Shown here one piece after another: positions 1-64,000 of a stretch of DNA of 64,000 bases. Numbering within the stretch: the stretch's first letter is position 1; every line of letters starts with the position of its first letter. The translations under genes were made by a program, and so were the position numbers. Origin of the DNA: Buxus sempervirens (Eukaryota > Streptophyta > Magnoliopsida > Buxales > Buxaceae); the NCBI GenBank assembly GCA_947561395.2, contig OX387190.1:18222858-18286857 (forward strand), written 5' to 3'. Under the pieces are notes generated by a model, which was given only the letters and a program-made list of their open reading frames with translations, ran no database searches and had not been told where the DNA came from.

Positions 1-2
1 AC

Positions 3-1690
3 TTTCTGTTAAAACCACGTCTCCAGAGGTTGTATATGCCGTCCAAAATTGTTGATGACATGAGATGGCATGCAGAGGGCTGCACTGCCGATGGAAGGAT
101 GAGGAATCCTGTAGATTCTCCTGCTTGGGAATTTTTTGATTTGATGAACCCTACGTTCAGTTCGGATCCTCGTAATATTCGGCTTGGCTTAGCAACTAAT
201 GGGTTCAACCCCTTCGGGACGATGAGTATATCACATAGCACTTGGCCTATTATTTTGATCCCGTACAACTTGCCACCGTGGTTATGCATGAAGCAACCTA
301 ATATGATTCTCTCTTTACTGATACCAGGGCCTCTTGGTCAAGGAAACGATATTGACATTTACATGAGACCTTTAGTAGATGAGTTGAAAGACTTGTGGAC
401 TACTGGGGGTTGAGACCTATGATGTATCAAAGAAGGAGAAATTTACTTTACGTGCAACATTGTTGTGGACAATCAGTGATTTTCCTAGGCATGCTATGTT
501 TTCTGGATGGAGCACAAAAGGGCGATATGCATGTCCTTCTCACAAGGATACATGCAGCCATTATTTAAGTAACGGAAAGAAGCACTGTTATATGGGTCAT
601 CGTCGGTTCCTGCCTCCTAATCACAGATTTTGAAAGCAAAAACAATCTTTCGACAGTACTGTTGAGACAAGGGAAGCTCCTAGTTCATTAGTAGGCCTCG
701 AGATATTGGATCAGCTGAGGGACAGTCCAAATATATTTGGAAAGCGTAAGCATGGAAGAAACACTGCGGAAAGTGGCATGTCATATAATTGGAAGAAAAA
801 GAGTATCTTCTTTGAACTGTCGTATTGGGCAGATAACCTCTTAGAGCACAATTTGGATGTGATGCATATTGAGAAAAATGTCTATGATAGTATAATTAGT
901 ACATTGTTGAATATCGAGGAAAAATCTAAGGACAATCTCAAAGCACGCTTGGATTTAATAGATTTTTGTGTTAAACATGAACTTCATCAATTTATATTGC
1001 TCGATAGGAAGAAAACATATTTGTCAGCTACATGTTATTCAATGGATAAGCGTGAACAATATGTTTTCTGCAAAGTATTGAAAAGTTTGAATGTCCCTGA
1101 TGGATATGCCTCCAACATTTCAAGGCGTGTAAGTATTATAGAGCGTAAGATATTCAGACTTAAAAGCCATGATTGCCATGTGCTAATGCAACAACTCCTG
1201 CCTCTTGCTATTCGAAAGACATTGCCGAAGAATGTATTAGATGTTCTAATAGAGTTGAGCAACTTCTTCCGAGAATTGTGCTCTAAAGTTTGCCATGTTG
1301 ATGACTTGAGGCGACTTCAGGAACGTATAGTGCACGTGCTGTGCGAGATGGAAAGGATATTTCCTCCAGCGTTCTTTGATATTATGGTGCACTTGCCAGT
1401 TCATTTAGCGGATGAGGTGATGCTAGGTGGATCTGTCCATTACCATTGGATGTATCCGATTGAGAGGTTTGCTATGCACAATTTGAAGTTACACTTGATT
1501 GTACAATTAATATTTTGTTATCTGTTAATTTTGAAAATATTTCTTCTAAATTATAGGTACTTATCTACTTTGAAGTCGTATGTACGAAACAAAGCTCAGC
1601 CGGAATCGCAGAAGGATACATTGTAGAAGAGTCTTATATTTTGTTCTGGATACCTCTCAAATGTGGAATCCAAAACAAACTGACCAGCGA
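3..1690 (+). pseudogene. CACTA transposase (TNP2-like with DUF4218), degenerate
   Basis: Encodes the C-terminal half of a TNP2-family transposase, which cuts and moves CACTA elements. The frame is open from the window edge to 413 with the family motif LQRLYMPSKIVDDMRWH, then shifts by one base and continues with the TNP2 cysteine/histidine region (YACPSHKDTCSHYL, about 520-570). An in-frame TGA near 631-633 follows HRF. From 706 the frame again fits TNP2 (LEHNLDVMHIEKNVYDS) and then DUF4218 (about 1170-1610). A family intron fits at about 1468-1555: splicing gives the junction YPIER/YLSTLK. A further small shift precedes a motif like IAEGYIVEES near 1600. At least two frameshifts and one stop mean it is dead. 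Confidence 0.85.
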
Positions 1691-2099
1691 GAAATGTTGA
1701 TGATAGTGCGATTGGTGGTGCCCAGTCCTTTATGGATGTGGGGGGTTTGTTCGTAAAAATAAGAACTTGGGGGGAGGGGCGGGTAAAAATTAGAAAAAAA
1801 AGGATGTAGGGTCGATTTACGGCCGAAAAAAAACATAAAGAGGCTTTAGCGGTGGTCGTGACCGTCGCTAAAGCCGCCACTGAAAGAATTAGCGACAGAA
1901 GAATCTTCTGCGGACAGGTGTCGTTGGGATGGGCTTTTAGCAGCGGTCTTTTGACTTTTAGCAGTGGTCTTGGTCTGTCGCTAAAAGTCCCTTTTTTTGC
2001 TGTGCAGGTTACGTTCTCTTAGGAATATAAAGCACATCAGCCACCAAATCATCCTTGAATGAAGCCATATTTCAAAGATAGGACTGCGACAAAAAAAAA

Positions 2100-2300
2100 A
2101 GGAATCACCCGAAGACATAGCTTACCTGAGTTGACGAAGGCGGGCCGCAAATAAGCAAGGCAGCGACGAGCAAGGCAAGGCAGCGACGGCGACGAGCAAG
2201 GCAAAACCCTTAATCGGTGACGAGCAAGGCAACGATATTGGAGGCGACGAGCAACGGCGACAGGAAGTGCGACAGTGACGGCGCGACAAAACCCTTAACA
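2100..2300 (+). repeat. Short repeats of GCGACGAGCAAGGCA type in CACTA subterminal DNA
   Basis: The sequence cycles irregularly through GCGACGAGCAAGGCA and GGCGACGAGCAA words. It is GC-rich compared with its surroundings. CACTA elements usually have subterminal motif clusters bound by their own TNPA-like protein; whether these words serve that role here is inference. Confidence 0.5.
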
Positions 2301-2431
2301 GATCAAAACACAGTAAAAAAACTGAAAGAAGGGTCGCTTAAACTGAAAGAGGGGTGGATTTGCCAGTGAGAAATTAGGTTAGATTTTTAGCGGCGGTAAC
2401 TTATACCGCCGCTAATTAACATATTAGTGGT

Positions 2432-2575
2432 GGGAAAAATTTGCCAACGCAAAAGATTAACACTCCCGCCTGTGAAAATAGATCTCAGTTATTACCAGCG
2501 ATAAAGGGAAAATTTTGCCGACACAAAAGATTAACACTCCCGCCTGTGAAAATAGATCTCAGTTATTACTGGCGG
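2432..2575 (+). repeat. 74-bp tandem duplication near CACTA 3' end
   Basis: Two copies with a period of 74 bp share the core GATTAACACTCCCGCCTGTG followed by AAAATAGATCTCAGTTATTAC, differing at a few bases. They sit among TACCGCCGCTAA-type subterminal motifs. Confidence 0.85.
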
Positions 2576-2791
2576 TAATAAGTTTACCACTGGTGAAAAT
2601 TAAACACCGGCGGTAAATTACCGTCGGTATATATCTGTTCATGCCAAATTAACTCGCTCGCGTTTCTTTTTTTTTTTGTTTTAGCTTTTAGAGGCGGCAA
2701 TTGTTATTACCGCCGGTATTTGTCGTTTTAGAGGCAGGTTTTACGTACCGCTGGTAAAGGTCCGTCGTCTAAAGTCCATTGTTTTGTAGTG

Positions 2792-3465
2792 TCAAGAGAA
2801 TTTCTCCAGAACTTCAGCATTCGATATTCTTAATTTGATTTGTGTCTTCCCTTGTAACCAAGCCTCTTATTTATAGAGCTAAAATTTCATGGAATTGACA
2901 AATTTACCCCTCAAAGGACAAATAACAGAATTTTAAATTAAAATATCCCATATCCATCTTGTGGGATATGGGCTCACAATTGGGCTTAATGAACTGTCCT
3001 TTTACAAGCCCATTTACAAACATGGGTTTTGGGACTTGCAAAATTTGACACCTACACTAGTAATCAGGCTATATAATCTATAGTAAATTTCCTACACGCC
3101 TCTTCAAGCAAGACAAAATGCATGTGGGACTAGAGCTGTAAGTTTTGCCCGGCCCACTCGAAGCCTGTCCGACCCAACCCAAATAACAGCCCTATTTAAG
3201 GTTTGGGTTTGGTTCGGGCTCAATTTCAAGCACGAAGTTGAGTTCGGGTTAGGCTCGGGTTCACACAACCTAGCCCGAAAAACCTGAACTAATTTGTCCC
3301 ATACGAAAACCCTAAGTAAGGTTGGTTGAGTATTGTGACTGCATTTTCTCGACTCTTCAATCCTCGCTCTCCTCCAAACAAGAACAACAGCCACCTTCTT
3401 GTTGCATAGCAAGTAGGTATGTAGTGAATTTAAAATTTTTGTTTGTTTAATTGAATGTAATGAAC
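2792..3465. other. Non-coding spacer between CACTA and LINE
   Basis: No gene is seen. 3117-3420 is a C/G-rich patch reading GCCCGGCCCACTCGAAGCC and similar words, resembling dispersed plant repeats, but it cannot be classed. The open minus-strand frame across it has no recognisable domain. Confidence 0.5.
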
Positions 3466-6334
3466 TTTTTTTTTTGTTGGTAAACGAAGGAGATTTATAT
3501 TAATCAGAACACTCGAATATAGTTAACATCTCTAGCCTCATCAAACACCAGGCAGGAGAGAAAGCAGGGCAGGTGTACATCCAAAGACAAAAAGCAATCT
3601 AGAGCATAGTTTGCTAGATGATCTGCAGCATGGTTTCCTTCACTGAAAGTACGTGTGAGAAAACAACAGCAGTAATGTGGTTGCACAACTCCTTAATCAA
3701 GCTGATAGTTGGTCTGATTATCCAAGGAACCTTGGGGGAGGATGACGACAGCAAGTGGATGATAATCTGGGAGCCCCCCTCGATGATGATATGCGAGAAG
3801 TGACATGCCACTGCTGAACAGATAGCCTCCAAAGCAGCTTCTGCTTCTGCTAGTAAGCTTGAGTTTGCTGTTAAGATTGTAGCAAAAGAAGCCACATGCT
3901 TACCTGTAGAATCTCTTGCAATACTACCTGCAGAAGCTTTCGTCACCGAGGATCTGAACGCTCTATTGAAATTGATTTTAATGAATGGGTAGACAGGTCG
4001 TTTCCAGGAGACTTCAATGGAACGGCATTCTGGCTGTTTCTTCAATTTTTGTTCCTCCAAAACCACAGAGTTCCGTTGGAGCACCGCTAAACATTATTAA
4101 AATTGATATTGTTCCTTTCAATCCACATTGCCCAAGCAAAATTAGCCACCTGCGATAAAAAATTGTCCCTGTTAAAATCAGCTGATGGCTTGGGGATTTT
4201 TAGCACCTGTGAAAACCAGCAGACATAGGATGATTGCTGTCCCCAACTCTGTATAGCCACCCCAATGGCTTTAAACCAAACAGCATAGCCAAAGGGACGT
4301 TGGAGGAGAAGATGCTCAATAGTTTCCGGAGAATCTTGACACAGAGAACAGTTGGCTTCAATATAATCCAATCGAGAGTGGAGTAAATCAACCGTAGGAA
4401 CACCACCATGCAGACATTTCCAAATGAAAAGTTTGATTTTGTTTGGAAGATTTAACTTCCAGCATCTTGCCCAAACCAAGTCCTTTGCCAACTCATTAAT
4501 ACCAAGTAGAGTACGATATGTAGAGGCGACTGAAAATTTGCCTGTCGCCCTGCCCGACCAATGTCTCACATCTTCACTACCATGAGGCTCAATGCTCGTC
4601 GCTAAAATGTGACTTACCGCGGGCGGCTCCCAAAGGGAATTCAGCAGATTGACATCCCACCAACCAGTAGCATGGTTGATCAATTGATCAACAGTGATCA
4701 TGTTAAAAGAACCTGAATTTTTCTGTATCTCCAGCTTTGAATCAAACGCTTGAACCCATCTATCCTCCAAAATCTTGATACCCTTACCATCAACCACTGT
4801 CCACACGCATCCTTCCTTAATCAATGGTATCAGATCATGCAACTGCTTCCATCCAAAAGAATGCCTAGTCCTGCAAGATGCATCAAGAAAACTTGAGTCA
4901 TGAAAATATGCGCTTTTCATGATTCTAGCCCAACATCCTTTGTGATTTGAAGCCAATTTCTAGGCCGCTTTTAATAGTAGGGCTATATTCATCATTTGAG
5001 CACTTCTGATATTCAGACCCCCATATTTTGTCTGAAGTGTGACTTTTTCCTAGCAAATAGTATGCATGTCCTTGTCATTTTCTCCCTTTCTCCAAAGAAA
5101 GCCTCTCGTCAGTTGATGAATCTTTTCATTAACTCCCTTTGGCAAGCTATAGCAATCCATGTAATGTATTGGTTGAGCATTTAAAATCGATTGGATCAGC
5201 ACCATCCGACCCATCTGTGACAGCATTAAGGCCTTCCAACCCGAGAGTCGCTCATTGACTTTCGACAACACAGATGTTCAGAGTCTTTTGCTTTCGGCTT
5301 CCTACCCGGATTTGGCAAACCCAGATAGAAACTCGAGATGGGAAGACTTTTCACAGTCTTTTGCTTTCGGCTTCATGGTAATGCGATGTTGCTTTCCAGT
5401 GCTCCGACTAAACTGCAAGGAAGACTTTTCTCTGTTAATTTGCTAACCAGATTCAATGCAATACTGATGGAGGATTCTAACAAAATTGTGTGCTTCCTTT
5501 TTAGATGTACGACCATAGATAGTCACATCATCTCCATACATCAGATGGGATATAGGCATACCTCTTTTTCTTAATGTGATACCACTGAATCTGTGATCAA
5601 CTTCAGCTCTGGAGATCGCGAGAGACAACACTTTTTGACACATTATGAATAAATATGGGGATAATGGGTCTCCCTACCGAAAACCCCTACCCGCAGCAAA
5701 TTTACCCACAATTTGAACCAGTGAAGATGATGTTGTATGAAACAGCTCTAACACAATTCAATATAAGGTTTATCACCGTATCATTAAAGCCAAAAGATAC
5801 AAGGATCTTCTCCAAGAAATTCCAATTCATCCTATCATAGGCTTTGGAAAAGTTTAGCTTAAGAGCATAGAAACCTTTATCAAGAAAATTTTTTGATCTG
5901 GGTTTTGAAGGTTTCTTTGATTTCCAGAAAAAGCGAGCCATCTCATGGTTAATCATAATGTTGTCATGAATAGATCTATTGGGAACAAACGCCGATTGCA
6001 TGGGGGAAATCATATCTTTGAGGGAAGGCCTAATCCTATCTACAAGAAGCTTGGTAATAATTTTGTAAACAAAATTGCAGAGGTTGATGGGACGGAAATC
6101 TTGGATTTTTCTAGGATGGGAAGATTTTGGAATCAAGGAGATCAGAGTGTGGTTTAAACCATCAAGCATTAAACTAGAGGAAAAAAAAAAATTCTTGAAT
6201 AGTTTTCACAACCTCAGGTTCGACAACAACCCAATAAGTATGGAAGAAGATACCTTGGAAGCCGTTTGGTCCCGGGCACTTGTATGGGCCCATATTTTGG
6301 ACCGTGTTCCAGATTTCAGTGGCTGAAGGGATCC
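3466..6334 (-). mobile_element. LINE (non-LTR retrotransposon), degenerate and 5'-truncated
   Basis: A plant LINE lies on the minus strand. Its 3' poly(A) is the run of T at 3466-3475. Going upstream in element order from 6300: reverse transcriptase beginning with a CPGPNGFQGIFF-like motif (about 6230-6300), then DFRPINLCNFVYKIITKLL, the SKAYDRM motif and the catalytic YGDD (5527-5538); a connecting region (5050-5271); a zf-RVT domain (4087-4956) in which the last cysteine is replaced (HLLLQRPFG); and an RNase H domain (3504-4084) that reads INFNRA where LNVDGA is usual. Several frameshifts separate these blocks. The endonuclease is missing: the copy stops at 6334, exactly where an LTR terminus begins, so it was cut by that insertion or was 5'-truncated first. 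Confidence 0.85.
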
Positions 6335-6658
6335 TGTGCGCACCTCGGGTCCGTGGAAAAAGTGATATAATGTGTGTTTATGGAGTCGCCACTACCTAAA
6401 ATGGTGCAAGTAGACACCCATTGATTTTTTTGGTCTGCACCAGTGATTTCGGATAAGTGACCCGATTACAACCTAGGGAAGTCCTTGAACACCTTGGGTT
6501 GCCCCACCAAAGTGGGTTCCCATCTTTTGACTTAGTCGTACATTTAATGGGCTCTTTTATTATTATTTTTATTTTATCTTTGTTTGCACCCTGTACAAAC
6601 CGACAAATAAGAGAAGGCCACGTGGTATTTACATGGTCTACTTCAAAGAAAAAGGCCA
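6335..6658 (-). mobile_element. LTR fragment of the GTGGCGACTCC family
   Basis: Begins TGTGCGCACC directly against the LINE and matches the 3' end, read backwards, of the long LTRs at 7.9, 16-18, 26-29 and 35-38 kb. It shares GGAGTCGCCACT, a CAAGTAGACACC block and TAGGGAAGTCC. Only about 320 bp are present. Fossil; the other boundary is approximate. Confidence 0.6.
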
Positions 6659-7700
6659 TGTCATAAGCACACGTAGGCTTTATTTATTCGGATAAGCCAC
6701 CTCAGTATACATATAGGCTGAGATTTCAGTTAAAGCCACACAAGCCAATACGATGAACCATCTTCATGTTGTTCAAAGGATCATGTCACTGGTTGTTAAA
6801 AAATAAAACAACTACTTTGAGATCATGGCTGGATGGTTATCTTTCAGGGATAGAATACTACGGATGACCAGCCTCCATGAAGATCATGCAAGAGTGGGAC
6901 GTTGAGCAACCGTCAAAGGTTGGCTATAAAAGGCACAAACTCGAAGAGTTCGATGATACAATCCATCCAACTGCAACTGGTTATTATAATGTTATTTTGA
7001 TCATCCGTGACCTTTATCCCGTTTCCTACATTGTAGCCAAAAGGATAAACTAGGACTTCTCTCATTGCTTCCAGTCGCAGTGACACCTTAGACCCTTGTT
7101 TACTCCGATTGACGCTAGAACCCTGCCACCAGAGAGTAAGTTGAGGCCGCCCTTGACTCGTAGTTCTGTACCCCGAACACGGCTACAGAATCCCGACCAG
7201 CCTGTCCCGAGACTCAATTTGATCAATCCAGGTGACTTGCGTACTTTCGGTTAAATGGCAATCCTAGGTGAACCCTCAAATTGGCTTTGTTAGTAGTCGC
7301 CTCCTTCCTCTTGCTCTTATACTCCGATTACAGCCATAAGACCAGGATAGGCCGGTCTTGCTAGCTTTGTCAGTTTTCTTCTTCTTTTTATTTCCTTCAG
7401 GGGATTATCTGTTGTAACTTACAGCCATCGGCCGATTTTATAATAAAGAAGTTTCATGCCATTAGTTGCTTTCGCACTTACAAGAACCCAAACGAAGACC
7501 GAACCCCTAGTTTTCATATTATCGCCTGACTGGTTTTATTACAGGTGACTTGCAGTACGACTGAACCGACCCCCGGTTTAGATTCGGAACAGGTGCCCGG
7601 GGTCAGGACCCGACCCGAAATCATTGTATCAAACGATATTGGCATGCCCGCGCAGAGACACATCATCAACATCGCCACGTGTCCACATCGGTACAATTTC
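6659..7700 (+). mobile_element. Probable LTR of a Ty3/gypsy (Tat-like) element, boundaries uncertain
   Basis: A block unlike the neighbouring LTR family, with a TATA box CTATAAAAGG (6924-6933) in plus orientation. Near 7630-7660 it reads ATCAAACGATATTGGCATGCCCG, which resembles the junction seen after Tat-type gypsy LTRs (TTGGCACGCCC...). Both ends and the family are inference. No coding part is seen. Confidence 0.35.
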
Positions 7701-7900
7701 GGAGGAACAATCTTCTTTTTTAATTTTTTTATCATATTATGTGTACAACAAATATTAATCTATATGTACAAGGTCTACACAAAATTACATCTAAAGAAAA
7801 GCAATATAGACAAAACGAAACCATGTTCGGCCACCATAACTCATCATTTCAATCATGAATGAGCACCGCTTAATCTGAAAATTGAAAGCAATTTTGAGAC
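7701..7900. other. Short unclassified spacer
   Basis: AT-rich DNA between two LTR blocks; nothing recognised. Confidence 0.4.
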
Positions 7901-10544
7901 TGTGCACACCCCATTTCGGGCCGCACGCAAGGTGCATGCGAAGTGATGCTCGCCTCGGGATTGATTTGGAGTCGCCTCTGCCTGAGAGGTGCAGGCAGAC
8001 ACAAAAGGGGCACCTATTCGGGCCTAATTATTCTGGTCTGCGGCTTTATTAGAGATCTGAGCAAGTTCTCGGTTACGTCTAGGGAAGTCCGAAGACACCC
8101 TAGCCCGTCCCGTCAATTGACAGGTCCCATGGGTCTCCTTGGTTCTGAGTCAACTTAAGTCTCACCCTTCCTAGGCCAGCATGCACACTTATTTGGTCTG
8201 CATGAGGACCATTGAAGGTGTGGGTCCCCTTTTTTATTTGATTTTATCTTTTTATTAAATAATGAAGTGGGTCTGGTATGGGCCTCGTTGGAAGGCCCAG
8301 TGGAATCCAAGTTGGGCTAAAGTCAAGCCCAAGGCCCAGTTCGGGTTATTGGGTAACCGTTACTGGATTTTGGTTATTTGGTTTAAAGGTTGATTTATAT
8401 TTACACAATTTAGCGGGTTTGAGTTTTTTATGGCCCATTGGGCTTGGACTCGGCCCACGGGCTGTTAATCATATGGCCATTAGCCCATTTATAAAAACGG
8501 GCTTTGGTTGGGCCGGACTGGATGTGGGCCCTATTAAGGGGTCCACGAAGCCTTGGTGGGCCGATTGGGCCCACAGTCTCAAAAATTGGCTTGGAATTAC
8601 CCAAGAAGCCCAATTGGTCGGGTCAAGTCTAAATGGGTCGGATTGGGTCCAACCAAGTCCGAAAAATTAATTCTTTAAGTTCTTTACAGGCTTATCTGCA
8701 TTCTAATCACGGTCTGAACTGAACCGTATATTAAACACGGTTCAGGCCAGACCGTATTTCAAATGCGGTCAAGTCTAGACCGTATTTAAAATACGGTTTC
8801 GGCCCGAATCCCGAAAATGGCTGCGATTTCAGCTGGATCTGGCTCGCCGATTTCCTTTCGCCGTTTGCTGACTTCTACTGGTGGTTCGTGGCACTTTAAA
8901 GGGGTTCAAACTCCCTTCTTTTCGGTTCAAATGTATTCTTTTTTGATGTTCCGCAGAAAGAGAGACTTCAACTCTTTGGGATTCGCTTAAACCATTCACG
9001 ATCCTGCATACGTGAGGAAATCTAGAAGGGAGAGAAGGGGAGGATTATGGGATACAACAGACTTCGAAGAGGACAAAATCCCCTTTTTAAGATAAAATAA
9101 ATGAACAAAGAAAAAGGTTAGTTCAAAAATGTCTATTTAGACACTTTTCTTAACTAGGATCCTCTCCTCTTCCGTGATTTTGCATGGGGGGAACTCCCCT
9201 TTCAGGGAGTCCCGTTTGTATGCAGCAAGTAAACAGATTAGATAAAAATAATAAAACAAAGGACAGCTTTAAAGTGTTAAAATGATCACTTATTCAAATA
9301 ACTTTGATAGTAGTGTAATACAAAGCTAATTAAAAGCTTACCGTGCTATTATTACCTTGTTCTGAGGAGTGGAGGTTCTCCGAATAATTTTGGCAGCGCT
9401 TCCGTACTCTCGTGGATTCCCCAAAATGGGCTTGAAAAAAGCCTCCTTATCTTAGGTTTGGAGAGAAGGAAAGGAGGAGAAATTTGGGCAGCGCTTCCGC
9501 ACTCCTTTAGATTCCAAAAATGGGTGTGAAAAAGGGGTTCACTGGCTTTCAAGATCGAACGGGTGAAAGGGAAAGGATTAAGCAGGGTCTAAGGGTATTT
9601 TGGGAATAAAATTTAGGTTGAAAATGGCAGAGGATTTTGGTAGAGTTTGGACGTGGCAAAACTCAAGGAAGGAGAGGGGGAGACACTTGGGGGGCTGGCC
9701 TTGCACAAATGGGGGGCCTGGCCCCCTATTTATAGCCAAAATTTTCGTGCCCGTATTTGAAGTGCGGGCATGCCTTGCCTGTAATTCAAATGCGGGCATG
9801 CCTTGCCCGTACTTCAAATGCGGGCGAAAAACGCACATTTTCAAATCTCGCCGAATCGGCCGTACGAGACGCATGTCTTGCCGTACAGCGACGCGTGTCT
9901 CTTCCAGAAGGTGTGCCCGTATTTGAAGTACAGGCATGCCCCGCCTGTACTTCAAATACGAGCGCGCACGTTTTAAAAGTGGCGGATTTCAAACTCTTTA
10001 TTAAATTTTATTTTTAAACAGATTTTTATCCGATTTTAATGATTATTATATTAAAATATCTTTAGATATTTATTAAAATATTATTAAAAATTAAGATATT
10101 TTCTATAAACAAGTATTTTATTTATTTTATTCATTTATTTTGCTTTTTGCTGCTGTTTTGCCACATGGGCAGCTTTCTTGAAACTTCAACTGCCTATAAC
10201 TTTTCCATCTGATGTCTGATTTCAGCAAACTTAGTGTCGTTAGAATCGGCTCGGAACCCACTATCCACTGGGATTAAATTTGGCAGATGAATTGGGGTCG
10301 AGCAAAAAGTCAACTTTCGCTCCCCCAAAAGTTTGACCGACTCATAACTTCCTCATCCGGACTCCGATTCCAGCAAACTCAGTTGCGTTGGAACTGTGTC
10401 GAAGTGCTCTTTTTAATGAGATGAAGTTTGATGGCCAAATTTACTTGAATCAAAAAGTCAATTTTCAGGCCCCTAAGGGTTTGACTTTTTAATTGAAAAT
10501 TTTATTTTCTTCATTTTTTGGGGTGCAAAAATCAGGTGTCTACA
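7901..10544 (-). mobile_element. Long LTR (2.64 kb), probable 3' LTR of a minus-strand retroelement
   Basis: Read on the minus strand it begins TGTAGACACCTG at 10544 and ends GGTGTGCACA at 7901. Its start matches related LTRs (TTTTTGCACCCC near the 5' end, GGAGTCGCC near the 3' end). A TATA box reads CTATAAATAGG on the minus strand (9724-9736). Just outside the start is the purine-rich AAAGAGGGGCAGC (10545-10557, minus strand), which fits a polypurine tract and marks this as a 3' LTR. No 5-bp duplication flanks it (GAGAC against GCTGC), as expected if part of the element has been lost. Two clusters of palindromes lie at 8704-8806 and 9741-9962. Probably Ty3/gypsy; fossil. Confidence 0.75.
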
Positions 10545-11540
10545 GCTGCCCCTCTTTGCCGAAGTCACCTTGGGGATGAACGACAAAGAAGAAAAAGAAC
10601 CTTATTTTTGCACATTGCATTTCGGTCGACATGATTAACGAGCTTAAGTCCTCTTGATTTTCAAAGCAGCGGAAACACGAAATGGTTCCCACTAAGTTTT
10701 TTGGAGCTTGCTCACCCACACTTCGTGGGCTTCTTGGAGCAACTCCTGATTGGATCTGAAGCTTGCTCACCCACATTTTGCGGGTTTCTTGGAGCAATTT
10801 CTTGATTTTAATTAAGAAGAGATAGATTGAGAATTGGACTTAAGCTCGCCAACCTGTTTTGGCGTTGATGCAAGATACTCAACAAGGTTCTTTTTCTCTT
10901 GTTTGTTCCATTAAAGTTTTTAGGTGATTTCCAGTTTGTGGCTTTATTTTATCCTTTTGCAGACTTTGGATTTTAAGTTTTTTTTTTTTTAGCCAGATGA
11001 GGGTTGATGATGGTTCAGGAAGGAAGGAGTAGGGAGGAGGCTCTGCTGCTGTTCGTCATCTAGGGAACCTCGCACACCTGACCTATTCTATTTTTGAATG
11101 AATTTTTCAAAACTCCCTCCTTTATCATTTCCTCTTCCTGTTGCGCTTAGACGATTGGAATTTGTTGATTTCCCCTCACGTTCGTTGGAGAAGAGAATGA
11201 TTGATTTGTCCCACCGATTGCGTTCAAGTTAATTAACTGTGTGAGACTGTAGATTCAGGTGCTTCTTCTTCCCCATTTGGTTTCCATCGACCAGGCAATT
11301 TATCTAAATTTAACTGTGCGACACTGTGCATTGCGTTCAGGTTGATTAAATTGTGTGAAGGAGTTCGTACCTGAAATCTTGAGGAATTGCCCGAATTTCG
11401 GGAGCTAACGGCTTGAAGGAGTTGCTTCGGAATCGAGTTGCGCGAATGGTGAACGTCTAAAAATTTTTGAAAATGCATGAAATGAATTATTTGCTTTTTC
11501 ACTATCAAGTAATCTTCAAGTGACATTGTGTTTCTTCGTT
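10545..11540 (-). mobile_element. Internal non-coding remnant beside the 3' LTR
   Basis: Purine tract next to the LTR, then non-coding DNA with a 66-bp tandem repeat (about 10690-10800: GCTTGCTCACCCACA ... TTCTTGGAGCAA, two copies). No gag or pol domain is visible, so only the stretch just inside the 3' LTR remains. The outer edge is approximate. Confidence 0.5.
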
Positions 11541-11715
11541 TTTTTTGTTAGTAAACCTAGATTCTATATTCCAGATTATATTTCCAAGATTTAAGAATCT
11601 AAAAATCCTATTTAGATAAGCAAGATTATGAAGTTAGATTTGTAAACTAGAATCTAAAATCATGTTTGATTGACATTGATTATTGAGATTAAATTTGAAG
11701 TTTTTGTATAAAAAA

Positions 11716-11769
11716 TTGCATAAAAAATAATATAATATAATATATATAGAAAAATAAATGTCTTACTTA
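11716..11769 (+). repeat. 54-bp direct repeat, left copy
   Basis: Identical to 12379-12432. The two copies border the plastid-derived insertion, so they look like a long duplication made during its repair-mediated integration. Confidence 0.9.
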
Positions 11770-12378
11770 GTCGTATAGCTTCCCATTTGTTATGGCTTGG
11801 CCCTTTTATGGCGGATATTGGTGAATATCGATTCGATCTGAAATCTCTTATTGAATTGCTCATTCAATGAGAATTCTCAATATTATGCCTTGAAGAGGAC
11901 TCGAAGCTTCACGCACTTTAGCACGAGATTTTGAGTCTCACGTGTCTACCATTTCACCACCAAGGCATCTTGAAAGTGAATCGTATTCCATGAATATGAT
12001 ATCTATCTAATGTGATGTATGGAATATATGACAAAGGTGGAGTGTTGGAGTATTTCTATGGATCGGTCATGTCATTGTCATATAGACCCGAGTCGGACAT
12101 CCAATTGCTTCGATTTGCATTATCTGGAGGATGCCTTATATATATATCAATATATCAAAAAGATGTACAATCAAACCTATTTCTCGATTCAATAGAAACC
12201 CAAAGAGGTGAATAGGGTCCCAAATAACGAGAGATATGTAAAAAGCAGATTACGCCTATTCCTAATCCTAAATGGAATGTAACGACGTAGGGATCCATAT
12301 GTAAACATAGTATCTATTTACATATGCTCGAATGACCCCTTCTCATAATGAGAATATAAGCCTATTCCTATTCCGGTC
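11770..12378 (-). other. Nuclear insertion of plastid DNA (NUPT) around trnL-CAA
   Basis: About 609 bp that break the AT-rich context with normal base composition. It contains a recognisable plastid trnL-CAA on the minus strand (11886-11966). The flanks are consistent with plastid inverted-repeat spacer around trnL-CAA (ycf2-ndhB region); that assignment comes from knowledge of plastid gene order, not from an alignment. The tRNA has changed bases, so the transfer is not recent. A 54-bp direct repeat lies on each side. Confidence 0.75.
11886..11966 (-). pseudogene. trnL-CAA: Plastid-type tRNA-Leu(CAA), decayed nuclear copy
   Basis: On the minus strand 81 nt begin GCCTTGGTGGTGAAATGGTAG and end in CAAGGCA, with the anticodon CAA inside GAGACTCAAAATCTC, as in plastid trnL-CAA. 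The T arm reads AAGCTTCGAGTCC where the plastid gene reads GAGGTTCGAGTCC, and the extra arm also differs. These changes and the nuclear context argue that it is not functional. Confidence 0.85.
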
Positions 12379-12432
12379 TTGCATAAAAAATAATATAATA
12401 TAATATATATAGAAAAATAAATGTCTTACTTA
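12379..12432 (+). repeat. 54-bp direct repeat, right copy
   Basis: Identical to 11716-11769; see the left copy. Confidence 0.9.
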
Positions 12433-13150
12433 AAGTTGTATATATTATTATATAATATGTATCTTTTTACTTAAATATTCAAATTTATATATTAATAATA
12501 TTATATATAATATCATATAATAATGTTATATTATGTGTATTATAATAATATTATTTTAACATTATATAATACTATTATAATATTATATAATATACGTAAC
12601 AATTATAATAATTGCACACTTCTATAATATTATATTATATTATAATATAAATCATATTATAATAATATAATTTATGTTTATTATATTAGTATAAGAAATT
12701 TATTACAATATGAAATTGTAAAATAGTATATATATTATAATATTATTAATGGCAATAAATCAATATAATATGTTTATTATATTATAATATGTTTATTATA
12801 TATTATAATGTTTATAAATCAATATAATATGTTTATTATATTAATGGCAATAAATCAATATAATATGAATTATTAATGTTACTATATTGCTTAGGATATA
12901 TTAATATATTATTATATTTTAATATATTAATATTATATTAATATATGAAATATTATCATATATTATAATAATATATTAAATTTAATATAATATTATGATT
13001 ATGAAATATGTTTATTATATTAATATAATATGAAATATTAATAATATGATATTAAATATAATATACTAATATATTAATATATTATAATATATTACATTAT
13101 AATACTTTTAACGTTATTATTTATTATAATATGTTTTATATAATTTGTTA
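12433..13150. repeat. Very AT-rich simple-sequence block
   Basis: About 700 bp made almost only of A and T (TATTATAATATA words) with scattered short repeats such as CAATATAATATGTTTATTAT. No gene. Confidence 0.9.
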
Positions 13151-13716
13151 TACATAATCTCTAAAAACAAAGATTTTGGAAATTTAAGCACCAATGTCCA
13201 TAATCCCTATAATCACCAAAAAAGTAGATAGTGATTATGGGCTTGATTATGCAATTGGATAGTAGAATCCGACCTTAAAATCCCAACCGAACACGGCTTT
13301 TAGATTATGTAATCAGATTCAAGTATAATCCAGATTCTATAATGCCCACCAAACACCCCCTTAGGCTTATATATTTAGTTAAGTTAGTTTCTCATTTTTA
13401 GTAATTGTCCATTTGTTATTATTATTCTTTACTAGTGGCTTCATCATGTGCTCGTGTCTGAGTAATGCTTATTTTCTTCTCCTTTTAAATAAACCTTTAT
13501 TTTATTTAATTGTTTTTTTTTTTTTGTTCAATTTGAATGTACCATGGGTTGATCATCTTGGATGTTAATTACCTCGTGAATGTTGTTTATCCGTTGTATT
13601 TGTTGGTTTTAAGAAGGACGAAACAAACCTGACCTCTTATGATCTTTCATTTTAAGTCTGGTTATTTGCTTATACAATAATGAGGGTTTTATATGTGAAC
13701 AGAAAACACAGCGAAA
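13151..13716 (+). promoter_or_regulatory. Upstream region and 3' splice site before the FAR1-like ATG
   Basis: No reading frame. A T-rich stretch ends in GTGAACAG at 13695-13702, a good 3' splice site 14 bp before the ATG at 13717, so the gene probably has a 5' UTR exon further upstream. That exon was not located. Confidence 0.45.
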
Positions 13717-15738
13717 ATGGATAGTGCGGAGGAATTGTCATCTAGATCAATTGATGGCATTGAAGACACCATCGATAGGGATGTTGATGGTTTGCAAGAA
13801 TCAATACAGACAGCATATTTACCAAAGATTGGGATGGCGTTTGATTCAGAAGACGACGCACATCAGTTTTATAATGAGTATGCAAGACGAACTGGTTTCG
13901 GAACGAGAAAAGACTTACGGCACACGCATCAACGTACGGGCATCCTCCTGGATAGGGTTTTTTGTTGCTCAAAGGAAGGTTATCGTCGGACAGATAAAAG
14001 GGATATGGCGGTTGTAAAACATCGTGCAGATACAAGGACTGGGTGTAAGGCAAGAATAAAAATTGTATTGGAAGCGAGTGGAAAATATATAATTACACAG
14101 TTCGAGGAGGGGCATAATCATGAGTTACTTTTGCCAAGCATGGTCCATATGTTACGATCGCATCGGAAAGTAACAGAGGCCCATGCAGCTGAAATTGATC
14201 TTGCAGATTCGACAGGGATACAGCCCAAGAGAACTGTCGAAATGATGAGAAGGGAAGTAGGTGGCGTTGAATGCCTAGGATTCATGCGGGTAGACTGTCA
14301 GAATTATTTGCAGTCCAAACGTAGGGTAGCCATGCAACAAGGAGATGCAGGAGCCTTATTGGAATACTTTCAAAGAAAACAATCGGAAGATGCATCCTTC
14401 TTCTATGCCATGCAATTAGATGAAGACGATCTTATTAGTAACATATTTTGGGCTGACTCTGGGATGATGGCAGATTATACTTACTTTGGTGACATGGTCT
14501 GTTTTGACACCACATATAGAACAAACAAGTATGGTAGACCGTTCGGGTTATTTGTTGGTGTTAATCATCACAGACAAATCAAGATCTTTGGCGCTGCCCT
14601 ATTATATGATGAAACCGTTCAGACATTCAATTGGTTATTTGAAAGCTTTGTAAGAGCAATGTCTGGTAAGAGGCTGAAGACAATTCTCACTGATCATGAC
14701 AAAGCTATGACGAGTGCAATAGCTTCGGTGCTTCCGGATACATTCCATCGCTTCTGTGTTTGGCACATGTTCCAAAACGCTACAAAGCATCTTAGCGATG
14801 TGTTTAACAGTGAGAAATTGTTTGCAAAAGATTTTAGTAGATGTGTTTACGAGTATGAAGACAATGAGGAATTCATAGAAGCATGGAACACAATGATTAA
14901 CAAATATGATTTATCCTCGAATAGATGGTTGAAAGCAAAGTTTGAGGAAAAAGAGAAATGGTCTCTGGCATACGGAAGGAACACGTTCTGTGCAAACATG
15001 AGTACGACACAAAGGTCCGAGAGCATGATTGCTTCACTGAAAAGTCATCTACAGAGGCAAAAGGATTTATTGGGATTCTTGGGGCGCTTCGATGAATTAT
15101 TGGATGATAGGCGGTGTGAGGAACTGAGGGCTGATTGTAAGATGATAAATAGTACTCCTGCGTTGCCGATTGAGGGAAATCAAATGTTGGAATGTGCACG
15201 AAACGTCTACACAGAAGCAATCCTTGAATTAGTTCGTAAAGAAATACTTGATGGTGTCCTTAATTGTGAGATGTATGTTTGTGGGGAAGTTGGCGGATTG
15301 GTTGAGTATAAAGTCACTAATGATGCCGAACGGAGAGTTCGTCAACATACTGTTACATTCGATCGCGAAACTACTTCAGTCAATTGTAGCTGTAAGAAAT
15401 TTGAATTCAGTGGCATATTGTGCAGTCATGCATTTTATATTCTTCGTGCTAATAGGATAAAGAAGATACCTGATCAATATATCTTGAAAAGATGGACTAA
15501 AGATGCAAAGAGTGGTTTGGTTGCATATGAAGAAAGGACTGTTGCTGAGGAGGACTCGAAAGCGGCAATTGGGAGGAGGTTTAGAGAATTGTGTCGCAAT
15601 TTTGTTCAAGCTGCAAGGAAGTCCTCACTGCATGAAGAGTCCTCTGCTTTTGCGAGTGATCTGGTTAAACAGATTGAATGTGAGGTGAATAGAATAGTAA
15701 AAGAAAAAAATAAAGCTAGAGATATGGATGATGCATAA
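13717..15738 (+). CDS. FAR1-RELATED SEQUENCE (FHY3/FAR1 family) protein, 673 aa, C-terminally truncated
   Basis: Encodes a protein of the FHY3/FAR1 family, transcription factors derived from Mutator-like transposases and acting in the nucleus. One long exon holds, in order, the FAR1 DNA-binding domain (residues about 41-137, with CCSKEGYR, CKARI and GHNHEL), the MULE transposase-like domain (about 255-355, with CFDTTYRTNKYGRPFG and FCVWHMFQNATKHL), and a SWIM zinc finger CxCx9CxH (C557, C559, C569, H571). The frame is clean for 673 codons. It stops at TAA 15736-15738, but the same frame stays open and FRS-like beyond it, so the original protein was probably longer. The three defining domains remain, so a product is possible. 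Member of the family is clear; which member is not. Confidence 0.85.
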   Translation: MDSAEELSSRSIDGIEDTIDRDVDGLQESIQTAYLPKIGMAFDSEDDAHQFYNEYARRTGFGTRKDLRHTHQRTGILLDRVFCCSKEGYRRTDKRDMAVVKHRADTRTGCKARIKIVLEASGKYIITQFEEGHNHELLLPSMVHMLRSHRKVTEAHAAEIDLADSTGIQPKRTVEMMRREVGGVECLGFMRVDCQNYLQSKRRVAMQQGDAGALLEYFQRKQSEDASFFYAMQLDEDDLISNIFWADSGMMADYTYFGDMVCFDTTYRTNKYGRPFGLFVGVNHHRQIKIFGAALLYDETVQTFNWLFESFVRAMSGKRLKTILTDHDKAMTSAIASVLPDTFHRFCVWHMFQNATKHLSDVFNSEKLFAKDFSRCVYEYEDNEEFIEAWNTMINKYDLSSNRWLKAKFEEKEKWSLAYGRNTFCANMSTTQRSESMIASLKSHLQRQKDLLGFLGRFDELLDDRRCEELRADCKMINSTPALPIEGNQMLECARNVYTEAILELVRKEILDGVLNCEMYVCGEVGGLVEYKVTNDAERRVRQHTVTFDRETTSVNCSCKKFEFSGILCSHAFYILRANRIKKIPDQYILKRWTKDAKSGLVAYEERTVAEEDSKAAIGRRFRELCRNFVQAARKSSLHEESSAFASDLVKQIECEVNRIVKEKNKARDMDDA

Positions 15739-18663
15739 AAAAAAGAAGGAAGTCAAAGTGAAGTTGGAAGGGTGAATGTTTCACAAGCAAATTCTCAGCC
15801 AGAGTGCACACTTCTAGATAGTGTTGGGGACAATAGTGTTAGGGACAATGATTCTCCAGCTACCGGCATTGACGATACGGAGATCCTTTCAAGGGCAAAA
15901 GGTATTAAAAAGAAGGTAAGGGGTGGTCGGGTTGGCTCAAGTGTTCGTAGGCAAAAAGGTGCTTTGGAACTGTCAGCACCTCATTTTTGCACCCCCAAAA
16001 ATGAAAGAATAAAACCCTAATTGAAAAAGTCAAACCTGAAGGGCTCAAAAAGTTGACTTTTTGATCAGGTGCAAATTGACCACCAAACTTCATACCATTG
16101 GAAAGAGGATTCCGATACGGTTCTAACGCCACTGAGTTTGTTCAAATCGGAGTCCGGATGAAGAAGTTATGGGCTAGTCAAATCTAGAAATAGCAGAAAT
16201 CGGCTTTCTGCAGAACTTCGAATTAGCTGCTCAATTGGATATTAGCAGAAAGGGCGCATCGACATGACTCAAACGCAACTGAGTTTGCTGGAATCGGAGT
16301 CCCGGATAAAGGAGATATGAGCAAAACTGGCTCCAGGACGCGAGTCTGCACTTCTGCTAAAAAGCCCGAGTTTGCTGCCAACCTTTAGCTTAGTGGATAG
16401 GGAATCTCAACCTGATTCCAACGCCACCAAGTTTGCTGAAATCGGATGTCAAATGAAAAAGTTATGAGCAGTCAAAAATCTCGGAAAATCTGCACACGTG
16501 GCAAGATTGAAGAAAGGACAAAAAATAAAAATCTAAGAATAAAATAATAAATATTTTGTAAATATCTAGCAATTAAACTAAATCAAAAATAAAATGAAAA
16601 ATAGAAAACACATGTGTCTTCTAACAAACAAATCTTAAGAATAAAATAATGATAAAACTTAAAAGAATCTTAAGATTAAAATAAATGAAAAATAAACAAA
16701 AAATAACAACCACATGTCCATAATATGGATAAGAATGATGTGTTGGATGGATAAGGATGAAAATTAAATTTTAGTTACCTTGGTTATGAAATTAAAATTT
16801 AGTCAAGAAAGGTGATTAAAATTCAATTTTAGGACAATTTTTCAACTATAAAAGGGGGGCCACCTCCCATTCCATTCCAAGAAAAAAAAACCCCTCTCTT
16901 CTCCCCTTTCTCTCTTCCTCCTTGATCTCCCCTCAAGCAAGCTAGCCCCCTCTTTGCTCTCTTTCTTCCCTGTCTAAACCCCTGCTACAGCCAACCCCTG
17001 TCAAACCCAAACCTCTTTTATTTTCTTGCAAACCAAAGATAGGTTTAGAAATCACCTTTTGAGCTTGAAGTAGAGCCGTTATGCTGTCCAAAGCCTCTTT
17101 CTAACCTTGCCAAAGCCCCCAAGTTCTATCCAAATATACCAAAAAACCTCTCCATCATTCCCCCCTTCATTCCAAACCCAGAAGAAGCCTAAAGTTCTTT
17201 CCCCCAAACTTGAAATAGAGCTGTTACGCTGCCGGAGGAGCTTCAAAGGGATTCAACACCTTCAAGCAATCCTAGGTAAGCTTCTGGTAAGTTTTCACTG
17301 CAAATATGAAAAGATGAGCTACTTTTATCAATGAAATTCTTCAGGAATCACTAACTTTTGTTCTAGCAAATGTGTTGGATTTTTCTCCCCTTTTCCTACA
17401 TACAAAGAAGTCACCGTGATAGAAAGATGATTCGATGGCATGGGGTAAAGTGTGATTCAAAGGCATTCTCTTTATTTTCAAAAAGGGAGCATGTTCCCTT
17501 CCTCATTTTCAAGTTCTAATGTACCCCTATTAAGTCCCCTTAATCCCTTCTTAATATGTTGTCATTTCATTTCATTTTTTTTTCTTGGTTTGATTGGTAG
17601 GGGATCAACAAGGTTTTTTTAAGTATTGCACCACTGTAAGCCCACACAGGGGCCCACACAATTTCAAGTAACCCCAAAAACCCAAAATAGACCTTGGATT
17701 TGACAGTCCAATTTGATCCACTGTGGGCCTTCCAACGAGGCCCCACACCCGACTCATTTCACTCAAAGGGCTAAAAAGATAAAATCAATAATAAAGGGGG
17801 CCTACACCTTCAATGGTCCCCACTAGACCAAAAATAAGCATGTTGGCATAGGAAAAGAGTGAGATTAAGTTGACTCAAAACTAGGGAGACCCGAGGGACC
17901 TGTCAAATCGACGGGGCGGGCCAGGGTATCTTCGGACTTCCCTGGACGTAACCGAGAACTTACCTCGAATCTCTAAAAAGCCGCAGACGAGTAAAAATAG
18001 ACCTGTATAGGCACCCCTAGTGTCTGCCTGCACCTCTCAGGCAGTGGCGACTCCAAAATAGTCCCGAGGCTCGCGCATCGTCACGTGCGCCTCGTCGTGC
18101 GACCGATTTTAGGTGCGTACATGAACAATCTATCAAGCGTACACGGAAGAAATCAAAACAAGCGGTCAATGAGTCAGTAGAGGAAACCATGAACCAAACA
18201 GAGGTTGCAACAACTTTTGGGGCGTTTACCTCTAGTAGCCAATCTACTCAGAATTCTTGCACTCCACTAACACCTTATATGAGGGATGCATTTATGATGC
18301 CTATTGCACCGATGACTCCACATACGCCAGCAGTGCAGGTATACTTTACTCCATTATTTTTGTTTTGCAAACAACCCCAGTCTTGGTGTTTCTTATAAGG
18401 CAACTGACAAAATATGCAGGCATATTTTGCTTCCAACCAAATGTCACAAGGTGGTGTTGTTGATCATAGGATTTTCGCCCAGGGTATTCAAGGGAATTAT
18501 GGTTTCACTCAGATGCGGCAAGTAATAGTTCAAATTTCTTGACTCACAATCAATAATTTACAAACCTGTTGTAATAATAAAATTATTGTTTTTGCAGCCA
18601 TTTGTGATGCAGCATGGCAATCCACCGAATGCAAGCACACAATGGGACAACCTACGGTATTAG
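15739..18663 (+). pseudogene. C-terminal coding part of the FAR1-like gene, split by a solo LTR
   Basis: Past the TAA at 15736 the same frame continues open to 15970 with low-complexity FRS-type sequence (GRVNVSQANSQPECTL). A solo LTR (15971-18121) then interrupts the exon. On its far side coding resumes in the phase expected if the LTR and one copy of its 5-bp duplication are discounted (SIKRTRKKSKQAVNES). A standard intron follows (18339-18419, GT-AG), then an exon 18420-18521 ending TQMRQ, an intron 18522-18597 (GT-AG), and a last exon 18598-18663 ending in TAG. The in-frame stop and the insertion together cut this part off from the main product. Confidence 0.75.
15971..18121 (+). mobile_element. 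Solo LTR (2.15 kb) inside the FAR1-like exon
   Basis: Starts TGTCAGCACCTCATTTTTGC and ends GGTGCGTACA. The flanks are GGAAC and TGAAC, a 5-bp duplication with one change. A TATA box CTATAAAAG lies at 16846-16854. The 3' part has the family words GACCTGTC and AGTGGCGACTCC. No internal region is present, so it is a solo LTR left by LTR-LTR recombination. Probably Ty3/gypsy. Fossil. Confidence 0.85.
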
Positions 18664-20258
18664 TTGAATACTTCTAGTTGTGAATACTCTAACTTGCTCT
18701 TGCCGTTTCATTTTATTAAGTCACTTGTTCACTTTTCAGCTAGCGGATACCTTCAACTTGCCCTGCCACTAAAGCAATGCTTCTTGCCCCATAGCTTTGC
18801 AGCTTGGATCTGTTTGAACCTGCTCCTATTGTTTTATTTTGTCCTCCTCCTCGGTCCTACTTGTTAGCCCGATATGGGTTCATTATTAAACTTGAGTTAA
18901 GAAGTAAATGTAGCAATTAAAGGAGCATAGACGTGTGAGTTTGTGTGATACTTTGAGTTTTATCTTGTATAGATATTCATCTTAGTGGCTTGCTTCAATA
19001 TATTCTTAATCAGTTAGACAACTGACAATTACATGTTATTTGAGTTTGCGTGATACTTTGCATGTTTTAATCTTTAATTTTCATATTTTTCTTTTTTTAT
19101 AATCTAGAAAATTTAAAAGCATAAAAATACAATATGCTATTAGCATGGAAAAGATTAATATGAATGATATCAAAGTTTATATGTGAAGATAAATTATTTA
19201 GAATTTAGCCACTACTCCTAGATTCTTACATATAATACATATGCATATAATCTTTTTATAATTTTTTTAAAAATTATAACATGTTAAATTCGAACTATTT
19301 TTTTTATGTACATTTAATATTTTCTCTTTATTGACCCTTATGGATTTAATATTTTCTCTTTATTGACCCCTATGGATCGATCTTTTTAAAAAAAAAAAAG
19401 ACCAAATCAAAATCTTGTTAAAAAAGATATTAATTTGAACTTTTTATTATTTTCTTTTACATGTAATGTCTTGCTAATAATGATCAAAAGAAATGCTCCA
19501 ACTCTACACTTATAAGGCAATGGATTAGATTTAAAATTCCATAACCTTCCTTTTATTGATCCCTACTTCACTTTGGATGATATTTCCAAATCATCCCTTT
19601 AAATAACCCAACTCATATGTTTTAAAAAAATAAAAAAATCTAACATTAACAATTTCAAATTGTTTTTCAGTTTTTAAAAATAAGTGACAAGAAGCCTGTT
19701 TGGTAACAATAACTGTTTTTGGGGTTTTTAAAAACAAGTGACAAGAAACCCGTTTGGTAACAAATCAATGATATAGGGTGACTAATCAATTTTCATGACT
19801 TAATATTAGTTGGAGCATTAGCTGTTTAATTTGCTATAACCAATGGTGAAATATGTGGACCCAAGCTCATGCATACACATTTATCGTTGGGCCACCAGAT
19901 CTTATATGGAGTAGCTCCGACTGATATGCTTTCATTTTTTCATTGATAGTATACCCCATCATTAATGGCGCCAATCACAAAACGCCACGTCGATAAGACA
20001 CGAGACCTTCGTTCATGTTTACGCTGCTGAACCAATACGAACCGTAAACCAATTTCCAAAAAGAGTAAGCAAAATATTGCATGGTGAGATCAAAACAATT
20101 TTCTAAGAAGCAAGCTTAGTGTGCTAAATTTGCAAGAGTGCAAGCCACTAATGGAGTACAACCTTAAATAAAAATAAAAATAAACCGAGCGTTTGGCCAC
20201 AAAATAGAGCAAATCAAAGCCACGACAAAAAAGTAAAATTTCTGCTCCCCTCTCTACT
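18664..20258. other. Non-coding region downstream of the FAR1-like gene
   Basis: Includes the probable 3' UTR. A short direct repeat (AACAAGTGACAAGAA... at about 19680 and 19732) is present. No gene is recognised. Confidence 0.5.
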
Positions 20259-21376
20259 TCAGTCTGCCTCACTTGCTTCATCGTCGTCATCCTCGTCTTC
20301 GTCCTCTTCACCCTCGTTACGGTGCAGTTGAAGTTGCGACACTGCTCCCTGTAACTCTGAAAGCTGCCGGCCTTGCGTCTCTTGGGTAGATCGGATCAGT
20401 GCCAGTTCTCCACGCGATTGTTGCTGGACTTCATAAATCCTTGACAAATAATCCATAACGGCAGGCGGATCAAATGAAGGAGCAGCCGAAGATGAACCAG
20501 AATGAGAGGTTCCAGCCTGGGAAGATGATTGACGACGTGGACGAAGAGCACCAGCTCGAGTAGCAGCATTAGCATGTGCAACACTTTGTGCTACGGTGGT
20601 AGGCCCAATAGGCGGTGGAAGCACTAGAGGTCGCTCAATTTCTGGGATTAATACGTCAAGTCCTTGCATGAGTCGGGTAATGAGGCAAGGAAATATAAGT
20701 TTCCGCTTCCGTTTGACGTTAATTATAATGTGTAGCATGGAACGAACCATTTGGGAAGGAAGGTCTATTGAATGACCTTGGAGTAATGCAAAAAGAAGCG
20801 AAGTCTTTGGAGTGGGAGGGTATGTAAATGACCCACTGGGCATATGTTGGTGCTCATAATCCGAAGAACAACCGACCGATGAGTTGGAATATTATCAATC
20901 ACTAGATGTGTTCCATAGAAAGGGGTAGTATTGTTGCACACAAAAGATGCCATATGAGTAGGTGAAGGGGGGTCTGTCTCATGGTAAGGATATCGAGGCC
21001 CAGGCACTCTTGGTATCCCTAATATCTGAGACATGACATCAGGGGTGATGGAAATTGTTTGACCGCGAAAAGACACTTTGAATCCGAGAGGGCTAAGGGA
21101 CCAACCATACATGTTTGCATAGAACTCCCGAATAAGGATGGCTTGGGGTGCAGGAAGATTTTTGAGCAAAGGCTCCCAACCCCTAGAAGTAAAAACTGAA
21201 GTAATCTCGGGATCAAGCTCGCGGATTATTACCTCCCGCTCTAACAGGAGACTCCGGTTGTGCAGGTATTGACGAAACCTCATTTGCGCATGGCGGTCAA
21301 TAAATATTTCTGTATCAACCTCATGAGGTTGTACGTTAGACGTAGACCCTCGGGTGCGTCTTTTAGGCATCTGCAT
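20259..21376 (-). pseudogene. Putative plant transposon protein (Transposase_32-like)
   Basis: Two overlapping minus-strand frames make one homology unit. The first starts at 21376 with MPKRRTRGSTSN and has the family block YANMYGWSLSPLGFKVSFRG and ITPDVMSQILGIPRVPGPRYP. The second continues with FTYPPTPKTSLLFALLQGHSI and ends in a long acidic tail (DEDEDDDDEASEAD). This matches the plant transposon protein domain found beside retroelement-like genes; its biochemical role is not established and the class of element is uncertain. The copy looks broken about once. No flanking repeats were found. Confidence 0.65.
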
Positions 21377-22920
21377 TAACAGTATAGTATTAGATCTCGA
21401 TGAAAAGAAAGGTTGAGATGCATATATTCAAGCAATGGAAGAAGGAGAAAGGAAATATAACAAAAATAAAATAAATAAGATGAAATCGGTTCAAATATAT
21501 ATATATTTTTTTTCTTTATTATTCCTTTGATTACAATCGTTATTTTTTGCCGGCATCCAAAGTTACATTGGTGAGTACTGTGCTTAGGTGTTTCTGTTTG
21601 GCATGGGCACCTTGGGTATGTACTTTATGAAATTGCATAATACATGGTTTTCTTTTTTGCACCCACTCATTCATTCACTAAATTTTTGTAAGTAAATTTC
21701 ACTTTCATGAGAAAAAGTGAGTGGTTCCTCTAATCATTCTGTCAGTGAAGAGTGAACATTATTAGGTTATCCTTCAAAGACATGTATAATTTTTCAAACA
21801 GATTTTTCCTTTATTCTAAGCAAATGCTCCCTTTATCTTCCATTATATAGTTACAAAATAGCTTCAATAAGTTCAAGATATATGATATAGGCCAAGCCCC
21901 CATGTCCTATGATATGGAGATAAGACAAATCTAAATCCTAGTGGCATGCCCACAGGTGACACCTGCACCACTACCTGCTTGTGGCAATATAAAATCTAGC
22001 ATTTTCCATCAATTTCTTCCCAGAAGGTTGCCTTAAAAAATTTCATAGAATTGCCTAATCATTGTAGCAATTTTGAGATTTTATTGTTGTTAAATTGTAG
22101 GTTGGTCATAATACTTAAAATAATAGTTACTTTAACAAACAACTAGAATTTGCAAGTACGTGAACAAATTTCATAGAATCAGGTCTTTAGAATCCAGTTA
22201 TTGGAATTGGATGTGTGGAGTTAAACCTAAGTAAAATTTTAGAATCTTTTAAATAACACTATTGAAAAAGGTTGGTTTAAATAAATTTAATTCTGTGGAA
22301 AAGAAAATGACCTGTATAAATTTGGCAATGTTTCTTTTTTGTAGTAGATGTTAAATAGTTTTTTTTTTTAAACTTTTTTATTGTTGCAATATGACTAAAT
22401 GGCACTTTAAAAAAATAGTCTACCTTATTTTTAAAAACACTTTTAACATTTTTTCAGTTTTTACAAAAGTTCTGTTAAACTTAATCGAAGCATTGTAAAT
22501 TTCTCCATTCCCTAGAGTATAAACTCCCTAAAACTGAAGCACAGAACGTTAATAGAAACTGATTCCAGTTGTTAGGATAGTGCTTTATATTGCCTTCATG
22601 ATGCAAAAATGTACTCCACTTCAATGCTTAGGTGTTTCCGTTTTAAAAAATTTCAGAGGAAAAACGACAAGAGTCGTCTTCTTCAACGTATAATCCATCC
22701 TAAATGAAATCCTCAAAGCATGGAATAAATATTAAAAGATACACCCCACGTACCTTGGACGAACGCAAATATGCCCTGGATCCAATCCCAAGCACAAATT
22801 CGAAAATTCCTGGCGAAACCACTACGAATAGTCAAAGGGGTGGCGGGGGCGGTGGTTTGAAGGTTGCAATAAGAGAATAGAAGGGCGCACGCAAGTATTT
22901 AGGGTTCGTGGGTTTTTTTT
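21377..22920. other. Non-coding, AT-rich spacer
   Basis: No gene, RNA or element terminus is recognised. A phrase like GCTTAGGTGTTTC(C/T)GTTT occurs near 21586 and 22629. Confidence 0.5.
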
Positions 22921-22924
22921 GAAA

Positions 22925-23220
22925 TTTACGCCTTGACGCTCGAGCGGCAAGAAAACGCGTAGAACGCGTCATGTTCAGGTTCGCTATGCTTTGGTAGTTT
23001 AGCCTTGACGCTCGAGCGGTCGAAATGCGCGTAGAACGCGTCACTCTCGGGTTTTCTGAATTTTTTTCAATTTGCCTTGACGCTCGAGCGGTCAAAAAAC
23101 GCGTCACGCTCGGTTTTTCTGAGTTTGTGAAAAGTGCGCTTGACGCTCGAGCGAGCGTAAAACGCTCCAAATTTTTTGAAAACCAACCCCAATTCGGAAC
23201 CTCCCGCTCGAGCGTCCGGA
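22925..23220 (+). repeat. Degenerate tandem array of about 70 bp built on CGCTCGAGCG
   Basis: Five units begin with TTGACGCTCGAGCGG or a variant (about 22932, 23004, 23077, 23139, 23205), most followed by ACGCGT(C). The core CGCTCGAGCG is a perfect 10-bp palindrome. The array is GC-rich in an AT-rich area and lies just before the minisatellite. It resembles the palindrome cassettes inside the long LTRs of this window, so it may be a remnant of one. Confidence 0.7.
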
Positions 23221-23262
23221 AATCGTCACCCTTAGTATTTTTTTCCATCTTTTACGAATTGT

Positions 23263-23477
23263 AAGTAGGGTTGGTTGGACTTGTAAGTAAGGTAAGTTGG
23301 ACTTGTAAGTAGGCATGGTTGGACTTGTAAGTAGGGTTGGTTGGACTTGTAAGTAGGGACTTGTAAATAGGGTTGGTTGGACTTGTAAGTAGGGTTGGTT
23401 GGACTTGTAAATAGGGTTGGTTGGACTTGTAAGTAGGGACTTGTAAGTAGGGTAGGTTGGACTTGTAAATAGGGTAG
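23263..23477 (+). repeat. 22-bp minisatellite, block 1
   Basis: About ten units of GGTTGGACTTGTAAGTAGGG type, period 22 bp with some 14-bp short units. The block ends at the solo LTR 23478-25754 with the duplicated GGTAG (23473-23477). Confidence 0.95.
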
Positions 23478-25754
23478 TGTGAGACATGGGGAAAAATCAC
23501 CGGAGTGATCGTCCCTCCGTCAACACACGGGCTCAACGCAAAAATTGGGAGAGTCGCCACCATTCATGATTTTGGGGTGAGAATGGACACCAAACAGTTC
23601 AAAAGTAGGCAAAAATAGCCAAAAGACAAATTCTAGGATAAAAATAATCCTACTTGAAAATCAAATCCAGAGATGGGTAAGGGGATTAGATTATGAACGG
23701 GGGAAGGTGTTAGGCACCCCCATTCATCCACACGAAGTGGTTGCCAAGTGTATATTCATGCAAAAAAACAAAGTAAGAAAGCTTGCTAAAAATCATGAGA
23801 AACCTTGAAAAAGGAACAATGTATGATATTTTCACATGAAGATCCAAATGGATTTTAGATCTTCTCTTATGTCAATATCACTTCTGGAGTATTTCAAAAG
23901 ATGGAAATCAAAGTAGAGGTTGCATAAAACCAAGTTAAATCAAATCCGGAAAATTCGGTAAAAAGTATGCCATTTGCCTTCAAATCATTCAAATCCAATT
24001 CTGAATTCAACCAAACCAAATCCATTTGAAAGATTAGGGTAAATAAGAGTCTCATGCAAAATTTCACTTCATTCCAATGAAAAATCTAGGAGTTATGCTC
24101 CTTTGAAGTTGCTGTTGGGGATTTTTAAAAGTAGTAAGTGGGCAACTTTGGAAAATTGTCTAGAAAAATCCACTACATAGAAATCCACGAAATTTGGTGT
24201 GATTGAAGTCTGTATGGCCATCTTTCAACAGAAACTAGCCTCATACAAAAATCCCTTCGGGTGTGCCTTGGGTGGTCTCCCGAACAGGCCCCGAAGATCA
24301 CAGATTTACCCAGAAAAATGCAAATGAGCAGTTCTGAGTAAATCGGCTACCAATAATTCAAATGGAGTTCAAAAATTATGAAACTAACTAGATTTGAAAA
24401 TAGACTCATAAAGGAGTACCCAGAAATAAAAATCACTCGAATCGGACTTAAAACGAACACATGGCGGTCCGTCGAAGTGACAAGTTCTGTACTTGGACCT
24501 GAACTGTCCACTTAACTTCGACAGAAAGGTGTCAAAAATCGGCTAGATAGAAACTTATGAAATTTGGTGGACATAAACTAGACAGCCTCACCTTTCCCAT
24601 GGTTCTGGAATCGCCCCAAAATTCATCCGGATGATGAAGTTACGGACGTCCGAAGTAAGGGTACAGGTGCTGTCAAGTTAAGCCACTTTTGAAGAAATCC
24701 AAGTCCGAAAATTGATAAAAAATATGTGATTCGTGTGAGATGAATCCAAAACCTTTGAAAAACATTTAAAAACACTCCAGAATTGATTTAGGCCATTTAT
24801 TTGAGATTTATCACAATAAATGCAATAAACCCCAAATATGAGCCTATCCCGCCAAAATAGTGATATGTGTGCAAAAGTGAGAAAAACCAAGCAAGATCCA
24901 TACACATGCATATAGATTCAACAAAATAGGTTCTAGCATAGCCTAGGGTTCCGTTCCATTATCGTTTCCCTCTGTTCTCTTTAAGATAATCAAGGGTACT
25001 TTGAATATGGAACGGTTTACAATCAATCAAAAAGGCCTTATGCTACATAGGTTCTAGTACTAGGGTCAATCCCCAGTCTCGTTTCTCCTAGATCCGCCTT
25101 CACGTTTTACGGCTAGGGGAGTCTTGAGATACTTTGAGCCGGGGAAGGATTTCCACACATACAAACAAGGCTTTACACTACAGAAAGGTAGAAGAAGAGA
25201 TCTAGATCTATGAATGTAAAGACAGAAAATAAAAAGAAAAGTTGAGGCTTACCTGAGTGCTGGAGACGATTCCACAGCGGTTTCCTTCTTCTCTTGGAGT
25301 TCTTCTTTGCGAGAATTCAAAACAAGAGTTGTGTGCCATTTGCTCAAGGAGGAGGCTCCTATTTATAGGCAAGGGCTAAGGTCATTGGTAGACACAAATT
25401 AATGTCTAGAACCCCTCCAACCTAAACCCTAAGGTTATTTCCGCGATTTCCCCTCATTTAATGAGGGACATGATGGTAAAAGTGAAAAGCTCTCGGAAAA
25501 CCCTAATTTTGAGCAAACTTAAGGTATCCGGTATATCAGACCGGATAACAAAGGGCCTTGAGGTATCCGGTACATGGTACCGGATACGCTAAGGCCCACA
25601 CGTATCCGGTACGACCATCCGGATACGGGGAGGAGCACTTGTATCCGGATTGAGCATCCGGATACAGGCAAAAAATTATTTTCTTCAAATTCTGTGCTGG
25701 CTTTCCAGGAGATAATGATTTTTGATGATTGTTTGTGCAATTTGGGTGTCTACA
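23478..25754 (-). mobile_element. Solo LTR (2.28 kb) inserted in the minisatellite
   Basis: Plus-strand sequence begins TGTGAGACATGG and ends GGGTGTCTACA. Exact 5-bp duplication GGTAG lies on both sides (23473-23477 and 25755-25759). On the minus strand a TATA box CCTATAAATAGGA lies at 25358-25369, so that is the LTR sense. It shares GAGTCGCCACC with the other long LTRs but is a distant member. A palindrome cluster lies at 25525-25672, for example arms GTATCCGGTAC/GTACCGGATAC at 25563-25587. No internal region. Fossil. Confidence 0.85.
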
Positions 25755-26146
25755 GGTAGGTTGGACTTGTAAGTGGGCATGGTTGGACTTGTAAGTAGGG
25801 TTGGTTGGACTTGTAAGTTGTAAGTAGGGTAGGTTGGACTTGTAAGTTGGGTAGGTTGGACTTGTAAGTGGGCATGGTTTGACTTGTAAGTGGGTATGGT
25901 TGGACTTGTAAGTAGGGTTGGTTGGACTTGTAAGTAGGCATGGTTAGACTTGTAAGTAGGGACTTGTAAGTAGGGTAGGTTGGACTTGTAAATAGGGTAG
26001 GTTGGACTTGTAAGTGGGCATGGTTGGACTTGTAAGTAAGATTCGTTGGACTTGTAAGTAGGGACTTGTAAGTAGGGTTCGTTGGACTTGTAAGTAGGGT
26101 TGGTTGGACTTGTAAGTAGGCTAGGTTGGACTTGTAAATAGGGTAG
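25755..26146 (+). repeat. 22-bp minisatellite, block 2
   Basis: About eighteen units of the same 22-bp repeat as block 1, with AGGGTTGG, GGGCATGG and AGGGTAGG variants in recurring order. It is bounded by two LTRs, each with the GGTAG duplication. Confidence 0.95.
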
Positions 26147-29100
26147 TGTAAGCACCTCATTTTTGCGCTCCCGGAAGAGCCGGAAATGCAAACCCTAAAC
26201 AGAAAGTCAAACCTTGAGAAATGGAAAATTGACTTTTTGATCGAGTGAAAATTGGCCACCTTGCTTTATCTCAATGGATAGAGAATCCCGACACGAGTAC
26301 AACGCAACTGAGTTTGCTGGAATCAGAGCCTGGATGAAGGTTCTGTGGGCCGGTCAACTTGAGGGAGAGCCGAAAGTTGACTTTTCCTCGAACCCCGTGC
26401 CGAGTGCTTAGCCCTATGTCATTAAATAAAGGGCTCCGATACAAGTCTAGCGCAATTAAGTTTGCTCAAATCGGAGTTCGGATAAAGGAGATATGATCTG
26501 TCGAAGTTTCCGAGCAGCAAAGCCAGAAACTGCACACGTGGCGCAGCAACTGCACACGTGGCAGCCAAAAGTAGCAAAATATCTCAGGGACTAAATCTTA
26601 AATATCCAAAATTCGTAGGGACCAATCCAGAGATATCCAAAAGTGTCAAATCGGTCGAATCGGTCAAGTCGAGGGGCAAATCCGTAATTTTTTGATTTGT
26701 ATCCAGTCAAATATATCGGATACACATAGGTTTGTGTATAACCGGCATCAAATGCCGGATACAAAAAGATTTTCGCTCGAGATTTGCGCCGATCGCCCGA
26801 CAAATTCGCGGCGGCATTAAATTTTCGCATAATTGTGTTTTGTATCCAACATTAAATGCCAGATACAAAGAGATTCCTGTGTAACCGGCCATGGAGGCCG
26901 GATATGAAGCGAACCTAGTGTATCCAGCCTGAGTTGCCGGATACATTAAGTTTGTCTATAAAAGGCAAACACCAGCCCATTTCCGAGGGTTGGTGGTCTT
27001 TGATTGTTTCCCTGCTCCCCTCCCCCACATGCTCCCCTCCGAATCCCTCCTCTCTCAACTCCCTCAGCCCTCTTTCACCTCCCAAGACCAATTGAAACCA
27101 CTCCCATCCTCCTACTCCTTCTTCTTCACTTGTTCTCTACCAAGAGTGGGAGGCATTGCTGTTGCTACTAAGAGGTGGAGTCCCCAGCTGGTCCTTTGAT
27201 ACAAAGAAGTCATACACCCCCTAGGAAGAGCTAAGGATTACTAGGTAAGGTTCCTCACCATATCATGTTCATCATATATTAAATTCGGATTTTTTTTTCC
27301 ATGGTTTTCTTCTTCTAGTCTTCTTCCTTGGCATGGCCTGGTTTCCATGCATTTTTATGCATGCACATGGTAATCTCTCCATAGCACGAAGCCACCACTA
27401 GTAGGAGGTCCACGTAGGTCTTAGTAAGTAAGCATGAAGGTCCATTCCCACCCACTTTGCAGCATCCTTTAACTGCTGTTTCTGGTGTTATTTTAAGCCT
27501 CTTGCAGTAGGAGCATGTTCCTACTTCTCCATCTAATGTATCCCTATGTAAACCCCCTTCTCTCACCCTTCTCTACATTTTCGTGGGATTAAGCATGAAG
27601 CCTTGGGTTTAGACGTTGCTAAGAGGTGGACGAAATGCATGATAGATCGCGGTTTATCTCACTGGCCTTCTTGCATATATTGGGTTTTGCTTTGCTGATT
27701 TCTTTACCTCTTGCATGCTGTGTGGATCTTCTTCTGATTGTTGGTGACAAGTACTAGGCTTACTTAGTTGCATTCGTAGTCATGTATGTTAAATTATCTT
27801 TTTGCATGCATGCATGTTAAGCATGTTACTCCCCCTATGCAGTAGCTATACCTAGGGTCAAGGTAGTGAGCATGCATGTTTTGGTCAATCATGGGAGCAT
27901 GCCTCAAGTCCTTGATTCAAAGGGTTCTCCATGGACCCTTGTCATGTGCTGGGATGGGGATTCAAAAACCAAAGCAGGGACACCTTAGTCCCTGCCATGT
28001 TGACACACATGATCCCAAGTGGAAGAGGCAGCCCGGATGCCTCTTCCCCCCATTGCCTTGATGGAAAGTCCCAAAAGAAGGCCGAAATGGGGTCTCCCCC
28101 ATGTCTGAACCACTGTGAGCCCACCCCGGGGCCCACACCATTGCTAGAATACCCCTGGAAGACTCAGAAACCCAACCCCCTTTGAAAAATCCGAAAACCA
28201 GCTCCTGTGTATTGATCAGGCAACTCAGGCCGGATCAACTGGGACCTGTGTATATCCGGCAACTAAGGCCGGATATACTGGTCCCTGTGTGTAGCCGGCA
28301 TCTCAGGCCGGCTACATTGCCGAAAACCCCATTTTCCTATTTTTGCTTGGTTTTGCGCGACTTTCTTATTCTTCCAATCGAACCGGATGTACCAACAGGG
28401 TTCCCAGGCCACCCGGGAACCCAATTTGGGGCTTGGACCATGGTCCAACTTGGAAACACTAGTGGGCCTTCCAACGAGGCCCACCAAGCCCAATAAACCT
28501 AAAAGCATGAGAAATAAGCAAGTCCACCCGGATTTGCTTATGGAACCGGATGGACCAGACCCAATGCGGTCCACCTGGATTTGTTTTCTGAAATGATATC
28601 TGAATTGCATGGTTTGGCCGAGACCACGGGCGAGGGCCTATCGGGCCCGCCAAAGACCACTAGTCAACCTAAGTTAGGGTGCAAGCCCTACACTTCTAGG
28701 ACTTAGGCTTTCAAGCCTAAAATTGGGCTATAGGCCCCAAGCCCAATGACCAATCCACTCTGGCTCAAATTAAGAAGAATAAATCAAAGCATTTTGGCAA
28801 CCATCATGGGGGCCCACCTAGGGGCCCGCAAACCAACGCCGGCCCACTATTTGCATGAAAACCACTTAAGCTTCAAACCTGAACCTTAATGTAAAATCAA
28901 CTCACTTGACCTAAGCCCACCAGGGACACCGTGGGCCTTCCAATGGGGCCCACTCCATCAAACTCAGACCACCTAAAATTAAGCAAAATAAAATCAACTA
29001 AAGGGACCCACACCAACTCAGGTGGTCCCGCGAAGACTTAATCTAAATTGCATGCTGGATTAGGAACCGGGTGAGAACCAAAAGAGAGCTGACTCAAACC

Positions 29101-29304
29101 AGGGAACCCACGGGACCCGTCATCTGACGGGGTGGTTTGGGGCATCTACGGACTTCCCCAAACCGCAACCGAGACCCTACTTAGAATCTCAAGCCGCAGA
29201 CCAAAGCCTAATAGACAATATTAGGCACCCAGGTGTCTGCCTGCACCTCCTCAAGCGGTGGCGACTCCGAATTCCCCCCGTGCCGCGTTTCCCACGCACG
29301 CACA
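26147..29304 (+). mobile_element. Solo LTR (3.16 kb) inserted in the minisatellite
   Basis: Begins TGTAAGCACCTCATTTTTGC and ends CCCACGCACGCACA, flanked by exact GGTAG duplications (26142-26146, 29305-29309). Its start matches the LTR in the FAR1-like gene. The TATA box is CTATAAAAGG (26955-26964). The 3' part carries the family block (CCGTCATCTGACGGGG, GGTGGCGACTCCG). Palindrome clusters at 26700-26947 and 28205-28316 both use a TATCCGGC/GCCGGATA word. No coding internal region. Fossil, opposite in sense to the LTR at 23478-25754. Confidence 0.85.
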
Positions 29305-29530
29305 GGTAGGTTGGACTTGTAAGTGGGCATGGTTGGACTTGTAAGTAGGGTTGGTTGGACTTGTAAGTAGGGTAGGTTGGACTTGTAAGTGGGCATGGTT
29401 GGACTTGTAAGTAGGGTTCGTTGGACTTGTAAGTAGGGTAGGTTGGACTTGTAAGTGGGCATGGTTGGACTTGTAAGTAGGGTTGGTTGGACTTGTAAGT
29501 ATGGTTTGTTGGACTTGTGGGACTTGTAAC
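29305..29530 (+). repeat. 22-bp minisatellite, block 3
   Basis: About ten further units. The array decays at its right edge (GTTGGACTTGTGGGACTTGTAACATG). Confidence 0.95.
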
Positions 29531-29859
29531 ATGACAGTGCTTCATCCTGTTCTCCCTACAATGGCCGTTTTGCTTCGTAATGATAATTTGGATTACCAGA
29601 AAATTATATAGGAAAAGAATGGGGATAGAATGAAAATTATATAACCTAAAATTATGTACAAATATTGTAATTTTACAATTGTTTTCCTCTCACAGATAGA
29701 GACCAAAATTTACAACCATCTTCACTCGTTAGCAAAATAAATTTACAAACAATTTAATGTACAAGTTTTCTATACACAATCTTCCGTCCTACTTGGATGT
29801 TTAAGACGGCCTTCAGCTTCTTCACCTTGCTATCGAGCCATGAATGCTGGAGTTGTGAA
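29531..29859. other. Spacer downstream of the Ulp1-like gene
   Basis: Holds the probable 3' UTR of the minus-strand gene. Nothing else is recognised. Confidence 0.5.
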
Positions 29860-32800
29860 TCATACCTATAAACAATGCAATCATAAGTTTATGTACGCAC
29901 CTGAATGTTATTAGTTTCAAATAACCTTGTTATTGAACATGTGACAAGTAGGTCTTACCTCTTCGGCTTCTTCACCTTCAGTAGTCTCCGCTTCATGTGT
30001 GTTTGCTGCCTTAGAAAGAACGATGTCCCGCACTTGGTTCGAAGGGTGCTTAACGAGGTCAATAAAGAATTTATCCCTAAACTGTGCCATATAACTCTGA
30101 ATTCATAGAAGATGTACTTGTGTGTTACTAGCGACGTACTTGATAATTATAATTATAAAAAAACATTTAAGTTATATGTGCACCTGATCAAATTCTTGAG
30201 ATAAGGTGCTGCCATCCCACACCTCCATGAATTTCATCATGAAGACACCACAATCAGACTTGACGGTATATAATCACATCACATCACTTGTAAGAAGCTA
30301 ACATATGTACGAAGCAAAACAAACCTAACGGCTTACCCGTTGGTTTGGTGTGGGACCTTAACCCGCCGCAACTCCCACAGTAGAAGTGGAAATTGATCAC
30401 CACCTCCGAAGTCATGTAAGATCTTATCCAACATCTGGATCTACAAGTGACGAAGCGAGTGTCAATATGATAAGTGTTGTAAATGGTATGAGAAAATTTC
30501 ATTAATAAAAAAATTACCTGCGTTTCAATTATGGATTGATGTCCCGCACGACGCCCCCCATCCATTGAGTCAAGCACATCCACTCTCCACTCTTTTAGGT
30601 TTAAAACTAAAAGAAACCAATGATTGCGCAGATACATGGGAACAAAAATCTACATACAAGTAACACACCCTTATAAGTAAAGAACTTACTACAGACTGCT
30701 AAGTAAGGATAAAAGCATAAAAAATCTGAAACTAATCATTTGTGAATGTGGCACATTGCATCCCAAGGAACTTACAAGATTGCAGGCAACCACAGAATAC
30801 CCTAGTCGCCCTGGATCGAAGTAAGGAAGCAAGGATTCGGTGGAACCACGATAAATTTTCATCATCCACTCCTACATAATATATGAAAGGAAATTTTAGT
30901 CATTAGTCTAGCCTTGAACAACAACATTTGTACAATCATAACGACTACTAGTGCTATCACAAAAAGTGCTTACACAAATATATGTGGGACAATAATGTTA
31001 GCTAACTTTGCGGTTAGTCGACAATTGTTGGTTCTTCATAAGACATGCTCCAAAAGCATTGATAGCCTATAAAAAAATACCATGAGCAATGACATGTACA
31101 ATTGAATAAACAATATATTATTCACAAGATAAGCTTTGCATACCACACTATTAACATGTTTGTTGTCTAACAAACATGCCAATTCAGTTGCCGACACAAA
31201 TATGGAATCAAATTTGAATATTATTTCACTGAAAAAAACAAGCAGGAATTATTCACTACGAATTATAATACATAAATAATATTTACAAGTTAGTTTAGGA
31301 ATATTATCTTACTCAGAATACTTGTTTCTGCGAACGTATTGTAGGATTGAGCTTCCTTCTGGGCCCAATCAAGGACGCTAGCGATGGCCAATAAATGGAG
31401 TGCGATAACGTTTCCCACGCGTCTTCTTGCGTGACCCTCTTCGAGGTTTGGTTACCTCGGTCCCGGTGCTGCTTCGAGACGGAACTATCGCCACCTCATC
31501 CTCTTGCATTTTATTTATTTTTACCTCCACAACCACCGCCGTGTCGAGAGCGGTGGTATGATCACCGCTCTCGTGGGTGCTATGATGGGAGGGTGCCATC
31601 ATTGCTTCATCAGGAACATCAGGCATGGAACAATCGGGAGTATCCATATGAGCAGGGCTCTCACATCGCACGTGGATATCAGAGGGGTTCACGGTTTCCC
31701 TTGACTTCACATGATTTAGCATCTCGTTATACGTGTCCAACATCCTCGTGAGATAACCTTGAATAACCTGGAATACACAACACCTAATCATAAAACATGC
31801 GGAGGTGTTCGTAATAAGAAAACTAATAAAAAATAAATAAATAAAACCCAATCTTACAGGATCTGGATATCCACGAAATTGCCGAAGATCAATGAAATTT
31901 AATTCATGGGCTTCGCCTAATGCCTCATCTTCGATACAGCTGTCAACACGATGCTCAATCACCTACAATATTTAACGTGTATATTAGTGAGTACATAGAA
32001 ATGTTGCATTATTTGCAAAATTGACAACAAAACCTACAATAATCAGTTCAACTCAAATATATATATGTATACCTTCCCATTTACATATCCACCTAGCGCC
32101 AGTTCATCTTTCTCCCTTTGGAAAAGCAATGCATCCGTCCACGCTGCCATACGTGGAGTGGTAGGAGGTGTTGCTTGACCAACGATCATCCGATTGTAAT
32201 ACAAATACTAAGCAACAATTGAAATATCATTAGACACACTATAATTATCATAAGCTAGGATAAAGAAGCTAATGCATCTTTTAAATACTATACACACCTG
32301 TAAAAATAATAAGCAGCCATTGACGGATTTCCGTTTGCCTTTTTGAAACTTGGCTACATGATGCATCAATGTGTCTAAAAGGTACTTCCCCCAGTTGTAA
32401 CCTCCTATCCTCTCTACATCGACCAGCAAGGGAAGATAGGATGCACTCACATCAATCATTGAAGATGGACTTACTAAGGTCGTCAACGAATATAATACAA
32501 AAGAACGGATCCCCTTATGATCGTTCTCTGGGCTCTTCAAGCTCTTCTCAACATTCTCAATAGGGATGCTTCCATTGCGTACCCCGTAAAATCTATGCAA
32601 CTCTGTCATATCGGGGATTTCTGATTTAGATGTATCAACATCTATCCCCTCTATGGGTAACCCAATTATAGTCTTCACGTCGTGTGTGTCAAAGAAAATA
32701 TTCTGGGACCCAACTCTGATACATCTCTTCTTAGTATCTACATTCGGAAGAATCCAATGATAGAGTCGCCGATAAAGCTTCGTTGCGTGTAAATTCAGTA

Positions 32801-33445
32801 GACAGTGAAAGCCACTATCTCTAAGGCACTGCTCCTGAGAAGCGGTGAATGAAAGACCGTGCATAAATTGTAACGCCCCGGATCCGAGTCACGAAATAAC
32901 ACCGTAACTCATCCCTGGAGGTTAATTTAAAACACAGGATCGCAATATCGGAGTGAAGGAAAATCATGAATACAACAATAGCTATATAACAGAGTGCGCT
33001 AAAATATTCCCAAACTAAAATAAAACTCACATGTCCAAGTAACTACCCGCAAGTATCGAGCTCTCCAAGAGTATCTGAAAACAAAACGAAAGCAACGGGG
33101 TGAGATACGAATATCCCAGTGAGCAGCACATGCATGCACAAATACATTTATTTCAGTTCTAAAACATGCCACGGTTATAAACCATATACAATGATGATTA
33201 CACACATATTCCGAATAATCCGACTAAACTTCAATAATCCAATTCATATCAGTGCGGAAAACCATCAGGTAAATCAAGTAATAACAATCCGTTTCCAATC
33301 CCGAAGATATTGATAAAATAATGATTAATTGACAACAACATAGCAATTAACCATAATTTCGTATCTCAAGATATAATTCCAGATATACCAATGTCATATA
33401 ACACAAAGTCTTCTCATAACCATGCCCATGCCTCCAAATGTATAT

Positions 33446-33886
33446 CCGGCCTACTCAGGGTTTCGGATATTGAAATGACTGCGTCATCCAATGCAGGCCT
33501 ACTCCCCGGGTTTCTGCATTAACAACCAGGCCTACTCAGGGTTTCTGGCTGCTTTACACCGGCGGGAGGTACAATACCCAATAATCAGTAAACAATATTC
33601 CATGAACCATAAATACCAACAAACCAGCGAATAAAACATATCACGTCAAACAAAATCAAATACCAACATTGGTCAATGTTATGTAGTTGTTTACATTGGT
33701 TAATTGACATGCCAAGGCAACATCCACCCCTCCATGTACACAGTTCCGGCCTACTCAGGGTTTCGGACACTCTGAAATGACGGCCTACTCAGGGTTTCGT
33801 CATCCAATGCAGGCCTACTCCCCGGGTTTCTGCATTGACAACCAGGCCTACTCAGGGTTTCTGGCTGCTCTACACCGGCAGTGGCA
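33446..33886 (+). repeat. Direct repeats with GGCCTACTCAGGGTTTC core
   Basis: A block of about 120-140 bp occurs twice (33446-33567 and 33745-33886) inside the LTR at 32869-38353. Each holds three or four copies of GGCCTACTC(AG/CC)GGGTTTC, each followed by a short stretch that mirrors what came before it (for example TGCAGGCC...TTTCTGCA). Confidence 0.8.
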
Positions 33887-34899
33887 ACACTCAAGGCCAT
33901 GCAATTACACCAACGAAGCAATAACATCACATTACTAAGCTTAGACTCTGAATCCAGGACATGCTAAACCAGTAGTAAGTATAAAACTAGCAAATCAACC
34001 CAATGTATTTTCCATCATGTAAAACTGATATATATAGATCAACATGTTCAAGTGCATACCATAGGTCACTCAAGACCAGCTTACTCGCTCATGGAGTCCT
34101 CAAAGAAATTCTCAAATAATTTACCAGAACAGAATAAGATATGATTCTAAACCGGCCACCGATATAAAACAATATTCAAGTAAATCATTCCTGAAGTACA
34201 CCGTGCATTCAAAGGTGAACTAGCATAATAGTGTAGATGTATTTCAGCAAAACAATATGGTTTCAAAACTGACTTTTCAGAATAAAGCACATTATACAGA
34301 AATGATTTCAGCATCCAAACTTCGATTAAACATAAATCAGCAAAACATCTCCTAGATTCTCAATTTCGCTTTCATAATCCAAATCAATCAAAACGAATGT
34401 TGTAAAGACCTCAAAACACATTTTGGATGAGTGGAATAGTCTTAGGATCTCCTATAAGGTCACCATACCAAGAAGCAATCAATTCTGAGACAAAAAGTTT
34501 CGGACCTCAAAATATTCCAAGTCTAGTTAAAAACGTTGACTTTTGATATATAATTTTTCTAGACAAATCTACAAGGAGTTTCGGGCTCAAATTTTGGTTG
34601 TAGTCTATTGAAGGGTAAACACATCTCCTAGAATTTTATGGGCTCCTGAATCACTCATCTAGGTATTAAACCCAAACTGGGCTTTTTGATAAAAACCGGG
34701 ATTTAGGCATGAACTGGAAAGTTGACTTTTTATTGGCTGGGAATTAGACTTGGAAGTATTTTTATTGGTTCCAAATGAAGGGTAAAACCTTATTTACATG
34801 TAAAGACTTAAGTAAATGATGCAATAAATACACAGGACATTTACTTAAATGTCTTTCATGTAATTAAGGGGGCTATTTTCAACAAATTCAACAATTTGG

Positions 34900-35165
34900 G
34901 TGGGTGCGCTTACTTAACTCGAGTGGGCGCGAGATAGCGAGGTCGGCGGATAGGTCTGGGGTTGAAATTTGGGGTATGCGCCTACTCGATATCAAGTGGG
35001 CGTGAAGTGGGCGGGAAGTGAGCGGGAAATGAGCGTGAGATTCGCGCATAGTTTTTAAGTGCGCTTGAGCTCGGCGCCAAGTGGGCGCAAGCTCAGCGAA
35101 TAGTATATATTTAGCTTGCGCCCACTACCCGAAGTGAGCGCAAGTGAGCGCCAAGTGGGCGGATG
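34900..35165. repeat. GC-rich AAGTGGGCG / GTGAGCG short-repeat cassette
   Basis: Dense variants of AAGTGGGCG, GAGCGCAAGTG and complements. It lies within the LTR 32869-38353, and a comparable GCGCC/GAGCG cassette lies in the related LTR at 47320-47550. Confidence 0.65.
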
Positions 35166-35412
35166 CTCACTGCGTTTTTCGACTCTCTGTTATTTTCAGA
35201 TCTCCAACTCTGGCCGATCTTTTTCGGTCTGTAACTACTTATTTAGTCTCCTAATCTTCCCAGAACACTTTCAAACTACTTTTGAATTTAATCTAAACAT
35301 ATTTCTATTTAACATCCATTCAGTCATAATAAACTCATGCTCGGACGAAGGTTTTCCAGAAACTGATATCACACATGTTTCTTCTAGAAACTCAGAAATC
35401 ATTCATGCATCC

Positions 35413-37861
35413 TGTTAGCACCTGATTTTTTTGCACCCCCAAAATAAATGAAAAGTCAAACTAAAAGTCAAACCTTGAGGGGGTCGAAAATTGACTTTTT
35501 GATTCAAGTAAATTTGGCCATCAAACTTCATCTCATTGAAAAGAGCGTTTCGACACGATTCCAACGCAACTGAATTTGCTGGAATCGGAGTCCAGATGAG
35601 AAAGATATGAGCTGGTCAAACTTTTGGGGAGCAAAAAGTTGACTTTTTTCTCGACCCCAATTCAGCTGCTAAACTTGACCCCAGTGGACAGGTGGTTCCG
35701 AACCGGTTCCAACGACACTAAGTTTGCTGAAATCGGACACCGGATGAAGAAGTTATGAGCAGTTGAAGTTTCAGAAAAACTGCCCATGTGGCAAAAAAGG
35801 CAGCAAAAATGGAATAAACCAATAAAATAAATAAGATAAATGTGTTTAATAATATTTTAATAAAGAGAATCTCGCTTTTTTAATAAAATAATTGAAAAAT
35901 CGAATAAGAATCTTGCAAAAAACCAAATTGAATAAAGTTTTGAAATCCAAACATTTTAAAAACGTGCTGGACCGTATTTTAATTACGGGCAGGGCATGCC
36001 CGTATTTGAAATACGGGCAAGATTCTGATAGAAGACACGTGTCGCTGTACGGCGGGACACGCGTCCCGTACGGCTGATTCGCGAGATTTGCAAATGTGCG
36101 TTTTTCGCCCGTATTTGAATTACGGGCAAGGCACGCCCGTACTTGAAGTACGGGCAAGGCATGCCTGTATTTCAAATACGGGCACTAAAATTTTGCCTAT
36201 AAATAGAGAGGCCACCCCCCTCATTTGAACAAGCCGAGCCTCTAGGCCTCCACTCCCTCTCTCCCTTGCTGTTACCACGGCCAAACCCTGCCAAATTACT
36301 GCCACCCCAATACCTAAGCCTCCTTTAGTACCCAAAATGCCCCTGCATGCTTAAAACTCTTCATTTCCTACCTACATGCATAAACTACCTTTCCCACCTC
36401 TTCCCATTTTATCCTAACAAAATTTGGAGGACGCGGAAGCACTGCCGGAATCTTCTGAGAACCACTACATCATCAAATTAAAGGAATAACATTGTGGTAA
36501 TTCTTTTAAATCTCTTCTTTTTCAATATACATGTATGATTGTCTTATTGAAACAGTTCTTCTCATTCTCATTGCCTTACTACTAATCCTTTTGCTTCATT
36601 TTTGTCAAAGTGCCCTTATACAAATGAAAGTTTCTTTATGGAAAAGAAGGAGAATAGGCAAGTGAAATAAGCCACAGAAGAAGAGCATGAAAACTAACAT
36701 ATTTCATTTGATTTCACTTGCCTATACAAGAGGGATAGATCCCTTTTAATCTATCACATGTAATCCTTATCTGATCTTCCCTTTTCATGGAAAGTAATTA
36801 AAAGATGAATCTGCTAAATGGAGAAGGAAGGGATTTTGTGTCATTGCAAGGTGCTGAAAACCCCAAAGAATATGAAAAGAAAAGGAAGATGGTCATTTGG
36901 GCCAAATGAGGCAAATGAAGTCCCTGGAAGAACCTGCAATCTTTTCTGAAGCCACCAGAACGTCTGAGAAAGCCACAGAACTGATCCCAGGAAGAGCCAG
37001 CACCAAGTATGCAAAACTGGAGGCGTCCGTAAACTCAGAACGGTCCCGTCTGGACCGTGTTTATTTCACGGGCGAACCCAACTGGAATTGGTCCACGGGC
37101 AAGAGTGGACCGTATAACAAATACGGGCGATTGTAAAATAACCTGAAAAATGTAATTTTCCGGCCCGGTTGAACCTGATTCGACCTGAACCATTCCCTTA
37201 AAAATTTTGGGCTATCTGTAGCCCATTTTTGGACCGTGGGCCTAGAAGGGCCCACCAAGACCACCCTGGGTCCACTTGTGAGTGGTCCACCTTAGACTGG
37301 CCTACACCAGGCCTGTTTTTAATAAACAGGCCCAGGCCCTTTGACCCTTGGCTAATGGGCCAAATCCAAGCCCACTAAGCCCCTTGCATCTGTAAATAGT
37401 TTAAGTAAATAACCAAATGGGTTACCCAATAACCCAACTGGGCCCAAGGTCCAACCATGGAAACCCACGGGTCTTCCCACGGGACCCGGGTCCGACCCAC
37501 TTCACTTAAATAAATAAAAAGATAAAATCAAATAAAAGGGACCCACACCTTCAGAGGGCCCCGCCAGACCCAATAAACAGCATGCTGGTCTAGGAAGGGT
37601 GAACTTGACTCAAAAAACCAGGGAGACCCGAGGGACCCGTCAGACCTATGGGGCGGACCGGGGTGTCTTTAGGACTTCCCCGAACCGTAACTGAGGACTT
37701 AGCTAGATCTCTAATAAGCCGCAGACCAGACTTAGACCCGGTTAGGGCAAAACCTTGTCTGCCTGCACTCTCAGGCAGTGGCGACTCCGAAAGTCCCGAG
37801 GCACGCACGAAAACGTGCGCCCGGTGTGCGATCTAGGATCCAGGATTTTTAGGTGCGCACA
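35413..37861 (+). mobile_element. Solo LTR (2.45 kb) nested in the larger LTR
   Basis: Begins TGTTAGCACCTGATTTTTTT and ends GGTGCGCACA, flanked by exact CATCC duplications (35408-35412, 37862-37866). TATA box CCTATAAATAG lies at 36196-36206. Palindrome clusters at 35968-36186 and 37050-37135 both use CCGTATTT/AAATACGG words; 35998-36018 is a 21-bp near-perfect palindrome. Its 3' part has GGCAGTGGCGACTCCG. It is later than the LTR it interrupts. Fossil. Confidence 0.88.
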
Positions 37862-39081
37862 CATCCGAATAAACTCATGACGAAACACAAAACCTCAGTT
37901 TTAAAACGATGCTACTCACTTGATCTGCAAATCCCCTGGCTCAGCAACTCTAAAGTCTCCGCTGATCCCCAACAGCAGTAGTTCCAAGTTACCATTTGTC
38001 CGTGGATCCATTGATCTGCCGCTAATCTAGATGAGCTCTTCACAGCAACCCAACCGCTTATTTCACCGACCGCCTCCAGACACCCCCGAGCAGCACTTCT
38101 GTAACTCCGCTTTAGGGTTTTTCGCGATTTGGAGAACTCTCCTTCTATTTATAAGTTTCCGATGCCCTAAAAATCACCCAACCTCATGATCTATTGCGTG
38201 CTCATCCACCGCAACATCCTACCTAGGCAACCACTTACTCTTTAATTTTAGCCACTCCACCAAGACCCTACATTAGCACCTCCTTAAGTTGATACGTACA
38301 CATAATTAATTTAAATAATAAAAAAAATCCTTAGAAAATATCGGGGTTTTACATAAACGTAATGAAACGTCCAGGTGAACAACGTGTCTTTATCTCAGCC
38401 TACAAAAAAGAAAGGTAAAATGAAATAATATATCAGTCTCAACTAATTATCCACAATAATTCCAATTATAGATAAGATATTTTACGAACCTGTTGTTTTT
38501 TTCGCGGCCCTTGCTGTGGGATAGCCCTCTTGTATTTGTCCCACTCAAGCCGTGACGCTCGCTTAAATTCTTCTTTCTCAGCTTGATTCATCGACCTCCA
38601 TGCTCCAGCAGCATCCGCAAATAACTGAAATGCAATAACTAAATAGATAAATTCATTTGCATAGGATCGACAAAGTGCAAAATAAATAAAATTAATGATG
38701 TTCCTTAACCGGTACCATTGATAATGCCTACCTGCTGCTTCGTCGGGATTTGTTCACCTTCAATACGATTCTTTATTCTTTCGTTTACATAATATTCCCT
38801 GAAAGAACAAAAGGAAAATCATGGTCAATAATATATTAAGAATTACAAGGATGCAAAAGGAATTAAAATAACCGTCATCTTGACAACCATACCCAAACTT
38901 ATACAAAGAGAATGATCCAAAATATTGGATTGCTTCCATGCTTACTTCTAGAACAAAATAAATAAATAAGTGAAGGAAACTTTACCTGAAGTGTAGCCAA
39001 CTGTTGCGCAGCTGTTTTTGTCCTGTTGATGATGATCCAGCAGTTTCCATTGTAGTATTCAAACTTTTCTTGCACATTAAC

Positions 39082-39413
39082 TGTGACATCCTGGCTGCCT
39101 GTGTGGGTGGGTGAATGGGTAGTCTCACTGGCGAGCTACCAGGCGAGGATGTGCATATGATTGGGATCCCACAACGCTCGGGGATGCTATAAGTAGTCTT
39201 AAGACCCCCAAATTAGCAAGAGGCCTTTTAAGGAGCAACACGGGACTAAATCCCCTGGGGACCCCAAAGTTAAGCGTGCTCGGGTGAGAGCACTCTTAGG
39301 ATGGGTGACCCCCTGGGAAGTTTTCTCGTGATGTCCCTTAAGAACAAATCCGTGAGGGCCCTTTGGGCTCAGAGCAGACAATATCTTGCTGGTTATGGGT
39401 CTGGGGCGTTACA
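39082..39413 (+). mobile_element. Cassandra TRIM solo LTR with 5S rRNA-like sequence
   Basis: A 332-bp LTR from TGTGACATCCTGG to GGGGCGTTACA with an exact TTAAC duplication on both sides (39077-39081, 39414-39418). It contains a 5S rRNA-like segment, the hallmark of Cassandra terminal-repeat retrotransposons in miniature. No second LTR or internal part is present. It sits directly upstream of the first ATG of the Ulp1-like gene, and the duplication overlaps that ATG's first base region. Fossil. Confidence 0.9.
39222..39340 (+). promoter_or_regulatory. 5S rRNA-like segment with pol III box A and box C in the Cassandra LTR
   Basis: Contains AGTTAAGCGTGCTCGGG (box A, 39268 on) and GGATGGGTGACCCCCTGGGA (box C, 39299 on) as in plant 5S rRNA. 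The 5' part of 5S is poorly kept, so it is the Cassandra promoter module and not a 5S rRNA gene. Its direction is away from the Ulp1-like gene. Confidence 0.85.
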
Positions 39414-39418
39414 TTAAC

Positions 39419-41734
39419 AGAGGCAATTTCACAATTTATATTTCCAGCTTCAAGCAAAAAACTCTCATTAAAGCCAACAACATCACGTAACAGAGGAATT
39501 TTAAAATAAAGGCAAAACTCTCATTAAATGTAATAAAAATAATCTATTCTTTCAATTGAAACGAACGAAATCATTTTAATACAAACGCTTTGCATCTCTT
39601 TTTCCTTCCATTTCAACTGTAAAAATCTTAGTAGTACTTAACAAGGTAGACAACAAAATTGGTCATTTGAGCCAATTGAGCAACATCCACCTGCTAAAGA
39701 TGTTGAGTGAGATTTATTCATCTCCTCTATTGGAAATTACAAATCCAGCGTATGATTATTGAATTTATGCATATCAACATCCAGCGTATGATAATTGAAA
39801 ACTAAAGATGTTAGAATTCAAAATATTTTAATGCAAAAAAAGAAAAAATAAGAAAAAGAAAAACAATTGCAGAACTTAACAAAAATACACTGTAAAAATT
39901 CACTGTAGGAACCAGGCTTTGCATTCTGTACTGTGCATCACAAGGCTCAAAATGCCATCTCATCACTTTGACAATAGCCGTAGAGAATAAACTATTTCAC
40001 TGAGAAGAATGTCTCTACAGTGTGCTTTGACATGATTTCCAGTATGTGTTTTGAATTGTTTTGAGCCTAACAAGGCTTTTTAAATAGGTATTTTCCTAGA
40101 CGATAGAATTTCTCATCATCTAATTAATAAATTTATTGTTCCTTAGCAATTAATATGTATCTATTCAATTAGGTGTCGTCCTCTTTAGTTCACACGCTGA
40201 CCCCCTAACCCATTGACCCATTTGACTCTTTCAAACCTTAGGTCAATGTGCCAAAATTTAATCCTCTATTATCATCAAATCCCATAACATGGCCTCCACA
40301 CCTTAAGGACCACCAATATTCCACTCCCCTCGAAAAAGAGGTCTCTTATGGGACAGATATCTTTTCAACAAAAAAAGAAAAAAAATAAGAAAACCATAAG
40401 AAAGCAAAAGAGCAAGGTCTCAGTTGGGACAAAAACATATCCTCTTTCATTGGGGTTTCAAAGTCTATCTAGCACAAATATTGACCGTTAATGTGTCAAA
40501 CTTGGAAAAATTATAGGAATGCAAGATATTGGACTTTCATGATCAGAATTTTGGATTTTTACAATGCTTTATTAGAGCAAAATTTATACACTATTTAATT
40601 TGAAAATATCTGGGCATAGGAACCTTAACAAGGTGGTTACCTAACTCTATTCCGCCAGTTTCCCTATTTTCATTTATTTTTTTCCTGGAGTGTTTTAGGA
40701 TATTTAATCAATTCAAATACAATACTTCTATGTTATTCTGGAGGATTTCAAGTAATCCATATGTTATGGAGACCTAGATCTTAGGGAGGATGATTGAGTA
40801 AAATAGAATCTAAGATGAAGACAATAAGAACTTAATTATCTGAAGGAACTTATTAGGCATAAAATAAGAGACTTGAGACTAAAAGATGATATAATCCAGT
40901 ATTAGTGAGGATATTATCAGAATGAATCTCACCCGAAGATTTGATTCTTCGACAAAATCGAAAGAATCAATGGTGGCATCATTTTTTCTATATATCTCAC
41001 TTTCTTAGTCTTTCACCACTGCCTAATTTCCATGTCTTACACACCCACTTCCCTTTTTTTAAACAAGCAACACTAGGGGAATGACTGCATTATTACAGTT
41101 TGGGTCTATACTATATCAGTCTCTGTCTTATCTGATTACAACTTGGCATACATGTCATCCTTTTGCCACATGTACCATAAGCTTGTAAGGCAACCACAAA
41201 TTCAAATATATTGATTTTTCACTTGAGGTTGGGCATTTTTAAAATATTGACTTACCAAAAATGATCACATGCTAATCTGGGTAACAGTCACGGCAATAAA
41301 TATGGATGGTGATATAACTTCTGATGCCGTTGAAGTTTGTTGTTCATGTTATATTTTATTTATATTGAAATTTTAGTTGGAGCAGGAATTTGATCACAAG
41401 CAATGAGAATTGCATGCTTGTCTTTTTTTTCTTTTGTATCAAATGCCATTGCATGCAAGGAGTTACATTTCTGATTTCACCAGCATATCATCGGCAACAT
41501 CCATTTAGGGGAAAATTCCCTAGAGTTCCCCAATGAGAAGAAATGGGGGAAATATGTGGTTCTCTTTTCTTTTCCTTTTTTCTCTAAGTTTAATTCATGT
41601 ATAATGTATATATGGGTGCGAAAATATTCGAAACATAGAAATGTATGTATAAGACATTTCATGAATATTGCTTACAAAAAAACAAGGGAAATGAAATTAT
41701 ACTAATCAAGTCAACACTTACAAATCAATTAAAG
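39419..41734. other. Non-coding spacer
   Basis: AT-rich with no gene, tRNA or clear element terminus. 39419-39500 may be 5' flank of the Ulp1-like gene. Confidence 0.5.
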
Positions 41735-41870
41735 ATGCAAACGTTGGAGAGGAAGGAGGTAAACCAAGAAAGATGCAAACGTTGTTTCTCGTTCGTTGGA
41801 GAGAAAGGAGGTAAACCAAGAAGTTTGGTGCCCTTCGTTCGTTGGAGAGGAACGAGATAAACCAAGAAGC
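41735..41870 (+). repeat. Imperfect tandem repeat of GTTGGAGAGGAAGGAGGTAA units
   Basis: Three copies of a 28-bp core ending AAACCAAGAA at 41743, 41795 and 41840 (spacings 52 and 45 bp). The open frames across it are repeat artefacts. Confidence 0.75.
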
Positions 41871-42283
41871 TTGCAAATGTTGAAGAGGAAGGTGGTGTTG
41901 TATACGTTGAAGGATTTTTTGAAAATCCTCTGCCTCTCGCGCTCGTCGGAACAGGTATTTGGGCGTTCGTCGACTTCGTTCGAATAGGTAGAGGAATGCC
42001 TAAGCGAACCACGGTCTAATGCCTCTTTGGTCTAGTGGTTGATATGGTCCAAAACCATTCGGCCGAAAATAAAAAGTAACGGCTCACGGCCGAAAACGAA
42101 AACTAACGGGCCTGAATCATTAATCGCCGTTGTCGCATTCTTTTAACCAAATGGGACGCATGTCGCGCTATCGTCGTTCGAATGGTCATTCGAACGACGA
42201 TTGAAAAGAGAGGATTCGGGTTGGCCAAAGGTTGGTTGCTGATTTGTTTCTATATTCTTTCTTTCCTATGTCGGCTTATTTCT

Positions 42284-42604
42284 TTATTGTTGCCAAACAT
42301 CATCATAAAACAAACATAAAACATAGCCGGAGATAGATTTTTGGAACAAATCAATGTGCCTAGAAGATGAAAATAGAAAAGGTTTTGCTCTGTTTTCATA
42401 AAAAGAATACAAAACAGGAAACATGCACAAAACGGAATTTGGTTCCAACGCCATAAGCATTTCACTAAAAATTCTAAAAGACAATGAAATATTTCTTTCC
42501 TGAACATACCCTAAAATCATAGAAGTCCAAGAGATTCCATCCATATGAGGCATTTCAGTGAACAATCGACGACCACGCTGGATAGAACCATAACTTATAT
42601 ACAA
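42284..42604 (-). pseudogene. PPR protein gene fragment
   Basis: A minus-strand frame holds a pentatricopeptide repeat in the PLS style: RRLFTEMPHMDGISWTSMIL, then GYVQERNISLSFRIFSEML and LEPNSV. Intact PPR proteins have many such repeats and bind organelle RNA. Here only about two repeat units survive, then homology is lost in both directions, so it is a relic. Confidence 0.65.
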
Positions 42605-43009
42605 CTATTCAAAGTGTCGCAAAAAAAAAAAAAGAAACATATAATCAAGACCCATTTGGATTCCCGGGAAATGTTTCATTTCTCAAAACCTGACTACAAC
42701 AAACTATATATGACTATTGTCAAAGAATGATTGAAACTACCTGCTCCATGTTACTTCCATGGCATTAGCAAGATCAGCCATCAAGTTCCAAAACTAAATG
42801 AGGCTCTTGATAATTTTGCCCATAAATAGGAAGTTTGCAATCAAGGCATAAAAATCATCACTGTTGTTAATGGAGCAAGTGGTTGAAGAAGACAAAATCT
42901 AGGACCCTGTATAATTGTGGTCACACTGTTGTCCATTAGAGACACTCTTCTTGGCTTCAAGGGTAGAACCATCTTTGAGTGCTACTTGACCTCCAGCCCC
43001 CTTTCCTAT
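42605..43009. other. Spacer between gene fragments
   Basis: Nothing recognised. Confidence 0.4.
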
Positions 43010-43104
43010 CACATTTGCTACCAGCCCTTCTCACCGTGAGTAAGATAGGTTTAGGAACCACCCAGAACACTACGTAGCACCATTTCCCATCAGGAAACGC
43101 ATCT
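43010..43104 (-). pseudogene. ACT-domain repeat (ACR9/ACR10-like) gene fragment
   Basis: The minus-strand frame reads FPDGKWCYVVFWVVPKP, a block highly typical of plant ACR9/ACR10-type proteins (usually STDGRWCYVVFWVV). A TTTTTTAG that could be a 3' splice site precedes it. Homology ends after about 25 residues and no other exon is seen, so it is a small relic. Confidence 0.45.
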
Positions 43105-44001
43105 AAAAAGTCGAAAGAGTGAGTTAGTACATGAAATACTATAAGAAAAGGGAGTAGAGATTTCTTTACTGTAAGAAATTTCTGTTTGCCAGAAGAATGA
43201 GAAAAACTGCAAAACCCACAACTACAAGAGTAACCAAATGAGCCAAAAGTATCAAAATTTGTAGGTTTGGGAAAACTAAATTTAACCAAGACCAATGAAT
43301 GGCTAACAAAGAAAAATGGAAAATTGTCAATTTAACAAAGAAATTCAATGTTTCTAGTCCTAGAAAGAAAAAGCCCAAGTCTATCAACTTCTGGAGGTTA
43401 AGTTCTGTCAATGAGAAAAAAGAAAAAGAAAAGTCTTAGTCTATTTGCATGATTGATGAACTCACAAAACAAAAAAGGCTCATACTTGATAGAGACATGC
43501 AGTGGAATAAGCGAACCACTATAAGAGACTTAAGGTATATGACTTTGACATAATTAAATAATGGGTTACCTGCCACAACTTCTAATATTTATAGCTTAAG
43601 TTCCAATCTGAACCTAATTTAAAATCACCGAGTCAACGCCCAGTTGGTAAAACATAGCTCATAGGGTAATTTACTATTCTACCTTTTAAGGAAGTTAAGT
43701 TCCCATTTAAGGTGCTCTTAGCGTATTGAAGACTAAACAATGAAAAAATTTTAATTAGATCTGTTCAATGTTAACATCACTGCTCTTTTATAATGGTTTG
43801 CATGCAAAATAATGTACCATATGTGATTCAATAACTCTGGTTAATTTGGAAACATGATTGTGGGAAATGAAAATGAATTGAGCCCCATATTAATGAAAAA
43901 TAAACCATTCAACATTATGTAGCTCATTAAGAAATTTCAAACTTGCATACCTATGGACCAATTCCATACTCTCGTGTGTCAACAAGCAATCATAATTCCC
44001 C
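43105..44001. other. Spacer
   Basis: Low-complexity open frames only; nothing recognised. Confidence 0.4.
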
Positions 44002-44190
44002 TCAAGCTTCCACTGTATAACGTACGTCATCCTGTATGTTGTAAGCACGTAGCTTATGGACCCAACCAATGCCCCTTTTCCTCATGTCCACATAAGTAGA
44101 CCAACAAACCCTGCCAGCTGCTTCAATGTTTTGGAGTGCAAGTGCTAGCTTGTTCCCACAGTCGCATCTGGCTCTTTTCAATGATTTAAA
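44002..44190 (-). other. Unidentified possible coding exon
   Basis: On the minus strand a frame from about 44190 to TGA at 44002-44004 reads RARCDCGNKLALALQNIEAA, then GRVCWSTYVDMRKRGIG and a WVHKLRAYNIQDDVRYTVEA end. Its composition is protein-like and it has no low-complexity bias. I do not recognise the family. It could be the last exon of a decayed gene. Confidence 0.3.
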
Positions 44191-44204
44191 AGAGGAGGAA
44201 GAAA

Positions 44205-45302
44205 ATAAAACTCATTGTCAAAGACGTACAAATAAATTTTTACAAAATATTAACGAATAACTTTAGGATTTCCAAAAGCAGGGTTGCTGCAAATTGTGAG
44301 CCAATTCTTGAAATCATAAAAGTTTTTGGCACTTTGTCATCTCCCAGAATTTGGAATAAAATTAAAAAGATCTAATAATTTATATGAAGATCGATATGTA
44401 AATGACTTCAGGCATAACAACAAAAAGTTCCCTGATGTACAAATAGAATTTGCACTTTCCTTCATTTATTTGACAGGTTTGTGAGATGATATACGATAGT
44501 AGCAATACATAAAATCTAAGAGAAGTCATTACATCATCCTGCCATTTTTCAACCAAGGCATAGCAGCAACACATGAAATCTAAGAGAAGTCATTTTAAAA
44601 AAATGACTTCTCTGCGCTTGTCTGGGGGTGTGAACAATGAAATTCTCATGGTTCTTGAAGTAGAATTAGGTATTAAATGTTACTCGATTGATAAATAACA
44701 TAATGCACATGACCCATACTGTGCAAGCATGTAAGAATTCTACATAAAGCATGTTTAAAAAAAATAAATGAAAACCACAAAGGCAATATATCCTAGAATT
44801 TATCGGGTGAAAAATAGATGTTAAAGCTCCTTTATATTTTTTGTGTATTAAATGACATAAATGTGTTCAAATAGCTCCATTATATCTATTAAGAGCATAA
44901 AAGTCAATTGTACTCAGTTGTGATCGTTATTTGATAAAAAGTAGGTTTCTAGGGCTTATAGTGTCCGCTAAAGGGTAATGAATGTTTCTGTTTGTTGGCA
45001 ACTACATTGTGTATCCAAGTAATGTTAGTGGCATAAGATCATTTTATTGAGCTTGGATTTAATTGAAACTTAAAAGCTAGAAGAACATTTTTTTATGGGA
45101 CAAATGTAACTTGGATTAGGCTGCCACCAGTGGTGGAACCAGGACTCCAAATCTTAGGGGGCAAAATAAAATTTTCAATTAACACTTCTAATGAATAATA
45201 GAAATTTCAATGAGTTAGGAGGGGCAAACTAGAAATTTCAGAGGGGGCAAAATATAAATTTCAATTAAAACATATAGAAAAAAAAATTTAATTAAAAAAA
45301 AG
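44205..45302. other. Spacer with possible repeat at 45130-45280
   Basis: No gene. 45130-45280 (TGGAACCAGGACTCCAAATC, GGGGGCAAAAT) resembles a dispersed plant repeat but cannot be assigned. Confidence 0.4.
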
Positions 45303-45760
45303 AGTTTGGGGAGAAAAGAAAAGAAAGCTAAAAAGAAAAGAAAAATACTGATTTTCTTTCCTTTTCTGGTGTTTGGATGAAATGAGAAATGAGAAGAAAA
45401 GAAAAATATGTTTTAGTAAGATGATGGGCTGGGATGGTGGGCGGTGGTGCCGAGTGGCGGTGGGTGGTGGTGGACGGTAGTGGGTGGTGGTGTTGGCGGG
45501 TGATGGTGGTCGGTGGTGGTGGTGGTGGGTGGTGGTGGCGGCTAGTGGTGGTGGTGGTGGGCGGTGGTGGTGGATGGTGCTAGTGGTGGGGTGGGTGGGT
45601 GGGTGGTGTGAATAGTGATAAGTTTGGTGAATTTTCTTTTCTTTCAAAATTCCTACCTTTTTGGAGAGAAAATTTTTACATTGGAGAGAAAGATGGAGAG
45701 AAAATATCATTTTCCTTCATAAAAGAAAGCAGAAGAGAGACTCTCTCCATACCTGAATCT
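45303..45760. mobile_element. MITE-like element with GGTGGT minisatellite core, copy 1
   Basis: Starts GTTTGGGGAGAAAAGAAAAG, has ATTTTCTTT and AAGAAAAATAT on both sides of a G/T-rich core (45420-45605, GGTGGTGGTGG with C/A variants), then TTTCTTTTCTTTCAAAATTCC and CCTTTTTGGAGAGAAAAT. The same order recurs at 60430-60985. Class not certain; hAT-like ends are possible. Confidence 0.5.
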
Positions 45761-46210
45761 CTTGCGGATGAGATCCCAAGAAGCAATCGTTTACCCTGCA
45801 ATCGTTTCAGTAGAAGGAAAACTACAGTCTCTTGGCTGCAAAATCTAGGCGTAAAAGGGCAAGTCAAAACACATAGTTAACAACCGAATATAAGGCGATT
45901 ATATGGGAAGTAGTCGTTTACATCTAGATAGAACATTAGGAACTGCTGGTTGTACACACAAGTTGTTGCAAATGGTAAGCTAAAGAGAGAATGAAATCCA
46001 GGGTTTTTTAGAAGGATTCGACTACTCACTGGAGGCCATTCTTTGCCAAGGAGGCAATTTTGTACATTTTTTCGTATTCTCAGAGGAGGGCATCGGAGTG
46101 AGATAGAGGGTTTCGTAACTGTCTCAGAGGAGGGCATTAGAGCGAGAAAGACGGTTTCGTAACCATCCAGGTTCTGTCGAAAGGGGGAAGAATGACTATT
46201 GCACCCTTTT
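45761..46210. other. Spacer
   Basis: No gene is recognised. A phrase CTCAGAGGAGGGCAT occurs twice (about 46080 and 46122). Confidence 0.4.
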
Positions 46211-46447
46211 ATTTATGAGGTTTATGTCTGTTGTGCAAGTGCTCTTGTGAAAAGCTGCACATTTTGTTTGGCACACTTCCCAAGGGGCCAATTCTCGTTA
46301 AATATAGTATGGTTATTTATGAGGTTTATGTCTGTTGTGCAAGTGCTCTTGTGGAAAGTAGTACATTTTGTTTGGCGCACTTCCCAAGGGTCCAATTCTC
46401 ATTAAATATAGTATAAATAGATAGTATAGATAGATAGATAGATAGAT
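46211..46447 (+). repeat. 104-bp tandem duplication ending in a (GATA)n tract
   Basis: Two copies (46211-46314, 46315-46414) start ATTTATGAGGTTTATGTCTG and end TTAAATATAGTAT, differing at about eight bases. The second runs into (ATAG)n at 46426-46447. A third related end is at 49612-49680. The shape fits the 3' end of a dispersed retroposon with a simple-repeat tail, perhaps RTE-like; family unproven. Confidence 0.8.
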
Positions 46448-46662
46448 ATTAGATTAGATATATTAAGTAGCGTGGAATGCTTCAACTCATGAAGAATCGG
46501 TTCCGATCTAATGGGTGGATCCGAGGCCAGCATCCTCTAGGTTCAAAATTGATTATAGGGTTTAAACGGCAAAGGTAAGTCACAGTTCCAACTCCCTCCA
46601 CAAAACAGCCCCTAGCTGAAGGTCATTGGAGAAAATAATTTGATTTCAAAGCCTAAGAAAGT
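46448..46662. other. Short spacer
   Basis: Nothing recognised. Confidence 0.4.
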
Positions 46663-49213
46663 TGTAAGACCTCGAATTTTTCTAAATATTAAAAATAAAT
46701 TAATAATTAATATTCCTGGAGATTTTTATTGATGGAATTAATTAATAATTGTAGGAGATATTATTATTAGTGGAGATCAGGAGTTTGGCGCAGATCAAGC
46801 CGTTCGATCGTGAGGTATCAAGGTAAGTTTAATATCTTAAAGTTGCTATATTTTGATTGGGCGATTGCGTCGTGTTTGATGCATGTGCGTCGCATGGAAT
46901 AGTGGGTATATAAATAAAGTGTATACCCTAATAGAATACCATTGGTATTCTACTCATTGTATGCTTGGGTATTCGATAGCTGCAAAGATCATAATGCGAC
47001 TGTGAACGACCGAAAGAAGAAGGAAGAGGAAGAAGAGAAGAAGAAGAAGAAGAAGGGAGAGAGAGTTGCTTGGGTTTTCATCTCCTGAGCATTGCCTGGT
47101 ATCTGTGAAGAAAAGTTGATCGTTGCTGGTTAGAGAAGAACGCACGATCAAGTAGGTAGCACTGGTTTAACCGCTTGATTTCGTTTTCTTGACTTGTTTG
47201 ATTCGCGTTGCATGTTTTTATGATGTAAAAGTATGTATTTAGTTTGATTTTGATCATATATGTATGTTAGAAACGATCAGAACAAAGAAAGTTGGTTTTC
47301 AGACGCTGTTCAACGTTTTTGCTTGGGTGCCTACCCCGGCTCCCTGAGCGTCCCTGAGCACCAGTAGGCGCCTGTGTAATAATCTTGGCCGCCCACCTCC
47401 GTTTAGAGGAGGAGGGTAGGCGTTTAAAATTAAAGCGAGCGCCAACCTAAGACGCCTGAGTGTCCCTGAGCGCCTGTTAAAAAAATAAACTAATCGAAAT
47501 TGAACTGGCGCCAACCCAGCGCGCCTAGGCGCCTTGAGCTGAGCGCCCATAATAAAAAATTGTAGATTTTTGATAAATTGATTCCTAATTCAATACTAAA
47601 TGATTTTTAATAAATTTTATCAATTAAATTAGATGTTTTAAGTCAGAATAAATTACCAAAATACCCTGTTTTACAGAAAAATAATTAGGGAGTTATTTTA
47701 GAGTATTAGTTGCCTAATTTTGAATATAATAAGAAATTCTAAGTTTTTGTACAAATAAACTTTATAAATGGGGAGAATTAACCAAGAGATATTATTATAC
47801 ATACTATAAACTAGATTTCTACAGAAATAACATTTAGATCAGAATTTCAACCTAGATACCCCGAATGTTGATAAAATTACAGAATTGACCTTTATATGTC
47901 GCTAGGCACTATTGTTTACATAAAGATGAGTCCTTAGGGATTTTTGGTGTCTAGTGGGCATAACCGAGTATGGATCCATAGACTAAGCTAGATAGCTAAG
48001 GGATATTTTATTTGGGTTGAGTCACTCCCTTGTGCGAGCACGCTTCCTTTGCAAGTTGGGTTGCACTGGAGGGTCCCGTGTCTGTAGGGTCATTTCGAGC
48101 CTCACTGGTGATTCCTGTACATGTGAATTAGCGGCCATCTCCATGTATTGATTTCGGTGCTGCATGCTAATGGTTCATACCAACTCTGTTGAGTCATGCG
48201 TAATAAGTCGATGACTACGACTCTTATCTAAGGAGATGTTTCGGGTTTGAGTATCATTAGTAGCATTGCCCTTAAGCCGTACGGTGGTATAGAATTTGGT
48301 CGAGAATCATCTCAAAAGGTTTATCTTTCTTTGTGAGTCTTACAATGACATTGAAATCATGAAACACTGGTTACTATTATTTTGGCACATGTGGAAGGCA
48401 TGTATGTGATACGTTATGGTTGGATGTGACTGTTTAGTACATCCCAGTTTTATTAGACACGGAGTTGTCTTCTTTGTTTGGAATATGCTGTAAATTCTGT
48501 ATCTTGGTTCTTATTATAAATTCTTCTATTCTATGACACTTAGAAATGTTTTATATGCTGATTGGTGTTTTGAATTTGCTATGACTGATTATTCAAGCTT
48601 GCTTATCCGTGTTTACTTAATCGTGCATGAATAATTACTTTCATATATAAACTGTTTATAGCATGCATGTGTTACCTATTGAGATATTCATATCTCACTC
48701 TACTTTTCATCTTGTTTTTCAGCTGATACGCGAGAGGGGGATTTTAGTGGTGATTATCAGGCAGACTTTGTTGACTTTTTGCCGGAGGATTACTACTATC
48801 CGGAGTGAGCTGAGGTTGAGGAGATGATGATTGAGAACTTCTTGATAGTTTATTTTATTTATTTAGACTTGAGGACTATTTTATTAATTGGCTTTGATGT
48901 ATCTAGAGACAGAGAGATTGAGAGTTTTAGCACCCATTGATTACCAGACTTGATTCTCTTGAAATTGATGGTCATTCAGTATTTTATGTTTATGATGATG
49001 TTAGGTTTACACTTCCACACATTATGTTTCTGCACTCTGATAGATATAAATGGATTCTTATTTGATTTCAGTCTGGTTAATTTGTTGATGATATATTCAT
49101 ATGGGCTCAGTAGCACCTCGGATTCAGTTGTTGAACTGGATTCGGGTTGTTACAGTAGCGAACCGGATTCGGGTCAGATGCCGGTTGCATTGACCCGGGT
49201 GTGGGGCGTTACA
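46663..49213 (+). mobile_element. Solo LTR (2.55 kb), TGTAAGACC...GGGGCGTTACA family
   Basis: Begins TGTAAGACCTCGAATTTTTC and ends GTGGGGCGTTACA, with exact AAAGT duplications (46658-46662, 49214-49218). TATA box TATATAAATAAAG lies at 46907-46919. A GC-rich cassette of GAGCGCC/GGCGCC words lies at 47320-47550. It matches the LTR at 32869-38353. No internal region. Fossil. Confidence 0.88.
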
Positions 49214-49218
49214 AAAGT

Positions 49219-49987
49219 ATATCGATCATTTCCTACAATAGCAACACCTCCTTTGCTTCTCTCTAGGATAGTTAAGATTCTCTCTCTCTCAAATTCTCTA
49301 GTTTTTCTATTATATGACCACGGGCTATTTTCCACGTTCTGTCACTCTAGCAGCTCTTCACCTTTGCTTTTCGATTTCATTTATAGGTCTTTCACATTTC
49401 ACTCTCTCTAGCTTTATAGATCTTTACGTGTAATTTAGACTAGTAGGGGTGCATGTGCAGTACCACACATAGAGGGAGGGAATGGAGAGGAGAAATAGGG
49501 GAGCAGTTACAAACTGAGTTGGTTTTGATCGAAAATATTGAATTTAGACGAGTATAGCCTTGTATTATTGAAACCCCAAACTACATGGGCATATTGGGGA
49601 AGAGGTGAATTGTTTTTGGCACGCTTCCCAAGGAGCCTCTAGCGTTAAATATAGTATAGATATAGATAGGTAGATAGATTTTAGGGTTTCTGCGACGAGT
49701 ATATTAGTATATGGAAGTATAGATTTATATCAGTTCAACCGCTGTCTAAGTTGGTCTGAGAAATTGAACCAAAAACGGATTAGACCGTCCAGTCACCACG
49801 TTTTCTTCACTTAAAACCCAAACCCACGTCGTGAACGAAAACCCTATGCGCATCTCACCCTCTTCTTCTTCCATTGAAAGGAAAGGGGTTGGGTTCTTCG
49901 TCGTCTTCTTCCAGTTCGGTTCTTCTTTTGGCGATCGACACTTCTTTATCCATTCGACGGAAGTGACGCAGTCGAATAGGAGTCACC
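49219..49987 (+). promoter_or_regulatory. Upstream region of the helicase gene
   Basis: Contains the probable promoter and 5' UTR. No clear TATA box is seen. A repeat end (GGCACGCTTCCCAAGGAGCC...ATAGATAGGTAGATAG, 49612-49680) related to 46261-46447 lies 300 bp before the ATG. The last 150 bp are C/T-rich. Confidence 0.4.
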
Positions 49988-52900
49988 ATGGTTGCAGTAG
50001 AGACGAAAAGCGAAGAGAGGAAGAAGAGGAAGAGAAAGAGAACTAAGAAGGGATTGGTTACCGGTTCAGAGATTGAGAAAACTAATGGTAGTATCAAAAA
50101 CGAAGAAGAAGAAGTAGTAGAAGAGGAAGAGGATGCAGGAACAGGAGGAGCCCAGGAAAGTGGAGAAGAGGAGATTGCGGGGAAGAGCAATCAGCACTCG
50201 GCTGAGAATGGAGAAGCCGGAGATGGGAAAGAGGGGGAAGAGATTGATGGAGGGAAGACAAATAGGAAGCAGAAGTTGCAGAACGGTTCCGGTATTATGA
50301 GCGCAGAGTCTTTTTCTCTGTTGGATTTATCCGAACTCACGATGAATGCCATTAACGACATGGGATTTCAGAATATGACTCAGGTAATAATTCTGTGTTT
50401 GTGATGCTTTCATCTGATGGAATTTTAAATTTGATGTCCTGTGAGCTTCCATTCACCACTGTGTTTGGTTAATTTGGTAATTGTTGTTCTTAACTGTTTT
50501 TAGGTGTGGTTTTGGGGCGATCAAGAACAAATTGCAACTTTATTGCTATATCGTTTACTCACCCTGTTTCCTTTAGTCAGTTGTTTGGTTTTGTATCTTT
50601 GTTCGTGGAGTTACAATCCATCTGTTGTTCTTTGAAGTGTTGGCTGGTAGATAATAGATTATTGAATTTCAATCTTAGCTCATGATTCATGCGCTATTAC
50701 AATTTTCTTTTATCTCATCCCTCGAGTGAACTCGTGGGGTTGACTTATTGGTCACTTCACCAGATGACAATAATGCCTTTATACCTTTGGGATCTCTTTC
50801 TTATGATTTAGAGACATTATCTGCGAAATTATTTAATGATGTTCCTTGTTGCAGGGAGATCTTTTGTTTCCCAATTAAGAAATAGGACATAGATCTATTT
50901 TTTTTCCCTTTCCCTCCGTAATGAATTTTGATCTCAAATTACCGAGGGAAGAGAACTCAATTGGCTGTTAAAAATTAGATAATTATGATGTATGATTACA
51001 ACTCATGAATCTGACATTTTATGCTTGTTGCATTTCCTTTCATTTTGCCTCTTTGGATTTCTCTTATAACAACTCCTTTTGGAATGGTTTAAATACAAGT
51101 GATCATAACGTTTCACCTGATTGTGGCTTACTCCTATTTCATCAATTGTATCATTATTTGTTGTCATTCTTTTACCTTTATTTATTTATTTATGTCAAAT
51201 ATATGATTTCTGATGATTATTTCTTGTTTATGACTGTAGATTCAAGCTAGAGCTATTCCACCACTCTTGGAAGGGAAGGATGTTTTGGGAGCTGCAAGAA
51301 CAGGTTCTGGGAAGACCCTTGCTTTTCTAGTACCTGCTGTTGAGTTGTTATATCACATCTGTTTTACTCCTCGTAATGGAACGGGTGTTGTGATCATTTG
51401 TCCAACAAGAGAGCTTGCCATACAGGTATACCAAAAAAAGAAAAAAAAAAAAAGAAAAAAGATTATTTCAACCCTTCACTGGCATGAAAATTTTTGTTTG
51501 ATTGGTAATAATAGATATCGTATATATATAAAGCAAAGATACAAGCAAGTACACAAATTCTGTACTGCTGGAGAAAGAAAATAATAAAAAAGATTATAAC
51601 AAGATAAACACTAGAACCCCCAAAAGCCTAAAGCCCCACAATGTCTAGTAAAGAACTGTTAACCAAAAACATGTCCAGATTTGATAAAGCTGGTAATGGG
51701 ATTGCTGATGACCACCAAAACATGAGTTTAAGCACTGCTCTCTCAAGAAAAACTGTCTTCCTTTCCTTATTTTGAAAAATACTTAGATTTCTTTCCCCCC
51801 AAACAGTCCATGCGATAGCTGCCAGAACCATATTCCAAAGCATTGCCAACTCCGATATACCTCTCTTAAAATTCCGAGCTTCTAATACCTCGATGAAATT
51901 GTTCTGCTGCACCCGAGCAATGTCAAATTTCTTCAGCAAACAGGACCATAATGTGTTAGCTGCTGAACAGTGAACCAATAGATGGTCAACCGATTCTTCC
52001 TTCGACTTACACATACAACATCTATTGGGGATTAGCCAGCCTTTACTTTGTAAGTGGTCAATAGTCAATATTTTATCGAGAGAGGCTAACCATAGGAAGA
52101 AAGAAACCTTGGAGGGAGCGTGGCATTTCCAAACTAAACTTGCTGGTATTAACGAAAATTTTTATTGAGGAAAAATATAAAATAGTTTTTTACCAGTGGT
52201 TTTTTAGTACATATCGCGAAACAAAGGACAAACATTTTATGCAGTTTTTCATGACAGTTGCTACTGCCTTTGTTTTTTCCTTAAGGAGATTTTTTACTCA
52301 GGAATCTAAATGTATTAATATATTGACGATGAATCACAAGCCTATACATTTAATTACAAATATTGTTGTAAAATTGACAAATTTGCAACTATCACAATAA
52401 ATTTATTTTTATTTGGGCACAGCCTGTTACTAGTATGAATTTCTGTCAACTTTTTTTGATTTAAAGGAATAATGTTCTTTCTCAGATGCAGTATTTTTTT
52501 CTTAGCTTTTTTTCTTGTCATTGATGATCTGGAGCTCTATGTGGGAAAGAAATATGCCAAAATAATAATCATTAAAATAAGCACCATAAACCAAAAAAAA
52601 AAAAGGTGGCTTCATCCAAGTTATTTATGGTTGGCAGCATAAATTCTATTCTGCCATCCAAAATTTTTAAATAGCAATTTTCTGTCAAATTGTGTGTACC
52701 TAAATAATTTTGGTGAGCATAATATTCTTTTTGGTCTTTTTCTATTCTTTTTAGATCCTCCAACATATAGCCTCTTGCATATTCGTACAAGCATCCTAGA
52801 TCTCTGTTGCACTGGCGTAAAATATTTAACTTATGTTTCTTAATATTATCTTCTGGTGGTGTATTTCTAGATGCTCTTGGATAGGTTTTTTTCTAACAAT

Positions 52901-55900
52901 ATTTCCATAGTTTTCTCCTTATCCATCTTAATATCCTCAACTCAGCTACACCCATTTTGTGAACACGTTATTTCTTTGTCTCCTAATATTCTGCTTCATG
53001 CATAAATGCAAGCCCGGTATTTTTTTTGTCTTGTAAAAACTCTTAACAACAATAAGAAACCATAGAAGTTTCTCTTTGTTAAAATGGTTTTTTAAGCAGT
53101 TGACAATAATTGGAATGATCCTGAAATAGTTCCCTTATGAACTCTGTATTTACTTCGGCAATTATGGTAGAGAGCTTATCTTTTATCCTTGTTGTCAATG
53201 CTGAGTCTTGAAATGTAACTTGGATATTACATACAATGCGCTGTGTGAACTGTCTTTGTATGTGCTGATGGGAGATCGGAATGGGTTGGAATAAGCAATG
53301 ACATGTATCACCATCCAACACTTGATCTAAAAGAGGCCAAAATTGTAGAGGAGTTAAATATGTTCCTGTGGACTGGTACTTAAAATTACATATCAATACA
53401 TTGTGGAACTTGTTAAGCTTGATCTCAATGGTTGACTATTTGCATCTTTGTGTTTTTTGGCTTCATAAATCGCTCTATCCAAGATATTAGTACAATCTTA
53501 TGTGCAGTTAAGTGTTAAGTTTTGTATGCAACAAATTTTGGTTCCTGGAATAACCCTCTGATGAATTAATGCAGACGCATTCTGTAGCAAAAGACCTTCT
53601 CAAGTACCACAAACAGACGCTTGGGTTGGTTATTGGTGGTTCAGCTCGAAGGGGAGAAGCAGAGCGACTTGTTAAAGGAGTAAACCTATTAGTGGCAACT
53701 CCAGGCAGACTTCTTGATCATCTTCAAAACACTAAAGGATTCATATATAAAAACTTGAAGGTAGTGTAGATGCATCTTTGCAATACTTGGTGCTTTTCAT
53801 AACTGAAATTTGTTTTTTGTGTTCTTTGGTTCTAATAAATTCAATTGATTATTTGTTTACCTTTATTTTTTCCTGCTGATGTAAAAAAATAATTTGGTGA
53901 TTTATGCGTATATTTTTTAGCTCAGACCATACTGTGAGGTTTTACAATGAGACTCATATGGTTGCCTTTTAACAATTGGGGTCACTAAGGGCATGTTCAA
54001 TCTAATGAGCAACATCTGATATGTTTTTATTATGTATATTCCAAATTTTTTCGGTTTTTTTTGTATCAATAAATTCTGGTGAGTTGGCAATCTTATTACA
54101 GATGAATTGATCTGAATATTGAACTTACTGTTCTTAAAAAAAATTTGAACTTATTTTTCTTGGATTAAGCTTCTTCTAATGCAGCCAACTGGTTTTGCTA
54201 GCTCACATATTAATTTCTATCATTTTGTAATTCTCAAGTCAAAGTCACAGATTCTTAATATCATGGAAGCCTGAATAATTTTGCTTGTTTGATGAATTTT
54301 TACCTAGTTTTCTCCATGCCAAAAATTCAAACAAAAACAATCCATTAATTTAAAATGTTTTTATGGTTGATTTTAATAGCAAGTTTTGCCAGTTGTCACT
54401 AGACTCACTGGAATAAAGCTATATGACCCATAAAATGACTACCAGGGAGGCATGGTCCTCTCAAAGACCTTTGTCATTCATTATATCAGGTGAGATAGCA
54501 TGTCTTAGCCTTATTGGATAGTGGCTGGGCTTTGATCCTAAGGCCAGGCCAAATTGGGGGCTGGTCTTGGGCAAGTATAAATGTGAATTTTTCTTGTATG
54601 CATGATATCATCCTAATCACACGTAGAATGTTTTGTGTAACATAGGAAGGGACATATGAATAGGGATTGCCCAAAGGTAAGGAAGGAAATGAGAAGGAGA
54701 AAGTCTCAAACTTGGTGAATGTAGTTGAAGAAGTCTCAAATTTTGATGACGGTGATATGCTATCTGTTTCATCAAGCGTGGACAGATTTATAGATTCTTG
54801 GATATTGGATTCTAGGTGTTTGTTTCCCATGTGCTCATATAAGAGTTAGTTTGACAGATTCAAATCAGTGAACTTGATATTGTTTTGTTGGGGAATGATG
54901 CTTCCAATCACATCAGATTGTGCACTATCAGCACACTTAACAGTCATGAGAAAAGTAGGTGAATGGAGGCAATGATGGGGGAAGTAGTCATTTGAAAAGA
55001 ATTATAATTGGTAGCTGGTAAAGCTTCCTAAATGGAAGAAACCAGTTGGGTGAAAGTGTGTTTATAGGAAGAAAGAAGCGATATCGAAAAAGGAAGGGAA
55101 AGGTTAAAGGCTAGGCTAGTGGCAAAAGGGATTTACAAAAGAAAGGGATAGACTACAATGAGGTATTCTCTCTGATTGTAAGTTACACTTCTATCAGGTA
55201 GTGTTGGCCTTAGTAGCCATTAGCTTGGTTTAAAGACTACATTCCTTCATAGGGACTTGAAGGAAGATATTTACACGGAGCAGCCGAAAGGGTTTATGCA
55301 ATCTGACAAGGAGCACGTTGTGTGTAGATTGAAGAAGTCTCTTTATAGGCTGAAGCAGTCTCCATGGCAATGGTATAAGAATTTTGATTCTTACATGGTG
55401 CAGATTGGCTAGACAAGGTGTGAGTATGATTGTTGTGTTTACTTTAGAATTCTTAAAGACAGTTCCTATATTTTCTTGGTGCTATACGTTGATGTTATGT
55501 TGATTGCTGCCAAGAACATGGAAAATGTTCAGAAACTGAAGTCCTTGTTGAGCAAGGCATTTGACATGAAGGATCTGGGTGTTGCTAATAATATTTGTGG
55601 CATGGACATTCGCAAGAATAGAAGGGTTGGAAAGTTATGGGTGTCTCAACAGAAATATGTAGAGACGGTCTTGGAGAGGTTCATCATGGGTAATGCTAAC
55701 TAGTGAGTACTCCTTTGGCGAATCATTTTAGCTTGTTGGCTAACCAATGCCTAAAGACAAAGGAGGAACTAAGGACATGTCAGGAGTGCCATATGCTAGT
55801 GCCGTTGGTTGTCTGATGTATGCGTTGGTTTTCACCAAACTTGATTTGGCATATGCGATGAGCATTGTGAGCAAGTACATAGCAAATCCAGGAAGAGAGC

Positions 55901-58900
55901 ATTGGAAGGTTGACAAGTGGATTTTGAGGTACTTGAAGAGCATGGTAGGTTACGGCATACTGCTTGAAAGGCAAAAGAGTTCTCTTTCGACCATGGGGCA
56001 TGTGGATGCAAGTTATATTGGAGATCTGGATGATGGGAGGTCTACTACAAGATATGTTTTTACATTTGCGAGTGGGCTTATATGTTGGAGATCCACAATG
56101 CAATCCGTGATATCCTTTTCCCCCATTTTGCTTGTTGCCCTGTTTCTCTTGGCACGTCGTTGTGTGCCGCTCGAAATTTGGCCCGATTTGTTACAAAGCA
56201 AAATAACCTCATCAAACGCATTGTTGGGGCATCTTGGAGAGAAATCTTTGAATGGAAAACACTAGGTAAGAGTATCTATCAGAAGAAAACACTAGGGAAG
56301 AGTTTATTAGAAAATTTCTCTAATATGTTGGGACTAAGGTTGTAACATGGGTTTGGGTGTAGAACATAAGTGTAACCCTATTGATGTAAACATCTTTTAG
56401 AATAGTAGATTATTCTCTCTCCTGTGGGTGTAATGCTGAACCACATAAATTTGTATTCGCAGTTTTCCGTTTAATCTTTCTTTGTCATCACAAGTGTTTA
56501 ATATCTCCACAGATGTATCCTTCAAAACTTTCTTTGTAATATGAATTTGAAAAATTGGGTTTGATGGTTGGGATGGAGCAAAGGTGGGATTAGGACATAA
56601 CGCTGGAACAGGCATGTATATTCCTAATGCTGTTCTATTAGCATGCAAGATTATTACATATTGAATTTCTTTAAGAGATGTTTGGGGCCTTAATTTTCTT
56701 ATTATGTCACGTTAAATCAATTTGAATGTAATGAGATTCTTTTTATTATAATTTTCACCAAAATAACTTGCACTTGAAGAGATAAAACTTTGGAATAAAA
56801 TACCAGAGAGGAAAAAATAAGGAAATTTGATATTCATCCATTAGATGTGTCTTTTGCTTCAAATCAGCCCACCTTCTGTTAGAAAGTAGCTCAAGTTCAA
56901 GGAATCAAAATCCACTATGTATTGGCGGAGAAATCACAAGTGGAAGGAGGAGGGTTGAGTTATGGGTTTAGAAAGCCCTCAAATAGAGCATGGGCTTATT
57001 CCTCTTGAAACTTTATTCTAAGTATCACAATGTGACATAAGAATGATTATTTCAAATGATTTCAGGAGTCGATCAATTTGTAAAGCAATAGTAATTCCTT
57101 GTCCCTACCTATTCTGCTATCGCAGTATTTCAATAATCATATCTGCAAGCCTTCATGTAATTTTTTTTTATTTGCTCTGTAGAATCATTTTCAATCTTCC
57201 TCTAGCACTTTTTTGGATTTTCCAACTTGATCTTTTTGGTCTTCCTTTTCCGGTCTTCATCTTTTTAGCTATGTTTGGTAATGAGGCAAATGACGGAAAG
57301 GAAAGTAAAAGAGAACTTTCCTTTCCTTCCCATGGTTTCCCCTTCATTTTGAGAGGAAGAGTTTGAGGCCTTTTAATGGAAAGATGAAGCTTTTTTACCC
57401 AAAAAAAAGGGGGAAAAAAGGCATTCTGTTGTGCTTATGTTTTCCCATGAATCAAGCACAGGTTTGTTGGAAAGTTCATTTTATTTTCCTTTCCCATTGA
57501 ATCTGGCTGATTAAAAGCAACCTTTAGGTGTCCTTTCTGTATTCTTCAACTTTCACCAACTTGTGTCTTATTGTATTTACGTTATGTGCTTAAATCACCT
57601 ATTGACCTTATTCTATTGGATCCATGGTCTCACAGATAGGAGTGGTGAATCCCTCCAGCATCTATTCATACATTTTGCCTTCTCCAGACAGATTTGGATT
57701 AGATTATTGGGACTGATTAGTCATTCTTGGGCGTTGCCTTCCACAGTTCTTGATCTTTTTAACCAGTGGCATTTCTTGTTGCTGGGTAAAAGAGGTAGAG
57801 TACTCTACTGGGTGGTTTTTCAGGCTACGCTGTGGTTCATTTGGTGAGAACGAAATAGGAGAATCTTTGACAATGTAGCATCACCAGTTGAGGCAGTTAT
57901 GGAGTCCATCAGGTCAGCAATTGTATCTTGGATTTCTGGTTTGGAGGTTTTGTGGGGTATTAGTAGGTCTGATATTCTGAGGGAATGGCATGCCATCTCC
58001 TGCTCCTCTCCCTTACTTTTAGAAGGGAAGCGATGTGGAAATCTCCATAGTCAAGTGGCTGGGGTATTGAAGCTTAATGTGGATGGCTGTTCCTTGTGAA
58101 ATCTGGGTGCTTTGGATGTGGGTGGGATTCTTAGGAACCACTTGGGACAGACTATTTTCCTATTTAGTGGTTATGTGGGGAATAGAGATTCTCTTAGAGC
58201 AGAGGCCCTTGCAGTTATCATGGGTCTTTCTCTGGCTAGGATACGAGGATACCATCATTTTATTATTGAGGGGCATTCTATTTCGGTGTTCAACTGGATG
58301 ACAAAGGAGATTCAAGGCCCATGGAGAATGCAATGTATGATTCGATGAGCACGACCTTTAGCCACTTGCTTGAATGTCTCATTCAGACATTTACTTAGAT
58401 TGGGCAATGGTATTGCAGATTTTTGGCAAAGGCAGGAGCTTGCAGGTCTAACTTTTTTGTTGGTTCCCATGTGGATGACTTAGCAGGAATGGCTTGGCTT
58501 TACCTTTTCTTATTTTTTCACTTTTGTGTCTTGGGTCCTACTCTTTTGAGGTGACCTTGTACATTGTTTACCCCCTATTCTATAATATCATTCTCTTTAA
58601 AAGAAAAAATGCCTCCCAGATGTTTTCGTTCCTACCTTTCTTTGTGTTTTCATGCTTTCATCTCATCTCAACATCTTTATCTTAACAATTCTCATCCTAT
58701 GAATATTTGCCTTTTAATGGCCATCACTCATAGGCTCTCAGATATTTTGCTTTATAAGTCCAATTTTCTTATGAAATTCATTTTCCAGTGTGATCACAAT
58801 ATCTACTTCTCAAAGCATGTTTTCACATAATCCAGCAAGAAAACGATCCTTTAGCAACATCACTTAGAAAAAAGAGTTTAGAATGACATTTTTTTGGAGA

Positions 58901-61900
58901 TCATGATGGATATTACCTTTTTATCTTGTTTTCTTTATTTAAGGTAGAATTCTAGTTTTTTACTTATTGCTATTTTGTTTCTCCGTATGTATTTGTTTAA
59001 CTTTCTAAGACATGGAAATTGCAGTAGTTACTATGGTATTTCAGAAAGTTGGTTGTCTGCACGGTATGATGACATTATTTAGAACACACTTATTAATTTC
59101 CACCATGCCTTGGTTATTATTATTATTTTTTTTAATTTTTTTTTCTTTTAAGCTTTTCTCTAGGGCTGAGAAGGGGTTGGTTTAGGTGTCATATTCTGTT
59201 ATGTTGTTGGCTTTAGATGCTTACATATATGGTGTTTCTTTAATATATCTTGTTTTCTTAGTCATATTTTGTTATTTCAGATCTTTATTCTATTTTTGAA
59301 GCTATCAGAGAAGGAGATTTACTCCATTCTAGATATCTTATGTTCTTAGACATAGTTTATTGTTGGCTTTCTTTTTTGTTTTTGTTTTTTCTCTGATTCT
59401 CCTGATTTCAACAAGGCCTTCAGTTTTTGAATTGAGAGTCATTTGTTTATCTGGTATTAATTTCTATATGCCAGTTTTCCCTTATCTCTTGTATCTGCAG
59501 TGCCTCGTGATTGATGAAGCTGACCGGATATTGGAAGCCAACTTTGAGGAAGAAATGAAGCAAATTATTAAGATTCTACCGAAGGTAATAATTTGATTAT
59601 TTGTAATTGGAATTTAATAGTTAACTATAGAGGTGCAAGTTTGATGTGAATTTGACTTGTCCTGTTAAATTGCGTCTAAGAGTTGATCAAATTAAGTAGC
59701 TTGTATACCTTTCTAACTGAATTAGTGATCTCTTAGAAATATGGATAAGTATAGTCTTGGCTGATCTTAATTGGTGCTCGAAATCCTGAAGCAAAAGGGG
59801 GCCTAATCTATCATACTTGTTTGGTAGTTATGCTTTCCAGGCTTTGTCAACTGTCAATTCCTGGGTTGTGTTTCATGGAATGGTAATTGAACTTCTCTCT
59901 TGGTATAGATGGTGAATGCAGAGTGTCTCTTAATTTGTGAACTTTAATATGAACTTTTCATTGTTATTGCTTTCAAAATGAATAGTAGTTTGTTCAGTTA
60001 CTCAAATTCCATATTAATTCTGCTTTACTGATGGCTTTAACATTTAAATCATTAATGTTACTAGTTTATTCTGTCTTCAAGTTTGTCCATGCCCTTTGTG
60101 TGCTCTCTCTCTCTCTCTCTCCATCTGCCCATCTGTTGTCTCAGTCTACTCTCTCTTCCTTCCCATCAGGCCAATTTGTGTTTGTGTGCAAATTAGTAAA
60201 TTTACATCTATCAGTTTACTCCCTGTTACTCTTCCCTGGCCCCAATATGTATGTGTGTTTTCGAAGCAAATTTATCAGTCTACTCTCTTGTTCTCTTTTC
60301 CAGCCATAATTTGTATTTGTGTTTTTGAAAAGCAAAAATTTTGCCATAGTTATTCGTGGAAATTCTTAGATAAAGATCTAAATTCCCACTTGTCTACATC
60401 TTTTATAACTTGGCGAATCACTATGGCTGTGTTTCCCAGTCTGGTTTTCGAAAGACAAGAAAAGAAATCTACAAAAATAAAGGAAAGGACAAGAAAAGGA
60501 AAGAAAAGAAAATGATGATTTTCTTTTCTTTCCCAGTTTTTGGATAAAAGAAAAATATATTTTAATAAGAGGATAGGTGGTGGTGGTAGTGATGGGTGGG
60601 ATTTGGGGTGGGGCTGGTCGTGGTAGGAGAGTGGTTGTGGGTGGGGGTTTGGTGGTGGGTGGGCGGATGTTTGTTGGTAGTGGTGTATGGGTGGGTTGTG
60701 TTTGTAGTGGTGGACGTAGTGTGTGGGGGTGGGGGTGGGGGTGGGGGTGGTGGTGGTGGGTGGGGTTGGGGGTGGTTGTTATGGGGGTAATGGGCGGTGG
60801 TGGTGGACTTTCTTTTCTTTCAAAATCTCTGCCTTTTTGGAGAGTAAATTTTAGACCTCTAAAGAAAAATTGACAGTTTTTTAACAAAATTTTTCTTGAA
60901 ATCCCTTTCCTTCATTCCAAAGAAATGAGAGAAAACAAAACTTTACTGTTTTCTTTTCTTTTCTCTCCAAATCCAGACTTTCAGGAACTTGTAAGTTATA
61001 TATACAAAGTTACATAATGAGTTGTATTATTATTAAACAAGCTTTATTTATGCTTCTTGATAAGATATTTTTTGATTATAATTGTTAAAATCTCCTGAGG
61101 AATAGTTTAGTCAAAGTGACACCCAGTCAGCTGCTTAACTTTGTCAAACCCCATAATGCCTTGATGATGCTAAAGCAAGCATTGTTGCCTAGGCAGCTTT
61201 ATCTATCAGCCAGAGCAATGCCTAGAGGCAAACACCCTTAACACGATCACAAAATCACCCCACATTTGCTTTGTGTGTCTTGCTCGTAGCAATCTTTGAT
61301 GGGTTACTGATACAGAAACAGGGGATACTTGACGACATCATTGTATTGGCTTCATCTTGGGTGCATGTGTTAGGGAGGAATTTAGGACGATTTCATATGA
61401 TGATGTGATATGGGACTGGGCTTTAGTTGCTGTTCTGGATTATTCTTATAGCTTATGTGTCATATTCTTTGGTTTAGCTTTTTATACCCATATCTCATCA
61501 GTTGTTTTTTACTTTCCTTGATCTTTTATTAGCTAATATATTTCTTCATTATTTATAAAAATTTAATAATAATGAAAAAAGAAGAAGATGAAACTACCCC
61601 ACACATTTTCCTCTTCGCTGCCTCCTCTTTGGATCTGTAAGTTGCTATCTTATTGTGACAGATATCAGAGGCCTGTACAAATACTATAAAGTGGTTGCTT
61701 CTCAACATATAAGAAGATTTACTCTTGGTCCACATCGTAATAGACAGATGATACTAGAAATTTGTTTCCTTGGTTAGGATAGGGAACATTAGAAAAAAAA
61801 AATAAAGGAAAAAAAGGGAAATAGTTGCTTCTCTTAGGCAACAGTTGGTTAACATTATCTGGCTTTGAGGTTTTCTGCCTCATGCTTCGACAGAGTGAAT

Positions 61901-63631
61901 AAGAAAAGGGAGGCAAAAATGCACATTTGTTGATTTTCATGCATGTTTTTTTTTGATTGCATTTTATGAAGTAATGCCATGGCATAATTTTTTATACTAT
62001 AATTTCTGGAGCTTTGAGCTAATCAATATGCTACTAAATTTTTTAGGAGAGACAGACGGCTCTGTTTTCAGCTACCCAGACAAAGAAGGTTTGCAATACT
62101 TGTTCAACTAGTAGTCTTGTCTTCAATTCCTTATTATTAGATTTGAAGATAAGCGATATATCTGTAGGTTGAGGATCTTGCACGCCTATCCTTCCAAACC
62201 ACTCCAGTTTATATTGATGTGGACGATGGCCGGTCTAAGGCAAGTTATTAGTTGAAACACTATGTGTTGTTCTTTTAACCGCACTGTTACAATAAACTGA
62301 CAAAATGCTGCGGAATATAGGTCACTAATGAAGGGCTGCAGCAAGGATACTGTGTTGTGTCAAGTGCCAAGCGATTTGTTCTTTTATATTCCTTCTTGAA
62401 GAGGAATATGTCAAAAAAAGTGATGGTCTTTTTCTCCTCATGCCATTCAGTCAAATTTCATTCAGAGCTTCTCAGATACATTCATGTAGACTGTTACGAT
62501 ATTCATGGAAAACAGAAGCAGCAGAAGAGGACGTCCACATTTTTCGATTTCTGCAAGGCAGAAAAGGGAATCTTATTATGTACCGATGTTGCTGCTCGGG
62601 GCCTTGACATTCCGGCTGTGGTATAATTTTTTCTCCTACCTCTTGGTCTTGCCCTGGAATTATAACTTTTGTGTAAATCAGAAAACACTCATTTCATTTT
62701 CTTTTCACCTTTTTTCACTTGTAGGACTGGATTGTGCAGTATGATCCTCCGGATGAACCCAAGGTGATTAATGTTCATGCACTGCAAGGAATTTAAAAAA
62801 TTTGTTTTTTGTTTTATATCTGATATAGGTTCTCGCATAACATGTGGATTTGCATTAATTTTTCAGGAGTACATTCATAGGGTTGGTAGAACAGCCCGCG
62901 GGGAAGGTGCAAAAGGACATGCTCTGCTATTTCTGATACCAGAAGAATTGCAATTTCTTCGCTACCTTAAGGTGGGGGTATCTCAGTCTGTATGGCCTTT
63001 TACTATAAAAGATATAGAAACATATCTTATACTGGAATCCTTCTCTCTTACTGGCAGGCAGCCAAAGTGCCCGTTAAAGAATACGAGTTCAATGAGAAGA
63101 AGCTGGCAAATGTTCAGTCGCACCTGGTAGGTCCTCTTCACCTTATTCTGATAGACATTGTTCAATAGAATCAGAGATTTCAGGGAATTTACCTGCTCGA
63201 GCCATGTGATGCAGGAGAAACTGGTTTCAAACAATTATTATTTGAACAAATCAGCGAAAGACGCATACAGATCCTATATATTGGCATACAATTCGCACTC
63301 CATGAAGGATATCTTCAATGTCCATCGGCTTGATCTACAGGTAATTGTGCCTGTTGGCATTCAAAGTGGCACTTACCTTTGCATACCTGTTAATGGTTGC
63401 TGCATTACTGTGTTGTATAATGCAATTATGAGCTGTGTTGAATGTGTACAGGCTGTTGCTGCCTCATTCTGCTTTTCTGGTCCTCCAAAGGTAAATTTAA
63501 ACATAGATAGCAGTGCATCCAAGTTCAGGAAGAAGAGAAAAGTCGAAGGAAGTCGACATGGAATCAACGAAAGCAACCCTTATGGGAGGCAGAGAGGTGA
63601 AGATGACAAACGGCAATTTGTGAGATATTAG
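49988..63631 (+). CDS. RH51: DEAD-box ATP-dependent RNA helicase, Has1/DDX18 type (RH51/RH27-like), 12 exons, 594 aa
   Basis: Exons: 49988-50383, 51240-51425, 53575-53760, 59501-59584, 62047-62088, 62168-62239, 62321-62620, 62725-62763, 62867-62971, 63058-63126, 63215-63340, 63452-63631. Together they read 594 residues without a stop. The ATG is in a strong context (CACCATGG). Residues 1-105 are Lys/Glu-rich. Motifs: Q motif (about 108-139), [10 protein letters not shown] (150-158), Ia PTRELA (187-192), GG (215-216), Ib TPGR (236-239), II DEAD (261-264), III SAT (292-294), [12 protein letters not shown] (410-420), [10 protein letters not shown] (439-446). The C-terminus has the family block [13 protein letters not shown] and IFNVHRLDL. 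Has1 homologues unwind RNA in nucleolar 60S and 40S ribosome assembly; that role here is by family. All eleven introns are phase 0. The symbol is by family; RH27 is equally possible. Confidence 0.95.
51600..52140 (-). mobile_element. LINE 3' fragment in helicase intron 2
   Basis: Minus-strand frame 51628-52068 carries a zf-RVT domain with intact Cys/His spacing ([18 protein letters not shown]) and the usual [15 protein letters not shown] block. The RT part is missing, so it is 5'-truncated. It lies against the sense of the host gene. Confidence 0.8.
52572..53396 (-). other. Unidentified reading-frame remnants in helicase intron 2
   Basis: Minus-strand frames at 53079-53396 ([19 protein letters not shown]) and 52572-52812 ([20 protein letters not shown]) look protein-like. 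Between them [11 protein letters not shown] resembles a phrase seen in degenerate plant LINE pol. Source not established. Confidence 0.3.
54600..56540 (+). mobile_element. Ty1/copia retrotransposon fossil in helicase intron 3
   Basis: Parts in order: gag zinc-knuckle remnant and protease start (about 54640-54840, [10 protein letters not shown]), reverse transcriptase (about 55130-55700, with LYVDVMLIA), RNase H (about 55747-56110), and a probable 3' LTR region (about 56320-56540). The integrase region is largely missing. It is broken in several places and old. Sense is the same as the host gene. Confidence 0.8.
56541..57560. other. Intron 3 DNA with a possible MITE at 57265-57490
   Basis: Purine-rich DNA reading AGCTATGTTTGGTAATGAGG ... 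CAGGTTTGTTGGAAAGTTC resembles hAT-MITE ends, but no exact inverted repeat was fixed. Nothing else seen. Confidence 0.3.
57600..58600 (+). mobile_element. LINE 3' fragment with RNase H domain in helicase intron 3
   Basis: Frames at 57563-57847 and 57899-58348 give the end of zf-RVT ([20 protein letters not shown], with cysteine lost) and an RNase H domain ([10 protein letters not shown], then [21 protein letters not shown] and HHFIIEG). Frameshifts and a TGA after LWFIW show decay. 5'-truncated. Confidence 0.75.
58601..59500. other. Remainder of helicase intron 3
   Basis: T-rich intronic DNA ending in a good 3' splice site (TGTATCTGCAG, 59490-59500). Nothing else recognised. Confidence 0.6.
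60430..60985. mobile_element. MITE-like element with GGTGGT minisatellite core, copy 2 (helicase intron 4)
   Basis: Imperfect terminal inverted repeats: left CAGTCTGGTTTTCGAAAGAC (60437 on) and right, on the minus strand, AAGTCTGGATTTGGAGAGAA (from about 60980), both running into AAGAAAAGAAA. The core 60570-60800 is G/T-rich (GGTGGT, GGGGGTGG). Same layout as 45303-45760. Confidence 0.6.
62240..62320 (+). other. GC-AG intron of the helicase gene
   Basis: The donor reads AAG/GCAAGT and the acceptor ATATAG/GTC. Splicing here joins VDVDDGRSK to VTNEGLQQG, which matches the family. No GT donor nearby keeps the frame. GC-AG introns are a small known class with an otherwise strong donor, as here. 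Confidence 0.85.
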
Positions 63632-64000
63632 GGAGGCATCATTCAGTAATGAATGGCTCTACACTTCCCATTTGGTGAATTTGTTCTTGTTTTTCGGCAA
63701 GCTCATCTTCTCAGCTGTTTCTAGACTTGCACCAATTTTGTAGCGATGTATTCTTAATTTATATGTATATTTTCGCGGTTTGAAGTCTGCCCATCGAATT
63801 TATAGTGAGTGTTGTAAAATCCTTTTCAAAGAATGAGCTGGATTATGAACTATCCTTCCTGCTTTATGGATTATTTCAAGAGTGAGTTGGATTAATAGCT
63901 CAATGATTTGGGTAACTTTTTATATTTTTTATTTTTTGGTAAAGGATTATGAATTGGTTTTGGTTGATTCGCAGTACCATTACATCATCTTTAGGAGTTT
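63632..64000 (+). other. 3' UTR and downstream flank of the helicase gene
   Basis: T-rich DNA after the stop. No clear AATAAA signal and no further gene. Confidence 0.5.

Follow-up and report, generated by a model that had tools for sequence, protein, structure and literature searches.

Two solo LTRs interrupt a single 22-bp tandem array in the 64,000-nucleotide stretch of the Buxus sempervirens genome analysed here (the window), and both are bordered by the pentamer GGTAG at an identical position in the repeat. Such a coincidence raises the question of whether some property of the array directed both insertions to one phase of the unit, or whether a more ordinary explanation suffices.

Two solo LTRs within one array

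The array and its two inserts have the following features:

23259-23477, plus strand: array block 1, 22-bp units, ending with the left GGTAG of LTR1
23473-23477 (left copy) and 25755-25759 (right copy): target-site duplication (TSD) GGTAG of LTR1
23478-25754, sense on the minus strand: solo LTR1, 2277 bp, TG...CA in sense orientation, reading TGTGAGACATGG...TGGGTGTCTACA on the plus strand
25755-26146, plus strand: array block 2, 22-bp units
26142-26146 (left copy) and 29305-29309 (right copy): TSD GGTAG of LTR2
26147-29304, sense on the plus strand: solo LTR2, 3158 bp, TG...CA, reading TGTAAGCACCTC...CACGCACGCACA
29305-29530, plus strand: array block 3, 22-bp units

Both inserts have TG...CA termini and a 5-bp duplication, GGTAG, on each side. 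Array sequence directly abuts either end of each of them, and they are therefore solo LTRs rather than parts of longer elements. The two sites are flanked by identical array sequence, CTTGTAAATAGGGTAG on the left and GGTAGGTTGGACTTGTAAGTGGGCATGG on the right. An earlier reading made from the sequence only had described these coordinates, duplications and shared contexts, together with the opposite sense and differing sequence of the two LTRs, and its description is exact to the base.

The two LTRs cannot be aligned end to end, their best match being 78 columns around CCGGATAC-type repeats. These repeats lie upstream of a TATAAA in LTR1 as well as LTR2. Both LTRs also contain GGTGGCGACTC, starting 84 (LTR1) and 48 (LTR2) bases from the 3' end, which resembles the PBS-like sequence ACTGGCGACTC found after LTR1 3' ends elsewhere.

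Other copies in the genome support the assignment of 23478-25754 and 26147-29304 as LTRs. The 12-base end word of LTR1, TGTGAGACATGG, occurs 11,895 times in the whole 676.5-Mb genome, and a 17-mer with one restricted flank letter occurs 143 times; the corresponding LTR2 16-mer, also with one flank letter restricted, marks 4,881 ends. Among 100 of the 143 LTR1 matches, a large minority of 3' ends adjoin a PBS-like sequence, while among 100 of the 4,881 LTR2 matches a smaller share of 5' ends are preceded by a purine tract. Since many of the listed ends of both types thus lie beside a PBS-like sequence or polypurine tract, both represent LTR families. We use the names PBS and purine tract on the basis of position, and the PBS-like sequence of LTR1 ends is presumably similar to the PBS of Ogre/Tat elements (Ty3/gypsy lineage).

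When both LTRs and one GGTAG for each are removed, the three blocks join into one run of approximately 38 units, as had been claimed. Most units are 22 bp long, with some of 14 bp and 7 bp. The exact insertion context is present in three copies in this emptied array (two used, one free), indicating that the array did duplicate a block, and GGTAG itself occurs 9 times within 827 bp. A block duplicated by the array in this way might suggest that one occupied site was copied, or that its flanks were transferred by conversion within the array. We consider this extremely improbable, as copying an occupied site would also copy its LTR, whereas the two LTRs differ in sequence and orientation and each has its own TSD pair. 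The same three properties uphold the view that the insertions were two independent events.

A Mutator-like host element

The array had been taken for a free minisatellite locus. It lies instead inside a large Mutator-like element (MULE) that is dispersed in the 676.5-Mb genome. Arrays of 22-bp units with the core GGACTTGTAA account for 10,952 adjacent unit pairs genome-wide, and the context word has 230 matches. Twenty further loci, fetched from the first 100 of these 230 matches, contain 22 arrays of 0.5-1.6 kb. The left flank resembles that of the window in 22/22 arrays (78.6-92.7% over 164-284 columns), and most right flanks are also alike (87.8-99.6% for pairs of at least 500 bp, among 60 of 483 listed). 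Beyond the array, the window copy includes:

13699-15738, plus strand: transposase ORF of 679 aa with FAR1, MULE and SWIM domains (PF10551, 5.8e-28; PF03101, 1.9e-25)
20259-21427, minus strand: two overlapping partial Transposase_32 (PF20167) ORFs, both below the Pfam cut-off in the window
22666-23171, plus strand: CGCTCGAGCG-rich repeats (~72 bp) to the left of the array, common to other MULE copies
32208-32888, minus strand: PMD/DUF1985-like ORF, neither match reaching the Pfam cut-off
42154-42223, minus strand: right terminal inverted repeat (TIR) of the window copy, 78.6% to the TIR query

A TIR of approximately 70 bp is present at both ends of four other copies (L012, L016, L025 and L027), and more diverged TIRs are found at both ends of L013, L014 (one end partial), L020 and L026. 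Six compact copies were checked for a 9-bp TSD: the duplication is exact in three (L012, L016 and L027), matches at 8 of 9 bases in L025, and is unclear in the remaining two (L014 and L020). DNA of the transposase ORF is approximately 97% identical in L037 and L038, where a TIR lies no more than a few kilobases away. In L009, L015 and L022 the Transposase_32 region forms a single longer ORF that passes the cut-off, and the PMD/DUF1985-like ORF is also present in L009 and L022. The TIRs and 9-bp TSDs of the other copies, the MULE-domain transposase ORF of the window and the shared flanks therefore place the array inside a large MULE. The window copy now spans approximately 31 kb, nested inserts included. 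Neither its left TIR nor its own 9-bp TSD was found when sought, and homology to other copies ends near 11096. Further to the left, ORFs resembling DUF4218 and zf-RVT at 634-1623 and 4090-4959 are remains of other mobile elements.

The TIR, the 9-bp TSD and the ORF combining MULE, FAR1 and SWIM domains are shared with autonomous MULEs that encode a FAR1-type transposase. Unlike these, the host element has Transposase_32 and PMD/DUF1985-like ORFs, a long internal 22-bp array and large copies, and two of its derivatives (L016 and L025) are long inverted repeats in which each side has its own TIR, flank and array. Paired arrays in long inverted arms were seen at L016:3254-6686, L025:2872-7102 and C1:8161747-8164825. 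One further array, at L019:5490-5990, has an insert of approximately 0.5 kb after 38 units, near the right end of the array; TG...CA ends were sought on this insert and are absent.

Insertion phase and target sequence

If a repeat-bound factor or a positioned nucleosome offered one phase of the unit to integrases, other LTRs in such arrays should share it. Phase was measured as the number of bases from the start of the GGACTTGTAA core to the LTR junction, and the genome was searched for a GGACTTGTAA unit joined to an LTR end word in four family-by-orientation classes. Three of the four classes gave matches, with no LTR2 antisense junction in a GGACTTGTAA array genome-wide. Eight independent junctions were found besides the window pair, all in arrays of other sub-types than that of the window. 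The end words are only 10 or 12 bases long, so the junction LTRs belong to related families and are not the same two elements: over the whole LTR, L033 and L035 are 86% and 94% like LTR1, L036 is LTR2-like, and L029 and L032 are nearer LTR2 beside the junction or at both ends. Both ends were seen at L030, L031, L035 and L036, and one junction only at L029, L032, L033 and L034. The junction at C11:10886192 was counted as a duplicate of L033 by its identical matched text. A looser pattern meant to catch every insertion that starts with TG was discarded; it gave 3,813 matches, and the 100 listed are mostly ordinary units of another array sub-type.

The window pair lies at phase 19 and the eight other junctions at 18, 11, 6, 2, 11, 4, 1 and 8. 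The ten junctions form 2 same-phase pairs of a possible 45, against 2.05 expected, and the phases of the eight others are not clustered on the circle (R 0.32, Rayleigh P ~0.44). The sequence-only reading had proposed scoring phase at other loci, where random phases would speak for chance, and scattered phases are what this scoring returned, albeit for related families in arrays of other sub-types. Phase targeting could draw on the identical context of LTR1 and LTR2, on a third junction (L031) one base away from the window phase, and on a slight excess of LTR1-type antisense junctions in arrays (4 against 1.2, P 0.03). Against it, the other seven junctions, in arrays of other sub-types, lie at 11, 6, 2, 11, 4, 1 and 8, and 0/22 window-type arrays at the 20 fetched loci contain an LTR, L019 having just its insert without TG...CA ends. 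Targeting of this kind is thus very unlikely, and the repeat phase is not targeted by LTR insertions. The solo LTR at L035, 94% like LTR1, is itself flanked by a GGTAG duplication, at phase 1 rather than 19. At L029 and L033, which share another array sub-type and where one junction each was seen, the presumed TSD GTAAC lies at the same phase, with the end words in opposite array orientation at the same pentamer.

Two insertions in one array might also point to an insertion hotspot, an idea we rejected because junction numbers are near random expectation. There are 4 LTR1 antisense junctions against 1.2 expected (P 0.03), a mild excess of the LTR1 type alone, and 1-2 LTR2 sense junctions against 0.9. 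Among ten insertions, 0.15 same-array pairs are expected, taking ~300 arrays, itself an estimate that assumes 37 units per array. Finding two insertions in one array is mildly unlikely, for a case that was picked post hoc. With uniform chance per insertion, the exact context in this array would be hit in 0.4% of cases and the window phase in 4.6%.

The simplest alternative is pure coincidence, in which sequence at this scale hardly matters to the integrases and two random insertions happened to fall at one phase. The scattered phases elsewhere, the number of same-phase pairs, equal to expectation, and the near-random junction counts all agree with it. It can be weighed against the sequence around other LTR ends. 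Flank matrices were built from 57 LTR1 and 80 LTR2 ends, none of them from the window. These were kept from the 100 of 143 LTR1 ends (17-mer) and 100 of 4,881 LTR2 ends listed, 43 and 20 respectively being dropped as internal (similar to the PBS-like or purine-tract flank) or duplicate. All LTR2 flanks come from contig C1. T is scarce at the first TSD position (-5; p 2e-5 for LTR1, 1.4e-4 for LTR2), and A is scarce at the last (-1; p 0.013 and 5e-5, respectively). In LTR2 flanks, C is also rare at -8 (2/80) and G is favoured at -6. The flank lists are imperfectly clean, and the distant position -15 deviates as well (p 7e-4 for LTR1, 0.028 for LTR2); perhaps deviations at distant positions arise partly from the restricted neighbouring letter.

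GGTAG itself is over-represented. It precedes 43 LTR1-type ends against ~2.8 expected (roughly 15-fold) and 9 LTR2 ends against ~2.1 (roughly 4-fold), these being fold figures with approximate denominators, and the LTR1 figure uses a 12-mer common to several related families. If the copies in the window and a duplicated locus are excluded, 42 ends remain for LTR1 and 7 for LTR2 (P for at least 7, 0.006). The background was 209 matches in 191,452 positions on both strands of the window and 20 loci, and the expectation assumes 57% external LTR1 ends (a fraction taken from the 17-mer and applied to the 12-mer) and a 0.75 correction for the restricted letter. A weak TSD preference is therefore real at both LTR end types.

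This bias agrees with a pattern published for plants. In the available part of Jedlicka et al. 2019 (PMC6911290), plant LTR elements, both nested and non-nested, have a 5-bp TSD whose first base is A, C or G and whose last is C, G or T, with T under-represented at the left edge and A at the right. LTR1- and LTR2-type ends show the same avoidance of T and A at the edges and, as in the nested cases there, insertion was into an older element. The nested pairs described in that part of the paper are LTR elements within LTR elements, whereas the host here is a MULE-borne tandem array.

How far the preference accounts for the shared site differs between the two LTRs. Scored on matrices from which it was excluded, the window site comes 19th of 1622 for LTR2 and 95th of 1622 for LTR1; two-sided scoring places it 12th and 156th, respectively, of 811. 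Weighting by the matrices raises the chance of the window phase from 4.6% to 11.7% for LTR2, but lowers it from 4.6% to 3.8% for LTR1. With the GGTAG enrichment factors, the chance that an insertion into the array falls on GGTAG rises from 1.1% to ~15% (LTR1) and ~4% (LTR2). Applied to the eight other array sites, the matrices are only marginally better than at random positions (Fisher p 0.03 by end word, 0.055 pooled). The pooled value is safer, since L029 and L032 were scored with the LTR1 matrix yet are more LTR2-like, and L030, L032 and L036 score poorly on their assigned matrix. The TSD preference thus helps to explain the LTR2 insertion more than the LTR1 insertion, which it explains poorly. 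That the matrix does not lift the LTR1 phase above uniform suits pure coincidence, but the significant base bias in the TSD and the excess of GGTAG at both end types do not, and we regard that reading as rather unlikely.

Most probably, the two LTRs represent independent, ordinary insertions, with a weak shared TSD preference, a site multiplied by the array and chance together accounting for their position, and nothing recognising phase. We infer the following order of events. A MULE carried an internal 22-bp tandem array, into which LTR retrotransposons of two abundant families would have inserted in separate events, with a 5-bp GGTAG duplication produced by each; the body of each would later have been lost by recombination between its own LTRs. 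Both integrases may favour the same weak, roughly symmetrical type of TSD, in which the first base is not T and the last is not A. The array supplies GGTAG 9 times, 3 of them in identical wider context, and the remainder of the coincidence would be chance. A common TSD preference, together with an array that repeats GGTAG, would thus account for the shared site of LTR1 and LTR2, the rest being chance. The earlier suggestion of a target preference, or of a duplicated favoured site, survives in part: a weak sequence preference and three identical contexts exist, while a preference for one repeat phase does not emerge from the eight other junctions, which scatter, with the reservation that their arrays are of other sub-types.

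A conserved array core

The repeat unit combines a constant core with a variable spacer. At the ten positions of the 10-bp core GGACTTGTAA, the major base has a frequency of 0.92-1.00 in 972 window-type units; for another sub-type (266 units) the range is 0.89-1.00. Because the words used to pick the loci contain all or part of the core, the conservation is to some extent due to selection of the loci. In the 12-bp spacer, which differs between sub-types, the major base falls to 0.62 and 0.39 in parts.

VANDAL elements are MULEs that are not known to have TIRs. According to the available part of one study (PMC5735166), they carry tandem VANC-binding motifs in their non-coding DNA. The array described here resembles these as far as that part of the study (PMC5735166) goes: a short tandem motif in one orientation lies in the non-coding DNA of the element, and array sequence varies by subfamily. 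The motif differs, being GGACTTGTAA here. By analogy, GGACTTGTAA arrays might serve as docking platforms for a DNA-binding protein encoded by the element, as VANC motifs do, and a bound, open state could mildly favour the landing of LTR elements; we put this forward as a speculative and rather doubtful idea.

Chance, combined with a weak TSD preference in an array where good sites are multiplied, thus resolves what looked like a site-specific double insertion. The greater value of the locus may lie in the array itself, as plant MULEs carrying 22-bp arrays with a constant core and a drifting spacer offer a possible lead on VANDAL/VANC-like motif arrays.
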